This document shows positions 1 through 64,000 of a stretch of DNA of 64,000 nt, piece by piece. Under the pieces are notes generated by a model. The model ran no database searches. It saw only the letters and a program-made list of their open reading frames with translations, and had not been told where the DNA came from. Origin of the DNA: Solidesulfovibrio carbinoliphilus subsp. oakridgensis (GTDB lineage: Bacteria; Desulfobacterota; Desulfovibrionia; Desulfovibrionales; Desulfovibrionaceae); assembly GCF_000177215.2 (NCBI RefSeq), contig NZ_CM001368.1, forward strand, positions 2,480,001-2,544,000, written 5' to 3'. A program made the translations under genes and the position numbers. Every line of letters begins with the position of its first letter. Position 1 is the first letter of the stretch.

Positions 1-281
1 TGGGCCACCACCCGGCCCCGGCGGTCGGCCACCAGCACGTAGCCCACGCCGTCGATGTGCAAAAATTCGTCGATCAGGGCCTGGACCGAGGCGTCGTCGC
101 CGGCCACCAGGGCGTCGGGGCTGGCGGCCGCGATGGCCATGGCGATGGCCCGGCCCTTGGTCACGTATTCGCCGGTCAGGTGGCGGTGGAGCAGCCAGGC
201 CGAAAGGAGGGCCGTGCCGTTGGCGGCCACGCCGAAAACGAGGATGATGGCCACCAGGGTCTTGCGGAAGATTTTCGACAC
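1..281 (-). CDS. Membrane sensor protein, N-terminal part (cut by window edge)
   Basis: About 93 N-terminal residues are visible; the rest lies outside the window. A GTG start at 281-279 begins 4 bases after the stop of the binding-protein gene, so the two are probably co-transcribed. A hydrophobic helix covers roughly residues 8-30 (LVAIILVFGVAANGTALLSA). It is followed by an extracytoplasmic stretch ending in HIDGVGYVLVADRRGRVV, which resembles the strand pattern of small Cache-type ligand-binding domains. A sensor histidine kinase or chemoreceptor working with the upstream periplasmic binding protein is the likeliest reading, but no output domain is in view, so this is inference. Confidence 0.6.
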   Translation of the reverse strand, partial: MSKIFRKTLVAIILVFGVAANGTALLSAWLLHRHLTGEYVTKGRAIAMAIAAASPDALVAGDDASVQALIDEFLHIDGVGYVLVADRRGRVVA

Positions 282-285
282 GGCG

Positions 286-1536
286 TCAGTCCCCGGCCGC
301 CGGCACGGCCGGGAGCGGCACGGGCCGCCCGTCCGCCACCGTGGTCAGCCAGACCGTTTCCAGCCCCTGGTGGGCGGGTCCGGCCGGGAAGACCGGGGCG
401 CCGATGCCAAGGTCGACCCGGCCGACGGCCGCGGCCGCCGCGTCGAGGCCGGCCCGGTCCAGGGGATCGGGCATGGCTTTGACGATCTCGATTACAAGCC
501 GGGCGTTCAGGTAGCCCTCGAAGCCGGCGGCGCTGCCTTCGGGCAGGCCCGGTTCCCAGCCCCCGGGCGGGGGGTGGCGGTCGGCCAGTTCGGCCAGGGC
601 CTGCCGGTAGTCGCGGCCGGCCGGCAGGCTCCCGTCCCGCCAGCAGGGCGTCACCTGGGACAGGATCAGGTTGCCGTCGAGGGCCCGGCCAAGGCGCCTC
701 CCCTCGTCCGCCAGGGCGCGCAGCAGGATCTCGCCGCCGGCAAAGGAGACCAGGCCCACCGGCACATCGAGCCCGGCCTGCCGCATGTCCCGGATGAGGG
801 CGGCGCAGGCCGGCGTGGCCCCGATCAGGAGCACGGCCTCGGGCCGGCTGGCGGCCAGCAGCCGCACCTGGGGCGTCATGTCCTCGGCCAGGCCGGCCAG
901 CCGGGCGAAGGTGGCCTCGCCGCAAAAGGCCAGTCCCCGCCGGTCCAGGGCCCGGCCGGCCCCGTCCCAGCCGCTGCGGCCAAAGGCGTCGGCCTGGTGG
1001 CAGATGGCGACGCGGGTCAGTCCCCGGGCCACGAAGGCGGCGACCAGCGCCTCGATCTCCTGGCGGTAGGAGGCCCGCAGGTTGTAGACGTAGGGGACGT
1101 AGGGCGGCACCCGCGAGGCCTCAAGTCCCGTGACCGGGAAAAAAAGCCTCGCCCCCTGGTCGGCGTAGGCCCGCAGGACCGGCAGGACCCGGCTGACGGT
1201 CGGGGTGCCGAGAGCCGAGAAAAGGGCCAGGACCCGGTTTTGGCCGAGGAAGCGGACCGCGTTTTCGATGGCCGGCGTGGGTTCGTATCCGTCGTCCGCC
1301 GCCAGGAGTTCCAGGGGATGGCCCGACACGCCGCCGTCGCGGTTCTGACGGTCGATGGCGGCCATGGCCCCCCGGTAGAGTTCCACGGCCATGTCCCGGG
1401 TGGGACCGGTGAAACCGGCCGACAGGCCAAGCCGGATCGGCCGGGCCTCTGCGGCGGCCAAGACCCGGGACACGGCCAGCAACAGCCATGCCGTGGCCAG
1501 CGCGGCCCGGAGAAGCGCGCGTAACGTGCCTGCCAT
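286..1536 (-). CDS. Periplasmic ligand-binding protein, Peripla_BP_6 (LivK-like)
   Basis: A 416-residue secreted protein. The signal peptide runs to about residue 28 (LLRAALATAWLLLAVSRVLA, cleavage near AAAEA). The mature part has the type I periplasmic binding fold of branched-chain amino acid and amide binding proteins: RLGLSAGFTGPTRDMA at the N-terminus, then GHPLELLAADDGYEPTPAIE, ALFSALGTPT and VPYVYNLRASYRQE. No ABC permease or ATPase genes are adjacent. The next gene in the operon is a membrane sensor, so this protein more probably presents a ligand to that sensor than feeds a transporter. The ligand cannot be told from sequence. The gene is divergent from phoB. Confidence 0.8.
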   Translation of the reverse strand: MAGTLRALLRAALATAWLLLAVSRVLAAAEARPIRLGLSAGFTGPTRDMAVELYRGAMAAIDRQNRDGGVSGHPLELLAADDGYEPTPAIENAVRFLGQNRVLALFSALGTPTVSRVLPVLRAYADQGARLFFPVTGLEASRVPPYVPYVYNLRASYRQEIEALVAAFVARGLTRVAICHQADAFGRSGWDGAGRALDRRGLAFCGEATFARLAGLAEDMTPQVRLLAASRPEAVLLIGATPACAALIRDMRQAGLDVPVGLVSFAGGEILLRALADEGRRLGRALDGNLILSQVTPCWRDGSLPAGRDYRQALAELADRHPPPGGWEPGLPEGSAAGFEGYLNARLVIEIVKAMPDPLDRAGLDAAAAAVGRVDLGIGAPVFPAGPAHQGLETVWLTTVADGRPVPLPAVPAAGD

Positions 1537-1685
1537 GGATCACGGTCCTCCCGAGCCGCTTCGGCCCAGGCTTTTTTTCGGTTTTCCAGTTCTAGGCCGT
1601 TTTGGAAAATGCGTCAAACCGCAGGCCGGCCTTGCGCCGGCCGCAGAAAATACGGCATCCCGGGCATTGTGGTTTGGACAAACCG

Positions 1686-1725
1686 GTGTCACACAATCGT
1701 CACAGGCCATTCACCGATGCGTCAA
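1686..1725 (+). promoter_or_regulatory. Pho box array, four 7-bp repeats
   Basis: Four 7-base units start exactly 11 bases apart: GTGTCAC (1686), TCGTCAC (1697), CATTCAC (1708) and GCGTCAA (1719), separated by 4-base spacers. This matches the PhoB operator pattern of CTGTCAT-like direct repeats with one helical turn period. The last unit ends 43 bases before the phoB start codon, so PhoB autoregulation is likely. The array also lies upstream of the divergent binding-protein gene. Confidence 0.75.
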
Positions 1726-1768
1726 GGCGCCGTGTTCTTTCGAGCGACGAAACCTCCGAGGTGCGCGC

Positions 1769-2452
1769 ATGTCCAAGGATTCCATCCTGATAGTCGAAGA
1801 TGACGAAGACATTGTCGAATTGTTGGCTTTTAACCTGCAAAGCGCCGGTTTTGCCACGGAAACGGCCAAAGACGGTTACGAGGCCCTGACCAAGGCCCGC
1901 CGCACCCCGCCGGCCGGCATCATCCTCGACCTCATGCTGCCGGGGCTCGACGGCTTCGAGGTCTGCAAGGAGCTCAAGCGCGACCCCAAAACCGCCGGCG
2001 CGCCCATCATCATGCTGACGGCCCGGGGCGAGGAAGTGGACCGGATCGTCGGCCTGGAGCTCGGGGCCGACGACTACGTGGTCAAGCCCTTCTCGCCCCG
2101 GGAGCTCATCTTGCGCCTGCGGGCCGTGCTCAAGCGCCACGCGCCCGAGACGGAAAAGCGGCAGGTCCTGTCCCGCGACGGCCTGTCGGTGGACCTCGGG
2201 GCCCACCGGGTGACCCTTGACGGCGAGGAAGTGGCCCTGACCGCCACGGAATTCCGCCTCCTGGCCGAGCTGTTCCAGAGCACCGGCCGGGTCCTGACCC
2301 GGGACCGGCTCCTCAATTCCGTCTGGGGCTACGAGTTCGAGGGCTACGCCCGAACGGTCGACACCCACGTCCGCCGGCTGCGCCAGAAGCTCGGCGCCTG
2401 CTCCCGCATGATCGAGACCGTCCGGGGCGTGGGCTACCGGTTCAAGGAGTAG
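1769..2452 (+). CDS. phoB: Phosphate regulon response regulator PhoB
   Basis: A 227-residue OmpR/PhoB-family response regulator. The receiver domain (about 1-120) has the acidic pair D11/D12, phospho-acceptor D54 in [10 protein letters not shown], the MLTARG segment and the KPFSPREL lysine motif. The C-terminal winged helix (about 130-227) has [14 protein letters not shown] and the recognition region [18 protein letters not shown] 1769 was chosen because GAGG lies 10 bases upstream and the protein then starts right at the receiver fold; longer in-frame extensions would run through the Pho box. phoR follows after two bases. The Pho boxes, phoR and pstB together identify PhoB rather than another OmpR-type regulator. 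Confidence 0.93.
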
Positions 2453-2454
2453 CC

Positions 2455-3942
2455 GTGGCCAGCCCCGCCACCCTGGGCCTGCGCGCGGCCGGCGCCTGCC
2501 TGGCCGTCACGGCCGTGTGCCTGGCCGTGCCCGAGCTTTTGCCCGCCGACGCCGGCCGGCCCGAACGCCTGACCGCCGCCGGAGCGGCCCTGGTCCTGGC
2601 CGGGGCCGTCTTCTGGTTCCTCGGCCGCCGCCTGTCCGGCTCCCTGGCCGAGGTCATCGCCGTGGCCCGGGCCATCGGCGACGGCGACTACCGCCACCGC
2701 CTCCACCTGTCCCCGGGCGGCGGGTTGGCCGCCCTGGCCGAGGCCATAAACCACATGGCCCGGCGGATCGAATCCCACATCGCCACCATCACCGACCAGA
2801 AGACCCAGCTCGAGGCCATCCTCGACGGCATGCGCGAGGGGGTCATGGTCCTCGACGCCGCCGGCAAGGTCCGGGTGGCCAATCCGGCCCTGCGCCGCAT
2901 CGCTCCGGGAGCGGGCAGCGTGGCCGGCCGGCGTCCCATCGAGGTGGCGCCGAGCCCGGAGCTGCAGCTGGCCTGCGACCGGCTGCTCGGGGACGGGGAC
3001 TGCCCGCCGGCCCTGGCCGTGGAAGTGGAGCTCGGACCGGGCCGGTTCTACGAGGTCTCCCTGGTGCGGCTTGGCCGGGAGCCGGCCGGGCAAAGCCACG
3101 AGCCGGGCGCGGTGCTCGTCTTTCACGACGTGTCGGAAACGAGGCGCCTGTCCCGGGTGCGCCGCGATTTCGCGGCCAACGTCACCCACGAGATGCGCAC
3201 GCCCCTCACCTCCATCAAGGGCTACGCCGAGACGTTGCTCGCCGCCGCCCCGGAGCTGGCCCCGGAAAAGCGCCGGTTTGTGGACGTGATCTTAAAAAAC
3301 GCCAATCACATGTCGAAGATGGTCGGCGACATCCTGACGCTCGCCCGCCTGGAAGAGGAGCCGGCCGCGGACGGGCCGGAAGCCGGCGGCAAGGCCGCGG
3401 CCGGGGCCTTGCCCAGGGCCCGGGCCGACGCCGCCGCCGCCCTGGCCGACGCGGTGCGGGAATGCGAGCCCCTGGCCGAGGCTCGCCGGCTCGTCTTCGA
3501 CAACCGGCTGCCGGAAGGCGGGCTCACCGTCGCCTGCGACTCCGGCCAGCTGACCCAGGTCTGGCGCAACCTCCTGGAGAACGCCACCCGGTTCGCCCCC
3601 GAGGGTTCGCCCATCGCCATGACCGCCGAGCCCGACCCGGCCGGGGGAAGCGTCACCTTCGGCGTCCTCGACAAGGGGCCGGGCATCCCGCCCGAGGAGC
3701 GCCAGCGGGTGTTCGAGCGCTTCTACCGGGTGGAGCGCCACCGGTCGAAGACCCCCGGCAGCACCGGCCTTGGCCTGGCCATTGCCAAGCATATCGTGGA
3801 GCGCCACGGCGGCCGGATCTGGGTCGACCGGGCCCGGGGCGACATGACCGGCGCGGCCTTCCACTTCACCCTGCCCGCGGCCGGCCCCGACGACGGCGCG
3901 CCCGCCCCGGTTTGTCTTGGACCATCGGCCGAATCGTCATAA
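2455..3942 (+). CDS. phoR: Phosphate sensor histidine kinase PhoR
   Basis: A 495-residue membrane histidine kinase with a GTG start two bases after the phoB stop. Two hydrophobic helices (about 8-28 and 40-58) are followed by a HAMP-like linker, a PAS domain (about 115-230), and a HisKA domain with phospho-acceptor H245 in [18 protein letters not shown]. The HATPase domain shows the N box ([13 protein letters not shown]), DKGPGIP and [16 protein letters not shown]. The very short periplasmic loop fits PhoR proteins, which read phosphate status through the Pst transporter rather than a periplasmic ligand. Its partner is PhoB; the next gene is pstB. Confidence 0.9.
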
Positions 3943-4013
3943 GATATCCACACCAGGCCGGCAGTCTGCGGCACAGCCCATGCGCGCCCGCAACCCACGA
4001 AAAGGAACGCCCC

Positions 4014-4775
4014 ATGCCCGATACCGTGAAAATGGCCGCCAAATCCCTGAATTTCTACTACGGCCGGTTCAAGGCCCTCCACGACATCAACCTGACCGTC
4101 AACGAACACCAGGTCACGGCCCTGATCGGCCCGTCGGGTTGCGGCAAATCCACGTTCCTGCGGTGCCTAAACCGCATGAACGACCTCATCCCCGGCACCC
4201 GGGTCGAGGGCGAGCTGCTCCTTGACGGCGAAAACATCGTCTCCTCCTCCCTCGACGTGGTGGAACTGCGCCGCCGGGTGGGCATGGTCTTCCAGAAGCC
4301 CAACCCCTTCCCGAAGACCATCTTCGAGAACGTGGCCTACGGCCTGCGCGTCGGCGGCGTCAGCGACAACACCTACCTGTCCCAGCAGGTGGAAAAAAGC
4401 CTCAAAAGCGCGGCCCTGTTCGACGAGGTCAAGGACCGCATCCACGACTCGGCCCTGGGGCTTTCCGGCGGCCAGCAGCAGCGGCTTTGCATCGCCCGGG
4501 CCCTGGCCATCGAACCCGAGGTCCTGCTCATGGACGAACCGGCTTCGGCCCTCGACCCCATCGCCACCCAGAAGATCGAGGAGCTCATCCACGACCTCAA
4601 GCGCAATTTCACCATCATCATCGTCACCCACAGCATGCAGCAGGCGGCCCGGGTCTCGGACCGCACGGCCTTTTTCTACATGGGCAAGCTGATCGAGGTG
4701 GACGCCACGGAAACCATCTTCACCCGGCCCTCCCAGAAGCAGACCGAGGACTACATCACCGGCCGGTTCGGTTAG
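4014..4775 (+). CDS. pstB: Phosphate ABC transporter ATPase PstB
   Basis: A 253-residue ABC ATPase that powers high-affinity phosphate import with PstA/PstC and PstS. Walker A is GPSGCGKST (39-47), followed by the PstB-typical [14 protein letters not shown]. The Q-loop region is [21 protein letters not shown], the signature LSGGQQQR starts at about 150, and Walker B is [12 protein letters not shown]. The ATG at 4014 has AAAGGAA upstream and gives a family-normal length. pstS, pstC, pstA and phoU are not in the window. Pst also feeds phosphate status to PhoR, which explains its place after phoBR. Confidence 0.93.
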
Positions 4776-4801
4776 TGCGGCGTTGGCGGGGAAACAGGGT
4801 G

Positions 4802-4875
4802 CTATTTTTCAGAAAACAATTCTTGTAGCATGGTATGCTCGAAATTTGTAGATACGGATTTCGAGAACGCGACAC
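4802..4875 (+). repeat. AT-rich palindromic element, copy A
   Basis: An AT-rich stretch beginning TATTTTTCAGAAAACAAT is followed by an imperfect palindrome, CTCGAAATTTGT (4838-4849) and ACGGATTTCGAG (4854-4865), matching at 10 of 12 positions around AGAT, and then AACGCGACAC. The same arrangement occurs on the opposite strand at 22569-22645. In both cases it reads toward the next gene downstream. It could be a promoter region with an operator or a dispersed palindromic repeat. The rest of the 4776-5073 gap is GC-rich with nothing recognisable. Confidence 0.65.
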
Positions 4876-5073
4876 CCGTCCCGGGCCACGGACGGGCCGG
4901 GCGCCCCGTCCCCGCCGGCCCTCCGGGGCGGGCCGCCCTGGCCGTCGGGCCGGGCTTGCGGCCGCCGCTTTGATTTCGCCACGAATCCCGGTATGACATG
5001 GCTCTCGCTCGGGAGCCCGGTCCGCCGTTTCCCCCGCCCCCGTGCCGCATCCAAAACCAAAGGACGCACAGGC

Positions 5074-6237
5074 ATGAGGTTTCCGCTTTTTCCCGTCGCC
5101 ATCGGCCTGGCCGTCGGTTTGCCGGCCGTGGCCGCGCTGTTGCTCGGCCTTTTCGCCGTCTCGCGCCTGGACGCCCTGTCCGAGCGGTCCCGGGCCCTGG
5201 AGACCGCAAGGCTCCCCCGGGCCGATCTGGCCGTGTCCGTGGAGCGCCGGCTGCTCCTGGCCGCCCAGGCCATCCGGGGCTACGCCCTGACCGCCGACCG
5301 CGAGGCCCTGGAGCGGGCCAAAAAGGACCTGGCCAAAGCCGCCGACGCCCTGCACGACGCCCGGGAGGCGGCCTCCCGGCCGGGGATGGAGGGGCTGGCC
5401 GCCGAGGCCGGGAAGATCGGCTATTTCCTCGATGCCTACAAAAAGGCGGCCGAGGGTTCGGTGGTGGCCAACGAACGGGTGGCCGACGCCCGGGCCGCCC
5501 TGGCCCGGGCCGCCGAGGCCTATCTGGCGGCGGCCGCCGCCTACCAGGAGCTCAAAACCGCCACCTGGGACAAGGACCTTTCCGTCAAATATCCGGTACC
5601 GGACACCCTGCGCCAGGACGCCAGACGCCAGAAGGCCGCCCAGGCGGCCCTCGACGCCGGCCGCGACGTGCGGGAGGCGGCCGAGACCGCCCGGGCCTCG
5701 CGCGATCCGGCCCTGCTCGCCGAGGCGGCCGGCCGGTTCGAGGCGGCCGAGGCCGCCCTGCGCGAGGCCCGGGGGACCGGGGACGAGGACGGACGGCGGG
5801 TGGCCGCCGCCTTTGCCGCCCTGGCCGAATACCGGCAGTCCGTGGCCGCGCTCCTTACCGACTGGGAGGCGCTGCGGGCCACGGGCCGGCAGATCCTCGA
5901 AGCCGAGCGGGCCGCCCTGTCTGCGGCCACGGCGCTCGGCGGCGCGTCCCTGGCCGAAGCGGCCGGCGATGTCGGGGGGCTGGCCGCCTCGCTGCGCACC
6001 ACCCGGCTGGTCCTTGGCGGCGCGGGCTGGGCGATATTGCTCCTCGGCGCGGCCTTTGCCGTGGCCATGGCCGTGCTGCTCGGCCGGCCGGTCAGGCGGT
6101 GCGCCTTGTTCGCCCGGGACCTGTCCGTCGGCCGTCTGACCGGCAACCTCGACGCGTCCGGGCCGGGCGAACTCGGCCTCTTGGCCGAAAGCCTGCGGGA
6201 AATGGCCCGCCGCCTGGGTAAGCGGCTGGCCCGCTGA
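5074..6237 (+). CDS. Membrane protein with helical sensor region and HAMP, no output domain
   Basis: A 387-residue protein built like the front half of a methyl-accepting chemotaxis protein. It has an N-terminal membrane helix (about 6-29), a long Ala/Arg/Glu-rich helical periplasmic region (30-310), a second membrane helix (GWAILLLGAAFAVAMAVLLG, about 325-345) and a HAMP-like segment ending LLAESLREMARRLGKRLAR. The gene stops there: no MCP signalling, kinase or GGDEF domain follows. ATG 5074 has AAAGGA upstream and places the first helix at the N-terminus. It leads an apparent operon with two genes that follow at 11- and 23-base gaps. A partner must carry any signal; the function is unknown. 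Confidence 0.7.
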   Translation: MRFPLFPVAIGLAVGLPAVAALLLGLFAVSRLDALSERSRALETARLPRADLAVSVERRLLLAAQAIRGYALTADREALERAKKDLAKAADALHDAREAASRPGMEGLAAEAGKIGYFLDAYKKAAEGSVVANERVADARAALARAAEAYLAAAAAYQELKTATWDKDLSVKYPVPDTLRQDARRQKAAQAALDAGRDVREAAETARASRDPALLAEAAGRFEAAEAALREARGTGDEDGRRVAAAFAALAEYRQSVAALLTDWEALRATGRQILEAERAALSAATALGGASLAEAAGDVGGLAASLRTTRLVLGGAGWAILLLGAAFAVAMAVLLGRPVRRCALFARDLSVGRLTGNLDASGPGELGLLAESLREMARRLGKRLAR

Positions 6238-6248
6238 CCGGGGGACCC

Positions 6249-7769
6249 ATGGCCGCGCGCCTTTGTTGCCTGGCCCTGGCCGGCCTCCTGCTCTTCCCGG
6301 GCACGGCCCCGGCGGCGGCCCCCGTCCCCGGCCCGGGAGGTCCGGGCGGCTCAGGCGTTCCGGCCGCCCGGCCACCCGAGTTCCGGGGCCTGGCCTTTGG
6401 CGCGCCGCTCGCCGCCCTGCCGGGCATGGTGCCCGTGGCCGACCACGGCCCCACCGTCTTCTGCCGCCGGGCCGACGAAAAGCCGGTCCTCGGCGAGGAC
6501 TGCCCGGCCGACATCCGCTACGGCTTTTCCCGGGGCGCGCTTTTTTTCGTACGCCTAACCCTGGCTGGCTGCGAAAGCCTGGCCGTCCTGACCCGGGCCT
6601 ACGAGGCCAAATACGGCCGGCCGGCCCGCGAAGGCGCGCCCGGCGTCCTGCGGCTGGTCTGGCGGCTGCCGGCTCTGACGGTCAGCCTGTCCCACTTCGC
6701 CCGGGACGGCGACACGGTGGTCGACTACGTCTACCTGCCGGACCTGACCCCGGACGAGCGCGAGGTCTGGCAGAGCGCCGAGGACATCCGGGCCCGGGGG
6801 CCCATCGGCTTTCGGGGCCTGCGGTTCGGCCGCGAACTCTCCGGCATCGCCGGGCTGGTCCCGGCCTACCGCGAGGGCGCGGCCGCCTACTACCGCCGGC
6901 CGGACGAGCGCCTGGAGCTTGGCGAATTGCGCCTTTCCGACATCCTCTACGGCTTCTGGCAGGGCCGGTTCTTCGCCGTGGTCATGCGGGCGGAGGGCTC
7001 GGGCGACGCCGACCATTTCGACGCCCTGCGCCGGGCCTACCAGTCCAAGTACGGCCCGCCCCGGGCCATCCCGGCCACCCTGGAGGAAGAGCTCGTCTGG
7101 AGCTGGCCCGAGGCCCAGATCGCGCTGACCCGCGACGCCGAAGCCGGCTGGCTGGCCATCCGCTACGCCGACGCCCGGCTCCTGGCCCAGGTGGCCGAGG
7201 CCGAAACCCGGGCCGGAGCCCCGCCGTCGCTCTCGGGCGGCCTGCGGCTTTTCTCGCCCGGCGACCCGCCCCGTTCCTTTCGCGGCGCGGCCTTCGGTTC
7301 GGCCCCGGACAACCTGCCCTCCGGCGAATACCTTTACGTCCACCGGGGACGGCGCTACTACCGCCGGGCCGACGAACGCCTGAACCTCGGCGACATTCCG
7401 CTCTCAAGCGTCCTTTACGGCTACGACGCCAACCGGCTGGCCGGCGTCACCCTGGTCGTGGCCCCGTCCGGCGGCGACCCGCAAAAGGACTACGAGCGGG
7501 TCCTTTCGGCCTACACCGCCAAGTACGGCCCGCCGGCCACCCGGCCCGACACCCCGCCCGGTGGCGACGGCGGCACCATCCACCAGTGGTCCTGGCCCGG
7601 CATCTCCATCGCGGTCATCCGCCCCCGGACCGGGCCCATGGAGATCCATTACGTGGACGCCTCGCTTTTGCGCCGCCGCGAGGCCCGGATCGCGGACAAG
7701 GCCCTGGACGCCTTCGACCGCAAGATCTTCGCGGCCCCGGACGCGGCCGGCCCCGGCATCGAACGCTGA
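6249..7769 (+). CDS. Secreted protein with a triplicated domain of unknown function
   Basis: A 506-residue protein with a signal peptide (about 1-24, LCCLALAGLLLFPGTAPAAA). The mature part has three copies of a domain of about 130-150 residues starting near 36, 178 and 338. Each copy has FRG..FG, then Y.RR.DE...LG......I.YG, a hydrophobic strand, and AY.AKYG.P followed by a W. The unit looks like a compact alpha/beta domain. The protein is probably periplasmic. The GH57 gene follows after 23 bases with GGACAGGAGG between, so translation is likely coupled. The small secreted protein at 55310 resembles one unit. No family name could be assigned. Confidence 0.7.
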   Translation: MAARLCCLALAGLLLFPGTAPAAAPVPGPGGPGGSGVPAARPPEFRGLAFGAPLAALPGMVPVADHGPTVFCRRADEKPVLGEDCPADIRYGFSRGALFFVRLTLAGCESLAVLTRAYEAKYGRPAREGAPGVLRLVWRLPALTVSLSHFARDGDTVVDYVYLPDLTPDEREVWQSAEDIRARGPIGFRGLRFGRELSGIAGLVPAYREGAAAYYRRPDERLELGELRLSDILYGFWQGRFFAVVMRAEGSGDADHFDALRRAYQSKYGPPRAIPATLEEELVWSWPEAQIALTRDAEAGWLAIRYADARLLAQVAEAETRAGAPPSLSGGLRLFSPGDPPRSFRGAAFGSAPDNLPSGEYLYVHRGRRYYRRADERLNLGDIPLSSVLYGYDANRLAGVTLVVAPSGGDPQKDYERVLSAYTAKYGPPATRPDTPPGGDGGTIHQWSWPGISIAVIRPRTGPMEIHYVDASLLRRREARIADKALDAFDRKIFAAPDAAGPGIER

Positions 7770-7792
7770 CAACGGACAGGAGGAAGCAGCCC

Positions 7793-10054
7793 ATGGAACG
7801 AGCGCTGTGCATCCACGGCCATTTCTACCAGCCCCCCCGCGAAGACCCCTGGCTCGGGCGCATCCTGCCCGAAGGCAGCGCCGCCCCGAGCCGGCACTGG
7901 AACGAGCGGATATGCCGCGAATCCTACGCCCCCCTGGCCCGGGCCCGGCGGCTCGACGGCTCGGGCCGGATCGTCGAGCTTTTAAACTGCTACGAGTGGA
8001 TGAGCTTCAACGCCGGTCCCACCCTCCTCTCCTGGATGGCCCGCTCGGCCCCGGACACCTACGCCCGGCTCCTCGAAGCCGACCGCAAGAGCCAAAAGCG
8101 CCTCGGGCACGGCAACGCCCTGGGGCAAGTCTACCACCACGTCATCATGCCGCTGGCCTCGGACCTCGACAAGGAGCTGGAGGTGGCCTGGGCCGTGGAC
8201 GACTTCACGGCCCGCTTCGGCCGGGCCCCGGAGGGCATGTGGCTGGCCGAGACGGCTGTCGACACCCCGTCCCTCGAAGCCCTGGCCGCCGCCGGCCTCC
8301 GCTTCACGGTCCTGGCCCCGTCCCAGGCCGTGGCCGTAAGCCGCGACGGCACGGACTGGCAGGGCGTTGACGCCGGCTCCCTGGACATCCGCCGGCCCTA
8401 CAACGTCATCCTGCCCTCCGGCCGGCCCATGGCCGTCTTTTTCTACCACGGCCCCCTGTCCCAGGCCGTGGCCTTCGACCGCCTGCTGGCCGACGGGGAA
8501 CAATTTTTCAACCGGCTGTCCGGCGCGGCCGCCGCCTTCGACGGCGGCCTCCTGTCGCTGGCCACCGACGGCGAAACCTACGGACACCACTTCAAGTTCG
8601 GCGAGATGGCCCTGGCCTACGCCCTGGACCAGGCCCGGTCCGGCCGCGACGGCCTGACCCTGACCAACTACGCCGCCTACCTGGCCGACAATCCGCCGAC
8701 GCACTCCGTCCGCATCCGCGAGGCCTCGGCCTGGAGCTGCGCCCACGGCGTCGAGCGGTGGCGCTCGGACTGCGGCTGCACCAACGGCGAGCACCCGGGC
8801 TACAACCAGAAGTGGCGGGCTCCCCTGCGAAACGCCCTGAACCTTCTCAAGTCCCGCCTGGACGCCCACTTTTTCGCCGCCGGCCAGCCGCTCTTCAAGG
8901 ATCCGCACGAGGCGCTGGTCGCCTACGGCCAGGTCCTGGCCGGCAGCCTCGACCCGGAAGTCTACGCCGAAAAGCGGTTCGCCAAGGGGCTGTCCACGGC
9001 CAAACGCGGCGCGGCCTGGAAGCTTCTGTCCATGGAGGCCTGGGGTCTGGCCTCCTTTGCCAGTTGCGCCTGGTTTTTCGACGAGATTTCACGCCTGGAG
9101 CCGGTCAACGCCCTCACCTTCGCCCTGCGGGCCATGGAACTGGCCCGGGCCACGGGCATGGCCGACCCCGAGCCCGAGGTGACGGCCCTCCTGGCCGAGG
9201 CCCGCTCCAACGACCCGGCCATGGGCACCGGCCGCGACATCTGGGACACCATGGTCCGCCCGCGCCGCGAGACGCCAAAAACGCTTGTCACCCAGGCCTT
9301 CATGACCCTGGCCCTGGAGGAGCGCCTGCCCGCCGCCGGGGCCTCGGCCGTGGCCGACTGGCCCGGCGTGGCCGTGACCGTGGCCCTGGACGCCGCCGAG
9401 GGCGAGGTCCGCCCCGGCACCGTCTCCATCCGCTACACCCTGGAAACGGCCACCGAAGACTTCGCCGTCACCTACCGGCCGGCCAGGACCGCCGACCCCT
9501 TCGACGCCTGCGCCACCATGATCCCGGCTGCCGGCGGAGCCGAGGAAGGCCTCTGCTTCCGGGACGTGGGCCTGCCCGTCAACAAGCGCCAGTCCCTGGC
9601 CGACGCCTTCGCCCGCCACGCCGAGGACGTCTTTTTCGAGGACGTCCTGGCCCGGGCCGCCACCGGCCGCAAACTGGTCACCGAACTGCAGGAAGCCCAG
9701 CACACCCTGAACCTGGCCCCGCTCTGGCTCCATCTCTGGCCCGGCCTCATCTGGCAGGACGTCTTCGACCTGCCGCTGCCGGAAAAACGGGCCGCGCTCC
9801 TGCGCCTCTTTCTCATGGACGCCGGCCGCGATTCCCCGGTCAAGGCCGCCCTCGAAGCCCGGCTCGCCGCCGAGACCGCCCGCCTCATCAGCCGGCCGGA
9901 CCCGGACGCGCCAAAGCTCACCCGGCTCGTCGCCCGGGCCGCGGACCTGGACCTGCACCCCGACTGGTGGGCCGCCCAGAACGCCCTGTGGGAACGCCGG
10001 CCGTTCTCCGGCAAGATGGCGGACTTGGCGAGAGCCTTGGGATTTGCGGTGTAG
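7793..10054 (+). CDS. Glycoside hydrolase family 57 / DUF3536 protein
   Basis: A 753-residue cytoplasmic-type protein with no signal peptide. The N-terminal half is a GH57-like barrel: CIHGHFYQPPREDPW at the start, LNCYEWMSFNAGPTLL, the candidate nucleophile E153 in WLAETAVDTPSLEALA, and the candidate acid in LATDGETYGHH (D259). The C-terminal half matches the DUF3536 type that follows GH57 in one bacterial subgroup. Related enzymes act on alpha-glucans, so a glycogen or oligosaccharide role is possible but unproven. The ATG has GGACAGGAGG 12 bases upstream. It is the last gene of the operon; a palindromic repeat broken by an IS element follows. Confidence 0.8.
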   Translation: MERALCIHGHFYQPPREDPWLGRILPEGSAAPSRHWNERICRESYAPLARARRLDGSGRIVELLNCYEWMSFNAGPTLLSWMARSAPDTYARLLEADRKSQKRLGHGNALGQVYHHVIMPLASDLDKELEVAWAVDDFTARFGRAPEGMWLAETAVDTPSLEALAAAGLRFTVLAPSQAVAVSRDGTDWQGVDAGSLDIRRPYNVILPSGRPMAVFFYHGPLSQAVAFDRLLADGEQFFNRLSGAAAAFDGGLLSLATDGETYGHHFKFGEMALAYALDQARSGRDGLTLTNYAAYLADNPPTHSVRIREASAWSCAHGVERWRSDCGCTNGEHPGYNQKWRAPLRNALNLLKSRLDAHFFAAGQPLFKDPHEALVAYGQVLAGSLDPEVYAEKRFAKGLSTAKRGAAWKLLSMEAWGLASFASCAWFFDEISRLEPVNALTFALRAMELARATGMADPEPEVTALLAEARSNDPAMGTGRDIWDTMVRPRRETPKTLVTQAFMTLALEERLPAAGASAVADWPGVAVTVALDAAEGEVRPGTVSIRYTLETATEDFAVTYRPARTADPFDACATMIPAAGGAEEGLCFRDVGLPVNKRQSLADAFARHAEDVFFEDVLARAATGRKLVTELQEAQHTLNLAPLWLHLWPGLIWQDVFDLPLPEKRAALLRLFLMDAGRDSPVKAALEARLAAETARLISRPDPDAPKLTRLVARAADLDLHPDWWAAQNALWERRPFSGKMADLARALGFAV

Positions 10055-10068
10055 GAGAGGAGAAGAAG

Positions 10069-10106
10069 GAAGATGCCTCCGGCGGCCGGGGGGGATCATC
10101 CCGGTA
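10069..10106 (+). repeat. Intergenic palindromic element, left part, cut by IS
   Basis: GATGCCTCCGGCGGCCGG followed by GGGGGATCATCCC is the left end of the dispersed element family. The matching continuation, a run of C then GGACCCCCT, reappears at 11404 beyond the IS element. The unbroken version of this junction can be seen at 49683-49730. No right-hand terminal repeat was found before murB. Confidence 0.65.
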
Positions 10107-11403
10107 TGAACCGGGTACATGATTGACAGAACGGACCGGGTACATGGTTGACACTTTTGGGCAGAGGAGGAAGCTCCAATGCCCTGGAAAAAGGTCAATC
10201 CGATGGAAGAACGCGCCCGGTTCATTGTGGAGTTGTCGCAGCGACGGGAATCATTTGCAGCCTTGTGCCGCAAGTATGGGATCAGTCGCGAAACGGGTTA
10301 CAAGTGGCTGCGCCGCTATCAGGCAGGGGAAGGGCTTGGGGAACGAAGCCGCGTTGCCCGGCATTGCCCGCACAAAACACCTGATGCAGTCGTTACGTTA
10401 TTACTCGCATTGCGACAGGAGAATCCCTACTGGGGTCCCAAAAAGCTCGTCAGGCTTCTGCAAGATGTGCACGGCATAGAGTACCCACCGGCCAAAAGTA
10501 CAGCCGGCGACATTTTGAAACGGCACGGATTGATCACCGCCACAAAAGCAAAGCGCCGTCAGTCAGGAGGCCGGTTGCGGCGAGAGGATCTCCGGCAGCC
10601 CAAACAGGCAAATGATGTTTGGAGTGCGGATTACAAGGGCTGGTTTCGCCTGGAGGACAGGAGCATTTGCCATCCTTTGACAATCAGTGACATCTTTAGC
10701 CGCTATGTCTTAGGGTGTTACGTCTTTCCTACGCAGACGCTTGAACGAACAAAAGAGGCGATGCGGCGGGTGTTTATGCGATACGGCCTGCCACGCGCCA
10801 TCCGCGTGGACAATGGGACTCCGTTTGGTTCGACCGGGATCGCAGGTTTGACCGGCTTAAGCGTCTGGTGGCTCCAGCTGGGTATTGTCGTGGACTTCAT
10901 CGCGCCTGGAAAGCCCGAGCAAAATGGCTGCCACGAAAGAATGCATCGGACCTTGAAACTGGAAGCCACTATCCCGCCTTCGGCGAATCTGCGGGAGCAA
11001 CAAGAACGATTGGAGTCCTGGCGGGAGCGATTTAATAGCCATCGTCCCCATGAAGCACTTGATCAGGCCACGCCGGCTTCAATCTACCGGCCTTCGTCCC
11101 GGCGGCTGCCTCGAAACGAACCATGCTTTGAGTATCCCTCCTCTTTCGAAAGTCGGACGGTTCGCCGGGATGGGATGTTCAACTGGGAAGGCAGGCAGAT
11201 TTTTCTCGGCGAGGCATTTGCGAAATGTCGCATCGGCCTGACCAGAAATTATGATGATCGTTGGCTGGTTTATCTTGGAGAGCACCTGCTCGGCGGGTTT
11301 TGCCCCAAAGACCCCAAACGGGTGGTTCCGGTTCGATCCCTGATCAGCTAAAAAGTGTCAGGGATGTACCCGGTCCAAACTGTCAACGATGTTCCCGGTT
11401 GCA
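10107..11403 (+). mobile_element. IS481-family insertion sequence
   Basis: The terminal inverted repeats are about 50 bp. The left end contains CCGGGTACATGATTGACAG and then GGACCGGGTACATGGTTG. The right end on the reverse strand contains CCGGGAACATCGTTGACAG and then GGACCGGGTACATCCCTG. Both run inward to TGACACTTTT. The outermost bases given (TG...CA) are a best estimate, with an uncertainty of about 5 bases. A short C-run is duplicated at the target. The element holds one intact transposase gene, is less GC-rich than its surroundings, and sits inside an intergenic repeat, so it is probably a recent and harmless insertion. Confidence 0.85.
10179..11351 (+). CDS. IS481-family transposase
   Basis: A 390-residue DDE transposase that appears complete. 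The N-terminus has a helix-turn-helix (FAALCRKYGISRETGYKWLRRY). The integrase core shows D151 (WSADYKGWF), D211 (RVDNGTPF) and E253 (NGCHERMHRTLK), the expected rve catalytic triad. The spacing between the second D and E is a few residues longer than in many members. The HRPHEALDQATPASIYRPS block and a C-terminal extension follow. GAGGAGGAAG lies 5 bases upstream of the ATG. Codon use is visibly more A/T-tolerant than in neighbouring genes, fitting recent arrival. Confidence 0.9.
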   Translation: MPWKKVNPMEERARFIVELSQRRESFAALCRKYGISRETGYKWLRRYQAGEGLGERSRVARHCPHKTPDAVVTLLLALRQENPYWGPKKLVRLLQDVHGIEYPPAKSTAGDILKRHGLITATKAKRRQSGGRLRREDLRQPKQANDVWSADYKGWFRLEDRSICHPLTISDIFSRYVLGCYVFPTQTLERTKEAMRRVFMRYGLPRAIRVDNGTPFGSTGIAGLTGLSVWWLQLGIVVDFIAPGKPEQNGCHERMHRTLKLEATIPPSANLREQQERLESWRERFNSHRPHEALDQATPASIYRPSSRRLPRNEPCFEYPSSFESRTVRRDGMFNWEGRQIFLGEAFAKCRIGLTRNYDDRWLVYLGEHLLGGFCPKDPKRVVPVRSLIS

Positions 11404-11473
11404 CACCCCCCCGGACCCCCTGGAAGGGGGGAAGGGGTGGTGGGGCCGGGTGGCGCCACAGCGCGTCCGGCCC

Positions 11474-12364
11474 ATGGCGAGTCGGGGAGAAAAAGACGTG
11501 GAGTATGGCCAGGGCGCGGTCGATCTGACGGACTGCAATTCGTACCGGGTGGCGGCTGTGGCCGCCTGCTGCCTCTTTCCGCGCGACGCGGCCGCGTTGG
11601 CCGAGGCCCTGCGGCCCGGGGTCGGGCAGGCGGTCCATCTCCTCGGCCACGGCTGCAACGTGATCCTGTCGCGGCCCTATTACGACGCGTCGCACCGGTT
11701 CGTGTGCACCCGGGTTCTGGAGCCGACGATTGCGGTAGAAGGGTCGCGGGTCACGGCCGGGGCCGGGGCGCGGCTTCGCGACCTGTGCCGGGCCGCGGCC
11801 CGGGCCGGACTGGCCGGCCTCGAACACCTGTGGGACATCCCCGGCAGTGTGGGCGGCGCGGCCTGCATGAACGCCGGGGCCTACGGCGCGTCGTTCTACG
11901 ACGGCCTGGTGGCCGTCACCGCCTATTTCCCCGGGGAAAGCGCGCTGCGCCGGCTGTCGCGCGAGGCATGCCGGCCGGCCTACCGGACCACGGCCTTCCA
12001 GGGCGCGAGCGCGGTCATCGTCAGGGTGGAGCTTGACCTGCCGCCGGACGATCCGGCCGCAATCCTGGCCGAAATGGGCCGGATCGGCAGGCTGCGCCGC
12101 TCGAAGCTGCCCTACGACCGGCCGAGCGCCGGCAGCGTCTTTCGCCGCCCCGACGGCGCGCCGCCGGTCGGGAAGATCATGGAAGAGGCGGGGATGAAGG
12201 GATTTGCCATCGGCGGGGCCCGGGTCTCGCGCCGCCACGGCGGGTTCATCGTCAACGCCGGGAATGCCACCGGGGCCGACATCCTGGCCGTGGCCGCAGC
12301 CATGCGGGAGGCCGCCCGCCGGCTCTACGGCGTGGAACTGGTCCTGGAGCAGGTGGTCATCTAG
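11474..12364 (+). CDS. murB: UDP-N-acetylenolpyruvoylglucosamine reductase MurB
   Basis: A 296-residue FAD enzyme that reduces UDP-GlcNAc-enolpyruvate to UDP-MurNAc in peptidoglycan synthesis. The FAD-binding half has LLGHGCNVILS and HLWDIPGSVGGAACMNAGAYG. The catalytic region has the SAGSVFRRP serine motif, MKGFAIGGARVSRRHGGFIVNAGNATGADI, and a C-terminal glutamate in YGVELVLEQVVI. The length suits the compact MurB type. The start is either ATG 11474 or GTG 11498 eight codons later; neither has a strong ribosome site. The gene stands outside a cell-wall cluster, just downstream of the IS, which may have separated it from its original promoter. Confidence 0.88.
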   Translation: MASRGEKDVEYGQGAVDLTDCNSYRVAAVAACCLFPRDAAALAEALRPGVGQAVHLLGHGCNVILSRPYYDASHRFVCTRVLEPTIAVEGSRVTAGAGARLRDLCRAAARAGLAGLEHLWDIPGSVGGAACMNAGAYGASFYDGLVAVTAYFPGESALRRLSREACRPAYRTTAFQGASAVIVRVELDLPPDDPAAILAEMGRIGRLRRSKLPYDRPSAGSVFRRPDGAPPVGKIMEEAGMKGFAIGGARVSRRHGGFIVNAGNATGADILAVAAAMREAARRLYGVELVLEQVVI

Positions 12365-12427
12365 GCCGATTCTTCAACATGCCGCGACCGCCGTTTTTTC
12401 CCGAGGCCACGACCGTCGGCTTCGTCC

Positions 12428-12745
12428 CTATTGGAGCACCACCCAGGCATCCCCGACCTTCTTGAGGCGAATGGTGGTCTGTTTGGCCCCGCCGACCGAC
12501 AGCGGCCCGACATGGGCCGAGGACACGACCGTGACCGTGGCCACGTAGACCCCGTTATCCCGTTTTTCGGTCTTATCCACCTGGAACTGCTCGATCTGCA
12601 CCGTGCTGGACACGAGCCCCATCACGTCGTTTCGCTGCAAGGACTCGCGGTACGCCGCTTCCACTTCCGCGTTGGTCGGCCCCATGGAGCAGCCGGCCAC
12701 CAGGAACGCCACCAGTACAAGACCGACAAGGGCAGTCCATTTCAT
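12428..12745 (-). CDS. Small lipoprotein of unknown function
   Basis: A 105-residue protein with a lipoprotein signal peptide: MKWTALVGLVLVAFLVAGC, lipobox LVAGC with Cys19. The mature part is about 85 residues with a short helical segment (TNAEVEAAYRESLQRNDV) and then beta strands (NGVYVATVTVVS, KQTTIRLKKVGDAWVVLQ), an arrangement like small NTF2- or cystatin-like periplasmic domains. It is convergent with murB and lies downstream of putA across a repeat half-element. No specific function can be assigned. Confidence 0.7.
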   Translation of the reverse strand: MKWTALVGLVLVAFLVAGCSMGPTNAEVEAAYRESLQRNDVMGLVSSTVQIEQFQVDKTEKRDNGVYVATVTVVSSAHVGPLSVGGAKQTTIRLKKVGDAWVVLQ

Positions 12746-12887
12746 GTTTCACTCCGCTCCGTCCGGTTTCTTGCCAGGAAATTGGGCCGGGAGGCCGGGA
12801 AAAGTCAAGCCGGGAAGGCGGGGCGGAACGTCCGGCCCGACGGATGCGTCGGACGAAAAGAACAAACCGGGTCCCCAACAATACCCC

Positions 12888-12943
12888 CCTTTCGGGTGGG
12901 TCCGGGAGGGGGTGACCCCCTCCCGGCCGCCGGAGGCATCTTC
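12888..12943 (+). repeat. Intergenic palindromic element, right half only
   Basis: It contains TTCGGGTGGGTCC, the self-complementary GGGAGGGGGTGACCCCCTCCC segment (given here in part), and the right terminal repeat CCGGCCGCCGGAGGCATCTT. The left half is missing. It lies 23 bases beyond the putA stop, in a position to act as a 3' hairpin for that transcript. Confidence 0.6.
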
Positions 12944-12965
12944 TCCTCTTCTTCGCCCCCCTCCC

Positions 12966-15900
12966 CTAATCCACCCACTCGTCGTCGGCGTCGATGGGCG
13001 TAAATCCTCTGCGGATCGTATTCTCCGTGACCACACGCGGGTCCATGAACTGCAGGAGATAATCCGGGCCGCCGGCCTTGGAGCCGACGCCGGACATCTT
13101 CGAGCCGCCAAACGGCTGGCGGCCGACCATGGCCCCGACGCAGTTGCGGTTGAGGTAGAGGTTGCCCACCCGGAACTCCCGGCGGGCCTTTTCCAGGTGC
13201 CGGGGGCTCCGCGAATAGACGCCGCCGGTCAGGGCGAAGCGCGAGGCATTGGCAAAACTCAGGGCCTCGTCAAAGCTTTCGGCCTTCATGACGGCGAGGA
13301 TGGGGCCGAAGACCTCTTCCTGGGCCAGCCGGTGCTCGGGCCGGATGCCGGCGGCCACCACCAGGGGCGCGTAATACCCCTGGCCGGAGGTGGTCCGCTC
13401 GACCAGGACCTTGCCTTCCGACCGGGCGATTTCCAGGTATTCCAGGACTTTTTTCTGCTGCGACGGATCGACCACCGGTCCCATGGCGTTTTCCGGGTCC
13501 TCGGCCGGGCCGATCTTGAGCGACGAGCAGGCCTCGGTCAGGCGGGTGACGAACTTGTCGTAGATGGAATCGACCACGATGACCCGCGAGCAGGCCGAGC
13601 ACTTCTGGCCCTGGAAGCCGAAGGCCGAGTAGACCACGCCCAAAATGGCCTCGTCGAGGTCCGCGTCGTCGTCGATGATAATGGCGTTCTTGCCGCCCAT
13701 CTCGGCGATGACCCGCTTGCAGTAGGCTTGCCCCGGCTGGACCCGGGCCGCCTTTTCCTGGATGCGAAGCCCGGTCTCCATGGAGCCGGTGAAGGCAATG
13801 GTGGCCACGGCCGGATGTTCGACGAGCCGGTCGCCCATGACCGAGCCGCGTCCCGGGCAGAAGTTGAAGACCCCGTCCGGGAGGCCGGCTTCCTTGAACA
13901 GGGCGACCAAGCCGTGGCCGATCAGCGAAGCCAGTCCCGAGGGCTTGAAGACCACGGTGTTGCCGGCCACGATGGCGGCGGCGGACATGCCGCACGAGAT
14001 GGCCAGCGGGAAGTTCCAGGGAGCGATGACGGCGCACACGCCCTTGGGTTCGTAGAAGAGGTGGTTTTTTTCGCCCGGCTCCCGGCCCATGCGGCGCGGC
14101 GTGCCCAGGCGCACGGCCTCGCGGGCGTAGTATTCGAGGAAGTCGATGGCCTCGCCCACGTCGTTGTAGGCCTGGTCCCACTGCTTGCCGACCTCAAGCA
14201 CCTGGGCGGCCGAAAGGGCCACGATATCGCGCCGGGCGATGGCCGCGGCTTTAAGCAGCACCTCGGCCCGCTCCCGGGGCGTCTTGTCGCGCCAGGCGGC
14301 AAAGGCGGCCTGGGCCGCCTCGATGGCTGCGTCGGTCTCTTTGATCCCGGCCTGGCAGACCGTGGCCAGGACTTCGGTCGGATCGGCCGGGTTGACCGTG
14401 GGGAGGCGGTCGTCGGTGGCGATCTCCTTGCCGCCGATGACCAGCGGCAGGACCTGCCCGGCCCGGGCCCGAACGGACGCGATGGCCTCGGGGAAGGCCT
14501 GGCGCAACTCGGCCACGGTGAAATCGGCCAGGGGTTCGCCGCGAAAGCCGGTCAGGCCGTTTATGGCCCCGGGATCGCCGGCCGGACGGGGCGGATTCTC
14601 AGCCAGGTCCCGGGCCAGGGTCGCCTCCGGGTTTTCGAGCAGCCGGTCTTCGGCCTCGCCGTCGGCAAAGCTCTGGCGCAGAAACGACTCGTTGGCCGTG
14701 TTTTCGAGCAGCCGCCGCACGAGGTAGGCCATGCCCGGCAACAGTTCGCCGTAAGGACAGTAGAGCCGCACCCGGCCGGCCACATTGAGGAGTCCCTTCC
14801 GGACCGGCTCGGCCATGCCGTAAAGGGCCTGGAACTCGAAGCGGTTCTCGGCCACGCCAAGCGCGGCCGCCGTCTCCATGACATTGGCGATGGTGCGGAT
14901 GTTGTGCGAGGCGCACTGGAAATAGAGGAGGTCACTGTTTTCGAGGATAATGCGCGAGAGCTTCTCGTGGGCCATGTCGGACTCGGCCTTGCGCGTCCAG
15001 ACCGGCACCGGCCAGCCCATCTGCTTGGCCACCACCGTCTCGTAGTCCCAGTAGGCGCCCTTGACCAGCCGGATGCCGAACGGCAGGCCCTCGGCCCGGC
15101 CCCATGCGATGAGCTCCGTAAGATCGTGCTCGGTGTCGCGCAGATAGGCCTGGAGCACGATGGACAGGTGCGGGTAGTCCCGAAACTCCGGCTCGCTGCG
15201 CAGGCGCTTGAAAAGCTCGATGGTGATGTCCTTGTACTTCACCTGCTCCATGTCGATGCAAAGAGCCCCGCCAAGGTTCTTGACCTTGCGGTAGACCGGC
15301 CGCATCCGGGACAGGATGCCTTCCACCGAGCCCTCGAAATCCATGGGCCGGGCCTGGGAGAAAAGGGCCGACGGCTTGATCGAGGCGTTGACCTTGGGCG
15401 CGCTGCCCCAGTCGAGGCCGCCGGCGCCCGCGCCGAACGGCTTCCAGGCCTTCTGCTCGGCCTCGATGGCGGCCAGGACTTCCAGGTAGCCGTCGCGGTA
15501 GGCGTCGGACTCGATTTCCGACACCGTGGCCTCGCCAAGGAGATCCACGGTGAAGGCGAAGCCGTCCTTGCGGATGCGCGAAAGGTTCTTGACCGCCTCC
15601 TTGGTCTTCTCGCCCACGATGAACTGCCGGGCCATGCCCTCGATGTTGGAACGGATGGCCTTGCCCATGAGCTTGGCCGCAACGCCGCCGAACATGCCCG
15701 ACTTCTCCGCACCCCACTTGAGCACCGGCGGAATGTCCCCGGCCTCGCCGCCGGCGAAGTACTCCTCGATGTGGCGCGACAGGTTGCCGGAGGTGGTCAG
15801 GTAGGGCAGGACGTCCACGAACCTAAACAGCTGGACCTTGAAGGCCTCGTTCTGCATGGCCCAGTCCATGACCTTGCCGGTCCAGAATCCCTTGTTGAAA

Positions 15901-15980
15901 ATCGAGGGCGACTCGCCCCGAATGCTGGCGAAAAACGCCTTGCCCCGGGCAAGGATGGCGGCATCGAGCGGCTGGTTCAC
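12966..15980 (-). CDS. putA: Bifunctional proline dehydrogenase / glutamate semialdehyde dehydrogenase PutA
   Basis: A 1004-residue enzyme that oxidises proline to glutamate. The N-terminal half (about 1-460) is the flavin-dependent proline dehydrogenase barrel, with VKGAYWDYETVVAKQMGWP and YCPYGELLPGMAYLVRRLLEN. The C-terminal half is an aldehyde dehydrogenase with APWNFPLAI, VAFTG-type NAD loop segments (ATIAFTGSMETG) and catalytic C794 in GQKCSACSR. There is no N-terminal ribbon-helix-helix domain, so it cannot self-regulate as the trifunctional enterobacterial PutA does. The GTG start overlaps the stop of the upstream Lrp-type gene by four bases (GTGA), which marks that regulator as the probable controller. 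Confidence 0.92.
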   Translation of the reverse strand: MNQPLDAAILARGKAFFASIRGESPSIFNKGFWTGKVMDWAMQNEAFKVQLFRFVDVLPYLTTSGNLSRHIEEYFAGGEAGDIPPVLKWGAEKSGMFGGVAAKLMGKAIRSNIEGMARQFIVGEKTKEAVKNLSRIRKDGFAFTVDLLGEATVSEIESDAYRDGYLEVLAAIEAEQKAWKPFGAGAGGLDWGSAPKVNASIKPSALFSQARPMDFEGSVEGILSRMRPVYRKVKNLGGALCIDMEQVKYKDITIELFKRLRSEPEFRDYPHLSIVLQAYLRDTEHDLTELIAWGRAEGLPFGIRLVKGAYWDYETVVAKQMGWPVPVWTRKAESDMAHEKLSRIILENSDLLYFQCASHNIRTIANVMETAAALGVAENRFEFQALYGMAEPVRKGLLNVAGRVRLYCPYGELLPGMAYLVRRLLENTANESFLRQSFADGEAEDRLLENPEATLARDLAENPPRPAGDPGAINGLTGFRGEPLADFTVAELRQAFPEAIASVRARAGQVLPLVIGGKEIATDDRLPTVNPADPTEVLATVCQAGIKETDAAIEAAQAAFAAWRDKTPRERAEVLLKAAAIARRDIVALSAAQVLEVGKQWDQAYNDVGEAIDFLEYYAREAVRLGTPRRMGREPGEKNHLFYEPKGVCAVIAPWNFPLAISCGMSAAAIVAGNTVVFKPSGLASLIGHGLVALFKEAGLPDGVFNFCPGRGSVMGDRLVEHPAVATIAFTGSMETGLRIQEKAARVQPGQAYCKRVIAEMGGKNAIIIDDDADLDEAILGVVYSAFGFQGQKCSACSRVIVVDSIYDKFVTRLTEACSSLKIGPAEDPENAMGPVVDPSQQKKVLEYLEIARSEGKVLVERTTSGQGYYAPLVVAAGIRPEHRLAQEEVFGPILAVMKAESFDEALSFANASRFALTGGVYSRSPRHLEKARREFRVGNLYLNRNCVGAMVGRQPFGGSKMSGVGSKAGGPDYLLQFMDPRVVTENTIRRGFTPIDADDEWVD

Positions 15981-16453
15981 GGTTGCTCTCCGGTTGCTGG
16001 TTTCGAGCCAAGGGGCAGGGCCCCGGTTTCCTTGACGGTCTGCAGCACCACCGTGGTATTGGTGTCGCGCACGGTGGAAAGGCGGCCGATGACTTTGAGC
16101 AGTTCGGCCAGGGACCGGGTGTCGGGCACCCGGACCTTGATCAGGTACGCGGCCGAGCCGGCCACGTAGTGGACCTCCTGGACGCCGGGCACGCCGGCCA
16201 GCTGCTCCCCGGTGTCGATGGCCCCCACCGGCTCGTCGGTCTTGACGAAGGTGAAGGCCGTGAGGTCCAGTTCCACGGACGAGGGGTCGATGCGGGCCTC
16301 GTAGCCCGTGATGACGCCCTTGCGCTCGAGCTTTCGCACCCGCTCGAGCACGGCCGAGGGGGCCATGGCCACGGCCCGGGCGATGTCGGCATTGGAGGTC
16401 CGGGCGTTCTCCTGAAGGATCATCAAAATACGACGGTCAATTTCGTCGATCAT
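15977..16453 (-). CDS. Lrp/AsnC-family regulator, probable putA controller
   Basis: A 158-residue Lrp/AsnC regulator. The N-terminal helix-turn-helix is MIDEIDRRILMILQENARTSNADIARAV, with the recognition helix in SAVLERVRKLERKGVITGYEA. The C-terminal RAM domain has VPGVQEVHYVAGSAAYLIKVRVPD. ATG 16453 is preceded by AGGAGA at good spacing; longer in-frame extensions are not supported. It overlaps putA by four bases, so a proline-responsive role is inferred from context. The upstream gap has a promoter and is shared with the divergent 5'-nucleotidase gene. Confidence 0.88.
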   Translation of the reverse strand: MIDEIDRRILMILQENARTSNADIARAVAMAPSAVLERVRKLERKGVITGYEARIDPSSVELDLTAFTFVKTDEPVGAIDTGEQLAGVPGVQEVHYVAGSAAYLIKVRVPDTRSLAELLKVIGRLSTVRDTNTTVVLQTVKETGALPLGSKPATGEQP

Positions 16454-16477
16454 TCTTAGTATCTCCTGATGTGAAGT

Positions 16478-16506
16478 TAAAAATTCGAAACGAGCCCCTT
16501 TGTCAA
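16478..16506 (-). promoter_or_regulatory. Sigma-70-type promoter of lrp-putA
   Basis: On the minus strand, a perfect -35 TTGACA (16506-16501) is followed by a 17-base spacer and a weak -10 TTTTTA (16483-16478), 25 bases upstream of the lrp start codon. An AT-rich stretch between could hold an Lrp site. Confidence 0.5.
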
Positions 16507-16559
16507 GGGCTTTCTTCTGTCCAGGCTGGTTCGAGGCCGAAAAAACCAAGGGAAGAAAC

Positions 16560-18176
16560 ATGAAGCGATTGCGACACGTTGCGGTGTTTGCGGCCACACT
16601 GGTCCTGGCGGCCGCCACCGCCTTTGCCGGCGGGGATTTCACGCTCACGATCCTGCACACCAACGACATCCACGCCCACCTGGCCGCCTTTGACGCATGG
16701 GGGGCGTTTTGTTCCAAGGAAAAGGACGCGGCCGGCCAATGCCAGGGCGGCGCGGCCCGGCTGGCCACGGCCGTGGCCCGGGAACGGGCCACGGGCGGCA
16801 ACATGCTCTTCCTCGATGCCGGGGACCAGTTCCAGGGCACGCTCTTTTTCACCCGGTACAAGGGCGAGGCCAGCGCCTTTTTCATGGACCGGCTCGGCTA
16901 CGACGCCATGACCCTTGGCAACCACGAGTTCGACGACGGCCCGGCCACTTTGGCGAATTTCATTCGGCGGCTCAAGTTTCCGGTGGTCACGGCCAACGTG
17001 AACCTGGCGGCTTCTCCGGAACTCAAGGGGCTGGTCGCGCCGTACATCGTTCGGGACGTGGGCGGCCGCACCATCGGCATCATCGGCGCGACCCAGCCCA
17101 AGACGGCCCAGATCTCGAGCCCGGGGCCGGATGTCTCCTTTCCCAAACTCGTCCCGGCCATCAAACAGGCCGTGGCCGCACTTCACCAACAGGGTGTGAC
17201 CAGCATCATCCTCCTGTCCCACGCCGGGCTGGCCGGGGACAAGAAGCTGGCCGCAGCCGTGGCCGGCATCGACGTCATTGTCGGCGGCCACAGCCACGTG
17301 CTGCTCGGCAACGGCTATCCCGAGGCCGTGGGTCCCTGCCCGTTGGTGGTGGACGGACCGGACGGCGGCAAAACGTACATCGTCACGGCCGGCTACTGGG
17401 GCCGTTATCTCGGGGTGCTGCACCTCGTCTTCGACGCGGCCGGCCACGTCAAGGAAGCCGACGGCAACCCGGTGCGCCTGGACGCTTCCATCCCCGAGGA
17501 TCCGGCCACCCTGGCCGAGGTGGAGCGTTTCGCCAAGCCTCTGGAGGCCTTCCGTGCCACGGTCCTCGGCCGGGCCGACGGGCCCCTCGGCGCGGCCATG
17601 TGCCGGCAGGAGGAGTGCGCGGCCGGCGATCTGCTGGCCGAGGCCATGCTGGCCGGCGGCCGCAGGCACGGGGCCGTGGCCGCACTGGCCAACGGCGGCG
17701 GCGTGCGGGCCGGCATCGCCCCGGGCGTCGTGACCCTCGGCGATGTGCTGACCGCCTTCCCCTTTCCCAACACCCTGACCGTCCTGACCCTGTCCGGCGC
17801 GGATCTGGCCGCCGCCCTCGAACACGGCGTCTCGGCCGTCGGGCTCCATGAAGGCAGCGGCCGGTTCCCCCAGGTGGCCGGCCTGCGCTACGCCTTCGAC
17901 CTGTCCCGGCCGGTCGGCCACCGCATCCTCTCCGCCCAGGTGGCCGACGCCACAGGCGTCTTCACCCCCCTCGATCCCACAGCCGATTACCGGCTGGCCG
18001 TAAGCGACTTCCTCTTCCGGGGCGGCGACGGCTATACCGTCTTCCGCGAAAAGGGCCGCGACGTGGAAGGCGACGGCGAGACCACAGCCGACCTGCTCGC
18101 CGCCCGGATCAAAGCCCAAAGCCCCCTCTCCCCGGCCCTGGACGGCCGGATCAAGGCCGCGGCGGCCGGGCAGTAG
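16560..18176 (+). CDS. Periplasmic 5'-nucleotidase (UshA/YfkN-like)
   Basis: A 538-residue secreted metallophosphoesterase that removes phosphate from extracellular nucleotides. The signal peptide is about 1-22 (VAVFAATLVLAAATAFA). The metal-binding motifs are all present: LHTNDIHAHL, FLDAGDQFQGT, LGNHEFDDG, LLSHAG and VGGHSHVLLG. The C-terminal nucleotidase domain has ANGGGVRAGIAPG, GDVLTAFPFPNTL and FRGGDGYTVF. ATG 16560 has AAGGGAAG upstream and is the start that exposes the signal peptide. No Pho box was seen upstream. A palindromic repeat lies between it and convergent wrbA. Confidence 0.9.
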   Translation: MKRLRHVAVFAATLVLAAATAFAGGDFTLTILHTNDIHAHLAAFDAWGAFCSKEKDAAGQCQGGAARLATAVARERATGGNMLFLDAGDQFQGTLFFTRYKGEASAFFMDRLGYDAMTLGNHEFDDGPATLANFIRRLKFPVVTANVNLAASPELKGLVAPYIVRDVGGRTIGIIGATQPKTAQISSPGPDVSFPKLVPAIKQAVAALHQQGVTSIILLSHAGLAGDKKLAAAVAGIDVIVGGHSHVLLGNGYPEAVGPCPLVVDGPDGGKTYIVTAGYWGRYLGVLHLVFDAAGHVKEADGNPVRLDASIPEDPATLAEVERFAKPLEAFRATVLGRADGPLGAAMCRQEECAAGDLLAEAMLAGGRRHGAVAALANGGGVRAGIAPGVVTLGDVLTAFPFPNTLTVLTLSGADLAAALEHGVSAVGLHEGSGRFPQVAGLRYAFDLSRPVGHRILSAQVADATGVFTPLDPTADYRLAVSDFLFRGGDGYTVFREKGRDVEGDGETTADLLAARIKAQSPLSPALDGRIKAAAAGQ

Positions 18177-18210
18177 CGAAGGAGGGAGGAAGGGAGGAAG
18201 GAGGAGGAAG

Positions 18211-18420
18211 GAAGATGCCTCCGGCGGCCGGGGGAACCCTTTTTGAAAAAAGGGTTCCCCCGGACCCCTTCCCAAAAACTTTTGGCGGGCTTCGCGTCGC
18301 GGGCGGGCGTTTGTCAGGAGGAAAACGTGGTGGGCGGCCGATGCCCCGGGGCATCGGCCGCCCACAGGAAGGGAGGGTCCGGGAGGGGCTTAGCCCCTCC
18401 CGGCCGCCGGAGGCATCTTC
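18211..18420 (+). repeat. Intergenic palindromic element, full length (210 bp)
   Basis: This is the most complete copy of the family. The ends are perfect inverted repeats of 22 bp (core GATGCCTCCGGCGGCCGG). The left half contains the hairpin GGGGGAACCCTTTTT / AAAAAGGGTTCCCCC and then CCCAAAAACTTTTGG. The right half has GGGAGGGGCTTAGCCCCTCCC. The middle holds a separate 36-bp perfect palindrome. The element fills nearly the whole gap between the convergent 5'-nucleotidase and wrbA genes. Confidence 0.8.
18330..18365. terminator. 36-bp perfect palindrome, probable bidirectional terminator
   Basis: GTGGGCGGCCGATGCCCC (18330-18347) is followed directly by its exact reverse complement (18348-18365). 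It lies between two convergent genes and inside the full-length repeat element. No U-tract follows on either side, so intrinsic termination is uncertain. Confidence 0.5.
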
Positions 18421-18428
18421 CTCTTTGT

Positions 18429-19040
18429 TTATCTTCGCATTTTCTTGGTAATTTCGGCAAGATGCCGGCCGTGGTAGCGGGCGCCTTCCAGTTCGTTCTC
18501 GGTCGGCCGGCGGGAGCCGTCGCTGCCGGCCAGGGTCGAGGCGCCGTAGGGCGAGCCGCCGGAAACCTCGTCCATGCGGGTCAGCCCGGCGTAGGCGTAG
18601 GGCAGGCCGACCAGGACCATGCCGTGGTGGAGCAGCGTGCACATGAAGGTCAGGATGGTGGTTTCCTGGCCGCCGTGCTGGGTGGCCGTGGAACAGAAGA
18701 CGCCGGCCGGCTTGCCGACCAGGCCGCCCCGGACCCAGATCTGGCCCGTGGCGTCGAGGAACTGGCGCATCTGGCCGCACATGTTGCCGTAGCGGGTGGG
18801 CGTGCCGAACATGATGCCGTCGGCCTCTTCGAGTTCGGCCAGGGTGCAGACCGGCACCTGGGTCAGGGTCTTCTGGGGCTCGGTGGCATGCATTTTTTCG
18901 ATGACGTCGTCGGACAGGGTCTCCGGCACCCGGCGCAGGGTGGCGGTCATGTCCGGAACCTGGCCCACGCCTTCGGCCACGGCCTGGGCCATGGCGGCCA
19001 CGTGGCCGTAGAGGGAATAATAGACGATCAGCACGTTCAT
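18429..19040 (-). CDS. wrbA: NAD(P)H:quinone oxidoreductase, WrbA type
   Basis: A 203-residue FMN flavoprotein of the WrbA family, which reduces quinones by two electrons and limits oxidative stress. The FMN phosphate loop is YYSLYGHVAAMA. The isoalloxazine-binding segments are GTPTRYGNMCGQMRQFLD and FCSTATQHGGQETT, and GGSPYGASTLAG is the WrbA-specific block. Length is family-normal. The gene is monocistronic, convergent with the 5'-nucleotidase and divergent from trmFO. Confidence 0.92.
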   Translation of the reverse strand: MNVLIVYYSLYGHVAAMAQAVAEGVGQVPDMTATLRRVPETLSDDVIEKMHATEPQKTLTQVPVCTLAELEEADGIMFGTPTRYGNMCGQMRQFLDATGQIWVRGGLVGKPAGVFCSTATQHGGQETTILTFMCTLLHHGMVLVGLPYAYAGLTRMDEVSGGSPYGASTLAGSDGSRRPTENELEGARYHGRHLAEITKKMRR

Positions 19041-19320
19041 GGGGCGGTGCTCCGTGTTATGGTTGGCGATGCTTCATTTTCTATGCCCCCCGTGCCGAAA
19101 GGGCAAGGCCGCGTGGCCGCTCGCGCCCGTCCAACCGCCCCAGGCGATTTTGGGGCTCGACGCCGGCCGCCCGGCAGACTATGAAATCCCTGCCGAATCA
19201 CGCTGACAACCCATGGCCGGCAGACCCGAAACACGCCGGCCACGAACAAACCGACCTGATCCCCGCGCAAGCATCTTGGGGATAGAGGGGGGAATGGCGC
19301 CCCCTCTCGCGGAGTGTACC

Positions 19321-20640
19321 ATGTCCATTGCCATCATCGGCGGCGGCCTGGCCGGGTGCGAGTGCGCCTTGGCCCTGGCCCGGGCCGGCGTCGCGTCCAC
19401 GGTCTTCGAAGCCAAGCCGGCCAGGTTTTCCCCGGCCCACGTCAGCCCGCAACTGGCCGAGCTGGTCTGCTCCAATTCGCTGCGCTCGGACGAGCCGGTG
19501 ACGGCGGTCGGGCTTTTGAAGGTCGAGATGGCGGCCCTTGGCAGCGCGGTCATTGCCGTGGCCCGGGAGACAGCCGTGCCGGCCGGCAAGGCGCTGGCCG
19601 TGGACCGCGAGCTTTTTGCCGCCGCCATGACGGCCCGGATCGAGGCCGAGCCGCTGGTGACGCTCACGCGCCAGGAGATCCCGACCCTTGACGATCCGGC
19701 CCTTACCGGCTTCGAGGCCGTGGTCGTGGCCGCCGGGCCGCTGGCTTCGGAATCCCTGGCCGAGAGCCTCGGCGCGGCCATCGGCGGGGAGAGCCTGTAC
19801 TTTTACGACGCCATCGCCCCCATCGTGGCGACCGATTCCGTGGACATGGACAAGGCCTTCTGGGCCTCGCGCTGGCAGGAGGGCGAGGGGGATTACTGCA
19901 ACTGTCCGCTGGACCAGGACGAGTACAAGGCGTTTCTGGCGGCGCTTCTCGAAGCCCGGAAGGTGCCGAGCCGGGAGTTCGAAAAGGAGCTCCACTTCGA
20001 GGGTTGCCTGCCCATCGAGACCATGGCCGAGCGCGGCGAGCGGACGCTGACGTTTGGCCCCATGAAGCCGGTCGGCCTGACCGACCCGAGGACCGGCCGG
20101 CGGCCCTACGCCGTGGTCCAGCTGCGGCCGGAAAACGCCGCGAAATCGACCCTGAACCTGGTCGGCTTCCAGACCAAGCTGGCCTACGGCGAGCAGGAGC
20201 GGGTGTTTCGCCTGATCCCGGCCCTGCACGCCGCCGAGTTCACGCGTCTTGGCAGCATCCACCGCAACACGTTCGTGAACGCGCCCAAGGTCTTAAACGA
20301 CCGGCTGGAACTGGTGGCCCGGCCGGGGGTGTACCTGGCCGGCCAGATCACGGGCGTGGAAGGATACGTGGAGTCGGCGGCCTGCGGCCTGTGGCTCGGC
20401 ACCCAGCTCGGGGCCAGGATCGCCAGGGGCCTCAACATCGCCCCGCCGCCGGTCGAAGCGGCGCTTGGAGCGCTCCTTGGCCACCTGCGCACCCCGGCCA
20501 AGAAATTCCAGCCGAGCAACGTCAACTTCGGCCTGACCCCGCCGCTCGAAGAGCGGATGAAAAAGGCCAACCGCAAAATGGCCTACCCCGAGCGGGCCGC
20601 AAAGGCGTTTGCGGCCTGGCGGAGCGTGTCGGGGCTGTAG
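19321..20640 (+). CDS. trmFO: tRNA (uracil-54-C5) methyltransferase, folate/FAD type, TrmFO
   Basis: A 439-residue flavoprotein that makes ribothymidine-54 in tRNA using methylenetetrahydrofolate and FADH2. The dinucleotide-binding motif is IAIIGGGLAGCECALALARAG, cited here in part. The TrmFO hallmarks follow: SPQLAELVCSNSLRSDEP, GLLKVEMAALGS, YYDAIAPIV-like (YFYDAIAPIVATDSVD), and GQITGVEGYVESAACGLWLG. ATG 19321 has GGAG seven bases upstream and starts at the Rossmann strand. The 280 bases upstream (19041-19320) contain a G-run/C-run hairpin near 19282-19312 but nothing else recognisable. Confidence 0.93.
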   Translation: MSIAIIGGGLAGCECALALARAGVASTVFEAKPARFSPAHVSPQLAELVCSNSLRSDEPVTAVGLLKVEMAALGSAVIAVARETAVPAGKALAVDRELFAAAMTARIEAEPLVTLTRQEIPTLDDPALTGFEAVVVAAGPLASESLAESLGAAIGGESLYFYDAIAPIVATDSVDMDKAFWASRWQEGEGDYCNCPLDQDEYKAFLAALLEARKVPSREFEKELHFEGCLPIETMAERGERTLTFGPMKPVGLTDPRTGRRPYAVVQLRPENAAKSTLNLVGFQTKLAYGEQERVFRLIPALHAAEFTRLGSIHRNTFVNAPKVLNDRLELVARPGVYLAGQITGVEGYVESAACGLWLGTQLGARIARGLNIAPPPVEAALGALLGHLRTPAKKFQPSNVNFGLTPPLEERMKKANRKMAYPERAAKAFAAWRSVSGL

Positions 20641-20732
20641 CGCAGGGAGGCGACGGGGCCGGCCCACCGTACCTTTCGAACAGCACCGCCGCCGGTTTCC
20701 CGCGGCGGCCGCTGGCGCGTCTTTTTGACCAC

Positions 20733-20776
20733 AATGCCCGGCGGCCGGGGGATCCTCCCCCCGGCTCCCCTGGGGA
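20733..20776 (+). repeat. Degenerate copy of the intergenic palindromic element
   Basis: ATGCCCGGCGGCCGGGGG followed by ATCCTCCCCCCGGCTCCCCTGG parallels the left half of the family with several changes. It lies downstream of trmFO and upstream of the dinB-like gene. No right-hand end was found. Confidence 0.4.
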
Positions 20777-20849
20777 AGGGCAAGGCTTCGTGGAGAGCGT
20801 CCGGCCTTTTGTGGGTTGAACCGTATGCACACGGAAAGGAGAGTCAGAG

Positions 20850-21353
20850 ATGACGACGGCCACCGGGAACCAACTGGCGAAGGACATCAGGCAAAATATC
20901 GCGGACCTGCAGGCGGTCTGCCAGGGCATTGACGAGGGAACGGCCTCCCGGGCACCGACCAACCGGTGGTCGCCCAAGGAGATCCTGTCCCACCTCCTCG
21001 GCCAGGAAGGGGGCCATGACATGGTCGTCAAGGCCTACCTGGAAGAAGACACGCCGACCCTCGACCTCAAGGCCGAACAAACCTATTTTTCGGAAAAACG
21101 GGCGGCCATGCCCGTGGCGGAACTCTGCGCCGCCGTGGCGGCGAGGTATGAGCAGCTGGCGGCCCTGGCCACGACCCTGACCGAGGAACAGTTCGCGCGC
21201 AAGGCCCGCATCCCCATGCTCAAGGATTCGCCGCTCGGCGAATACCCGACCCTGGAAAGCCTGCTCGGCGGCCTTGGCCGGTACCATCTCCAATCGCACA
21301 TCGAACACCTGCGCGAAATCCTGAGTGAACTCGAAGCGTCCAAAGGCGATTAG
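20850..21353 (+). CDS. DinB-superfamily protein
   Basis: A 167-residue soluble protein with the four-helix pattern of the DinB/YfiT superfamily. Metal-ligand-type histidines sit where expected: SHLLGQEGGHD near residue 48 and GRYHLQSHIEHLREIL near 150-160. Members bind a divalent metal and several are thiol-dependent transferases or stress proteins; the substrate here cannot be told. The ATG is preceded by AAAGGAGAG. The gene stands alone between trmFO and a convergent FAH-family gene. Confidence 0.75.
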   Translation: MTTATGNQLAKDIRQNIADLQAVCQGIDEGTASRAPTNRWSPKEILSHLLGQEGGHDMVVKAYLEEDTPTLDLKAEQTYFSEKRAAMPVAELCAAVAARYEQLAALATTLTEEQFARKARIPMLKDSPLGEYPTLESLLGGLGRYHLQSHIEHLREILSELEASKGD

Positions 21354-21396
21354 GCAACCGCACCTGCGCCACAGCGCCCACCCGACCCAATCCCGT

Positions 21397-21442
21397 GCGG
21401 TCCGGGAGGGGATGATCCTCCCGGCCGCCGGGGCATCTGCCC
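21397..21442 (+). repeat. Intergenic palindromic element, right half, degenerate
   Basis: GGTCCGGGAGGGGATGATCC then TCCCGGCCGCCGGGGCATCT is a diverged right half of the family, missing the GGAGG in the terminal repeat. It sits between the convergent dinB-like and FAH-family genes and ends just before the stop codon of the latter. Confidence 0.5.
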
Positions 21443-21448
21443 CCTGCC

Positions 21449-22318
21449 CTACCCTTCGTCGGCCACCGGATTGCGCAGCACGCCGTAGCCTTCCAGTTCG
21501 ATCTCGCAGACGTCGCCGGGCTTGAGGAAATACGGCGGCGTGCGGGCGAAGCCCACACCGGACGGCGTGCCGGTGACGAGGACGTCGCCCGGGGCCAGGG
21601 TCATGGCTTCGGAGAGGGTGGCCACCAGCCTGGCCACGTCAAAGAGCATGTCCGACGTGCAGGTTTCCTGGACGATCTCGCCGTTGACGGAGGTCGTCAG
21701 GCGCAGGCCCTTGGCCCCGGGCGGCAACTCGTCGGTGGTGCAAAGTTCCGGGCCGAAGGCGCCCGTGCCGTCGAAGTTCTTGCCGAGAAACCACTGGCTG
21801 CTGCGGAACTGGTAATCCCGCACCGACCCCTCGTTGAAAAGGGCGTACCCGGCCACATGGGCCAGGGCGGCCTCCGGGGGGATGTGCCGGCCGCCGAGGC
21901 CGATCACGGCCGCCATCTCGCCCTCGTAGTCGAGCTGGCGCGACACCCTGGGCCGCAGGAGCGGCGCATCGTGGCCGATCAGGGTCGAGGCCAGGCGCCC
22001 GAAAAAGACCGGATGCTCGGGCAGGCGCTTCGGGTCGATCTCGATGGCGTGGTCCACGTAGTTGAGGCCCACGCAAAGGATCTTGCCCGGATCGGGCACC
22101 GGCGGCAGCAGGCGGACGGACGAGAACCGGAGCTGGGCCGAGGCCGGGGGGGTGGCCGCCGCCTGGCGCACGGCCTCCAGGCCGGCATCGCCCAGGGCCA
22201 GCAGGGACTTCATGGCCCGCGGCAGCCCGGGCGCGGCTTCGGCCAGGTCGATGAGGACCTCGCCCAGGCGCAGGCCCAGGCGCGGACCGAGAGTGTGGGA
22301 AAAGGTGACAAGGCGCAC
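21449..22318 (-). CDS. Fumarylacetoacetate hydrolase family protein
   Basis: A 289-residue enzyme of the FAH superfamily, whose members hydrolyse or decarboxylate beta-diketo acids with a divalent metal. The core is ILCVGLNYVDHAIE, then PVFFGRLASTLIGHDAPLLRP, the metal-binding LDYEGEMAAVIGLGGRHIP, VRDYQFRSSQWFLGKNFDGTGAFGP (cited in part), and the C-terminal DVLVTGTPSGVGFAR. GTG 22318 is preferred over an upstream ATG because AAAGGAG lies directly before it and the protein then begins at MRLVTFSH-type sequence. Substrate unknown. The unusual palindromic element lies upstream. Confidence 0.85.
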   Translation of the reverse strand: MRLVTFSHTLGPRLGLRLGEVLIDLAEAAPGLPRAMKSLLALGDAGLEAVRQAAATPPASAQLRFSSVRLLPPVPDPGKILCVGLNYVDHAIEIDPKRLPEHPVFFGRLASTLIGHDAPLLRPRVSRQLDYEGEMAAVIGLGGRHIPPEAALAHVAGYALFNEGSVRDYQFRSSQWFLGKNFDGTGAFGPELCTTDELPPGAKGLRLTTSVNGEIVQETCTSDMLFDVARLVATLSEAMTLAPGDVLVTGTPSGVGFARTPPYFLKPGDVCEIELEGYGVLRNPVADEG

Positions 22319-22568
22319 GGCCACTCCTTTGGAGGCGTATGAAACCACATTAGGAGGGCGGGCCCCGGCTCGTCAAGAAGCGGCGGGCGGACACGGAGGA
22401 CAGATTGTCCAGCCACCCGGCCGGGGAAACGCCACGATTTGCCGCCGGCCTGTGCCGTCGGGCGACAGGGCGCGGAGCCTGGGAGCGCCGTGGCAGCGGC
22501 GGCAGGGATGATGCGGCAGGCGAACGGAGAGACGGGGCCGCCTGTCCGGGGGCGAGGAAAAGGCGCTA
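22319..22568. other. Gap upstream of the FAH-family gene, no gene
   Basis: GC-rich non-coding sequence between the FAH-family start codon and the palindromic element. Short open frames exist here but lack ribosome sites and coding character. Confidence 0.5.
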
Positions 22569-22645
22569 GTGTCGCGTTCTCGAAATTCGTGAATACGAAT
22601 TTCGAGGATAACATACTTAAATAGTTATTTTTATCTAAAAAATAT
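22569..22645 (-). repeat. AT-rich palindromic element, copy B
   Basis: On the minus strand it reads AT-rich TATTTTTTAGATAAAAAT, then a perfect 12+12 palindrome CTCGAAATTCGT / ACGAATTTCGAG around a 4-base loop (22579-22606), then AACGCGACAC. It matches copy A at 4802-4875 over nearly its whole length. It lies downstream of sppA and about 250 bases upstream of the FAH-family gene, in the reading direction of that gene. Confidence 0.7.
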
Positions 22646-22671
22646 TAACATATTTTTCAATGAACGCCACA

Positions 22672-23607
22672 CTATTGGCCCTGGGGCAAGGCCGTCTCGC
22701 CGGACAGGCCCGATACCAGGGAAAGCAGAGCCAGGCCCTTCATGTCCGGCAGGGAGAGAGCCGAGGTCAGCTTGTCGAAGAGGCCCGACTTCTTCTTGGG
22801 GCCTTTGTAAAGCGGCACGTCGCCCGTGAGGCCGACCTGCTGCTTGAGATAGTCCACCGCCTCTTCCTGGCCGCCGAGTTCGTCGACCAGTCCCAGGTCC
22901 TTGGCCCGGGCCCCGGTCATGGCCCGGCCGTCGGCGATGGTGGCGATGGCGTCCTTCCCGAGCTTGCGCTCGGCGGCCACGTCGCCGCTGAACTGCTGGT
23001 TGAGGTCCGCGATCAGGCCGGCCAGATAGGCCCGCTGGTCGTCGGTCAGGGGCTTGAACGGGGTGCCGGCGTCCTTCAGCTTGCCCGTGGTCAGGGACTC
23101 GAAATGGACGCCGAGCTTCTGGAGCAGGTCCTGGGCATTGGCGAACTGGGACATGACGCCGATGCTGCCGGTGATGGTGCCCCGGTTGGCAAAGATGCGG
23201 GAGGCCGGGCAGGCGGCGTAGTAGCCGCCCGAGGCCGCGACCGAAGAGAACGAGGCCACGACGGGCTTTGCCGCGCCGAGCTTCTTGACGGCCATGTACA
23301 TCTCCTGGGACGGCCCGAAGGCCCCGCCAGGGGAATTGACGCGCAAGATGACGCCCTTGACCGAATCGTCCTTGCGCAGCTTCTTGATGAAGGCCACCAC
23401 CGCGTCGGCGTCGGTGATGGGCCCTTCGATGGCCACCACGCCGATGCGCGACGTGGCCGCGCCAAGCAGCCGGCCGCCCTCCTCGTCGTGCCCCAGAAGG
23501 CCGAAGGCGGCCGTGATCCCGATAACCAGGATCACGGCCGCCACGGCGATCAAAAGGCCGAACAGGCCAGGGCGCCTGACGGCAAACGAAGGATTAGCGC
23601 TGGGCAT
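22672..23607 (-). CDS. sppA: Signal peptide peptidase SppA, short form
   Basis: A 311-residue membrane-anchored serine protease that degrades cleaved signal peptides. One N-terminal membrane helix (about 12-34, LFGLLIAVAAVILVIGITAAF) is followed by a single protease domain. Motifs are LRVNSPGGAFGPSQEMYMA, the nucleophile serine in VAASGGYYAACPA, GTITGSIGVM, and the candidate general-base lysine in LTTGKLKDAGTPF. The length fits the short Gram-positive-like form, not the double-domain E. coli form. ATG 23607 lies inside the rpsA coding end (14-base overlap), with GGAAGAGG just upstream, so expression is coupled to rpsA. Confidence 0.88.
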   Translation of the reverse strand: MPSANPSFAVRRPGLFGLLIAVAAVILVIGITAAFGLLGHDEEGGRLLGAATSRIGVVAIEGPITDADAVVAFIKKLRKDDSVKGVILRVNSPGGAFGPSQEMYMAVKKLGAAKPVVASFSSVAASGGYYAACPASRIFANRGTITGSIGVMSQFANAQDLLQKLGVHFESLTTGKLKDAGTPFKPLTDDQRAYLAGLIADLNQQFSGDVAAERKLGKDAIATIADGRAMTGARAKDLGLVDELGGQEEAVDYLKQQVGLTGDVPLYKGPKKKSGLFDKLTSALSLPDMKGLALLSLVSGLSGETALPQGQ

Positions 23608-25324
23608 CCTCTTCCAACTTCTGGCGCAGGAGCTCGCCAAGGTTGCTGCCGGTGTCCGAGGGGCCGGCGGTGCGGAACTCCTTGGCCTTTTTCTTGTCCT
23701 CTTCGTCCTTGATGGACTTGATGGACAGGCCCAGTCGGCGCTCGTCGGCGCTGACGTGGATGACCTTGGCTTCGATCTCGTCCCCTTCCTTGTACAGCTC
23801 GGCCGGGGTCTTGACCTTCTTGCGGCTGATTTCCGAGACGTGGACCAGACCCTCGATGCCTTCCTCGACCTCGACGAAGAGGCCGAAGTCGGTGATGTTG
23901 GTCACCGTCCCCTTGACCATGGCGCCGACCGGGTAGGTGTCGGGCACGCGGGTCCAGGGATCTTCGGAGAGCTGCTTGATGCCAAGGGTGAACTTCTCGT
24001 TTTCCTTGTCCACGGTCAGGACCTTGGCCATGACGGTGTCGCCGCTCTTGAACATCTCGCCGGGGTGGCGGACCTTTTTGGTCCAGGAGATGTCGGAGAC
24101 GTGGATCAGGCCGTCGATGCCGTCCTCGATGCCGATGAAGATGCCGAACTCGGTGATGTTTTTCACCGAACCCTCAAGCACGGTGCCCTCGGGGTACTTC
24201 TCGGCCACGATGTCCCAGGGGTTGGGCCGGACCTGCTTCATGCCAAGCGAGATCCGCTTCTTGTCCGGATCGACGGACAGGACCACCACCTCGACCTCGT
24301 CGCCGACGTGGACCATCTGGCTCGGATGGCGAAGCTTCCTGGTCCAGGACATCTCGGAGATGTGCACGAGCCCTTCGACGCCGGCCTCAAGCTCCACAAA
24401 GGCGCCGTAGTCGACCAGGTTCGTGACCTTGCCGGACAGACGGGTGTCTTCGGGGTATTTGCCCGCGATGTTCTCCCAGGGATCGGCCACGAGCTGCTTC
24501 ATGCCGAGCGAGACTTTCTGCTTGTCCTGGTCGAAAGACAGGACCTTCAGCTCCAGTTCGTCGCCGAGGTGCACGAGCTCCTTGGGATGCTTGATGCGCT
24601 TCCAGGACATGTCCGTGATGTGCATGAGCCCGTCGAGGCCGCCGAGGTCGACGAAGACGCCGTACTCGGTGATGTTTTTCACGCGTCCGGTGACGGTCTG
24701 GCCTTCCTCGAGCGTCTTCAGCAGGTCCTTGCGCATGGAATCGCGCCGCTCTTCGAGCAGCACCCGCCGCGAAACGATGACGTTGCTGCGGCGGCGATTG
24801 ATTTTCAGCACGCGGAATTCGAACTCCTGGCCGACCAGGGCGTCCATGTCGGGCACGGGACGCAGGTCGACGTGGGAGCCGGGCAGGAAGGCTTCGACGC
24901 CGCCCAGATCGACCGTGTAGCCGCCCTTGATGCGGCGCACGATACGACCGGTGATGACGTCATCTTTTTCCTGGATTTCCTCGAGCTTATCAAAAAGCTG
25001 CATCCGCTTGGCCCGTTCGCGGGACAGGTAGATGGTGCCTTCGGATTCGTTCTTGGAGACGACGTAGACGTCGATCTGGTCGCCGACTTTGACTTCGAGT
25101 TCGCCGGCGGCGTCGAGGAATTCGTTGACGGCGATCTGGCCTTCGGACTTGAAGTTGACGTCCACGAGGACGTGCTCCTTGCCGATGCGGACCACGACGC
25201 CCTGGGTGATGGAGCCTTCTTCCAGGTCGCCGAAATCCTCATTGAGGTAATTTTCGAGCGCCGCTTCGAAGTTGACTTCCATTTCCGAGTTAGGGTTGCT
25301 TTTCATTTCCGGGGTTTTGTCCAT
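23594..25324 (-). CDS. rpsA: 30S ribosomal protein S1
   Basis: A 576-residue RNA-binding ribosomal protein that helps mRNA docking. Six S1 OB-fold repeats are visible: the first two diverged (GSITQGVVVRIGKEHVLVDV; GRIVRRIKGGYTVDLGG), then four near-identical repeats of the form G..V.GKV.N...FG.FV......GLVHISEMSW, each followed by GD....KV...D.....LG.KQL. The ending RRLGLSIKSIKDEE lies in a charged tail. TTGGAGG is the ribosome site for ATG 25324. The gene leads the rpsA-sppA pair. Confidence 0.95.
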   Translation of the reverse strand: MDKTPEMKSNPNSEMEVNFEAALENYLNEDFGDLEEGSITQGVVVRIGKEHVLVDVNFKSEGQIAVNEFLDAAGELEVKVGDQIDVYVVSKNESEGTIYLSRERAKRMQLFDKLEEIQEKDDVITGRIVRRIKGGYTVDLGGVEAFLPGSHVDLRPVPDMDALVGQEFEFRVLKINRRRSNVIVSRRVLLEERRDSMRKDLLKTLEEGQTVTGRVKNITEYGVFVDLGGLDGLMHITDMSWKRIKHPKELVHLGDELELKVLSFDQDKQKVSLGMKQLVADPWENIAGKYPEDTRLSGKVTNLVDYGAFVELEAGVEGLVHISEMSWTRKLRHPSQMVHVGDEVEVVVLSVDPDKKRISLGMKQVRPNPWDIVAEKYPEGTVLEGSVKNITEFGIFIGIEDGIDGLIHVSDISWTKKVRHPGEMFKSGDTVMAKVLTVDKENEKFTLGIKQLSEDPWTRVPDTYPVGAMVKGTVTNITDFGLFVEVEEGIEGLVHVSEISRKKVKTPAELYKEGDEIEAKVIHVSADERRLGLSIKSIKDEEDKKKAKEFRTAGPSDTGSNLGELLRQKLEEDAQR

Positions 25325-25368
25325 GAGTTGACCTCCAACGCGATCTGTCCCTTTGGAAAGGATTTAGC

Positions 25369-25397
25369 GTCATAGCAGAATGGCCCCAAAGAGACAA
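25369..25397 (-). promoter_or_regulatory. Sigma-70-type promoter of rpsA
   Basis: On the minus strand, -35 TTGTCT (25397-25392), a 17-base spacer, and -10 TATGAC (25374-25369), 45 bases upstream of the rpsA start codon. Confidence 0.55.
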
Positions 25398-25420
25398 GAA
25401 GAAAGGCCGGCCCATTCCAT

Positions 25421-26719
25421 CTAGGCCAGGGCCACCAGATCGTAGTCCTTGGCTTCCTCGATGGACGCGGTGACCATGGCCCCGGGTTTGACGCCCGGCC
25501 CGCTCACATACGTCACCCCGTCGATCTCCGGGGCCTGGAACCAGGTCCGTCCCACATGCAGTCCCGGCCATTCGCCGTGCACGGCATCGACCAGCACCTC
25601 CTGGTCCGTGCCCACGTACCCGTCCAGAATGTCGGCGCTGATGGCCTTCTGGGCGGCCATGACCGCCGCCGCGCGCCGGGCCTTGACGTCGCGCCGGACC
25701 TGGCCGGGCATGATCGCGGCCGGGGTGCCCTCTTCGGCGTGGTAGGGGAAGACGCCGACGTGGGTCAGCCGGGCCCGTTGGACGAACTCCAAAAGCGCCT
25801 GGAAATGCTCTTTCTTCTCGCCGGGCAGGCCCACGATGAACGTCGAGCGCAGGGCCGCGTCCGGGAAGTGCCGGCGCACCCGCCCGACCACCGTGTCCGC
25901 GTCGGCCGCCTTGGGCCGGGCCATGGCAGCCAGCATCTCCGGGTGGACGTGCTGGAAGGGGATGTCGAAATACGGCACAAAGGGCCGGCCGGCCCCGGCC
26001 AGAAAGGACAGCAGGCCATCGGTCACCCCGGACGGGTAGAGATAAAGGAGCCGCAGCCACTTGAGGCCGGAAAGCGGCAGGAGCTTTTCGAGCAGGGCCT
26101 GCAGACCATCCTTGAGTCCCAGGTCGCGGCCGTAGGCCGTGACGTCCTGGGCCACCACCACCAGTTCCGACACGCCCCGGTCGAGCAGCCCCCGGGCCTC
26201 CTCGACCAGGCCGGGAAGCGGCCGGCTGACCAGCCCGCCCCGGATGGACGGGATGGTGCAGTAGCGGCAGGCGTGGTCGCAGCCTTCGGCGATCTTGAGA
26301 TAGGCGTAGGACGGCGGTGTGCTGGCCAGCCGGCCGGTCGGGTCGGCCGCCTCGGCACCCAGGGCCTCGGCCAGACGGCCCGGGAGGATATCCAGCTCGG
26401 TCGGCAGGCCCCAGACATCGACCTCGGGCAGGCCCCGGCGCAGATCCTCGCCGAACCGGGCCGGCAGGCAGCCCATGACGGCGAGCTTCGGCCTGGGGGA
26501 AAGGTCGCGGATGGCCTCGGCCGCCTCCAGGATGGCGGCCACCGACTCCTCCACGGCCGGGCCGATGAACGAGCAGGTGTTGATGACCACCAGGTCGGCC
26601 GCGCGCGGGTCATCGACCGGGGTGGTGCGAAACGGCAGGCCGCCGAGGGCCACTTCGGTGTCCACGCGGTTTTTGGGGCAGCCAAGGCTTATGGCGTGCA
26701 CCTTGTAGGTCTTGGGCAT
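25421..26719 (-). CDS. rimO: Ribosomal protein S12 methylthiotransferase RimO
   Basis: A 432-residue radical-SAM enzyme that adds a methylthio group to the conserved aspartate of ribosomal protein S12. The N-terminal UPF0004 domain has the cluster ligands C14 (SLGCPKNRVD), C49 (NTCSFIG) and C84 (VMGCLP). The radical-SAM cluster is C147/C151/C154 (GCDHACRYCTIPSIRG). A C-terminal TRAM domain ends the protein. SLGCPKN and the absence of MiaB-type features point to RimO. ATG 26719 with GGAAG upstream is preferred to an in-frame ATG 15 codons earlier. It is divergent from the sensor kinase gene. Confidence 0.93.
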   Translation of the reverse strand: MPKTYKVHAISLGCPKNRVDTEVALGGLPFRTTPVDDPRAADLVVINTCSFIGPAVEESVAAILEAAEAIRDLSPRPKLAVMGCLPARFGEDLRRGLPEVDVWGLPTELDILPGRLAEALGAEAADPTGRLASTPPSYAYLKIAEGCDHACRYCTIPSIRGGLVSRPLPGLVEEARGLLDRGVSELVVVAQDVTAYGRDLGLKDGLQALLEKLLPLSGLKWLRLLYLYPSGVTDGLLSFLAGAGRPFVPYFDIPFQHVHPEMLAAMARPKAADADTVVGRVRRHFPDAALRSTFIVGLPGEKKEHFQALLEFVQRARLTHVGVFPYHAEEGTPAAIMPGQVRRDVKARRAAAVMAAQKAISADILDGYVGTDQEVLVDAVHGEWPGLHVGRTWFQAPEIDGVTYVSGPGVKPGAMVTASIEEAKDYDLVALA

Positions 26720-26814
26720 GGGTTGGCTTCCATCCTTGCGGGCAGTGTCGGGCCGGGCTACCATGGCAGAGCCGCGATGGCAAAACCGCCGGCCCCGGCC
26801 GGCCCGGAGGGGCC

Positions 26815-28287
26815 ATGGACACGGACCGCGACCTGCCGACCTGCCTGTGTCTGTACGGCAGCGGCCACGAACTCCTCAACTGTTTCGAACAGGCCCGGCA
26901 GGCGGGCATAAGCGGCCCTGGCGACGCCTTTGCCGGCGTGTTCCTGGCCGCCGCCCCCACCACTGCGGACTCCCAGGCCGCCCTGGCCGCCCGCGAGGCC
27001 CGGGAACTGGGCATCGCCTGGCACCACGACCTGGACGACATGCTCTCCACCCGGGAGCCCGGCCTGCTCTTGCCGCTTGGCCCGGACGGCTCCCTCCCGG
27101 ACGACCTGCCCCGCGACTGGCGCTGCCTGCCGCCGCCAGACGCCCGGCTCTTTTTCACCCTGGTCTCCCGGGCCGCCACCCAGACCGCCTGCCGGCCCGA
27201 CCTGGCCCGGGCCCGGCGGCTTCTGGCCAACGTCCTCGACCGCATGGACGACGAAATCGCGCTCCTTGCGCCAGACGGCACGCTCCTCGACGCCAACGCC
27301 CGGCTGGCCGAGCGCCTGGATCGCCCGCGCGAGGACCTGGCCGGCCGGCCGGGCACGGTGGTGTTCCCGGATTTCCCGGACCTCGCCGCGCCGGGCGAAA
27401 ACGGCGAACCGTCCATCCGGGCGGCCCTGGCGGCCGGGCGCAAGGCCACGCGCGACAGCTCGCGGGTCGACCGGCGCGGCCGGCTGCGCTATTTCCGCAT
27501 GACCTTCTACCCCGTGCCGGGGCCCGACGGCCGCCTGGACCACCTGGCCGCCCTGCGCCGCGACATCACCCAGGACGTGTTCCTGGAGCGTCGTCTCCAG
27601 AAATCCGAACGCCTGGCCGCCATCGGCGAGCTGTCGATGTTCATTTCCCACGAGATCCGAAATCCGCTTTTCGCCATCGCCGGCTTTGCCAACGCCCTTT
27701 TGCGGGCCAAGGACCTGGGGCTGGCCAGCCGGGAGAAGGCCTCGATCATCCTGTCCGAATCCAAGCGCCTGGACGCCATCCTCAAAGATATCATCAACTT
27801 CGCCCGGCCGACCAGCTCCGTGCCGGGCGAGGTCAACGTCAACGACGTGGCCGCCCGGACCACGGCCCTCATGCGCCATGGGCTCGAAGCCCAGCACATC
27901 ACCCTGACGCTGGCCCTGTCGCCGGACACGCCCATGGCCCGGGGCGATCCCGAGACCCTGACCCAGTGCCTGCTCAACTGCCTCAAGAATTCCATGGAAG
28001 CCATGCCGGGCGGCGGGCGCATCACCGTGGCCACGGGCCTGCGCCAGGGCCGGGTCTTCTTGTCCGTGGCCGACGACGGGCCGGGCATTGCGCCGGACAT
28101 CCTGCCCCAGGTGTTCAACCCCTTTTTCACCACCCGGGACAAGCGGGCGGGCCTGGGGCTGGCCATGACGAAAAAAATACTCGAAGACCTGGGCGGGGCC
28201 GTGGACCTGGAGAGCCCGCCCGGGCACGGGGCCACGGTCACCCTTTTCCTGCCACCCTATCTGGAACTGTCCCCCGAGGAGGATTGA
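26815..28287 (+). CDS. Soluble PAS-type sensor histidine kinase
   Basis: A 490-residue cytoplasmic kinase without membrane helices. Residues 1-135 are a domain of unknown type with a receiver-like look (FAGVFLAAAPTTADSQAALAA). A PAS domain follows (about 140-255, LDRMDDEIALLAPDGTLLDA). HisKA carries phospho-acceptor H279 in FISHEIRNPLFAIAGFAN. The HATPase domain has CLLNCLKNSMEAMPGGG, VADDGPGI and FTTRDKRAGLGLAMTKKILEDLGG. It belongs to the NtrB-like class. No response regulator is adjacent. Its stop overlaps the rdgB start (TGATG). Confidence 0.85.
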   Translation: MDTDRDLPTCLCLYGSGHELLNCFEQARQAGISGPGDAFAGVFLAAAPTTADSQAALAAREARELGIAWHHDLDDMLSTREPGLLLPLGPDGSLPDDLPRDWRCLPPPDARLFFTLVSRAATQTACRPDLARARRLLANVLDRMDDEIALLAPDGTLLDANARLAERLDRPREDLAGRPGTVVFPDFPDLAAPGENGEPSIRAALAAGRKATRDSSRVDRRGRLRYFRMTFYPVPGPDGRLDHLAALRRDITQDVFLERRLQKSERLAAIGELSMFISHEIRNPLFAIAGFANALLRAKDLGLASREKASIILSESKRLDAILKDIINFARPTSSVPGEVNVNDVAARTTALMRHGLEAQHITLTLALSPDTPMARGDPETLTQCLLNCLKNSMEAMPGGGRITVATGLRQGRVFLSVADDGPGIAPDILPQVFNPFFTTRDKRAGLGLAMTKKILEDLGGAVDLESPPGHGATVTLFLPPYLELSPEED

Positions 28288-28916
28288 TGGACGACACGCG
28301 TACCCCGGCCCGACCGGCCAAAGTGGTGCTGGCCACCCGCAACCAGGGCAAGATCAGGGAGCTCTCCGCCCTGCTCGCCCCGCTCGGCGTCACGGTGGTC
28401 GGGCTGGCCGACTTCCCGGACATCGGCGAGATCCCCGAGACCGGGGACACCTTTCTGGAAAACGCCCGCATCAAGGCCCGGGCCGTGTGCCAGGCCACGG
28501 GGCTGGTCAGCCTGGCCGACGATTCCGGCCTGTGCGTGGACGCCCTGGCCGGGGCGCCCGGCGTCTACTCGGCCCGCTACGCCGGCGAGAACGCGTCCGA
28601 TGCGGCCAACAACGCCAAGCTCCTGGCCGCCCTGGCCCATGTGCCGGACCCGGCCCGGACCTGCCGGTTCGTCTCGGTCGTGGTGGCCGCCGGCCCCGAC
28701 GGCCGGGAACTGACCGCCGAGGGTGCCTGGGAAGGCCGCGTGGCCGCCAGCCCGTCCGGCGAGGGCGGTTTCGGCTACGACCCGCTCTTTTTCGACCCGA
28801 CCGCCGGCCAGACCGCGGCCGAGCTGGCCCCGGCCGCAAAAAACGCCCGCAGCCACCGGGGCAAGGCCCTGGCCGGCCTGGTCGCGGCCTGGCCCGGCTT
28901 CTGGGGCCAGGAGTAG
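28287..28916 (+). CDS. rdgB: Non-canonical purine NTP pyrophosphatase, RdgB/HAM1
   Basis: A 209-residue house-cleaning enzyme that hydrolyses ITP, dITP and XTP to monophosphates. Motifs are LATRNQGKIRELSALL at the N-terminus, DTFLENARIKARAV, the metal-binding LADDSGLCVDALAGAPGVYSARYAG (cited in part), GEGGFGYDPLFF and the C-terminal KNARSHRGKAL. The ATG overlaps the stop of the upstream kinase by one base, so translation is coupled. A repeat element begins 14 bases after the stop. Confidence 0.93.
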   Translation: MDDTRTPARPAKVVLATRNQGKIRELSALLAPLGVTVVGLADFPDIGEIPETGDTFLENARIKARAVCQATGLVSLADDSGLCVDALAGAPGVYSARYAGENASDAANNAKLLAALAHVPDPARTCRFVSVVVAAGPDGRELTAEGAWEGRVAASPSGEGGFGYDPLFFDPTAGQTAAELAPAAKNARSHRGKALAGLVAAWPGFWGQE

Positions 28917-28930
28917 GGAGAGGACTAGGG

Positions 28931-29092
28931 AGATGCCTCCGGCGGCCGGGGGAACCCTTTTTGAAAAAAGGGTTCCCCCGGACCCCTTCCCAAAAACTTT
29001 TGGCTGGCTTCGCCGGATGCGCGGAGGTCCTTCGCCCCGTTCGGGTGGGTCCGGGAGGGGGTGACCCCCTCCCGGCCGCCGGAGGCATCTTC
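28931..29092 (+). repeat. Intergenic palindromic element (162 bp)
   Basis: A complete copy: left end GATGCCTCCGGCGGCCGG, hairpin GGGGGAACCCTTTTT / AAAAAGGGTTCCCCC, CCCAAAAACTTTTGG, TTCGGGTGGGTCC, the GGGAGGGGGT / ACCCCCTCCC hairpin, and the right end CCGGCCGCCGGAGGCATCTT. It fills the gap between the convergent rdgB and OmpA-like genes. Confidence 0.8.
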
Positions 29093-29110
29093 CCTCCGGC
29101 CTCCGGCCGG

Positions 29111-30184
29111 CTACTGCCCGGGTCGGTCGGGCAGGTCCGGCGGCAGCTCGGGCACGGGCAGGCCGGTGGGGCCGGTCGGCGCCGGCGCGGCCAGCGCGCC
29201 GGACGGGGCCTGGACCTCGGACGCGGCCGGCGTGGTCGCTGCCTCTGGGGTGGCCGATTGTTCGGCCGGCTGGCCGGCCGGGCCGGGAGCCGGCCCGGAA
29301 GAAGCGTCCGGACCGGGCGTCGGGGCCGGCCGGGCACCCGGCGTAGGCGGAGCGGCCGGCTCGCCCGGGCCGTCCGGGCCACCTGGGCCGTCCGGGCCGG
29401 CCGCCGGGACCGGGCCGGGCTTGGGCGCGGTTTCCCGCACCGGTTCGGGCTCCTTTGTCAGGTCGCGGCCCACGGGCGGCCGGCCGGAAACCGTGCCGCG
29501 CATGGATTCCGATCCCGTCTCGCCGGCCAAAAGCGGCACGTCGGCCACGATGATGTCCACCCGGCGGTTTTCCTGGCGCCCCTCGGCCGTGGCGTTGCTG
29601 GCCACCGGCTGGTAGAAGCTGCGGCCCATGGCCGTGAACCGTTCCGGGGTCAGGCCGCCGGTTTCGGAAAGAAAACGGATGACCGACGAGGACCTTGCCG
29701 TCGAAAGCTCCCAGTTGGAGGGATAGAGCGCCGAATGGATGGGCTGGGCGTCGGTGTGGCCGACCACGTAGATGCTCTTGTCCTTGACCTTGCCGAGCAC
29801 CGCCGCCACCTTGAGCAGGACCTCCCGGCCCCGCGGCGAGATGTCGGCCGAGCCCGAGCCGAACAGGATCTTGTCCACAAAGTTGATTTCGAGCATTTCC
29901 CGGAACTGCCGGACCCTGATCTCCTTGGAGTCCACCTCGCCCTTGAGGTCGGCCACCAGGGAGTCGTAGGCGGTCTGCAGTTCCCCGGCCTTTCTTTCCA
30001 GTTCGGTCGCCCGCAGCTCGGCCTTGCGCTCCTCCTCCTTGGACCGGAAGAGCTGGCTGGTCAGATTTTCCAGGGCCTCGGGCACGCCCTTTCTGTGGTA
30101 GAGGTTGTTGGCCAGGTAGGCGGTCAGCCCGACCGGGACCAGCACCAGGGCCACCATGAGCATCTTGAGCAGTCGTCCTCGCAT
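29111..30184 (-). CDS. OmpA/MotB-type peptidoglycan-binding membrane protein
   Basis: A 357-residue protein with one N-terminal membrane helix (about 7-28), a charged coiled-coil stretch (EEERKAELRATELERKAGEL, about 52-75), and an OmpA/MotB C-terminal domain (about 100-225). That domain has ILFGSGSADISPRGREVL, VVGHTDAQPIHS, NWELSTARSSSVIRFL and NRRVDIIV. About 125 residues rich in Pro, Ala and Gly follow, which would be an extended periplasmic tail. No motA-like gene is adjacent. GGAGG precedes ATG 30184; the longer frame upstream has no support. It probably anchors an envelope complex to peptidoglycan. Confidence 0.8.
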   Translation of the reverse strand: MRGRLLKMLMVALVLVPVGLTAYLANNLYHRKGVPEALENLTSQLFRSKEEERKAELRATELERKAGELQTAYDSLVADLKGEVDSKEIRVRQFREMLEINFVDKILFGSGSADISPRGREVLLKVAAVLGKVKDKSIYVVGHTDAQPIHSALYPSNWELSTARSSSVIRFLSETGGLTPERFTAMGRSFYQPVASNATAEGRQENRRVDIIVADVPLLAGETGSESMRGTVSGRPPVGRDLTKEPEPVRETAPKPGPVPAAGPDGPGGPDGPGEPAAPPTPGARPAPTPGPDASSGPAPGPAGQPAEQSATPEAATTPAASEVQAPSGALAAPAPTGPTGLPVPELPPDLPDRPGQ

Positions 30185-30324
30185 GCCAAAGCCTCCGGAC
30201 CGGCGGCCTTGCCGCCGGCGGATGATTCGTCTTATTGGATTCGTCTTCGGCTGTCGTCTCCGGCCGTCTGGCGGCCCGGATGGACTGATGGTTACCCGCA
30301 ATCCCCGCAAAAGGCCACCGCCCC

Positions 30325-31107
30325 ATGGCAAACGACACCAGCCCCCGGCCCGATCTCGACATCGTGGAAATGCCGGCCACGGCCCTGGCCGCCTATTGGC
30401 TGTCGCTCAAGAAGCTGATGGACAGCCGCAAGGGCGGCCGGATCGTGCAGGAGGAGATGGCGGCCGTGTCCGAGCCGACCATCCGGCTCCTGCTCGAAAC
30501 CGCCTTCGGTTCGAGCCTGCCCGAGGAGGCCCTGCGCCGCCTGTTTGCGGCCGGCCGGCGGCAGGTGCTGGCCGACCTGCGCCGCAAGCTCGACTGCATG
30601 GCGAGGACCCTTCTCGCCATGGCCGCCGGGGACAATCCCCAGCGGGTCCTTTCCATCCTGACCGCCCTTTTCGCCGTGCCGCCGGTGCGCGAGGCCAAGG
30701 CCATGGAGACGGTCTACGGCCTTGTGGAAAAGGTCCGGGCCGGCGACACGGCGGCCGGCGATCCGGCCGCCGTGGACCACGGCCTGGCGCCGGAGGTCCT
30801 GCTCGTGCGGCTCATGTACTGCCTGGTGGTGGTGCGGCGCGAAGGCCGCGAGGCCTGCCGGCGGCTGGCCGAGTCCGCGCGGTCGCTTTTTTTCGCCGAA
30901 GGCCTGGTCCTGGTGGCCGACGGTTTCGACGAGGCCTTTTTGCGCCGCCGCCTGACGCTCCACCGCCGCTCGCTTCTGACCGACGCGGCCGGCAAGCTGA
31001 TCCTGGCCGAGGAACTGTGCCTGGGGCTTCGGGCCAGATATTCCTATGAGGACCTGTGGCGCGTGGCCCGGGCCTACCTGCCCCGGGACCGGGGCCCGGC
31101 CGCCTGA
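30325..31107 (+). CDS. Hypothetical helical protein
   Basis: A 260-residue protein, predicted to be all helical and cytoplasmic (no signal peptide; MANDTSPRPDLDIVEMPA start). It has many Arg/Leu-rich amphipathic segments (EEALRRLFAAGRRQVLADLR; FDEAFLRRRLTLHRRSLLTD) and ends YSYEDLWRVARAYLPRDRGPAA. Codon usage with G/C at third positions and the reading direction away from the OmpA-like gene support it as real. I do not recognise the family. dapF follows after about 100 bases on the same strand. Confidence 0.65.
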   Translation: MANDTSPRPDLDIVEMPATALAAYWLSLKKLMDSRKGGRIVQEEMAAVSEPTIRLLLETAFGSSLPEEALRRLFAAGRRQVLADLRRKLDCMARTLLAMAAGDNPQRVLSILTALFAVPPVREAKAMETVYGLVEKVRAGDTAAGDPAAVDHGLAPEVLLVRLMYCLVVVRREGREACRRLAESARSLFFAEGLVLVADGFDEAFLRRRLTLHRRSLLTDAAGKLILAEELCLGLRARYSYEDLWRVARAYLPRDRGPAA

Positions 31108-31205
31108 CCGGCCGCTGGCCCGGCCCGCCTCCCCGCCCGGCCCCTCGACGCGTCCTTTGCGATCTGCTAGGTTTTTTCGACAATTTTCGCCAAGGAGAGC
31201 AAGGC

Positions 31206-32060
31206 ATGGATCTGGAAGCCGTTTGCGGCCCGTCTGTTCCGTTTTTCAAGATGCAGGGCTGCGGCAATGATTTCGTGTGCGTGGACAACCGGGAGTTGGG
31301 CTACGACCCCGCCGACATGCCGGACATGGTGGTGGCTGTCTGCCGCCGGGCCTTTGGCGTCGGCGCGGACGGCATGATCTTCCTCGACCAGGCCCCGGCC
31401 GGGTCCGGCCTGGCCTACATCTGGCATTTCTTCAACGCCGACGGCTCCCGGGCCGAGATGTGCGGCAACGGCTCGCGGTGCGCGGCCCGGCTCGCCTGGA
31501 TGCTTGGGCTGGCCCCGGCCAGCCACGTCTTTGGCACCGACGCCGGCCCCATCGAGGCCGTGGTCGATCCGGACTCCAGCCAGGTGACCGTCCGCCTGAC
31601 CGATCCCAAAGACCTGCGGATGGACCTGACCGTCGAGATCGAGCACCAGGAGCTGCCGCTGCACTTTGTCAACACCGGCGTGCCCCATGCCGTGGCCGTG
31701 GTCGAGGACCTGGAGGCGGTCGAGGTCTGGAAGCTCGGCCGGGCCGTCCGGTTCCACGAGTTCTTCAAGCCGGCCGGCACCAACGTCAATTTCGTGGCCG
31801 TCGAGGGCCCGGGACGCCTGTCCCTTCGCACCTACGAGCGGGGGGTCGAGGACGAGACCTACGCCTGCGGCACCGGGGCCGTGGCCTCGGCCGTGGTGGC
31901 CCGGAAGCTCGGGCTGACCGGCGAGGAAACCGTCATCACCACCACCGGCGGCGAGGAACTGGGCGTCATCCTCAAGGACGGCAAGACCTATCTGCGCGGC
32001 GCGGCCGAATTGGTCTTCACCGGGGCCTTTTTTCCGCAAAGCCTGGGGCTCGACCTGTAG
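31206..32060 (+). CDS. dapF: Diaminopimelate epimerase DapF
   Basis: A 284-residue PLP-independent racemase that converts LL- to meso-diaminopimelate for lysine and peptidoglycan. The two catalytic cysteines are in place: C86 (NADGSRAEMCGNGSRC) and C221 (YACGTGAVASAVVA). The start motif FFKMQGCGNDFVCVDN is typical. ATG 31206 was chosen because AAGGAGAGCAAGGC lies directly before it; the longer frame has no ribosome site. The VOC gene follows after 32 bases. Confidence 0.95.
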   Translation: MDLEAVCGPSVPFFKMQGCGNDFVCVDNRELGYDPADMPDMVVAVCRRAFGVGADGMIFLDQAPAGSGLAYIWHFFNADGSRAEMCGNGSRCAARLAWMLGLAPASHVFGTDAGPIEAVVDPDSSQVTVRLTDPKDLRMDLTVEIEHQELPLHFVNTGVPHAVAVVEDLEAVEVWKLGRAVRFHEFFKPAGTNVNFVAVEGPGRLSLRTYERGVEDETYACGTGAVASAVVARKLGLTGEETVITTTGGEELGVILKDGKTYLRGAAELVFTGAFFPQSLGLDL

Positions 32061-32092
32061 CGGCGGCCGCGGTCGCTTGGGAGGCACGCGCC

Positions 32093-32671
32093 ATGCATTA
32101 TACCGGCATCAACCATCTGGCCATGGCCACGCGCGACATGGACACGACGATCCGCTTCTGGCGGGATCTCCTCGGCATGCGGCTGGTGGCCGGCCTTGGC
32201 CGGCCGGGCTACCGCCACTACTTCCTGGAGATCACGGCCACGGACATGATCGCGTTCTTCGAATGGCCGGACGTGGAGCCGATCCCGCCCAAGGACCACG
32301 GCGTGCCGGTCAAGGGGCCGCTGGCCTTCGACCACGTGTCCATCGGCGTGCGCGACCGAAACGACCTGTGGGCCATCCGCGACAGCCTGGAGGCGGCCGG
32401 CTTCTGGGTGTCGGAACTGATCGACCACGGGTTCATCCTCTCGGTCTATTCCTTCGACCCCAACAACATCGCCATCGAGTTCAGCTGCCCTGTCCCGGGC
32501 GTGGACATCCGCTCCCACCCGGTCATGGCCGACAAGCACCCCTCGGCCGTGGCCCGGGAAGGGGCCGAGCCCCGGCCCGGCATCTGGCCCGTGCCCACAC
32601 CGACGCCCTATGCCGAACGGCGCGTCTATCCCGGCGAGGGCCGGGAGCTGATGCTGGACGGGGACGAGTAG
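32093..32671 (+). CDS. VOC-family (glyoxalase/dioxygenase fold) protein
   Basis: A 192-residue vicinal-oxygen-chelate protein with the paired beta-alpha-beta modules. Metal-ligand candidates are the His in GINHLAMATRDMD, the His in AFDHVSIGVRDRND and the Glu in PNNIAIEFSCPVPG. It resembles glyoxalase I or ring-cleavage dioxygenase relatives, but the substrate is not evident. The C-terminal 40 residues are Pro-rich and outside the core fold. GGGAGG precedes the ATG. Probably co-transcribed with dapF. Confidence 0.8.
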   Translation: MHYTGINHLAMATRDMDTTIRFWRDLLGMRLVAGLGRPGYRHYFLEITATDMIAFFEWPDVEPIPPKDHGVPVKGPLAFDHVSIGVRDRNDLWAIRDSLEAAGFWVSELIDHGFILSVYSFDPNNIAIEFSCPVPGVDIRSHPVMADKHPSAVAREGAEPRPGIWPVPTPTPYAERRVYPGEGRELMLDGDE

Positions 32672-32687
32672 CGTCGCCGGGGGAGGC

Positions 32688-32840
32688 AGAGGCCTCCGGC
32701 GGCCGGGGGAACCTTTTTTGAAAAAAGGGTTCCCCCGGACCCCTTCCCAAAAACTTTTCACGGGTTTCGCGGGGAGCCTCGCCCCCGTTCGGGTGGGTCC
32801 GGGAGGGGGTGACCCCCTCCCGGCCGCCGGAGGCATCTTC
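32688..32840 (+). repeat. Intergenic palindromic element (153 bp)
   Basis: Same layout as the copy at 28931, with a slightly changed left end (GAGGCCTCCGGCGGCCGG region), the GGGGGAACC...GGTTCCCCC hairpin, TTCGGGTGGGTCC, and an intact right end. It lies between the convergent VOC and dsrP genes, next to a classical terminator. Confidence 0.75.
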
Positions 32841-32853
32841 CCGTTTAAACACG

Positions 32854-32892
32854 CAAAAAAGGCCCGCCTCCTTTCGGAAGCGGGCCTTTTCG
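32854..32892. terminator. Bidirectional intrinsic terminator at the end of dsrMKJOP
   Basis: AAAAGGCCCGC (32857-32867) pairs with GCGGGCCTTTT (32880-32890) around a 12-base loop that itself can pair partly. A-tract and T-tract flank the stem, so it can act on the minus-strand dsr transcript and on the plus-strand VOC transcript. Confidence 0.8.
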
Positions 32893-32916
32893 TTGGCAGG
32901 ACGGAGAGCCGCAGCC

Positions 32917-34107
32917 CTATTCGACCGGGGGCGGCACCAGGGAGGCGTTGCCGCCTTCCACTTCGACGCGCACTTCCACCGCGATCTTCCACAAGACCGT
33001 CAGCACGATGCCGCCGAGGGCAAAGATCATGAGCGAGATCATGATCTCCGGAACCGTGGGCGCGTAGACCGTCACGGTCTCGAAGGGGTTGGGCGTGAAG
33101 CCGCCGATGAGAAGCCCGAGGCCCTTGTCGATCCAGGAGGCGATGACCAGCATGATCAATCCCACCACCAGGGCCGGGGTCCGTTCGCGGACCGGGGTCG
33201 GGATGAGGAAGATCAGGCAGCCAAGGCCGAGGACCACGGCCGTCCACATGAAGGGCACCATCATGGCGTGGCCGTCAATCCCCGTGAACAGATACTTGAA
33301 CGGCGCGATGTGGCCGGGCATGTTGCTGTAAAACGAGGTGAACACTTCGAGCAGGAAGAAGAAGATGTTCACGCACATGGCGTAGGTGATGATGACGGCC
33401 AGACGATTGATGGCCTTTTTGCCGGGATCGAACCCGGTCAGGCGCTTGAGCAGCAAAATGAGCAGGAGCAGGATGGCCGGACCGGAGCAGAAGGCCGAGG
33501 CCAGGAACCGGGCGGCCATGATGGCCGTCAGGAAGTAGTGGCGTCCCGGCAGGCCGGCGTACAGGAAGGCCGTGACCGTGTGGATCGAGAAGGCCCAGAT
33601 GACCGACACGATGGCCAGGATCTTGACCCACTTGGGCGGGGTCATGTCGTTTCGAAAGTACTGCAGGCTCGTCCAGCCGACCACGATATTCAGGAACAGG
33701 TAGCCGTTAAGGACAACCATGTCCCAGAAGAGCACCGAGTGCGGCGTGGCGTTCAAAAGGACGTTGAGCATCCGTTGCGGTTGACCAATGTCCACGACGA
33801 TGAAGCCGAGGCACATAACGACCGCGGCGATGGCCAGGAATTCGCCAAGAATGATCATCTTGGAGAATTCCTTGTAGTGGTGGAAGTAGTAGGGCAGGAC
33901 GAGCATGACGGCCGAGGCGGCCACGCCGACCAGATAAGTGAACTGGGCGATGTAAAAGCCCCAGGACACGTCGCGGCTCAGCCCGGTGATGACCATGCCG
34001 TTCGACAACTGGTAGATCCAGAAGCCGAGACCGAGCAGCATGAGCAAGCCCAGGCCGATCAGCGTGCCCCAGTACCGGGGACTCCCTTTGAGTGCTTTTT
34101 CCAGCAT
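32917..34107 (-). CDS. dsrP: DsrP, NrfD/PsrC-family membrane subunit of DsrMKJOP
   Basis: A 396-residue integral membrane protein with about ten helices that exchanges electrons with the quinone pool in the DsrMKJOP complex. The NrfD/PsrC pattern shows in SRDVSWGFYIAQFTYLVG, GFIVVDIGQPQRMLNVLL and FWDMVVLNGYLFLNIVVGW. It is the last gene of the operon and starts eight bases after the dsrO stop; a bidirectional terminator lies 25 bases beyond its stop. With DsrO it forms the periplasmic-side iron-sulfur/quinone module. Confidence 0.93.
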   Translation of the reverse strand: MLEKALKGSPRYWGTLIGLGLLMLLGLGFWIYQLSNGMVITGLSRDVSWGFYIAQFTYLVGVAASAVMLVLPYYFHHYKEFSKMIILGEFLAIAAVVMCLGFIVVDIGQPQRMLNVLLNATPHSVLFWDMVVLNGYLFLNIVVGWTSLQYFRNDMTPPKWVKILAIVSVIWAFSIHTVTAFLYAGLPGRHYFLTAIMAARFLASAFCSGPAILLLLILLLKRLTGFDPGKKAINRLAVIITYAMCVNIFFFLLEVFTSFYSNMPGHIAPFKYLFTGIDGHAMMVPFMWTAVVLGLGCLIFLIPTPVRERTPALVVGLIMLVIASWIDKGLGLLIGGFTPNPFETVTVYAPTVPEIMISLMIFALGGIVLTVLWKIAVEVRVEVEGGNASLVPPPVE

Positions 34108-34115
34108 GGCTTACC

Positions 34116-34892
34116 TCACAGAATGTAATACACGCTCGGCGAGGTGCCGGCGTCCGGTTTGCGGCGGAGGGTGAAGTGCTCGCGCAGGGTCTTGCGGATG
34201 TCGGACCCCTCGTCGGCCAGATCGCCGAAGACCAGCGCCCCGTCTGCCGCTTCCACGCAACGGGGCAGCTTGCCGATGGCCAGCCGTTCCGCGCAGAAGT
34301 CGCACTTCTCGACCACGCCGCGCATGCGGGTGGGATAAAGCGGATTGAAGTCGTGGATGAACGGCCGCGGGTCCTGGAAGTTGAAGCTGCGCGCGCCGTA
34401 GGGACAGCCGGCCATGCAGTACCGGCAGCCGATGCAGCGGTGGAAGTCCATCATGACGATGCCGTCCGGGCGCTGGAAGGTCGCCTGGGTCGGGCAGACC
34501 TTGACGCACATGGGGGCTTCGCAGTGGTTGCACAAAAGCGGCACCGGCAGATGCTCGATCTTTTCGGCCTGATAGTGCGGGTGCTCGTTCGGGAAGGCCT
34601 CGTCGAAGGAGGCCGACCAGAACCACTTGATCTCTTTCTTGCCCTGGATGTCGGGCACGTTGTGTTCGGTATGGCAGGCCTTGCGGCACTTGGCGATCAG
34701 CTCGGGGGTGAACTTGGCCGTGTGGACGGCCATGCCCCAGTGCTTGGCGCGCAAGCCCTCCTCGAAATTGGCCACCGTGGGCAGGGGCTCGGCAAAGGCC
34801 GGAGCGTCACCCAGGAAGCCGAGGCGAGCGGCGCCGATCCCCATGGCGGAGAGGGCGGCCAGTTTCATAAACTCTCGTCTGCTGCTCTTCAT
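34116..34892 (-). CDS. dsrO: DsrO, periplasmic Tat-exported ferredoxin subunit
   Basis: A 258-residue iron-sulfur protein. The N-terminus has a twin-arginine signal (SSRREFMKLAAL) and a hydrophobic stretch, so the folded protein is exported by Tat. Four-cysteine groups for [4Fe-4S] clusters are seen: CNHCEAPMCVKVCP, CIGCRYCMAGCPYG and CDFCAERL plus CRKAC upstream. It pairs with DsrP in the complex. The gene lies between dsrJ (42-base gap) and dsrP (8-base gap). Confidence 0.94.
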   Translation of the reverse strand: MKSSRREFMKLAALSAMGIGAARLGFLGDAPAFAEPLPTVANFEEGLRAKHWGMAVHTAKFTPELIAKCRKACHTEHNVPDIQGKKEIKWFWSASFDEAFPNEHPHYQAEKIEHLPVPLLCNHCEAPMCVKVCPTQATFQRPDGIVMMDFHRCIGCRYCMAGCPYGARSFNFQDPRPFIHDFNPLYPTRMRGVVEKCDFCAERLAIGKLPRCVEAADGALVFGDLADEGSDIRKTLREHFTLRRKPDAGTSPSVYYIL

Positions 34893-34934
34893 CGTTTGGT
34901 CCCCTTAAGTGGAGGTGTCACCGGGCGCGCCGGC

Positions 34935-35351
34935 CTAGTGTCCGCCCGTTTCGCCGGTGGCGGCGGGGGGGATGGGCGACTTCTGGTTCGGCGAGAGATT
35001 GTGGCAATCCCAGCAATAGGGGGCCACGCCTACCGTATTGTGGCAGCGGTCGCAGAACTTTTCCTTGTCCGTATGGCAGCTCATGCAGGTATTGGTCAGG
35101 CTTTTGACGAACTTCTGGCCCTTGGCGTTGACGTAGATGCGGTTGCCGTCACGCACGGCCTCGTTGCGCCATTCGTTTAGGATTTGCATGTGCTTGTCGC
35201 GCATGACCTTGGCATCCTCGATGCACTCTTTTTGATCCTTCGGCAGTTCCGGCGTGACCTCGAAGCTTTTGCCCAGGTTGTAGAGAACCGGGGTAAAAAT
35301 GAGGGCCAGGAAGAACAGAATGCCTGGAATGATGTATTTGGCATTGTACAT
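34935..35351 (-). CDS. dsrJ: DsrJ, triheme cytochrome c subunit
   Basis: A 138-residue periplasmic cytochrome anchored by one N-terminal helix (about 6-25, KYIIPGILFFLALIFTPVLY). Three heme-binding motifs are present: CMSCH, CDRCH and CWDCH. The family is known for unusual axial ligation of one heme. It begins three bases after the dsrK stop. DsrJ probably links the periplasmic cytochrome c pool to the complex. Confidence 0.95.
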   Translation of the reverse strand: MYNAKYIIPGILFFLALIFTPVLYNLGKSFEVTPELPKDQKECIEDAKVMRDKHMQILNEWRNEAVRDGNRIYVNAKGQKFVKSLTNTCMSCHTDKEKFCDRCHNTVGVAPYCWDCHNLSPNQKSPIPPAATGETGGH

Positions 35352-35354
35352 AGA

Positions 35355-36968
35355 TTATTCCTCCTCGTCCTCCATCCCCGGCAGGGGGTTTTGCCTGAGA
35401 TCGGTGGTACGCTTCTTCTCGCCGTCGAGAATGATCGCGTTGCCCACCAACTCATGCACGCCGGAGACGCCGACACCAGGGGCCCAATAGTCGCACAGCG
35501 GCGGCAGGGTGGCGCGGTCGATGGCGCAGATGCAGGCCAGGTTGTTGACGCCGTGGCGATCGCGCACATACTTGACCGCATTGCCCCGGGGCAGGCCGCC
35601 GCGCAGGCGCGTCTCGGTGAATTCCTCGTTGTTGAGGCCGGCGCCGCCGCCGCAGCAGAAGGTCTGCTCGCGGATGGTGTTCTCCGGCATTTCGTAGAAC
35701 TGGCGGCAGACGTTTTTGAGGATGTAGCGCGGCTCCTCGAGCAGGCCCATGCCGCGGGCCGTGTTGCAGGAGTCGTGGTAGGTGGTGACGAAGTTGTCGT
35801 TGCGCGAGGGGTCGAGCTTGATCTTGTTGTTCTTGATCAGGTCGGCGGTGAACTCGCAGATGTGGAGCATCTTGGTGCCGGCGGCGGCGTCGAACCTGGT
35901 GCCGGTGATGGGCGAAACCGGGGTCTCCAGGAAGTCCGCCGGTCCGTTCATGGTCAGCATGTACTGGTTGATGACGCGCCACATGTGGCCGCACTCGCCG
36001 CCAAGGATCCACTTGACACCCAGGCGCTTGGCCTCGGCGTACATCTTGGCGTTGAGCTTTTTCATCATCTTGTCCGAGGTGAAAAGGCCGAAGTTGCCGC
36101 CCTCGGACGCGTAGGTGCTCCAGGTGTAGTCGAGGCCCAGATGCTCGAAGAGGATCAGGTACCCCATGTACGTGTAGATGCCCGGGTCGGCGAAGATGTC
36201 GCCCGAGGGGGTGATAAAAAGGATCTCGCAGCCTTTCTTGTTGACATTGGGCCGGATGCGCTTGCCCGTGATCTCCTCGATGTCGTCGAGGAGGAAGTCC
36301 ATCATGTCCTTGTAGGCGTGGGGCTGGATGCCGAGGTGGTTGCCGGTGCGGTTGCAGTTGGCGGCCGGCTCGAGGATCCAGTTGATGTTGCAGCCGAGCT
36401 CATGGAGCAGCTCGCGGGCCATCATGGTGATTTCCGCGGTGTCGATGCCGTAGGGGCAGAACAGCGAGCACCGCCGGCATTCCGTGCACTGGTAGAAGTA
36501 CATGAACCATTCTTTGACCACATCCTCTTCGAGCTTGCGGGCTCCGGCCAGCTTGCCGAGGATCTTGGCCGCGCCGCCGAACTCGCCCCGGTAGATGGAG
36601 CGCAGCAGTTCGGCGCGAAGCACGGGCATGTTCTTCGGATCGCCGCCGCCGATGAAGAAGTGGCACTTGTCGGCGCAGGCGCCGCAACGGACGCAGATGT
36701 CCATGAAGACCTTGAACGAGCGGTACTTCTTGAGCTTCTCGCGGAACTTCTCCATGACGATGCGCTTCCAGTCGGGCGGAAGCTGCCAGTCGTCGTCGGT
36801 CGGCGACCAGACGCGGGGATTGGGCATGCCGAGGTACTTCAGGATGTCGGGCTTGGCCGGATAGCTGAAGTTGCCCGGACGAAACGGCGTCTTGGTGTCC
36901 ATCCACGACTTGACCGGCGTGGAGTAGTTGATCTTGATAAGTTCTTCCGGTGGCGGATACTTGGCCAT
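35355..36968 (-). CDS. dsrK: DsrK, HdrD-like iron-sulfur catalytic subunit
   Basis: A 537-residue cytoplasmic subunit related to heterodisulfide reductase HdrD. Two ferredoxin-type clusters are bound by CVRCGACADKCHF and CTECRRCSLFCPYG. Two CCG-type domains are present (YHDSCNTARGMG and QTFCCGGGAGLNNEE), where a noncubane [4Fe-4S] cluster is expected to act on a disulfide; the proposed partner is DsrC trisulfide. dsrM is 45 bases upstream and dsrJ three bases downstream. Confidence 0.95.
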   Translation of the reverse strand: MAKYPPPEELIKINYSTPVKSWMDTKTPFRPGNFSYPAKPDILKYLGMPNPRVWSPTDDDWQLPPDWKRIVMEKFREKLKKYRSFKVFMDICVRCGACADKCHFFIGGGDPKNMPVLRAELLRSIYRGEFGGAAKILGKLAGARKLEEDVVKEWFMYFYQCTECRRCSLFCPYGIDTAEITMMARELLHELGCNINWILEPAANCNRTGNHLGIQPHAYKDMMDFLLDDIEEITGKRIRPNVNKKGCEILFITPSGDIFADPGIYTYMGYLILFEHLGLDYTWSTYASEGGNFGLFTSDKMMKKLNAKMYAEAKRLGVKWILGGECGHMWRVINQYMLTMNGPADFLETPVSPITGTRFDAAAGTKMLHICEFTADLIKNNKIKLDPSRNDNFVTTYHDSCNTARGMGLLEEPRYILKNVCRQFYEMPENTIREQTFCCGGGAGLNNEEFTETRLRGGLPRGNAVKYVRDRHGVNNLACICAIDRATLPPLCDYWAPGVGVSGVHELVGNAIILDGEKKRTTDLRQNPLPGMEDEEE

Positions 36969-37013
36969 GTTCGCTCCTCACTTCTCTCCAGAATAATGGG
37001 TTCGGGCCCGCGT

Positions 37014-38015
37014 CTAGGCCTCTTTGTCCACGGGGAGTCCGACTTCGATCATCTTCTCGCGGTAGTCGTCCTCGTAAGCCTCGTAGGAATGCGGCTTGAT
37101 GGTCGGATCGTTCCAGGGGTTCACCCACATGGCCCGGCGGCTCATGTTGGGCAGCACCCGGGTGGGGGAGAGGAAAACGCCGCCCATGTGCATGAGCTTG
37201 GAAAAGGGAAAATAGACGAACAGGGCGCACACCAGGGTCAGGTGGGCGTAGACCGAGGGGTCGATGGGATTTTTCGGCATGGCCGGGTGCAGGGTGACGA
37301 GCCCCATGGCCAGTTCCTTGACCGCGATGACGTCGACCTTGACCACGTAGCGCATCCAGACGCCGGTCAGCACGATGCCAAGGAGCAGGAAAAGCGGGAA
37401 GTGGTCCTGCATGAGCGAGATGTAGCGGGTTTTGCCGTCAAAGACCCGCCGGGCCAGCAGGAACAGCAGGCCGACCAGGATGAGCGCGTCGGTCTGGTAC
37501 ATGACCGGCAGGCCGATCTGCAAAATGGAGTCGAAAAACTCGGCGATGCCGATGGGACGGGGCACCGGGGCCATGAAAAAGCGCAGGTGCCGCAAGAGGA
37601 TCACCAGGAAGCAGTAGTGGAAGACGAGGGCGAAGAGCCACAGGGACTTTTCCGAGCTGTAGCCGACCTTGGGGCCGTCCTGCTGCAGCTTCACCGTGGT
37701 GTTGCGGAAAAGCGACCGGAAGGTCAGCACCTCGAACACCATGCGCATGAACACGCCGAACTTGGTGGACGGGTTGTCCCAGGGGTTGCACTTGATCCAG
37801 GGCAGCGATTTCTGCTGACCGGCTGTGGTGGGGATGCAGAACGGGACCGGGATCTTGGCCCACTCCACGATGCGCGAGACGAATCCCACCATGAAGATGA
37901 TGATCGCGATGTACGGGAGGACGATCCCGAACAGCGCACCCATCCCCATCCCGGCGCCCAGCCACGGGATGACGATGAGCGCCAATACCACGAGAAAGGA
38001 ATAAAACGCTGCCAT
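37014..38015 (-). CDS. dsrM: DsrM, diheme cytochrome b (HdrE/NarI-like) subunit
   Basis: A 333-residue membrane protein with about six helices related to NarI and HdrE. It is expected to carry two b hemes and take electrons from menaquinol for DsrK. Conserved His positions lie in VFHYCFLVILLRHLRFF and VYAHLTLVCALFVYFPFSKLMH. It is the first dsr gene of the operon and follows the RsbRD-like gene by 38 bases on the same strand. Confidence 0.94.
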   Translation of the reverse strand: MAAFYSFLVVLALIVIPWLGAGMGMGALFGIVLPYIAIIIFMVGFVSRIVEWAKIPVPFCIPTTAGQQKSLPWIKCNPWDNPSTKFGVFMRMVFEVLTFRSLFRNTTVKLQQDGPKVGYSSEKSLWLFALVFHYCFLVILLRHLRFFMAPVPRPIGIAEFFDSILQIGLPVMYQTDALILVGLLFLLARRVFDGKTRYISLMQDHFPLFLLLGIVLTGVWMRYVVKVDVIAVKELAMGLVTLHPAMPKNPIDPSVYAHLTLVCALFVYFPFSKLMHMGGVFLSPTRVLPNMSRRAMWVNPWNDPTIKPHSYEAYEDDYREKMIEVGLPVDKEA

Positions 38016-38053
38016 GTACCCTCACCTCGTTAAAGGTTTGCCCGAAACGCGCC

Positions 38054-38593
38054 TCACGGTTCCTCTCCCTCGTCGGAGAAGTCGCAGACGATATTGGCCC
38101 GTTTGAGGAGCCTGTCGTACTGTTTCTTGATCTGGTTGATCCGCAGTTCGGAAATCTTCTCGCGGCACTGGCAGTAGATGTCCAAGGAAAGCAGGGCCAG
38201 GACGTCGATGGCCGATTCCAGGGCGAGCAGTTCGACAAAAAGGTTGTGTTCGGTGACTTGCGGCCAGAGCGTTTCGCGCACGGCCTTTTTGAGCAGGAAC
38301 ACGAAGGCCGTGGCCTGGGACGGGGTGAAATCCTGCACCGCCCGGACCCGGACGATCTCGTCGAGGAGAGGCGTGAAGACGGCCGGGTCGGGCATGGGCC
38401 CGCTGGCGGCCAGCCCGAGCACGATCCCCCGCATGCCGGCCTCGAATTTGTGGCGCACCGGATTGGCAAAAGGATCTTCCCTTTTCTTCCAAAGCACCGC
38501 AGTATTTTCGGCATAGGTATCCATGACCAGTTCAAACCACCGGTCCAGGACGGCCTTTTGCTCCAAAACCAAAAAATCCACCAATTTCAGCAT
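38054..38593 (-). CDS. RsbRD N-terminal-domain-like protein upstream of dsrM
   Basis: A 179-residue soluble helical protein resembling the N-terminal sensory domain of RsbT co-antagonists (RsbRD_N type), starting MLKLVDFLVLEQKAVLDRWFELVMDTY. It has no STAS domain. Cysteines in DIYCQCREKISELR and RANIVCDFSDEGEEP may matter for redox or metal sensing. It shares direction and probably transcript with dsrMKJOP (38-base gap), so a sensing or assembly role for that complex is inferred from position only. Confidence 0.72.
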   Translation of the reverse strand: MLKLVDFLVLEQKAVLDRWFELVMDTYAENTAVLWKKREDPFANPVRHKFEAGMRGIVLGLAASGPMPDPAVFTPLLDEIVRVRAVQDFTPSQATAFVFLLKKAVRETLWPQVTEHNLFVELLALESAIDVLALLSLDIYCQCREKISELRINQIKKQYDRLLKRANIVCDFSDEGEEP

Positions 38594-38632
38594 GGAAATG
38601 TCCCTTTCTTCACAAACCCTAAACAGGCTGAT

Positions 38633-38660
38633 TCCTTATCAGAAAAGCACAAATTGTAAA
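38633..38660 (-). promoter_or_regulatory. Candidate promoter of the RsbRD-like/dsrMKJOP operon
   Basis: On the minus strand, -35 TTTACA (38660-38655), a 16-base spacer and -10 TAAGGA (38638-38633), 40 bases before the start codon. A TTCACAA half-site at 38609-38615 lies between this and the gene. The assignment is tentative. Confidence 0.35.
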
Positions 38661-38758
38661 GACGGGAAATCCGGCGGCCGGTTCCTCCAACCCCATGAAA
38701 TCCCACTCCTTGCCTGGCGAACCGGAAATTTGCTAGACACCGGAAAAAGAGGCGGCTC

Positions 38759-39280
38759 ATGGAACCTTCAGCCAAGCAAGTGGAGATTTTGCGCGCCGCG
38801 GCCGCCTTTGCCACGGTCGCACGCTACCACGGGACCTTGCCGCGGCGGCAGGCCCTGCATTACGCGAAGGACGATCTGGCAGGCCTTGAGGATGCCGGAT
38901 TTTTGGAGCGGGTCAAGCTTTCTTTCCCCTGCGGCAAGGACGTGGCCGGCTGGCGGCTGACCGATGCCGGCAGGCGCGCCCTGCCCGGCCTGGACCCGGC
39001 CGAGGGCCTGGAACTCGAACCCGAGCATCTGCGGATTCTAAACGATGTCTACCATTCTTCGCGCCTGAGCGCCCACCGGGGCATGATGCCAAAGGCCCTG
39101 GCCAGGCAGTTCGACGACGACGACCTGGACGATCTTTTCACCCACGGCTACCTGCTGCGCATCCGGATCAAAGGCGCGGGCAAGGCCAAGGGCTGGATCG
39201 TTTCGAGCAAGGGGCTTTCGGCCCTGCGCCGGGCGGCGGCAAAGCCGGAGGCGTGCGTTGCCTCGCCCGACGGGCCGTAA
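38759..39280 (+). CDS. Protein with two tandem winged-helix-like domains
   Basis: A 173-residue protein made of two related halves. Each has a short helical lead, an L...DL..L...G[FY]L.R....... segment, and a strand ending W......[GL]..AL: HGTLPRRQALHYAKDDLAGL to GWRLTDAGRRAL, and HRGMMPKALARQFDDDDLDDL to GWIVSSKGLSAL. This is the pattern of a duplicated winged helix, so DNA binding is plausible but unproven. It is divergent from the dsrMKJOP operon and shares its 165-base upstream region. AGAGG precedes the ATG; a -35 TTGCCT / -10 TAGACA pair with an 18-base gap lies upstream. Confidence 0.65.
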   Translation: MEPSAKQVEILRAAAAFATVARYHGTLPRRQALHYAKDDLAGLEDAGFLERVKLSFPCGKDVAGWRLTDAGRRALPGLDPAEGLELEPEHLRILNDVYHSSRLSAHRGMMPKALARQFDDDDLDDLFTHGYLLRIRIKGAGKAKGWIVSSKGLSALRRAAAKPEACVASPDGP

Positions 39281-39422
39281 ACCGGCCGGCCCTGCCCCCT
39301 TGCCGTCCCGGAGCCGGCCTCGTGCCGCACCCTTAAAACACGTCGGCATTTTTAGGATAAAAGCCAATTCTATCCGTGCGTTGCATTAAAAACGCCCCTG
39401 CCAGGACATCGAGGACACGGCC

Positions 39423-39938
39423 CTAGAGCCCGTTTGGCCCGTTCCCCCCGTCCGGGTGGGCGGCCAGGGCCAGGACGCCGGCCATGGCCTCGCGCACGGA
39501 CTGGCGCTTGATGGCCAGCCGGTCGCCCGCGAAGGTGAACCGCTTGACCTCCACCGCCTCCGGACTTTCCCAGGCCATCCAGACCGTGCCCACGGGCTTC
39601 TGGGGCGTGCCGCCCCCCGGTCCGGCGATGCCGCTGACCGCCACCGCGATGTCGGCCCGAAGGACCCCCCGGGCGCCCCGGGCCATGGCCAGGGCCGCCT
39701 CCCGGCTGACCGCGCCCTTGGTGTCGAGAACCGTTTGGGATACGCCGAGCACGTCGCGCTTGATCTCGTTGGCGTAGGCCACGACCGAACCGAAGAACCA
39801 GTCCGAGGCCCCGGCCCCGTCGGTCAGGACGCTGGCCAAGAGGCCGCCGGTGCACGATTCGGCGCAGGCAAGCCTCCAGCCCCTGGCCCGGAGCGCCGCG
39901 CCGAGCCGTTCCGTCAACGCTGCAAAACCGTCTTCCAC
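39423..39938 (-). CDS. pncC: CinA C-terminal family, nicotinamide-nucleotide amidase
   Basis: A 171-residue CinA/PncC-type enzyme that deamidates NMN to NaMN in the NAD salvage cycle. Motifs are [18 protein letters not shown], the [16 protein letters not shown] block, [20 protein letters not shown] and KRQSVREAM near the C-terminus. It is the stand-alone amidase form without the N-terminal COG1058 domain. GTG 39938 has AAAGGAGGGAG directly upstream and is clearly the start, despite a much longer open frame behind it. Confidence 0.88.
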
Positions 39939-40370
39939 CTGCTCCCTCCTTTCGCTCCCGCATTCCGACCGCCGCGTCCCTCGGGCCGGGCCGCCCGCCC
40001 CCCGGGCCTCCCTGTCCGGACCTTTCCGCCGCCGTCCCCTGGCCCCGGACTGGTCCGGCCGGCCCCGGCCCCGATCCGCCAGGCCCCGGACCGGCCTCGC
40101 GGCCGCCAACCGTGCTCCGGTGCCGCCGAAGACGGACTCCGACCCATTGCAGGCATTACCCAAGGCAAGACCTGCGTCAAGTTCCGGATGGATAAGAGGG
40201 ATTCGGCCGGGCCGCAAGCCCGGCGTCCGTCGCCGTCCCCCTCCGGGCGGCCGACAGGCCGGGCGGCCCGGTTTTCCCGCCCGCGGCCTCGGTCGGCGCC
40301 GCCTGGACTTGACGCGGCAAACGGGCCCCGCGTACATGCCTTGGCGACGGAAAAGACCAAGGAGCCAGTC
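39939..40370. other. Gap between divergent cinA and serS, no gene
   Basis: About 430 bases of very GC-rich sequence with a less GC-rich patch near 40140-40200. Long open frames cross it on both strands but have Arg/Pro/Gly-rich composition and no ribosome sites. No tRNA, T-box or riboswitch pattern was recognised; it may hold the serS leader. Confidence 0.5.
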
Positions 40371-41678
40371 ATGTTGGATATGAAATTTTTGCGCCAGAAT
40401 CCGCAGGCCGTGGCCGACGGCCTGGCCCGGCGGCGCTTTCCCTTTGACCTCGACGCCTTTCTGGCCTTGGAGGAACGCCGCCGCGAAACCATCACCGAGG
40501 TCGAGCGCAAAAAAGGCCAGCGCAACGCCGCCTCGGCCGAGGTGGCGAAAATAAAGCGCCAGGGCGGCGACGCCGCCCACGTCCTGGCCGGACTCGGCGC
40601 CCTTTCCGAAGACATCAAGGCCCTGGACGAAAAGACCCGGGACGTGGACGCGGCCGTGACCGAGCTGCTCCTTGGCGTGCCGAACATCCCCCACGCCACC
40701 ACCCCGGACGGGGCCAATGAAAACGACAACGTGGAGATCCGCCGGGTCGGCGTGCCCCGCGCCCTCGATTTCCCGGCCATGGAACACCAGGACGTGGGCA
40801 CGGGCCTTGGCGGCCTCGACTTCGAGCGGGCGGCCAAACTGTCCGGGGCGCGGTTCGTGGTCCTGCGCGGCGGCCTGGCCCGGCTGGAGCGGGCCCTCGC
40901 CGCCTTCATGCTCGACACCCACACCCTGGGCCACGGCTACACCGAGGTGGCCACCCCCTACATCGTCAACGCCGAGAGCCTGACCGGCACGGGCCAGCTG
41001 CCCAAATTCGCCGAGGACCTCTTCAAGCTCGACGGCCAGGCCGCCTACCTCATCCCCACGGCCGAGGTGCCGGTGACCAACCTCCACCGGGGCGAGGTCC
41101 TGCCCGAGGCGGCCCTGCCCTTGGCCTACACCTGCCACACCCAGTGCTTCCGGTCCGAGGCCGGGTCCTACGGCAAGGACACCAAGGGGCTCATCCGCCT
41201 GCACCAGTTCGGCAAGGTGGAACTCGTCCGCCTCGTCCACCCGGACACCTCCTACCAGGAGCTCGAAGTCCTGACCGGCCACGCCGAGGCCATTCTCCAG
41301 GCCCTCGGCCTGCCCTACCGGGTGGTGGCCCTTTGCGCCGGGGACCTCGGCTTTTCCTCGGCCAAGACCTACGACCTGGAGGTCTGGCTGCCCGGACAGG
41401 ACAAGTACCGGGAGATCTCCTCGTGCTCCAATTTCGAGGATTTCCAGGCCCGGCGGGCCGACATCCGGTTCAAGCCCGAAGGCGGCAAAAAAACGGCCCT
41501 CGTGCACACGCTAAACGGCTCCGGCCTGGCCATCGGCCGGACCATGGCCGCGATCCTCGAAAACTACGTGCGCAAGGACGGCTCGGTCGTCGTGCCGCCG
41601 GTCCTTGTGCCCTTCATGGGCGGGACCGAAGTCCTCGAACCCGAGGGGCCCGGGAGGCCCGAGAGGAAAGGCGCATGA
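40371..41678 (+). CDS. serS: Seryl-tRNA synthetase
   Basis: A 435-residue class II synthetase that charges tRNA-Ser. The N-terminal coiled-coil arm (about 25-110, [20 protein letters not shown]) binds the long variable arm. Catalytic motif 2 is [20 protein letters not shown], and motif 3 is [35 protein letters not shown] is the SerS-specific TxE motif. CAAGGAGCC precedes the ATG. The stop overlaps the next start (ATGA), so the small membrane protein gene is co-translated. Confidence 0.95.
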
Positions 41679-41860
41679 ACGAAACCAATCGGCAGGAATT
41701 CAAGGAAGCCCTCAAGCGGGGGCTTCTGATCGGCGGGGCGGTCGGGGTCCTCGGCGGCCTCTTTTTCATGGACATCCGCCGGGGGCTCGTCCTCGGCCTG
41801 GTCGGCGGCTTCTTCGCGGTCCTCACCCGCCGGGCCATCGACAAGCGCAAGAAGCGCTAG
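41675..41860 (+). CDS. Small membrane protein
   Basis: A 61-residue protein with two hydrophobic stretches separated by a short polar turn: [16 protein letters not shown] and [19 protein letters not shown], and a basic C-terminus (DKRKKR). It looks like a helical hairpin in the inner membrane. The start overlaps the serS stop by four bases. No family recognised. Confidence 0.65.
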
Positions 41861-41887
41861 GCGGCAACGGAGACGGGGGAGAAGAGG

Positions 41888-42022
41888 GAAGATGCCTCCG
41901 GCGGCCGGGAGGGGGTCACCCCCTCCCGGACCCACCCGAACGGGGCCGAAGCTCCCCGCGCCCCAGGCGAAGCCGGCCAAAAGTTTTTGGGAAGGGTTCC
42001 CCCGGCCGCCGGAGGCGTCTTC
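41888..42022 (-). repeat. Intergenic palindromic element, reversed orientation (135 bp)
   Basis: Both terminal repeats are present (GATGCCTCCGGCGGCCGG and CCGGCCGCCGGAGGCGTCTT), but the inner blocks are in reverse order: the GGGAGGGGGT hairpin and GGACCCACCCGAA come first, then GCCAAAAGTTTTTGGG. The GGGGGAACCC hairpin arm is half deleted. It lies between the convergent serS unit and the tolC-like gene. Confidence 0.75.
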
Positions 42023-42066
42023 CTTCCCCGGCGGGGTTCGGGGCGGAGCCCCGATTCTCAGACCAT

Positions 42067-42096
42067 AAAAAAGCCCGGGCATGCCCGGGCTTTTTT
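42067..42096. terminator. Bidirectional intrinsic terminator
   Basis: A 30-base perfect palindrome: six A, GCCCGGGCATGCCCGGGC, six T. It separates the convergent serS unit and tolC-like gene and has tracts for termination in both directions. Confidence 0.85.
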
Positions 42097-42123
42097 CGTG
42101 GCCGCGCGGGGGCGGGCCTGGAG

Positions 42124-43767
42124 CTAGTTGGAGACGAGGCTCAGGTTCTTGACGCCCATGGCCACGTAGATGTCGGCCAGGGCGCTCTGGTAGTCGGTCA
42201 GGGCCTGGGTCAGATTGAACTCGGCCGAGCTCACCCGGGCCTGGGCGTCGAGGACGTCGGTGCTGGTGCCGACCTGCGCCTGGTAGCGGGCCACGGCCAT
42301 GCGGTAGCCTTCGCGCGAGGCTTCGAGCGCCGTGCGGGCCACGGAGATGCGTTTGGCCGCGTCCTGGATGTTTAGGTAGAAGGTCTTGACCTGGTAGCCG
42401 ACGTCGAGGCGCAGCTTGGCCAGGTCGGCCTGGACCTTTTTCACGTTTTCCCGGGCGGACTGCACGCCGAAGTAGGTCGAGCCCCAGTCCCAGGCCTGGA
42501 GCGTGGCCCCGATGCCGATGGCGGCGGAGTCCGGCGTGGTGGCGCCGGAGGAGTCCTTGAGGCCGAGGTCGGGCTGGTTGCCCTGCTTGGTGTAGGTGGC
42601 CTGGGCCTGGACCTGGGGATAGAAGGTGCTGGCCGCGATCTTGACGTCGCGTTCGGCCATCTGGACGGTCTTCACCCCCATGTAGAGGTCCGGGCGCAGC
42701 TTGTAGGCCGTGTCCAGGCACTCTTCGATGCTCATGGGGAACGGGATGTAGGTCAGCTCGCCCACGTAATTGGTCTGCTGGTTAAGCGGCAGGTTTAGGA
42801 GCGAATTGAGCTGGGCCGTCTGGACCAGGACATCGTTTTCGGCCTTCAGCAGGTTCTGCTCGGCCTGGGCCAGGTCGGATTCGGCCTGCAACACGTCGAG
42901 GCGGGGCTTGAGGCCCACGTCGTAGTAGGCCTGGGCCACCTTGTACTGGGATTCGAGCCGGGCCACGGAATCCTTGTTGCTCTGCACGTTGGACCGGGCC
43001 TGGAGCAGGGTCAGGAAGGCCTGCTGCACGGCTTTGATGAGGCTCAGTTCCGTGTACTTGATGTTGGCCTCGGCCTGCTCCCGGGACAGCTCGGCCTTCT
43101 GGTAGCTGCTCAAGAGCTTGAAACCGGTGAAAAGCGGCTGGGTGGCCGTCAACTGCAACTGGTACAGGTTTTTCCAGTAGCCGATCCGGGAAGAGGAATA
43201 GGTCGATGTGGCCAGCGAGGACCCGGTCATGCTGTTGATGATCTGGTTGCTCGGGATGGTGACGGCGTTTTGGCTGATGACCTGGGCGTCGGTCCGCTGG
43301 AAGGTGTAGCTCACCGTGCCGACCGCCCCGAAATTGGCCATGGCTTGGCGCCGCTGCTGCTCGGCGCCGCTCAGGATGGCCCGGGCCGACTGCATCTGCG
43401 GGTTGGCGTCAAGGCCGCGCTGGGCGCTCTGCTGCATGTCGATGGGGTTGCCCTCGGCGGCCGGAAGGCCGGCGCCGGTGGTCGTGTGCTGGGCCACGGC
43501 CGGATCGGTCTGCCGGTCCTTGACGAAGTCCGGCAGCGGAATCTTCTCGATCTTGGCTTCGATGCCGTCGCCCGCCGGGGCGGGACTCCCGGCCTGGGAG
43601 CCGTTGGCGGAACCGCTTTTGGCGTTGGCGGTATAGCGGTTGGCCACCCGGTCCTTGGCGGACGGCGTGGCCGCGTCCTGGGCCTGGGCCTGGCCGGCGA
43701 AGAGGCCCGCAACGAAAAGACTCGTGATGACAGCCAGAAAGAGTCTTTGTTTGAAACATGCAATCAT
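42124..43767 (-). CDS. TolC-family outer membrane efflux protein
   Basis: A 547-residue outer membrane protein of the TolC/OEP family, the exit duct of tripartite efflux or type I secretion. The signal peptide is about 1-29 (LFLAVITSLFVAGLFAGQAQA). About 85 low-complexity residues precede the TolC core, which shows the two-fold helical repeat, e.g. QSARAILSGAEQQRRQAMAN and the paired LDVLQAESDLAQAEQNLLKA and TDVLDAQARVSSAEFNLTQA. No inner-membrane transporter or adaptor gene is adjacent, so the partner is elsewhere. AGGGAGAAGGA precedes the ATG. An inverted repeat overlaps its presumed promoter. Confidence 0.85.
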   Translation of the reverse strand: MIACFKQRLFLAVITSLFVAGLFAGQAQAQDAATPSAKDRVANRYTANAKSGSANGSQAGSPAPAGDGIEAKIEKIPLPDFVKDRQTDPAVAQHTTTGAGLPAAEGNPIDMQQSAQRGLDANPQMQSARAILSGAEQQRRQAMANFGAVGTVSYTFQRTDAQVISQNAVTIPSNQIINSMTGSSLATSTYSSSRIGYWKNLYQLQLTATQPLFTGFKLLSSYQKAELSREQAEANIKYTELSLIKAVQQAFLTLLQARSNVQSNKDSVARLESQYKVAQAYYDVGLKPRLDVLQAESDLAQAEQNLLKAENDVLVQTAQLNSLLNLPLNQQTNYVGELTYIPFPMSIEECLDTAYKLRPDLYMGVKTVQMAERDVKIAASTFYPQVQAQATYTKQGNQPDLGLKDSSGATTPDSAAIGIGATLQAWDWGSTYFGVQSARENVKKVQADLAKLRLDVGYQVKTFYLNIQDAAKRISVARTALEASREGYRMAVARYQAQVGTSTDVLDAQARVSSAEFNLTQALTDYQSALADIYVAMGVKNLSLVSN

Positions 43768-43842
43768 TCGGTCCTTCTCCCTGCCGGTCGATTACCCTGT
43801 TTCGGGCAACACCCGATAATATAATTATTCCGGAATGTATAG

Positions 43843-43866
43843 CTTGGTGAACACGCATTCACCAAG
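43843..43866. promoter_or_regulatory. Inverted repeat in the tolC-like/polA divergent region
   Basis: CTTGGTGAA (43843-43851) and TTCACCAAG (43858-43866) form a perfect 9-bp inverted repeat with a 6-base spacer. On the minus strand the TTCACC of one arm could be the -35 of the tolC-like promoter, with TAATTA 18 bases on. This suits a repressor operator. Confidence 0.45.
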
Positions 43867-44010
43867 CCGACCAACATGACGACGATCTCGGCCTTCTAGG
43901 CCCTTCCCCCGGCTTTGTCGAGGCCCGGCCGCTCCCGGTTGCAACCCGCACGCCCCTGCCGTACAAACCCGCCATCGGCACCGCCGCAAGGACAGGCCCA
44001 AAGGAGCCCC

Positions 44011-46647
44011 ATGACCCTCGCCAAACGCCTCGGATTCGAGCAGAGCCCGGTTTTCCTCGTGGACGGCACCGCTTTTTTCTACCGGGGCTACCATGCCTTC
44101 GGCGACCTCTCCCGCTCGGACGGGTTTCCGACCAGCGCCCTTTTCATGATTTTTCGGCTGCTGTTCAAGTTACTGAAAGAACAGGAACCGAGCCACCTGG
44201 TTTTCTTTCTGGACGGACGCGGCCCCAATTTCCGCAGCAAGATTTATTCCAATTACAAGGCCAACCGCGACGCCATGCCCGAGCCCCTGGCCCGGCAGGT
44301 GGAGCCCCTGCGCCAGGGCCTGCGCCTCCTTGGCGTGCCGGTCATCGTGCCCGAGGACGCCGAGGCCGACGACGGCATCGCCACCCTGGCCGCCCGGTTC
44401 CGGGACATCCGGCCGGTGGTCATCGTCGGCGCGGACAAGGACCTCAAGCAGTGCCTGGACGACCGGGTGGTCCTCTACGATCCCTCGGGCAAGGCCGAGA
44501 AGCTGACCACCAAGGCCGCCTTCACGGCCGAGTGCGGCATCGAGCCCGCCTCCTGGCCGGATTTGCAAGCCCTGGTCGGGGACACCAGCGACAACATCCC
44601 GGGCGTGCCGGGGGTCGGCCCCAAGACGGCGCTGGCCATCCTGCGCACCCTGCCGACGCTCGAAGCCGTGCGCGACAACCTGGACGCCGTGCCCGTCTCG
44701 GCCCGCAAAAAGATCGAGCCCTTTCTGGAGGCGGTCTTCACCTACCGTGCGCTGACGCGCCTTCGCACCGACATCCTGCCGGACACGGCCCTGGCCGACG
44801 CGCTGCTGGCCAAGCCCGACACGGCCGGGCTGCGGGCCTTTCTGGAGTCCTACGAGTTGCGCACCCTGGCCCGGGAGGCGGCCGTCCTGCCGACCGACCC
44901 GGCCGGCAAGGCGGCCCAGGCGGCCGCTCCCAAGGCCGCTGGCGCGGCCACCCAGCTCTCGCTTTTCGGCAACGACCGGCCCTGCCCGCCGCCCGTGGAA
45001 CCGGGCGCGGCCCGGGACTTCGTCCCGGCCACCGGCCTGCCGGACCTGTCCGGCCGGGCCGTGGCCCTGGTACCGGTGGCCGGCGGCTTCACCCTGTCCC
45101 TCGGCCCCGCCGAGTGCGCGACCGACGCCGCCCCGGCCGAGCTGGCCCCGCTTCTGGCCACAGCCTCCCGGGTGGCCGTGCCCTCGGTCAAGGCCCTCCT
45201 GGCCCTGGATCCGGCCTTCGAGGCCCTGCCCCTCCCCACATGGTTCGACCTCGGCCTCGCCGCCTATCTCCTCAATCCCGAACAGCGCAACTACGGGTTC
45301 GAGCGGCTGCGCGACAGCCTTTTCGCCGATCCGGCCGTGGACGCCTCGGACCTGTCCCCGGCCGACACGGCCAAGGCCGCGGCCCGCCTCGCCGATCTCC
45401 TGGCCTCGCGCCTGGAGGCGGCCGGCCTCTCCGACCTGGTGGCCCGGCTGGAGCTGCCCCTGGTGCCCGTCCTTTTGTCCATGGAGCGGATCGGCATCGG
45501 CATCGACACCGCCGCCCTGGCCGCCTTTGGCGCGGAAGTGGCCACCGAACTGGCCCGCCTCGAAGGGGCCATCCGGGAGCTGGCCGGCGAGGGGTTCAAC
45601 CCCCGGTCGAGCCGGCAGCTCGGGGAGGTCCTTTACGGCCGGATGGGCCTCAAGCCCCGGGGCAAGACCCCGGGCGGCGCGGCCTCGACCTCCCAGGAGG
45701 CCCTCGAGCGGCTGGCCGGCGAAAACCCGCTGGTGGACCGCATCCTGGAATTCCGGAAGCTCGAAAAGCTCCGCTCCACCTACCTCGATCCCCTGCCGCG
45801 CCTGGCCGACGCCGCCGGCCGGATCCACACCACGTTCAACAATCTGGCCACGGCCACGGGCCGGCTCTCGAGCTCCAACCCCAATCTGCAAAACATCCCC
45901 ATCCGGGGCACCCTTGGCCGGCGCATGCGCGAGTGTTTCGTGGCCGCTGCCGGGAAAAAGCTGGTCGCGGCCGACTATTCCCAGATTGAGCTGCGGGTCC
46001 TGGCCCACCTGTCCGGCGAGCCGGCGCTCCTTGCGGCCTTCGAGCAGGGGGCCGACATCCACGCCCGCACGGCCGCCATCCTTTTCGACAAGGCCGAGGC
46101 CGACATCCGGCCCGACGAACGCCGGCAGGCCAAGACCATCAACTTCGGCCTGCTCTATGGCATGGGGCCCCAGAAGCTGTCCCGGGACCTCGGCATCAAG
46201 CTCGACGCGGCCAAGGCCTTCATCGAGAAGTATTTCGAGCGACTCTCCGGCCTCTCGACGTTCTACCAGGGCATCGTGGACACGGCCAAGGCGCAGGGCT
46301 TCGTCACCACCCTGGCCGGGCGGCGGCGGCTGTTGCCGGAAATCCATTCCGCCAACAGCCAGCTGGCCTCCCAGGCCCGGCGCCAGGCCATCAACACGGT
46401 GGTCCAGGGCGGCGCGGCCGACATCATCAAGATGGCCATGCTGGCGGCCCACAACGACCCGGAACTGGCCGGGCTCGGCGCGGCCATGGTGCTCCAGGTC
46501 CACGACGAACTGCTGCTCGAAACGCCGGAAGCGGCCGCCCAGGCCGCCGGCGAGCGGCTGTCCGCGCTCATGTGCGGGGTCGTCGCCCTGGCCGTGCCCC
46601 TGGCCGTCGACTGGGGCGCGGGCCAGACCTGGGGCCAGGCCCATTAG
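44011..46647 (+). CDS. polA: DNA polymerase I
   Basis: An 878-residue repair and Okazaki-fragment polymerase. The N-terminal 5'-3' exonuclease (about 1-290) has FLVDGTAFFYRGYHAF, EAEADDGIATLA-like (EDAEADDGIATLAAR) and GDTSDNIPGVPGVGPKTA. The middle domain (about 310-480) lacks the DxE proofreading motif, so it is probably inactive as a 3'-5' exonuclease. The polymerase domain has TGRLSSSNPNLQNIPIRG, ADYSQIELRVLAHLSG, the O-helix RRQAKTINFGLLYGMG and QVHDELLLE. AAAGGAG lies before ATG 44011. It is divergent from the tolC-like gene. Confidence 0.95.
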   Translation: MTLAKRLGFEQSPVFLVDGTAFFYRGYHAFGDLSRSDGFPTSALFMIFRLLFKLLKEQEPSHLVFFLDGRGPNFRSKIYSNYKANRDAMPEPLARQVEPLRQGLRLLGVPVIVPEDAEADDGIATLAARFRDIRPVVIVGADKDLKQCLDDRVVLYDPSGKAEKLTTKAAFTAECGIEPASWPDLQALVGDTSDNIPGVPGVGPKTALAILRTLPTLEAVRDNLDAVPVSARKKIEPFLEAVFTYRALTRLRTDILPDTALADALLAKPDTAGLRAFLESYELRTLAREAAVLPTDPAGKAAQAAAPKAAGAATQLSLFGNDRPCPPPVEPGAARDFVPATGLPDLSGRAVALVPVAGGFTLSLGPAECATDAAPAELAPLLATASRVAVPSVKALLALDPAFEALPLPTWFDLGLAAYLLNPEQRNYGFERLRDSLFADPAVDASDLSPADTAKAAARLADLLASRLEAAGLSDLVARLELPLVPVLLSMERIGIGIDTAALAAFGAEVATELARLEGAIRELAGEGFNPRSSRQLGEVLYGRMGLKPRGKTPGGAASTSQEALERLAGENPLVDRILEFRKLEKLRSTYLDPLPRLADAAGRIHTTFNNLATATGRLSSSNPNLQNIPIRGTLGRRMRECFVAAAGKKLVAADYSQIELRVLAHLSGEPALLAAFEQGADIHARTAAILFDKAEADIRPDERRQAKTINFGLLYGMGPQKLSRDLGIKLDAAKAFIEKYFERLSGLSTFYQGIVDTAKAQGFVTTLAGRRRLLPEIHSANSQLASQARRQAINTVVQGGAADIIKMAMLAAHNDPELAGLGAAMVLQVHDELLLETPEAAAQAAGERLSALMCGVVALAVPLAVDWGAGQTWGQAH

Positions 46648-46779
46648 GCGGCGTCCGGGGCTTTTAATCCCGGCCAAACTCCCGTATCGTCCGCGCCTGG
46701 GAACTCTTTCCCGACGCCGCCGACAGCCGGAGGCGTTCCAGCCGGCCCGGCCGGCCGGAACCTTTTGAAGGAACAGGGC

Positions 46780-47604
46780 ATGCCGCCATCCGGAAAATCC
46801 ATTCGCGAAGACCTGGCCCGGGCCAAGGCCGCCTTTGCCAAAAACGACGAACTGCGGACCGTGCAGCTCGTGGTCATGGCCTTGCGGGCTTTCGTGTCCG
46901 TCAAACTGCCGAGCTCCGACCGCATCATGGTGGAAGGCCTGCTGCGCGAAAGCTTTTCCAATCTGAGCAAACTGCCCCACATCCGGAAACTGGCCCCAAA
47001 CGGCATCCCCTACGTCAAGGGACAGGAGCAGAAGCTCTGCTCCACCCTCATTCCCCTGGCCCAACAGCTCGAAGACGAGCTCGGCCGGGAAGACCTGGAC
47101 GCCATGCGCGAACGCAAGCTGCGCATCGACCATGCCATCATCAAGGGGAGCAAATTTCTGGCCGACGGCAACCTGCTCGAAGCCCAGCGCAACTTCCGGG
47201 CGGCCGTGGAAGACTACGTGGACGAGAAAGGGCTTTTCCCGCTGATCGCCTCGCGCCTCCTCGACGCCGGCCAGTTCAAGCCGTCGTTCGAATACATCCG
47301 GCGGGCGGTGGAAGAGTCCCCGGACAACGCCCGGGCCTACGATTTCCTGCTGACCGCGGCCGGCAAGGCCGAGGAATGGAGCCTGGCCGAGCGCATCCTG
47401 CTCGACGTCCAGGCAAAGGGCGTCCGCCAGCCCCTGCTCGACCAGACGCTGGCCCTGGTGGAAGCGCGCCTTGGCCACTGGGCCGAGGCCCGTTCGGCGG
47501 CCAAACGGGCCGTGGACGCAGCACCCCGCCTGGCCGAAGCCGCCCGGGTCCTGGCCCTGGCCGAGAAGAAACTGGCCGAGAAAGCCGCTCCTTCCGCATC
47601 CTGA
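46780..47604 (+). CDS. TPR-type helical repeat protein
   Basis: A 274-residue soluble protein with helical hairpins of the tetratricopeptide type in the C-terminal half: GSKFLADGNLLEAQRNFRAAV, LLDAGQFKPSFEYIRRAVEE, AGKAEEWSLAERILLDVQAK and VEARLGHWAEARSAAKRAVD. The N-terminal 110 residues are helical and unassigned. ATG 46780 has AAGGA upstream; a TTG 15 bases earlier is in frame but weaker. It follows polA on the same strand. The function is probably scaffolding; partners are unknown. Confidence 0.75.
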   Translation: MPPSGKSIREDLARAKAAFAKNDELRTVQLVVMALRAFVSVKLPSSDRIMVEGLLRESFSNLSKLPHIRKLAPNGIPYVKGQEQKLCSTLIPLAQQLEDELGREDLDAMRERKLRIDHAIIKGSKFLADGNLLEAQRNFRAAVEDYVDEKGLFPLIASRLLDAGQFKPSFEYIRRAVEESPDNARAYDFLLTAAGKAEEWSLAERILLDVQAKGVRQPLLDQTLALVEARLGHWAEARSAAKRAVDAAPRLAEAARVLALAEKKLAEKAAPSAS

Positions 47605-47640
47605 CCCCGGCCCCACCGGAACGGCGCACCTGCGGCCGGG

Positions 47641-48534
47641 CTACCTTCCGGCCAGGAGCGCCAGGGCTCGCGTCTCCACGGCACTTGCGTCCTCGGCGTC
47701 GGCGAACACGGCCACCGTCCTTCCCCCTCCCCTGTCCAGGGCGTGGTAGACCGCGCCCACACTGCCCGGCCCGCCGGCGGAATGGCCGGCCACGGCCAAG
47801 GGCCGGTCCATGCCCGGACGCTTCATGGTCCCGCGCATGAGGCCGAGCCCGTAGCCGGCCGTGTGCCACGGACGGCCGGCCATCCCCGGCGCGAGGAGAA
47901 ACGGTTCCAGAAATGCCTGCTTCCAGGCCGGGGCCAGGAGCTCGCCCGCGAGCAGCCGGTGCAGGGCCAGGGCCGCCTCGGCCACCGGGCCGATGACGGT
48001 CCCGTGGAAGCACCAGCCCGGTTGGTAGCCGTGGCCGCCGGGAAACGCCGTGGCCGCCATGTCGGCGGGCCGTTCCGCCAGCCGGGAGGCGACAAGCCCC
48101 AGGGGACCAAGGACCAGAGCGGCCAGAGCCTCGCCGAGACCCGTGCCGCAAATCCGTTCGATCAGCCGGCGCAGGAGCAGGTAGCCGACGTTGGAGTAGG
48201 CCCAGCCGGTCCGGGGCGCGAAAAGGAGCCTGTCCGGCGAAACCCGCGCCAAAAGCGCCTGGTCGGACCAGGGCGCGTCTCCCCGGGACACCGCCTCGCG
48301 GTACTCGGCCAGGGCCCCGTAATCCCCCACCCCGGCCCGGTGTTGCAGAAGGTCGCGGACCGTAAAGGGATACGCGTCCAGCCTGGCCTCGATATCCAGT
48401 TGGCCCTTCCCGGCCAGCCTGAGCAGGCAGGCGGCGATCAGGGGCTTGGTGAAACTCCACCAGGGCACGACCGCCGTCGCGGCCCCGGGCCGCAGGTCGC
48501 CCGTCGCTTCGACGAGGGCGGCGTAGCGGGTCAT
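47641..48534 (-). CDS. Serine hydrolase of the beta-lactamase / D-Ala-D-Ala carboxypeptidase clan
   Basis: A 297-residue protein of the class C beta-lactamase fold. The nucleophile motif is S27-x-x-K30 (WWSFTKPLI), followed by LLQHRAGVGDY, the YSN motif in TGWAYSNVGYLLLRRLIE, and HSAGGPGSVGAVY in place of the usual KTG/HxG strand. There is no signal peptide, so it is probably cytoplasmic and an esterase or peptidase rather than a resistance enzyme. It is convergent with the TPR gene and lies downstream of the unknown gene at 48608. Confidence 0.8.
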   Translation of the reverse strand: MTRYAALVEATGDLRPGAATAVVPWWSFTKPLIAACLLRLAGKGQLDIEARLDAYPFTVRDLLQHRAGVGDYGALAEYREAVSRGDAPWSDQALLARVSPDRLLFAPRTGWAYSNVGYLLLRRLIERICGTGLGEALAALVLGPLGLVASRLAERPADMAATAFPGGHGYQPGWCFHGTVIGPVAEAALALHRLLAGELLAPAWKQAFLEPFLLAPGMAGRPWHTAGYGLGLMRGTMKRPGMDRPLAVAGHSAGGPGSVGAVYHALDRGGGRTVAVFADAEDASAVETRALALLAGR

Positions 48535-48607
48535 GGCCGGCCTCCCCCTGGCGGGAGGCTTTCGAGGAAAAACGCGCCGAAGCACCCCGGAAGCATGTGC
48601 GGCGATC

Positions 48608-49681
48608 CTAGATGCCGGCGAGCCCCTCGACCAGGAGGGCGGCGTGTTCCGGCCAGGCCCGGGCGCACAGCTCCCGCTCCCCGGGCGCAGCCGCGTCCAT
48701 GAGCTGGCTGCCGGCCCCGGCCAGTTCCTCGGCCGAAAACGAGTCCAGGAAATCGAGGAGCCCCAGCCCCCCGTCGTCCAGGTCCGGCCGCTCGCCAAGG
48801 CCCCGGGCAAATCCGGCCACCGCCGCCCCGGCCACCTCCGGACCGGCCAAAACCAGCTCCCCGACCCCGTCCACCCGGTCGAGCCGCAGCCGCATGGTCA
48901 TGTTGGTGAAAAAGGCCAGCCCGGCCAACCGCTCGGCCATGGGGCCGGCTTCGGTAAAATTGCGCGACGCGCCGTAGCCCCGGACGGTGACGAGCCTTGC
49001 CGCCACTTCCCCGCCGGCCAGGCTCCCCACGAAATCCCCGGCCGCGTGGTGCCACGGCCCGATGGACGCCCCGGTCGGCGCGTCGAAATACCGGGTCAGG
49101 ATCCGGGCCGCCTCGCCATAGAGCGCCGCGGTCTCCCCGGCCGTCAGCACCCGCTCCCCGGCGTCGAAATCCCACAACCGCACCCGGCCGGCCCCGTCCT
49201 GGTGGAATTCGTGGAACCCGCCGAACCACTCCTCCAGCAAAAAGGCCAGGCCCCGGGCCTGCCCGACCGCGTACGGGCAGGGCAGGAACTCCGGCGTGAA
49301 ACGGCTTCGCAGGCCGCGCAAGAGCCCGGCCTCCTCTTCCAGGCAGGCCACGGCCACGGGCGTGGCCGCCACATTGACGCAAAATTTCGCCACCCCATGC
49401 CCCAGCCGGACCGTGACGCTGGCCGGATGGTAGAGGGCCCCGTGCTTCTCGGCCCGGACGACGATCTCCCCCACGCCCGCCACGCCGTCCCCATGCCCGG
49501 CCGCCGCCAAGGCCCGGCCCAGGGCCGCGTACCCGTCCCCGGCCAGAAACGCTTCCAGGGCCTCGAAATACGCCCCGTACGTCAGCTCCGGCCCGCCGCC
49601 CTCGACCAGGGCCGCCCCATGCTCCGGCCGCCAGGGCAGCGTCCCGGCGGGTGTGGCGATTTCACGTAGGATGGTGTCCAT
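48608..49681 (-). CDS. Hypothetical protein, translation start supplied by a repeat element
   Basis: A 357-residue soluble protein I do not recognise. It has short segments like those of phosphotransferase folds (RVRLWDFDAGERVLTAG and GYAALGRALAAAGHGDGVAG), but no clear catalytic HxD...D pair. A Cys-containing strand, HGVAKFCVNVAATPVAVACL, stands out. The start codon at 49681 lies immediately beside the terminal repeat of the palindromic element at 49683, whose GGAGG (complement of 49690-49694) is placed 8 bases from the ATG and acts as the ribosome site. It follows cbiA on the same strand. Confidence 0.6.
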   Translation of the reverse strand: MDTILREIATPAGTLPWRPEHGAALVEGGGPELTYGAYFEALEAFLAGDGYAALGRALAAAGHGDGVAGVGEIVVRAEKHGALYHPASVTVRLGHGVAKFCVNVAATPVAVACLEEEAGLLRGLRSRFTPEFLPCPYAVGQARGLAFLLEEWFGGFHEFHQDGAGRVRLWDFDAGERVLTAGETAALYGEAARILTRYFDAPTGASIGPWHHAAGDFVGSLAGGEVAARLVTVRGYGASRNFTEAGPMAERLAGLAFFTNMTMRLRLDRVDGVGELVLAGPEVAGAAVAGFARGLGERPDLDDGGLGLLDFLDSFSAEELAGAGSQLMDAAAPGERELCARAWPEHAALLVEGLAGI

Positions 49682-49682
49682 A

Positions 49683-49920
49683 GAAGATGCCTCCGGCGGC
49701 CGGGGGGGATGATCCCCCCCGGACCCCCTCAATGGTGTAGGGGTATTGGGTCGGCCGGGCGGTCGATCCGGGTTCATGGTCAAAGGGAAAAAGGAATGCC
49801 AATGCCGGTGGCCTCCGTCCTTTTCCACTGCAGCTGCGGGACTTCGTGCCGGCAAGCCCGCAGCCCGCCAGGGAGGGTCCGGGAGGGGGTTACCCCCTCC
49901 CGGCCGCCGGAGGCATCTTC
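49683..49920 (-). repeat. Intergenic palindromic element overlapping two genes (238 bp)
   Basis: The two terminal repeats (core GATGCCTCCGGCGGCCGG) face each other across about 150 bases of spacer. One end encodes the last nine codons and stop of cbiA; the other end supplies the ribosome site of the 48608-49681 gene. The inner part holds GGGGGATGATCCCCCC with GGACCCCCT at one side and GGGAGGGGGTTACCCCCTCC at the other. The spacer itself has no recognisable gene. Confidence 0.75.
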
Positions 49921-51407
49921 GCCTTGGCGTACCCCCGCGCCGTGTTGACGAAGTTCATGGCCCAGTGGGGCGCGCCTTCGGCGTGGATGTGGGTGTAGGC
50001 GGCGAAGGTGTTCTTGAAAAGGAGCCCGTCGCGGCCGTCCAGCATGCCGACGCCGCGCTCCATGGTGAGCGCGAAGGCTTCCGGCCCGGGCAGCCCCGGG
50101 GCCTCCCCCGAGCAGGCGCCGAGGGCGGCCTGGCAGCGGGAATAGTGGAATTCGTGGCCGCGAAGGACGGTGCCGACCGGGTGGTAGGGATTGGCGCGCA
50201 CGACCCGGGCCAGACTGTAGCCCAGGCCCTGGGGCCGGGCACAGAGCGTGGTGGTCACGGGAAAGACGCCGGCCATGGCATGGGTCCGGCCGTCCATGTC
50301 GAGCCCCTGGCAGAGATACATGAACCCGCCGCACTCGGCGTAGATGGGCAGCCCGGCCGCGGCCAGGGTCTTGACGCGGCAGCGCGTGGCCGTGTTGGCG
50401 GCGAGCCCCTCGACCTGGGTCTCGGGGAAGCCGCCGCCGAGGTAGAGGCCGTCGAGATCGGGCCAGGGCGCGTCGTCGAGGAGGCTGACAAAGGCCAGGC
50501 GGGCCCCGGCCCGTTCGAGGGCTTCGAGATTTTCCGGGTAGTAGAACCACAGGGCCGCGTCCCGGACCACGCCGATGACCGGGGCCGGGCCGGCGGCCGG
50601 AACCGGGCCTGAAATGGCGGCCACGGGAGCGGTGGAATCCGGTAGGGGCGGGGCGGACCGGGCGATGGCCAAAAGCCGGTCGAGGTCCACGTGCTGCCGG
50701 ATAACGGCGGCCAGATTGTCGAGGATGGCGTCCACGGCCCCGTGCTCGCGGTTCGAGACCAGCCCCATGTGGCGTTCGGGAATCGGATTTTCGAAAATTT
50801 TCGGCAGCAGGCCGAGAACCGGCACGCCGGCCAGCTGTTCGATGGCCCCGGACACGATGTCGCGATGGCGCGGTCCGGCCGTGCGGTTGACCACCACCCC
50901 GGCCAGGTGGAGGCCCGGTTCGAATCCGGCCACCCCGGCCACGATGGCGGCGGCGGTCCGGGTCATCTTGGTGGCGTCGAGAATGAGGACGACCGGCGCG
51001 AGGAGGGTCCGGGCCAGGGCGGCGGTGGAGCAGGAACCGGCGAGGTCCATGCCGTCAAAGAGGCCCCGGTTGCCTTCGATGACCGAAATGTCGACGTCGC
51101 GGGATTTTTCCAGGAACAGGGAGGGGAGCCTGGCTTCCGGCAATAAAAAAGGGTCCAGATTGGTGGCGTCGCGCCCGGCGGCAAGGCCAAGCCAGGCGGC
51201 GTCGATATAATCCGGACCCTTTTTGAATGGACGAACGCGAAGGCCGGCGACAGCCAGGGCCCGGCAGATTCCGAGGGTCAGGATGGTCTTGCCGGCGCCC
51301 CCGGAAAGCCCGGCCAGGACAAGACGCGGGCGATGGTTCACGGCGCGTGCACTGCTTGCGCCCTGCGGCGCGGCATGAGGTTGGTGTTTCGCGAGGCGGT
51401 CCGTCAT
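49890..51407 (-). CDS. cbiA: Cobyrinate a,c-diamide synthase homologue of the dsr locus (CbiA/DsrN)
   Basis: A 505-residue glutamine-dependent amidase. The N-terminal ATP-binding domain has LVLAGLSGGAGKTILTLGI and the PFKKGPDYIDAAWLGLAAGR block. The C-terminal class I glutaminase domain has nucleophile Cys in IYAECGGFMYLCQGLD and HEFHYSRCQ. Beside dsrABD this enzyme is thought to amidate siroheme to siroamide, the DsrAB cofactor. The last nine residues (KMPPAAGRG) and the TAA come from the palindromic element, so the ancestral C-terminus has been replaced. It lies 85 bases after dsrD on the same strand. Confidence 0.88.
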   Translation of the reverse strand: MTDRLAKHQPHAAPQGASSARAVNHRPRLVLAGLSGGAGKTILTLGICRALAVAGLRVRPFKKGPDYIDAAWLGLAAGRDATNLDPFLLPEARLPSLFLEKSRDVDISVIEGNRGLFDGMDLAGSCSTAALARTLLAPVVLILDATKMTRTAAAIVAGVAGFEPGLHLAGVVVNRTAGPRHRDIVSGAIEQLAGVPVLGLLPKIFENPIPERHMGLVSNREHGAVDAILDNLAAVIRQHVDLDRLLAIARSAPPLPDSTAPVAAISGPVPAAGPAPVIGVVRDAALWFYYPENLEALERAGARLAFVSLLDDAPWPDLDGLYLGGGFPETQVEGLAANTATRCRVKTLAAAGLPIYAECGGFMYLCQGLDMDGRTHAMAGVFPVTTTLCARPQGLGYSLARVVRANPYHPVGTVLRGHEFHYSRCQAALGACSGEAPGLPGPEAFALTMERGVGMLDGRDGLLFKNTFAAYTHIHAEGAPHWAMNFVNTARGYAKAKMPPAAGRG

Positions 51408-51492
51408 GGGCGTCCCGCCGGGCGGGGTGCGGTCCTTGCCGCGGCGGCCCGCGCCAATGGGTCCGGATCGCGAAACGCCCGCGCCGTGGGAA

Positions 51493-51720
51493 CTATTCTT
51501 CCTCGGCCTTCTGCTTGCCGGCGCCGGTCATGCCGTACATGGTGGTCGAGCCGCTGGACCAGAACTCGAGCTTGCCTTCGTTGACCAGCTCGGTGAGGAC
51601 CTTTTTCACTTCGCGCTGCTTCTTGTCCGGGAAAATCTTGCAGAAATCGCTGAAGTAGAACTTGGACTTGCCCGTCTTTCCCGTAAGGAACTCGAGAACT
51701 TGCTCTTTCTCGGAAGGCAT
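51493..51720 (-). CDS. dsrD: DsrD, small dissimilatory sulfite reductase companion
   Basis: A 75-residue winged-helix-fold protein always found next to dsrAB in sulfate reducers and reported as an allosteric activator of DsrAB. The sequence starts MPSEKEQVLEFLTGKTGKSK and includes YFSDFCKIFPDKKQREVKKV and the Gly/Ser wing LEFWSSGSTTMYGMTG. The ATG is preceded by AGGGGACGCC; the longer upstream frame is not coding. It starts 56 bases after the dsrB stop. Confidence 0.95.
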   Translation of the reverse strand: MPSEKEQVLEFLTGKTGKSKFYFSDFCKIFPDKKQREVKKVLTELVNEGKLEFWSSGSTTMYGMTGAGKQKAEEE

Positions 51721-51776
51721 GGCGTCCCCTCTTTGTTTGATCCGGGCGGGGACAGGTCCCCGCCCGGAAGTGGTTG

Positions 51777-52940
51777 CTAGGCTTCGATGTGCTTGGTGAA
51801 CTTGAACTGGGTGCTCTGGCGCCACGTGTAGTAGGCCGGATCACGGAAGTCGTCGATGCAGTGGTGGGTGAATTCCAGATCGCACAGCTCGAAGAACTTC
51901 TCCCAGCCGATGCGCTCGGCCCATTCGCCCAGGCGCTCGTACTTCTGCGCGTTGGCGGCGTAGACCTCGACGATGTGCTTGACCATCTTGGTCAGGGTCG
52001 GCCAGCGCGGGGGCTCGTTGGGGATATAAGCCACAACGACCTTGGAGAACTTGGGCATGGAGATCCGGTTGGACACCTTGCCGCCGACCATGAGCACGAT
52101 GCCGTCGCCCTCGCCGGAGGCGAGCGGCATGGCCGGGCACATGGTGTAGCAGTTGCCGCAGTACATGCAGCGCGAGGCGTTGACCGCGACCGAGTTGACC
52201 TTCTTGCCGTCGATCTCGACCTTGGCCGGCTTGATGGCGCCGGTGGGGCAGGCGGAGACGGCCAGGGGCACTTCGCAGATGTTGTCCAGGCGGTCGTGCT
52301 CGACGATGGGGGGCTTCCTGTGGATGCCGACGATGCCGATGTCGGAGCAGTGGACCGCGCCGCACATGTTCAGGCAGCAGGCCAGGGAGATGCGGACCAT
52401 GGCCGGCAGGGTCATGGACTGGAAGTACTCGAACATCTCGTCCATGACGGCCTTGACCGGGCCGGAGGCGTCGGTGGCCGGGGTGTGGCAGTGGACATAC
52501 CCCTGGGTGTGGACGATGTTGGAGACGCAGGCGCCGGTGCCGCCGACCGGGAACTTCTGGCTGCCGCCGGCGAACTTGCGGGAGGCCAGATCGGCCAGCA
52601 GGCCGTCAAGGGCGGCCTCGGTCTCGACCATGAACTCCACGTTGTTGCGCGTGGTGAAGCGCAGGTGGCCACCGCAGTGCTTGTCGGCGATCTCGCAGAT
52701 CTCGCGGATGTGCGTGACGCTCATGAGGCGGGCGGCGCCGACGCGCACGGTGTAGACCACATCGCCCGAGAGGCCGACGTGCTTGAGCACGCCCGGCTTC
52801 ACGATCTCGTGATAGTCCCAGGCGCCTTTGTTCTTTTTGATAACCGGCGGATAGAACTCCTCGAAATGACGAGGACCAATATCCGTGATCCGGCCTTCCA
52901 TGGGTTTGTCGGGATTGTATCCGGAAGAAATGAATGCCAT
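51777..52940 (-). CDS. dsrB: Dissimilatory sulfite reductase beta subunit
   Basis: A 387-residue subunit of the alpha2-beta2 enzyme that reduces sulfite toward sulfide with DsrC. The siroheme-[4Fe-4S] ligand region is [16 protein letters not shown] ferredoxin domain with [12 protein letters not shown] binds a further [4Fe-4S] cluster, preceded by [10 protein letters not shown]. The catalytic siroheme of the enzyme is in this subunit. The gene starts 16 bases after the dsrA stop. Confidence 0.97.
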
Positions 52941-52956
52941 GTCTGTGTCCCCCCGC

Positions 52957-54270
52957 TTATCTCATGTGTCTCTGGCGATAGGCCTTTTCGTCATGGGCAA
53001 AGCCGCCGGGCACTTCATCTTCCTTGAAGAAGATGTAGGGGTTGGAGCGCGGCTCCACCACGTGCTGCGGCACGGCCTTGATGTTGGTGACCTCGAGCAG
53101 CTTCTGGAAGGACAGCCGCTTCATGGTCTCGCCCACGCGCTCGCGGTTCTTGCCTTCTTCCATCCACCAGTCCCAAATGTTCTCGATGACTTCCTTGATC
53201 TCGTCGTAGGGCTTCTCGACGACCACGAAGGGCACGAGCAGCGAGGACATCTGGGCGCCGTCGAGGATCGGGGCCTTGGCGCCGAGCAGGATCGAAGCGC
53301 CGGTTTCGGCGCCGATCTTCACGGCCGCGGGCATGGTGTTGATGCAGTGCATGCAGCGGGTGCAGTTGGCATTGTCGATGGAGAGCTTGGCGCCGTCATA
53401 GGACATGCAGCCGGTGGGGCAGCGGTCCACGACTTCCTTAACGATGTCGAACTTGCCCCAGTCACGGCCGGCATGGGAGCCGCCGCCAGCCTTGAACTCG
53501 CCGGCGACATAGCCCTTGACGCGGTCCTGGTCGATGCGGATGTCGTCTTTCCAGGTGCCGATGACCGAGAAGTCCGAACGGGCGATGGAGGCCACGCAGC
53601 CGTTGGGGCAGCCGTCGAACTTGAACTTGAACTTGTAGGGGAAGGCCGGGCGGTGCAGCTCGTCCTGGTAGTCGTTGGTCAGGGTGTGGCACAGATCCTG
53701 GGTGTCGTAGCAGGCGAATTCGCAGCGCGACTTGCCCAGGCAGTCGGCCGGGGTGCGCAGGTTGCCGCCCGAGCCGCCGAGGTCGGTGTTCATCTTGTGG
53801 GTGACGTCGTGGAAGATTTCTTCCAGCTGCGGGGTGGTGGTGCCCAAAAGCACGATGTCGCCCGTGGAGCCGTGCATGTTGGTCAGGCCGGAACCGCGCA
53901 GGTCCCAGATGTCCATGATGCCGCGCAGGTAGTCGGAAGTGTAGTACTTGCCGGAGGGCTGGGCCAGGCGGACCGTGTGGAAGTGGGCAACGCCGGGGAA
54001 CATTTCGGGCTGGTCGCAGTACCGGCCGATGACGCCGCCGCCGTAACCGAAAACGCCGACGATGCCGCCGTGCTTCCAGTGGGTCTCCTTGTCCTTGAAG
54101 GAGAGTTCCAGCACGCCGAGCAGGTCGTCAGGACAGTCAACCGGCGTCTGGTAGTCCAGGCCGGCCGCATTGGTGGCCCGGTGCTCGGCTTCCTGTTTGA
54201 TGTCGGACACGAAGCTGGGCCACGGCCCGCTTTCGAGCTGGTCCAACAAGGGGGTTTGGTGTTTCGCCAT
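52957..54270 (-). CDS. dsrA: Dissimilatory sulfite reductase alpha subunit
   Basis: A 437-residue subunit paired with DsrB. The N-terminus [20 protein letters not shown] is typical. It carries [17 protein letters not shown] with [15 protein letters not shown] for the siroheme-coupled cluster and [18 protein letters not shown] for the ferredoxin-type cluster. It leads dsrAB-dsrD-cbiA. A leader of about 167 bases separates it from the mapped promoter; GGAGG lies just before the ATG. Confidence 0.97.
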
Positions 54271-54417
54271 TTGCTTCCTCCAGTGGGGTTTGAAGAGTTA
54301 CCGCCTTAACCAGTTTAACATGCGCCGCCGACGACATCCTGCCGCCATTTGCGCATCCCCCCCCGGCCGACCCTGCTCGCCGGCGGGCGGGGTGTTATTC
54401 ACGTGGGGTCAGAAGGA

Positions 54418-54435
54418 AAGTGAACAATTGCACAA
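54418..54435 (-). promoter_or_regulatory. Rex-like operator at the dsrAB start site
   Basis: On the minus strand TTGTGCAATTGTTCACTT matches the Rex pattern TTGTGAA-N4-TTCACAA at 11 of 14 defined positions. It begins about 8 bases after the -10 element, covering the expected transcription start, where a bound repressor would block the polymerase. Confidence 0.45.
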
Positions 54436-54443
54436 TCGCTCCC

Positions 54444-54472
54444 GTCCTAAAATGACAACAGGCTTCTGTCAA
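54444..54472 (-). promoter_or_regulatory. Sigma-70-type promoter of dsrAB
   Basis: On the minus strand, perfect -35 TTGACA (54472-54467), a 17-base spacer and -10 TAGGAC (54449-54444). The spacer contains ACAG...CTGT symmetry that might bind a further regulator. Confidence 0.5.
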
Positions 54473-54603
54473 CGGGAAAACGAGGTTGGCGCTGGTCCAC
54501 GCAGCAACTGCCCTCCTACCATTTCGGCGCCGCCGATGCAAAGCCCTTTTGCGTCGGCCGGCCTTGCTCGCCCCGGCTCTTGCCAAACCCGGTTTTTTTT
54601 CCC

Positions 54604-55269
54604 ATGCACCTGCCCATGCCCACACCCGACGCCTCCTGCCGCCGCTGCGGCGCCTGCTGCCGGGCCGGCGGCCCGGCCCTGCACCGGTCCGACCTGCCCC
54701 TTGCCGCCTCGGGCCTCCTTGGCCCGGACACCCTCGTCACCCTGCGCCGGGGCGACCACGTGGCCGACAACGTGGCCGGCGGCGTCGGTCCCGCCCCGGC
54801 CGAGCTGGTCAAGGTCCGGCCCGGACCGGACGGCCGGGCCTGCCGCTTCTTCGCCACCCCGGCCGCCTGTTCCATCCACGACCGCCGGCCGGCCGAGTGC
54901 CGGGCCCTCTATTGCGAGGCCCCGGAGGGACTTGCCGCCATGTACCGGCAGGAACGGCTGACCCGGGCCGACCTCCTGCCGCCGGGAAGCGGGCTGGCCG
55001 CCCTGTGCGCTAACCACGAGGCCGCAACCGACCTGGTCCGGCTGGACGGCCTGTGCCGCCTGGCCCTGGCCGGGGACGAGGGTGCCCGAGACGAGGCTTA
55101 CAAGATGGTAAAGCTCGACGCCGCCTACCGGCAACTCCTGCCCGAACGGACGGGGGTCGCGCCGGCGGCGCTGGCCTTCTACCTCGGCCGGCCGCCGCAG
55201 GAGGCCCTGCCCGCCTGCCGGGCCCTGCTCGCCCCAGGCGGCCTTTACAAGCTGTGGCGCAGGGCCTAA
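54604..55269 (+). CDS. YkgJ-type cysteine cluster protein
   Basis: A 221-residue protein with the zinc- or iron-chelating cysteine pattern of the YkgJ/UPF0153 group. The N-terminal cluster is CRRCGACCRAGG, and the second is CRFFATPAACSIHDRRPAECR followed by LYC (cited in part). The C-terminal half is helical. The start is uncertain: ATG 54604 and ATG 54616 are both in frame and neither has a good ribosome site. It is divergent from dsrA. Confidence 0.75.
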   Translation: MHLPMPTPDASCRRCGACCRAGGPALHRSDLPLAASGLLGPDTLVTLRRGDHVADNVAGGVGPAPAELVKVRPGPDGRACRFFATPAACSIHDRRPAECRALYCEAPEGLAAMYRQERLTRADLLPPGSGLAALCANHEAATDLVRLDGLCRLALAGDEGARDEAYKMVKLDAAYRQLLPERTGVAPAALAFYLGRPPQEALPACRALLAPGGLYKLWRRA

Positions 55270-55309
55270 AGAAACACCACCGGCAGTTTCAGGACGCCGG
55301 GAGGAGCTT

Positions 55310-55810
55310 ATGAAACGTTTTTTGTGCGCCTGCCTTCTCGCCCTGGCCGCGGCCACGAGCGCCCTGGCCATGGACCTGCATCAGGGATTCGGCAAATACC
55401 CGTTCGGCAAATCCTGCAAGGAGCTCTTCGAAGGACCCTCGTTCGGCATCGAACGGGCCCGGCCGATCTGGGACCGGCAACTGCAGATGTTCGGCCTGGC
55501 CTACGACCCCGAGGTCGTGGCCAAGAGCCCCTTTGTCCTCTACTACGACAAGGACGAGAAGCCCGAGTTCCAGGGCGTGCCGCTTGGCCGGATCTACTAC
55601 GGCTGCGACAAGGATTCCGGCCGCTTTTCCCTGGTGGTCCTGGCCCACGACCTGATTTCCGTGCGCCAGCTCGTGCAGCAGACCACGGCCCTGCTCGGCG
55701 AGCCGACCAACACCACCATGATCCAGACCATCTGGGCCCTGCCCAACCTCTACGTCCAGATCGACCAGGTTTTCATGATCATCTACGACCGCCGCGCCGG
55801 CAAAATCTGA
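55310..55810 (+). CDS. Small secreted protein of unknown function
   Basis: A 166-residue protein with a signal peptide (about 1-20, LCACLLALAAATSALA). The mature part has FGKSCKELFEGPSFG, an FQGVPLGRIYYGCDKDSGRF segment and LLGEPTN-type loop, then a Trp and a final strand (VFMIIYDRRAGKI). The order FQGVPLG - YYG - hydrophobic strand - LLGEP - W resembles one unit of the triplicated protein at 6249. GGAGGAGC precedes the ATG. The gene follows the YkgJ-type gene after 40 bases. No function known. Confidence 0.65.
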   Translation: MKRFLCACLLALAAATSALAMDLHQGFGKYPFGKSCKELFEGPSFGIERARPIWDRQLQMFGLAYDPEVVAKSPFVLYYDKDEKPEFQGVPLGRIYYGCDKDSGRFSLVVLAHDLISVRQLVQQTTALLGEPTNTTMIQTIWALPNLYVQIDQVFMIIYDRRAGKI

Positions 55811-56074
55811 TCCCGTCCCCGCCTCGCCGGACCGCCTGCCCGTGGGGCGGCCGCCCCGGCCTTCGGACCGGCCGGGAAAGGGTCGCGCCGCCCGCCCGCC
55901 GACGCCCCTGCCGGCTCAAAACGATTGCCTCGTAAACGTGCCCTGTCCCGGCAGCCGCCCGGGCCTGCCCCATCGCCAGCCCGGACGCACTTCCCCCGCC
56001 GCTTCGGCCACGCCGCCGCCAGCCTGCCGGTTGCCCGCATTTTCGCGGCAACGGGATTCTTTCGCCCTACCTAA
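55811..56074. other. Gap before the DUF2325 promoter, no gene
   Basis: GC-rich sequence with a possible hairpin near 56027-56053 (GGTTGCC...GGCAAC) that might end the preceding transcript. Nothing else was recognised. Confidence 0.4.
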
Positions 56075-56102
56075 TTGACAATGGTTTTCATTTTCATATA
56101 GA
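56075..56102 (+). promoter_or_regulatory. Promoter with Fur box, DUF2325 gene
   Basis: -35 TTGACA (56075-56080), 16-base spacer, -10 TATAGA (56097-56102). The spacer lies in GACAATGGTTTTCATTTTC (56077-56095), which matches the Fur consensus at 14 of 19 positions. The layout is nearly the same as at the flavodoxin promoter. Confidence 0.6.
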
Positions 56103-56142
56103 CGGACGGCAGCGGCCTGCCCCAGCAAGCCCGGGAGGAACC

Positions 56143-57459
56143 ATGCCACGCAAGACCTTGACCGAGAACGCCGACTACGCCTGCCCCATCGTCGGGACCT
56201 GCCTGACCGTGTCCGAACTGCGCCGGATCTGCCGCAAGTGCGGCGACGCCGTGGCCGACGACGCCAGCGACTACGAGGCCCACGTCTTCCTGGTCGGTCA
56301 GGCCAAGGTGGCCGGCGGCGGACCGGCCAAATACCTGCAGCGGTTCCTGGACAAGAAATACCGCCGGGACCTGCGCGCCTTCCTGCGGGTCGAGGATCCG
56401 GCCACCCTGCGCCGGATGTGGCGCGAGCGGGCCGACGCCGGCGACGTGCCCGGCCCCTTCTGGGCCCTCATGTCCCACCCGACCGCGCCCGAGGAACTCC
56501 TGCGCGACATCTACGGCGAGGTCCACATGCTTTCCCACCGGGTGGGCGCGGCCAACCGGGCCGACCTGGCCCGCCTGTCCCAGCTGGAAGAGCGCCTGGC
56601 CGAGACCGCCGCCGCCCTGGAGGAGTCCAAGACCGTGCTGCGCCAGGCCGTTTCGGTCTGGAAGGGCCGGTGCCGGGAGGCCATGGAGGCGCTGTCCGCC
56701 GAGCGGGTGAAGCGGCAGGCCGCCGAGCGGGAACGGATTTCGCTGCGCCAGGCCATCGAAAGCTCGGCCGTGGCCGCGGTGCGCCGGGACCGGGACATCC
56801 TGCGCGACCAGCTGGCCGACCTGGCCGAGCGCCTGGAGGCCACCGAGACCGAGGCCGGCCGGCAGGCCCTGGCCCTCGAACGGATGCATGCCGCGTGGCG
56901 GGAGGCGAAAGAGGCCCTGGCCGACCGGGACAGCGAGGTCGAAGCCCTGGAAGCCACGCTGTTCGCGGCCCTCGGCGACGCGGCCGCGGCCCATGCCGCC
57001 CACGCCGAGCACCACCGCGACGAAGGGGACGACGGCCATCCGGCCGTCCTGCCCGGGGGAGCCCCCTGCCCGTGCCGCGAAAAGGGCCTGCCCGCCGAGT
57101 CCTGCGGCGAGGCCTGCGCCTGCCGCGACGCCCTGGCCGCCGGCGGCCTGGCCGGCAAGCGGGTCCTCTACGTCGGCGGCCGGTGTTCGCTGGTGTCCCA
57201 TTACAAGGTCCTGGCCGAACGGTTCGGGTGCAAGCTGTTGCACCACGACGGCGGCCGGGAACAGTCGGCCCACCGGCTCTGGGAACTGCTCGGCACGGCC
57301 GACGCCGTGGTCTGCCCGGTGGACTGTGTGAGCCACGAGGCCTGCTCCCTGGTCAAGCAGGCCTGCAAGGGGTGCCTCAAACCGCTGATCCTGGCCCGGT
57401 CCTCGGGGCTCTCCAGCCTGGCCCGGTCCCTGGCCGAGCTGGGCCAGACGGTGCAATAG
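56143..57459 (+). CDS. DUF2325 domain protein
   Basis: A 438-residue cytoplasmic protein. The N-terminus has Cys-rich segments (YACPIVGTCLTVSELRRICR and CGDAV). A long coiled coil covers about 150-290 (LEERLAETAAALEESKTVLR). A cysteine-dense linker (CPCREKGLPAESCGEACACR) leads to a C-terminal DUF2325 domain, with RVLYVGGRCSLVSHYKVL, LLHHDGGREQS, DAVVCPVDCVSHEACS and CKGCLKP. Family members are found near iron and heme genes, and the Fur-box promoter supports an iron-related role. GGGAGGA precedes the ATG. The biochemical activity is unknown. Confidence 0.8.
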   Translation: MPRKTLTENADYACPIVGTCLTVSELRRICRKCGDAVADDASDYEAHVFLVGQAKVAGGGPAKYLQRFLDKKYRRDLRAFLRVEDPATLRRMWRERADAGDVPGPFWALMSHPTAPEELLRDIYGEVHMLSHRVGAANRADLARLSQLEERLAETAAALEESKTVLRQAVSVWKGRCREAMEALSAERVKRQAAERERISLRQAIESSAVAAVRRDRDILRDQLADLAERLEATETEAGRQALALERMHAAWREAKEALADRDSEVEALEATLFAALGDAAAAHAAHAEHHRDEGDDGHPAVLPGGAPCPCREKGLPAESCGEACACRDALAAGGLAGKRVLYVGGRCSLVSHYKVLAERFGCKLLHHDGGREQSAHRLWELLGTADAVVCPVDCVSHEACSLVKQACKGCLKPLILARSSGLSSLARSLAELGQTVQ

Positions 57460-57475
57460 CCGGGAGCCGGGCCGG

Positions 57476-57504
57476 TTGCCTCCGGTCCGGTTCCCGGCTA
57501 CCAT
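57476..57504 (+). promoter_or_regulatory. Sigma-70-type promoter of ridA
   Basis: -35 TTGCCT (57476-57481), a 17-base spacer and -10 TACCAT (57499-57504), 46 bases upstream of the ridA start codon. Confidence 0.4.
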
Positions 57505-57550
57505 GCACGCCCAGGCCGGCCCGGACGCGCCTGCCGTCCAAGGAGAACCC

Positions 57551-57931
57551 ATGACCAAGCGCACCAACATTTCCTCGGGCTCCAAGTGGGAGCCCCTGCT
57601 CGGCTACTCCCGGGCCGTCGTGGCCGGCAACACGGTCTACGTGTCCGGCACGGTCGGGGCCCTGCCCGACGGCTCGGTGCCGGACGGCCCCTACGCCCAG
57701 GCCGTCCAGGCGCTTTCGATCATCAAGGACGCCCTGGCCCAGGCCGGCACGGATCTCTCGAACGTGGTGCGCACCCGGGTCTTCATGACCGACATGAACC
57801 ACTTCGATGCCGTGGCCAAGGCCCACGGCGAGGTGTTCGGCGACATCCGGCCGGCCACCACCATCGTGGAAGTGAGCCGCCTCGTGGACGCCGCCTTCCT
57901 GGTCGAAATCGAGGCCGTGGCCCTCCTGTAG
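57551..57931 (+). CDS. ridA: RidA-family enamine/imine deaminase
   Basis: A 126-residue YjgF/YER057c/UK114-family protein that hydrolyses reactive enamines and imines from PLP enzymes. Family segments are YSRAVVAGNTVYVSGTVG, VQALSIIKDALAQAG, the VVRTRVFMTDMNHF arginine segment, and RPATTIVEVSRLVDAAFLVE. Substitutions near the active arginine (IRPATTIVEV) are usual for related subgroups. CCAAGGAGAA lies directly before the ATG. Confidence 0.88.
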   Translation: MTKRTNISSGSKWEPLLGYSRAVVAGNTVYVSGTVGALPDGSVPDGPYAQAVQALSIIKDALAQAGTDLSNVVRTRVFMTDMNHFDAVAKAHGEVFGDIRPATTIVEVSRLVDAAFLVEIEAVALL

Positions 57932-58034
57932 TCCGGGAAACCCCGTTCGGGCCGCCGGCGGACACGGCCTCCTGTTGCAGGATCGCAGCGGGAAGCCGGA
58001 ATTCGACTTGCCGGCGGCGTGCTTTGCGGGTAAC

Positions 58035-58052
58035 TTGTGAAAAAAGTGACAA
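58035..58052 (+). promoter_or_regulatory. Rex- or CRP/FNR-like operator upstream of the hydrogen-sensor operon
   Basis: TTGTGAAAAAAGTGACAA matches TTGTGAA-N4-TTCACAA at 12 of 14 positions. It also resembles TGTGA-N6-TCACA sites of the CRP/FNR family (HcpR, CooA). It lies 18 bases before the ferredoxin start codon. Confidence 0.45.
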
Positions 58053-58070
58053 TACGAGGCCCGCAGCCGT

Positions 58071-58313
58071 ATGAAACATGACATCGTCATCTGCATGGGC
58101 AGTTCGTGTTTCGCCAGGGGCAACAAGAAGCACCTGCTTTTGATCGAGCAGTACCTGGCCGACCACGGCCTGACGGACACGGTGGTCCTCTCCGGCAGCC
58201 GGTGCGAGGACCAGTGCACCAGCGGCCCCAACATCCGCATCGACGGGCAGCTCTACGGCGACATCAACACCGAACGCCTGATGGAACTCTTAAGCCGCCA
58301 CCTCTCGGCCTAG
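58071..58313 (+). CDS. Thioredoxin-like [2Fe-2S] ferredoxin (HydC-like)
   Basis: An 80-residue protein with the thioredoxin-like [2Fe-2S] fold found in NuoE/HydC. The four cysteine ligands are CMGSSC (C8, C13) and CEDQC (C45, C49). It is a free-standing ferredoxin of the kind seen beside sensory [FeFe]-hydrogenases, and probably carries electrons for the neighbouring hydrogenase-like protein. GAGG precedes the ATG. Confidence 0.85.
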   Translation: MKHDIVICMGSSCFARGNKKHLLLIEQYLADHGLTDTVVLSGSRCEDQCTSGPNIRIDGQLYGDINTERLMELLSRHLSA

Positions 58314-58424
58314 CCCCGGTCGGCCGGCCTTTTCCCCCACGTCCCTTCCCCCTTGCCTTTGCAGCCCATGAAGACGACAATGGAATTCGAAGGGTCCCGC
58401 ACAGGAACCAGCAAGGGAGGCGGC

Positions 58425-60176
58425 ATGCCCAAGCACTATCCGATCTACACCATCGAAACCGAGTGCCAGGACTGCTACCGCTGCCTGCGCCAGTGTCCGG
58501 TCAAGGCCATCCAGGTGGAAGGCGGCCGGGCCACGGTGGTGCCCGAACTTTGCATCGCCTGCGGCCAGTGCGTGGCCGCCTGCCCGTCCCACGCCAAGCA
58601 GGTGCGAAGCGACATGTTCGGCGTTTTCAAGCTCCTGCGCGGAAGCCGGCCCACCTACGTCTCCCTGGCCCCGTCCTGGGTGACGGAGTTTCCCGACATC
58701 TCGCCCCAGGCCATGATCGCGGCCCTGCGCAAGCTCGGCTTTTCCGGGGTGTCGGAAACGGCCCTCGGGGCCCAGGAAGTGTCCGCGGCCGTGGCCCAGA
58801 CCCTGTGCCAGGGGGGGCCCCGGCTCCTGCTCTCCACGGCCTGCCCGGCGGCCGTGGATTTCATCCGGGGCTACATGCCGGAGCTCGTGCCCAACCTGAC
58901 GCCGCTTTTTTCCCCGCTGCTCTCCCACTGCCGGATGCTGCGCCGGGCCTACGGTCCGCAGATCGGGGTGGTCTTTTTCGGGCCGTGCGTGGCCAAAAAG
59001 ACCGAGGCCGACAACCACCCCGGGCTCCTCGACGCGGCCATGACCTATACCGACCTGCGGGCCATGCTGCGCGAGGACGGCATCAACCCGGCCTCGCTCG
59101 TGCCCGGGCCCGCCGACGTCTTCATGCCCCAGCCGGCCAGGGACGGGGCCCTCTATCCCATCGAGGGCGGCATGTCCGACACCGTGAAGGCCTATGCCGG
59201 CAACGCCGAGGTCTGCTTCACCACCCTTTCGGGCATCGCCACCATCGAGGCCGCCTTGCAGGGCATCCAGAACCACGTCCTGCCCAGGCCCGTTTTCGTG
59301 GAGATGCTCGCCTGCGTCGGCGGCTGCGTCCGGGGGCCGTGCGTATCGAGCAACCGGCCGCGCCTGCTCGACCAGCTCGACGTCTTCAACCGGGCGGCCA
59401 AGCCCGTGCCCGACATGCCGATCCGGCCGGCCCTGGTGGCCATAAGCGAACGCAAAAACCCCTCCCCGGTCGATATCCCGGTCTACAGCGAGGACCAGTA
59501 CGTGAAGGTCCTGCGCCTGATCGGCAAATTCGGGCCGGAAGACGAGATCAACTGCGGCGGCTGCGGCCACGAATCCTGCCGGGGCCTGGCCCGGGCCATG
59601 CTCGAGGGCATGGCCGAGCCGTCGATGTGCGTCCATTTCCTGCGCAAGCGGGCCACCCGAAAGGCCAACACGCTCCTTCGCTGCATTCCGGCCGGGGTGG
59701 TCATCGCCGACGCCAAGCTCCACATCATCGAGTGCAACGAGCACTTCGCCCGGCTGTTTGGCGAGGATACCCTCATGGCCTACGAGGCCAGTCCGGGCAT
59801 GGAGGGGGCGACGCTTGAAAAGATCGTGCCCTTTATCGGCCTCTTTCGCCGGGCCCTCGAAACCGAGACCGACATCCACCGCGACGCCCTGCGCCAGGAC
59901 GACCGGGTCTTTAGCGTCACCATCTTCACCATCGAGCCGCGAAACGTCATCGGCGGGGTCATCTTCGACGTGACCGGTTCGGAGCTCCGGCGCGACGAGA
60001 TCGCCCAGCGGGCCCGGGAGATCATCCGCAAAAACCTGGAGACCGTGCAGGAGATCGCCTGCCGCCTGGGCGAGAACATGGCGGACACGGAAATCCTGCT
60101 GCGGTCCCTGGCCGAGGGCTTTTCCAGCGGGGCCCGGACCATTGCCGAAAAGGACCTGCGGGGGCGGCGCCCATGA
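58425..60176 (+). CDS. hydS: Sensory [FeFe]-hydrogenase-like protein (group C, HydS) with PAS
   Basis: A 583-residue multi-domain protein. Residues 14-56 carry two [4Fe-4S] clusters (CQDCYRCLRQCP; CIACGQCVAACP). The hydrogenase core has the three H-cluster motifs in group C form: STACPA (A139-C140, where catalytic enzymes have CC), FFGPCVAKKTE (C188) and MLACVGGC (C297, C301). An Fe-S domain with CGGCGHESC (about 376) and a PAS domain (about 415-530) follow. Loss of the proton-relay cysteine and the PAS domain suggest H2 sensing rather than turnover. ATG 58425 has AGGGAGG upstream. The stop overlaps the phosphatase start. Confidence 0.85.
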   Translation: MPKHYPIYTIETECQDCYRCLRQCPVKAIQVEGGRATVVPELCIACGQCVAACPSHAKQVRSDMFGVFKLLRGSRPTYVSLAPSWVTEFPDISPQAMIAALRKLGFSGVSETALGAQEVSAAVAQTLCQGGPRLLLSTACPAAVDFIRGYMPELVPNLTPLFSPLLSHCRMLRRAYGPQIGVVFFGPCVAKKTEADNHPGLLDAAMTYTDLRAMLREDGINPASLVPGPADVFMPQPARDGALYPIEGGMSDTVKAYAGNAEVCFTTLSGIATIEAALQGIQNHVLPRPVFVEMLACVGGCVRGPCVSSNRPRLLDQLDVFNRAAKPVPDMPIRPALVAISERKNPSPVDIPVYSEDQYVKVLRLIGKFGPEDEINCGGCGHESCRGLARAMLEGMAEPSMCVHFLRKRATRKANTLLRCIPAGVVIADAKLHIIECNEHFARLFGEDTLMAYEASPGMEGATLEKIVPFIGLFRRALETETDIHRDALRQDDRVFSVTIFTIEPRNVIGGVIFDVTGSELRRDEIAQRAREIIRKNLETVQEIACRLGENMADTEILLRSLAEGFSSGARTIAEKDLRGRRP

Positions 60177-61354
60177 CCGAGGACGTCTTTGTCGAGGTGG
60201 AGGCGGCCCAGCGCAACCGGTACGGCGAGGACATCTGCGGCGACGCCTTCAAGACCCTGCGCCTGGCCGACGAGGGGCGGATCATCGCCGTCCTGTCCGA
60301 CGGCCTGGGGCACGGGGTCAAGGCCAGCATCCTGTCGCTCATGACCGCCACCATGGCGCTCAAGTACACGGCCAACGACACGGACATCGTGCGGGCGGCC
60401 GAGGTGATCATGGACGCCCTGCCCGTGTGCCAGGTCCGAAAGATCAGCTACGCCACCTTCACCGTGGCCGACATCCAGGCCGACGGCGTGGCCCGGGTCA
60501 TCGAGATGGACAATCCGCCCGTGACCCTGGTGCGCGAGGGCCGGGCCGTGGAGCTCGAGTTCGAGGAGGTCGCCTCCCCGCGCTACAACGACCGGGTGAT
60601 CCGGGTCTATGACCTGAAGCTGCGGCCGGGCGACCGGCTGATCATGACCTCCGACGGCATCACCCAGGCCGGGCTCGGGTCCGAGCGGATGCGGCTTGGC
60701 TGGCGGATCAAGGGGTGCCGGGAGTTCACCCTGGAGGAGGTGGCCCGCGACCCGGGGATCTCGGCCCGGTCCCTGTCGCAAAAGATCCTCGGCCAGGCCC
60801 TGCGCCAGGAGCCGTTTTTGCGGGCCTACGACGACATGACCGCGGCGGTCATCTACCTGCGCCGGCCGCGCCGGGCCATCATCCTGACCGGACCGCCCTA
60901 TGCCGCCGGCCGGGACCGGGAATTCGCCGAGGCCCTGGCCGATTTCGACGGCCGCAAGGTGGTGTGCGGCGGCACCACGGCCAACATCGTGGCCCGGGAG
61001 CTGGGCAAAACCATCCGCGACTGCCTGCGCGGCGGAGGGGGCGGCGGCGACATCCCGCCGGCGGCCGAGATGGACGGCGTGGATCTCGTGACCGAGGGCA
61101 TCCTGACGCTGACGCGCACGGCCCAGCTCCTGGAGAGGGACGAGACCCCGCGCGAAAAAAATCCCGCGGCCCAACTCTACGAGATCCTGGTCGAGAGCGA
61201 TTCCATCGAGTTCGTGGTCGGGGCCCGCATCAACGAAGCCCACCAGGACCCCAACCTGCCCATCGACCTGGAAATCCGGCGCAACATCATAAAGCGCATC
61301 TGCCAGGTGCTCGAGGGAAAATACCTCAAGGAAACCAAGGTGAGTTTTTTCTAA
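60173..61354 (+). CDS. SpoIIE-type PP2C serine phosphatase of the hydrogen-sensor operon
   Basis: A 393-residue protein. The N-terminal two thirds are a SpoIIE/PP2C phosphatase with metal-binding aspartates in VLSDGLGHGVKASIL, MTSDGITQAGLG and AYDDMTAAVIYL. The last 150 residues (RRAIILTGPPYAAGRDREFA to LKETKVSFF) form a separate domain of unknown role containing VCGGTTANIVARELG. The start overlaps the hydS stop (ATGA), so the two are co-translated. It is the likely output of the sensor, acting on a phosphoserine target not in the window. Confidence 0.83.
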   Translation: MTEDVFVEVEAAQRNRYGEDICGDAFKTLRLADEGRIIAVLSDGLGHGVKASILSLMTATMALKYTANDTDIVRAAEVIMDALPVCQVRKISYATFTVADIQADGVARVIEMDNPPVTLVREGRAVELEFEEVASPRYNDRVIRVYDLKLRPGDRLIMTSDGITQAGLGSERMRLGWRIKGCREFTLEEVARDPGISARSLSQKILGQALRQEPFLRAYDDMTAAVIYLRRPRRAIILTGPPYAAGRDREFAEALADFDGRKVVCGGTTANIVARELGKTIRDCLRGGGGGGDIPPAAEMDGVDLVTEGILTLTRTAQLLERDETPREKNPAAQLYEILVESDSIEFVVGARINEAHQDPNLPIDLEIRRNIIKRICQVLEGKYLKETKVSFF

Positions 61355-61413
61355 AAAAGACCGCGCCCGACCGTCCCGCACGGGCCGGCCGGGGACGCGG
61401 CCGCCATGAACCG

Positions 61414-61779
61414 CTATTGGCCGACCGCGCAATCCCAGGCCGGATGGGCCCGGGCCGGCAGGGCCCTGGCGAAATGCCCGAGAATCGTCTGGTAGAGCTT
61501 GCTGCCGCATCCCGCCCGATCCCGGACCAGGGTCAGCGCCTTTTCGAACTCCGCGGCCGCCTCGTCCTGGCGGCCGGCCTCATGGAGGGCCAGCCCCAGC
61601 CGGTAGACCGAATTGGCCGTGGCCGTGGCCACGCCGCCTCCGGCCTCGGACATGGCCACCGAGCGCCGCAGGAGGTTCTCGGCCTGGTCCACGTCCCCGT
61701 CGCGCAGGGCGTCCATGCCGGCCTCGCGGAGTTGGCGGACACTGCTCGACAGTTCGCATTTTCCATTGGTGCATGCCAT
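61414..61779 (-). CDS. Small TPR protein
   Basis: A 121-residue protein with about two tetratricopeptide-type hairpins (LREAGMDALRDGDVDQAENL; YRLGLALHEAGRQDEAAAEF). The N-terminus MACTNGKCEL has two cysteines that could bind metal. It lies 198 bases after the flavodoxin gene on the same strand and is convergent with the phosphatase gene. Confidence 0.7.
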   Translation of the reverse strand: MACTNGKCELSSSVRQLREAGMDALRDGDVDQAENLLRRSVAMSEAGGGVATATANSVYRLGLALHEAGRQDEAAAEFEKALTLVRDRAGCGSKLYQTILGHFARALPARAHPAWDCAVGQ

Positions 61780-61977
61780 ATCGCTACCCTCCGGCGGGCG
61801 GGACCGGAACAGACGCCCCGGTCCCGCCCGCCCGGCCGGAGCGGATCTCCCGGCCCGGCCCCCGTCATCGGGGAAAAAACGTTTATTTTTTGGCGGCTTG
61901 CCAGCCTCCCGCCGGCGTCGGCCTCCCCCTGGCCGCTCCTTCCCGTCCCCTGCGCGGACGGACCGGACGTCCGCGGC

Positions 61978-62514
<537 letters not shown>

Positions 62515-62611
62515 TCAGAAACCGCGCACCCGAGGGAAAAGACTGGAAGCAGGCACCAGGGGGCGCCGCAACCCGGTCCTTTGCCGGACAAGAGGCCGGA
62601 GGGAAAGGAAG

Positions 62612-63793
62612 TCAGGCGTTGGGAGGGCAGCCCGGCTCGAAAAGCGTGTCCGCGTGCAGGACCGTGCCCGGGACCAGCCCCTTGGCCGCGAGCAGGGTTC
62701 TGTCGGCCCGGCGCAGGAAGGCGGGACCGGCATCCGGGCCGCCGCGATGGCTGGCCAGGCCCATGGTCACCGAAAGCGGCCCGGCGAGGCCGACCCGACG
62801 CCAGTCGTGGCCGGCCACGGCCCGGCGCAGCCGCTCGGCCACCCGGGCCGCCCGCTCGGGCGAGGTCCGGGTCAACAGCAAGGCGAACTCGTCGCCGTCC
62901 ATGCGGGCGGCCAGGTCCCCGCCCCGCAGTTCCGGGCCGAAGAGGCCGGCCAGGGCGGCCAGGGCGGCATCGCCCACGGCGTGGCCGTGGCAGAGGTTGA
63001 CGGCCTTGAATCCGTCGATGTCGAGAAGGGCCAGGCTGGTCCAGGTGCCGTACTCCGCGGCTTCGCCAAGGGCCCGGTCCAGGGCGGCGGCCAATCCCCG
63101 CCGGTTGCGCAGGCCGGTCAGGGCGTCGGTCTCGGCCAGGCGGCACATCTCCGCCTGGATCCGCTCCCGGTGCAGGAGCACGAAGCCCAGCGTGCAGGTG
63201 ACCACGCTCGGGATGTAGAGCAGCATGGTCACGTTCTGGGCCGGCCGGGCGGCGAAGGGATCGGGCACGGCCTGGGCGGAAAGGAGGACGGAGGCCGCGC
63301 GCACCAGAAAGGACAGGCCGGCCAGGACATAGCCCGCGGCCAGCATCAGGATCACCCGTCGGCAAAACTCCTGGATGCGCTCCAGGATTATGGCCGCGAT
63401 GCCGCAGGTCTGGCCGGCGTAGAGGGCGGCCAGGAGGACGGCGCGGGGGCGCACCTCGCCAAGCAGGGCGGCGCAAAGGGCCAGGGCCAGGACCACGGGC
63501 AGCCCATAAAGCCACCGGGAACGGCGGTTGCCGAAAAAGACGTCGAAGGAGGCAAAGGAGCAGGACCAGGACAGGGCGAAAAGGCCGTTGGCCGGCACGA
63601 GGAGCAGGCCGTCGGGCAAGGTTCCGCGCAGGGCGAAGAGCGAAACCGCGGCCATCTGGGCGACCAGCCCGGCGATCCACAGCCGGACGCCCCTGGCCCG
63701 GCTGTCGGAAAAGGCCACGGCCAGGAGCGCGGCGATGCAGATATTGCTGCCGACATAGATGACCGCCGCAGTCTGAAAATCCAGAGGCTTCAT
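62612..63793 (-). CDS. Membrane GGDEF-domain protein (probable diguanylate cyclase)
   Basis: A 393-residue protein with about seven N-terminal membrane helices (residues 5-215) and a C-terminal GGDEF domain (about 225-390), which would make cyclic di-GMP. The domain has DALTGLRNRRGLAAALD and the active-site loop in the variant form RMDGDEFALLL, D-G-D-E-F instead of GGDEF. An RxxD product-inhibition site (RGGD) lies five residues before it. Activity is plausible but not certain with this substitution. ATG 63793 begins at the first membrane helix; an ATG 14 codons earlier (63835) is also possible and neither has a strong ribosome site. Confidence 0.8.
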   Translation of the reverse strand: MKPLDFQTAAVIYVGSNICIAALLAVAFSDSRARGVRLWIAGLVAQMAAVSLFALRGTLPDGLLLVPANGLFALSWSCSFASFDVFFGNRRSRWLYGLPVVLALALCAALLGEVRPRAVLLAALYAGQTCGIAAIILERIQEFCRRVILMLAAGYVLAGLSFLVRAASVLLSAQAVPDPFAARPAQNVTMLLYIPSVVTCTLGFVLLHRERIQAEMCRLAETDALTGLRNRRGLAAALDRALGEAAEYGTWTSLALLDIDGFKAVNLCHGHAVGDAALAALAGLFGPELRGGDLAARMDGDEFALLLTRTSPERAARVAERLRRAVAGHDWRRVGLAGPLSVTMGLASHRGGPDAGPAFLRRADRTLLAAKGLVPGTVLHADTLFEPGCPPNA

Positions 63794-63939
63794 TGCCGCC
63801 ACCGTATCTCGAATCGACAGCAACGGCAAACGCATATTTGTTTAAAGCTTTCTTTCATAGACATTTTTATCGGGCTGCCGGTTTTCCCGGACGCTTCCCC
63901 CCTCCTTCCAGGCCGGCCCAGGCCCGAGCGGAAAAAAGA

Positions 63940-63985
63940 GACGCCGGGGACGCCCTGGCTGTCAAGCCAGGGCGTCCCCGGCGTC
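63940..63985 (-). terminator. Strong intrinsic terminator for a gene right of the window
   Basis: A 21-base arm (63940-63960, GACGCCGGGGACGCCCTGGC...) pairs perfectly with 63965-63985 around a GTCA loop. On the minus strand it is followed by CTCTTTTTTCC, so it ends a minus-strand transcript from beyond position 64000. Confidence 0.75.
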
Positions 63986-64000
63986 GCATCGCGCGCCGCA

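Follow-up and report, generated by a model that had tools for sequence, protein, structure and literature searches.

Three adjacent genes of a bacterium that is probably a sulfate reducer lie on the forward strand of the window (the whole stretch of 64,000 nucleotides analysed): 58071-58313 (80 aa), 58425-60176 (583 aa) and 60173-61354 (393 aa). The first gene product is a [2Fe-2S] ferredoxin, the second (HydS) a group C [FeFe] hydrogenase bearing a PAS domain, and the third a phosphatase of the SpoIIE/PP2C type. Each Pfam family detected (2Fe-2S_thioredx in the ferredoxin; Fer4, Fe_hyd_lg_C, FeS and PAS_8 in HydS; SpoIIE in the phosphatase) scored above its curated cut-off, bearing out the families named in the original prediction, and the gene overlap that it described is also present, the phosphatase ATG overlapping the HydS stop codon (ATGA at 60173-60176). 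The HydS frame has a longer opening at 58353, and GGGAGG lies 5' of the start at 58425. The small ferredoxin (58071-58313) is thioredoxin-like (Pfam PF01257, 30.1 bits, cut-off 24.8), and its C8, C13, C45 and C49 were conserved in 52/52 aligned sequences, that of the window included. Judged from its domains and linked phosphatase gene, the locus is a further member of HydDB class C3, with the gene order of Ruminococcus albus hydS; the module type itself is already known, and the additions made here are features of the class as a whole.

Cofactor ligands and classification of HydS

HydS (58425-60176; Pfam domains and alignment) comprises a 2x[4Fe-4S] ferredoxin part with eight Cys (residues 9-57, 58449-58595; Pfam and alignment), the H-domain (residues 76-305, 58650-59339; Fe_hyd_lg_C 142.4 bits, cut-off 22.1) and, ahead of the PAS domain, a C-terminal Fe-S motif, Cx2Cx4Cx16C (residues 375-403, 59547-59633; Pfam FeS, PF04060), formed by C377, C380, C385 and C402. 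The alignment included 75 sequences, counting that of the window, with 74 informative rows at some positions owing to gaps. The H-cluster ligand C140 was conserved in 74/74 rows with a residue there, and C188, C297 and C301 in 75/75; the eight Cys of the ferredoxin part were conserved in 74/74 rows with residues there, and the four of the C-terminal motif in 75/75. When 43 HydS proteins were checked in full, all 43 had the eight ferredoxin, the four H-cluster and the four C-terminal Fe-S Cys. The proton-relay residue differs among these 43 heads while the four H-cluster ligands are constant, suggesting that the H2-binding site is retained. Position 139 was Ala in 72/74 rows of the alignment and Thr in the other two.

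The original prediction was right about the four ligands and about Ala at the proton-relay position (Ala139), but not in treating this Ala as a special feature: among the residues named at that position in sensory hydrogenases it is the most frequent (about 43%), according to the account given in PMC10055695. Its proposal that high hydrogenase activity would refute a sensor was too simple, since the Thermotoga maritima protein (TmHydS), which also has Ala there, still turns over, at a level far below that of group A enzymes (PMC10055695). The four H-cluster Cys within Fe_hyd_lg_C, together with Cx2Cx4Cx16C and then PAS_8 above its cut-off, place HydS in group C (sensory), whose definition includes this Fe-S motif with a PAS domain after it, as described in PMC8163306. 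Two other assignments were rejected: group B monomeric [FeFe] hydrogenase (TIGR04105; 186.8 bits, curated cut-off 450) and group A (TIGR02512; 83.9 bits, curated cut-off 405.95, with Ala139 instead of the relay Cys).

The PAS domain, the tail and the phosphatase

The PAS domain (residues about 411-522, 59655-59990; PAS_8 27.7 bits, cut-off 21.8, ends set on the 75-sequence alignment) was correctly predicted, but HydS does not end in it, as had been claimed, and the Fe-S motif preceding it had been overlooked. The protein terminates in a conserved tail of about 50 residues (residues 523-575, 59991-60149), and PAS and tail are both well conserved in the alignment. This tail is the predicted contact with the phosphatase, based on the alignment, on its presence in non-hydrogenase partners and on co-occurrence: among 395 genomes of the phylum, a tail profile matched 20/20 genomes with the phosphatase domain and 1/375 of the others, weakly. 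Of the 20 matched genomes, 10 had contributed members to the profile; the remaining 10 were all found though absent from it.

The phosphatase domain (residues 1-228, 60173-60856; SpoIIE 60.1 bits, cut-off 25) carries D24, D43, D161, D220 and D221, which we take to be the PP2C metal-binding Asp positions and which were invariant in 46/46 family members. The SpoIIE domain and these Asp residues place the protein in the SpoIIE/PP2C family, and the best Foldseek match of the domain was 3pu9 (E 1.1e-14). The extra C-terminal domain noticed in the original prediction does exist (residues 229-393, 60857-61351; defined by family alignment, profile and fold comparison) and has no Pfam family at cut-off in the window protein; it is not peculiar to one protein, being a standing part of the family. 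Pfam searches with this domain from the 46 members gave no family matched by more than 3/46 (best E 0.013), a sequence profile against the PDB gave weak matches (best E 0.23), Foldseek gave no match at E <=0.001, and a profile scan of viral contigs gave no confirmed relative. The best fold match, with VIA, was 6s6y_F (Z 9.3, rmsd 3.1, 114 residues aligned; Z 8 was reached by 9/999 chains), a Rossmann-like domain of molybdopterin oxidoreductases. A Rossmann-like fold with no clear family is accordingly what the models predict for this domain, which is conserved across the family.

Conservation of the trio and census of partners

Conservation of the trio far exceeds what chance would give. Among the best 80 of 287 loci of relatives, three of which were partial or cut (L044, L045, L069), a complete HydS lay directly upstream of the phosphatase in 73; the small ferredoxin preceded HydS in 69 of these 73, and three of the other four were cut by a contig edge. 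Phosphatases lacking a directly upstream partner were L031, L033, L034 and L175. At least 42 of the 80 loci, whose flanks were of unequal length, contain a second [FeFe] head; the window differs from these class C3 relatives in having no adjacent catalytic hydrogenase.

A census of partners covered 106 phosphatase loci from six surveys. Coverage of Bacillota was confined to three records of a plasmid collection. The phosphatase followed HydS in 92 loci, HydS was placed divergently in one (L244, visible in the wider stretch L275), five were contig ends or fragments with no partner visible (L224, L228, L259, L267, L269), and eight had a partner without a hydrogenase head. These numbers include the window and five centre genomes that were chosen for the module and all have HydS; leaving them aside, HydS was present in 86/100. 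Within the census, most HydS assignments rest on short stretches that show the Fe-S motif and the tail; full checks were made for 41 of the 92 (the 43 mentioned above less R. albus and Monoglobus). Two loci considered as head-less were rejected: L225/L278, suggested by the profile, has a frame corresponding to a divergent HydS with the H-cluster cysteines and was counted as HydS, and in L078 HydS is split across two frames. Fusion of the HydS and phosphatase genes was also discarded: phosphatase frames reach 1022 aa, and HydS ends in a separate overlapping frame wherever its parts were located; the long frames, part of which were inspected, are read as open frames in GC-rich DNA.

Exchange of the sensing head

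The eight partners without a hydrogenase head (8/101 loci with a visible partner) include four with a Cache-HAMP-receiver head and four PAS-only proteins, two of the latter beside CODH/acetyl-CoA-synthase genes (this context was seen in two genomes; in a third, G468, the contig is too short to tell). All eight keep the tail and, at least by alignment, the PAS region (in the Cache-type partners PAS scored near or below the Pfam cut-offs, two of the four being above), and the small ferredoxin is kept in 8/8 of these loci. In a tree of 109 phosphatases the head-less partners are interspersed with the HydS-linked ones, three changes being needed; four rows with unseen partners were labelled HydS by default, and the counts were the same without them. 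By these sequence comparisons the sensing head is exchangeable, and since PAS/tail and ferredoxin persist where the hydrogenase head is absent, the sensor head is separable from the output part.

It is conceivable, at somewhat less than even chances, that a single output cassette, of general use to low-potential redox enzymes, is made up of the ferredoxin, the PAS/tail and the phosphatase together with its Rossmann-like domain. HydS would then be its commonest head, and it would also serve CODH/acetyl-CoA-synthase clusters and Cache-receiver membrane sensors; the tail would be a transferable phosphatase-docking plug, the Rossmann-like domain a so far unrecognised ligand sensor, and the phosphatase would integrate two signals. 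If so, one phosphatase family would read H2, the carbon monoxide/Wood-Ljungdahl state and external cues. Signal relay by group C [FeFe] hydrogenases becomes directly testable through the tail, the C-terminal part of the phosphatase and the head replacements that occur in nature.

Comparison with known systems

The window shares with [FeFe] group C3 the group C hydrogenase domain, PAS and an adjoining Ser/Thr phosphatase gene; HydDB names this group 'phosphatase-linked (putative)', and its sensory role is putative in the definition itself (PMC5037454). The hydS locus of R. albus 7 (plasmid pRUMAL01, NC_014824.1) has the same order of [2Fe-2S] ferredoxin, HydS and SpoIIE phosphatase, a tail of the same kind, and a phosphatase that belongs to the same family and also has the C-terminal domain (32% identity over residues 15-393). 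It differs in having two ferredoxins and Cys at the relay position and, unlike the window, is adjoined by rex, adhE, an APH/RIO-like kinase gene and a hydrogenase-like gene. The R. albus hydS gene cluster was reported as 111-fold down in co-culture compared to pure culture (PMC6776011). As described in PMC11837493, the Thermoanaerobacterium hfsABCD operon encodes a hydrogenase with PAS (HfsB) and a serine phosphatase homologue (HfsC), as in the window, but also a catalytic hydrogenase (HfsD); a strain lacking all of hfsABCD and over-expressing hfsD reached the high-ethanol state. This result suggests that part of the hfsB phenotype may bypass the phosphatase, and counts against the explanation preferred below.

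The PP2C fold and the catalytic Asp residues are shared with the RsbU, RsbP and SpoIIE phosphatases; unlike in these, the sensor in the window is encoded as a protein of its own, and the phosphatase carries a Rossmann-like domain as a C-terminal addition. HydS resembles TmHydS in belonging to group C, in its PAS domain and in the relay-position Ala (A131 in TmHydS). A difference lies at the two Met positions that surround the diiron site, occupied by Ser and Gly in TmHydS (PMC8163306). Equated by residue numbering, the probable counterparts in the window HydS are Leu295 and Gly186.

Proposed mechanism and alternatives

The trio is probably a group C3 [FeFe]-hydrogenase signalling module in which the sensor head acts through PAS/tail on the phosphatase. 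HydS would react at a slow H-cluster with H2, or with a redox state set by H2; the change would pass the C-terminal Fe-S motif and reach PAS, and PAS and the conserved tail would set the activity of the separate SpoIIE/PP2C phosphatase, control presumably running from sensor to phosphatase. In RsbU-like phosphatases control is exerted by a linker fused to the enzyme or by an activator protein, and the PAS and tail may play the comparable role here. The phosphatase would dephosphorylate a Ser/Thr target encoded elsewhere, and the probable role of its Rossmann-like C-terminal domain is to bind either a small ligand or the target, giving a second input. The sensor-to-phosphatase reading of the original prediction is supported, and coincides with the hypotheses published for HydDB C3 (PMC5037454) and for R. 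albus HydS (PMC6776011). Counting against the mechanism, besides the Thermoanaerobacterium result, are the small number of head-less partners, the existence of phosphatases that lack a directly upstream partner, and the failure to recognise a target in eight neighbour frames of the window.

A reading of HydS as an ordinary slow hydrogenase that disposes of electrons, with the phosphatase only co-transcribed, would agree with the intact H-cluster ligands and with the turnover described for TmHydS despite the same Ala (PMC10055695); it is very improbable given the good conservation of PAS and tail, and given that tail and phosphatase co-occur and remain paired where the hydrogenase is absent. 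That the module senses the redox state of the cell rather than H2 (ferredoxin or NAD(P)H being read via the [2Fe-2S]/[4Fe-4S] proteins), with the H-cluster slowly draining electrons as a sink or valve, deserves more weight, the small ferredoxin being retained in all eight modules that lack the hydrogenase head, two of them among CODH/ACS genes; we still consider it unlikely, because the H-cluster ligands are complete in 43/43 heads even though the relay residue varies.

SpoIIE/RsbU kin dephosphorylate STAS-domain anti-anti-sigma factors, and action of this phosphatase in such a classical partner-switching circuit is a tentative option, rather less than evenly probable. The genome contains 33 HATPase_c_2 matches, 15 above the family cut-off, the three best being short, RsbW-sized frames (199-280 aa). 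Against it, the R. albus module adjoins an APH/RIO-type kinase gene, and the target search proposed in the original prediction (anti-sigma-antagonist or kinase) found none among the neighbours tested: eight frames near the module in the window included no recognisable target or partner-switching gene, and there was no kinase, anti-sigma or STAS protein among the eight cluster representatives tested against Pfam after clustering the neighbours of the 80 loci (NuoF/HydB-like, 21 loci; AdhE-like, 16; ABC transporter, 8; rubrerythrin; prolyl-tRNA synthetase; cation efflux; two with no Pfam match).

The redox input might instead act on transcription, through a Rex or CRP/FNR-like regulator controlling the operon from 58035-58052, where an imperfect inverted repeat on the forward strand, TTGTGAAAAAAGTGACAA, is a possible operator. 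The repeat does lie 18 bases before the first gene, as originally predicted, but its assignment to these regulators fared poorly, and we regard this control as improbable: the left half (TTGTGAAAAAAG) is identical in 7/7 sequences of the genus (window included) while the right half varies among them, the single match in the window at <=2 mismatches is at chance level (0.62 expected), and a sigma-70 scan found no promoter-like site. In its favour, a perfect palindrome, TTGTGATTATTTTCACAA, is located upstream of an HndA-like gene of the same genome, which itself comes before NuoF-like and [FeFe] hydrogenase genes, and the genome has four occurrences of TTGTGAN6TNACAA, two of which precede [FeFe] hydrogenase gene sets.

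Conservation of the ferredoxin, HydS and phosphatase genes

The module in the window includes three genes, encoding a small [2Fe-2S] ferredoxin (58071-58313), HydS, a group C [FeFe] hydrogenase with a PAS domain (58425-60176), and a SpoIIE/PP2C phosphatase with an extra C-terminal domain (60173-61354), the last two overlapping at ATGA. All the features claimed for the module in the original prediction were present in the window; it had not mentioned an Fe-S motif (Cx2Cx4Cx16C) between the HydS H-domain and PAS, of a kind named for hydrogenase groups C and D (PMC8163306; PMC13104023), or the conserved stretch of about 50 residues following the PAS (the tail). The host genome (4.22 Mb, three contigs; the window is C1:2480001-2544000) encodes three [FeFe] hydrogenase domains (Pfam PF02906), HydS and two elsewhere. 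In the window, the eight frames flanking the module contain no evident phosphatase target (sulfite reductase, CxxCxxCC, DUF2325, L-PSP endoribonuclease, TPR, flavodoxin, GGDEF and one unknown). The sulfite-reductase-type protein (52957-54270, minus strand; Pfam NIR_SIR) looks by eye like a dissimilatory sulfite reductase alpha subunit.

The 287 phosphatase relatives found in a scan of the genome collection, the best 80 of which were analysed, are headed by seven from Desulfovibrio or Solidesulfovibrio (81-86% identical to the window's protein); taken with the sulfite-reductase-type gene, this makes Solidesulfovibrio the probable host genus. A complete HydS (hydrogenase head, Fe-S, PAS and tail) was encoded immediately upstream in 73 of these 80 loci; the others have a split HydS (L078), are partial or cut (L044, L045, L069), or have no partner immediately upstream of the phosphatase (L031, L033, L034). 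Of the 73 complete loci, 69 have the small ferredoxin gene before HydS, the remaining four being three contig-edge cuts and L019, in which it was not found. Another locus, L175, also has no partner gene immediately upstream of a phosphatase with the C-terminal domain; by eye, the frames before it are CoA-transferase subunit-like.

In 75 aligned HydS proteins, no row with a residue at an H-cluster or C-terminal Fe-S cysteine position has lost the cysteine, and 72 of 74 rows have Ala at the proton-relay position 139. All 16 cysteines are likewise kept in 43/43 full HydS proteins of a second set, which includes those of the window and R. albus; here position 139 is Ala (32), Cys (7), Ser (2), His (1) or Val (1), indicating that the ligands are held while the relay residue can vary. 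Neighbouring genes of the NuoF/HydB-like (21 of the 80 loci) and AdhE-like (16) families fit a role in fermentation and hydrogenase control in those organisms. A second [FeFe] head was present in at least 42 of the 80; in L121 (8764-10251; TIGR04105, 518.8 bits) and others, the module is followed by another small ferredoxin and a monomeric [FeFe] hydrogenase.

Phosphatase partners with and without the hydrogenase head

The C-terminal domain of the phosphatase was surveyed in 395 genomes of the host's phylum, and in 247, 246, 247, 185 and 195 genomes of the phyla of L070 (Alkalispirochaeta), L057 (Planctomycetota), L080 (Acidobacteriales), L018 (Synergistaceae) and L060 (Myxococcales). The 106 loci found comprise 92 with HydS upstream (among them the window's own locus and those of the five centre genomes), one with HydS divergent, five contig ends or fragments, and eight whose upstream partner has the tail and no hydrogenase head. 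The small ferredoxin precedes the partner in all eight head-less loci, and the partners' tails can be aligned to HydS tails around Q-x-x-A-x-x-L-G-E. The divergent HydS, in a Synergistota-phylum genome (L275 3105-6544, the L244 locus), is divergent from its ferredoxin and phosphatase genes rather than lying between them; rearrangement and an assembly effect are candidate readings.

Four head-less loci (L104-L107, in full L116-L119) belong to one family of the host's phylum (three genera), and their partners read Cache-HAMP-receiver-PAS-tail by Pfam in 4/4, the PAS being above cut-off in 2/4. Here a membrane sensor of this make-up stands in place of the hydrogenase, and DUF2229 (CoA-enzyme activase) genes lie near it in L118 and L119. 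Three loci of the Alkalispirochaeta phylum (L166-L168, in full L196-L198) encode a PAS and tail protein of 173-186 aa, and one further PAS and tail partner lies at a contig end (L234/L274). The stretches L196, L198, L270, L271 and L273 place such modules, with ferredoxin and phosphatase, amid CODH/acetyl-CoA-synthase genes in two genomes: amid CODH, acetyl-CoA synthase and CdhD genes in G410, and followed by acetyl-CoA synthase and CdhD genes in G446; the G468 contig is too short to show this context. In G410 and G446 the module is possibly a sensor of Wood-Ljungdahl or CO state.

In the reciprocal check, a profile of the tail alone matched 21 of the same 395 genomes: all 20 with the phosphatase domain, ten of them without having contributed members to the profile, and one weak extra (E 5e-4, 83-aa frame). 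In this sample the phosphatase is paired with the tail in 20/20 and with HydS in 16/20. A quick tree built from 109 phosphatases (SH-aLRT support only, some long branches) places the Cache-linked sequences in one group and the three spirochaete-phylum PAS-only sequences in another (support 100 each), both amid HydS-linked sequences. Three changes between HydS and a head-less partner are required, with or without the four rows whose partner is unseen; the opposite side of the midpoint root holds nine rows, eight HydS-linked and one with its partner unseen. Under this midpoint root, the simplest reading is that the ancestral phosphatase was linked to HydS and that the head was lost or replaced later.

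The C-terminal domain of the phosphatase

The PP2C-site Asp residues are the same in 46/46 phosphatases, and the whole-phosphatase model (mean pLDDT 88.5) matches solved SpoIIE/RsbU-type phosphatases (best 3pu9, about 230 alignment columns). The C-terminal domain is single-copy in the host genome, and all 20 matches to it in the host's phylum lie in phosphatases of the same family. It has no Pfam family, no PDB relative by sequence and no Foldseek match at E 0.001 or better. Modelled alone (mean pLDDT 85.4), it alternates strands and helices; VIA-align 2 ranks best an FhcABCD complex chain (Z 9.3, rmsd 3.1, 114 residues), then chains of formate dehydrogenase/formylmethanofuran dehydrogenase complexes and complex I, Z 8 being reached by 9 of 999 chains. 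From the model, we read the domain as apparently Rossmann-like, without family. Its conserved motifs (TGPP, CGGTT, DLVTEG, G-x-x-INEAHQDP) sit at or just past predicted strand ends, the last loop being modelled with low confidence; since Rossmann-like folds bind ligands at such positions, the domain may bind one.

Known relatives and proposed mechanism

The ferredoxin-HydS-phosphatase module is of a kind already known: the [FeFe] group C3 of HydDB is labelled 'Phosphatase-linked (putative)' and, by its definition, 'may sense H2 and regulate processes via serine/threonine phosphatases' (PMC5037454). Plasmid pRUMAL01 of R. albus 7 carries two ferredoxin genes, HydS and a SpoIIE phosphatase in the window's order, the phosphatase being 32% identical over residues 15-393 of the window's protein. 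This hydS cluster was 111-fold lower in co-culture than in pure culture, and a phosphatase subunit is suggested to modify downstream regulators (PMC6776011). An APH/RIO-type kinase gene (L173 6019-6768), a candidate opposing kinase, lies between the R. albus adhE and hydS genes. On the tail, the C-terminal phosphatase domain and head exchange, we found no account in the accessible parts of the open-licence literature (other papers cited: PMC10055695, PMC10407848, PMC6163223, PMC11406978, PMC8924675).

Thermoanaerobacterium has a hydrogenase with PAS, HfsB, and a homologue of serine phosphatases, HfsC (PMC11837493). Deletion of hfsA or hfsB is reported to give more adhE transcripts and ethanol, and deletion of hfsC or hfsD no such rise (PMC5707799), so the sensor could restrain the phosphatase, although a strain without the operon showed this phenotype when given hfsD alone (PMC11837493). 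In the reading we favour for the window's module, the HydS head would sense H2 or redox, its PAS and tail would relay the signal and the phosphatase would act as output. A simple electron relay fits poorly with the finding that H2 fails to reduce the C-terminal cluster in a group D enzyme (PMC13104023).

Upstream site

The host genome has four matches to TTGTGAN6TNACAA, one of them before the module. A second, outside the window, is the perfect palindrome TTGTGATTATTTTCACAA (C1:2959309-2959326 of the host genome; L206 9310-9327), a candidate Rex/HcpR operator that precedes an HndA-like gene and, after it, genes for a NuoF-like protein and an [FeFe] hydrogenase. One regulator common to the module and this hydrogenase set is possible. 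Within the genus, the left half of the module's site is invariant (7/7) and the right half variable.
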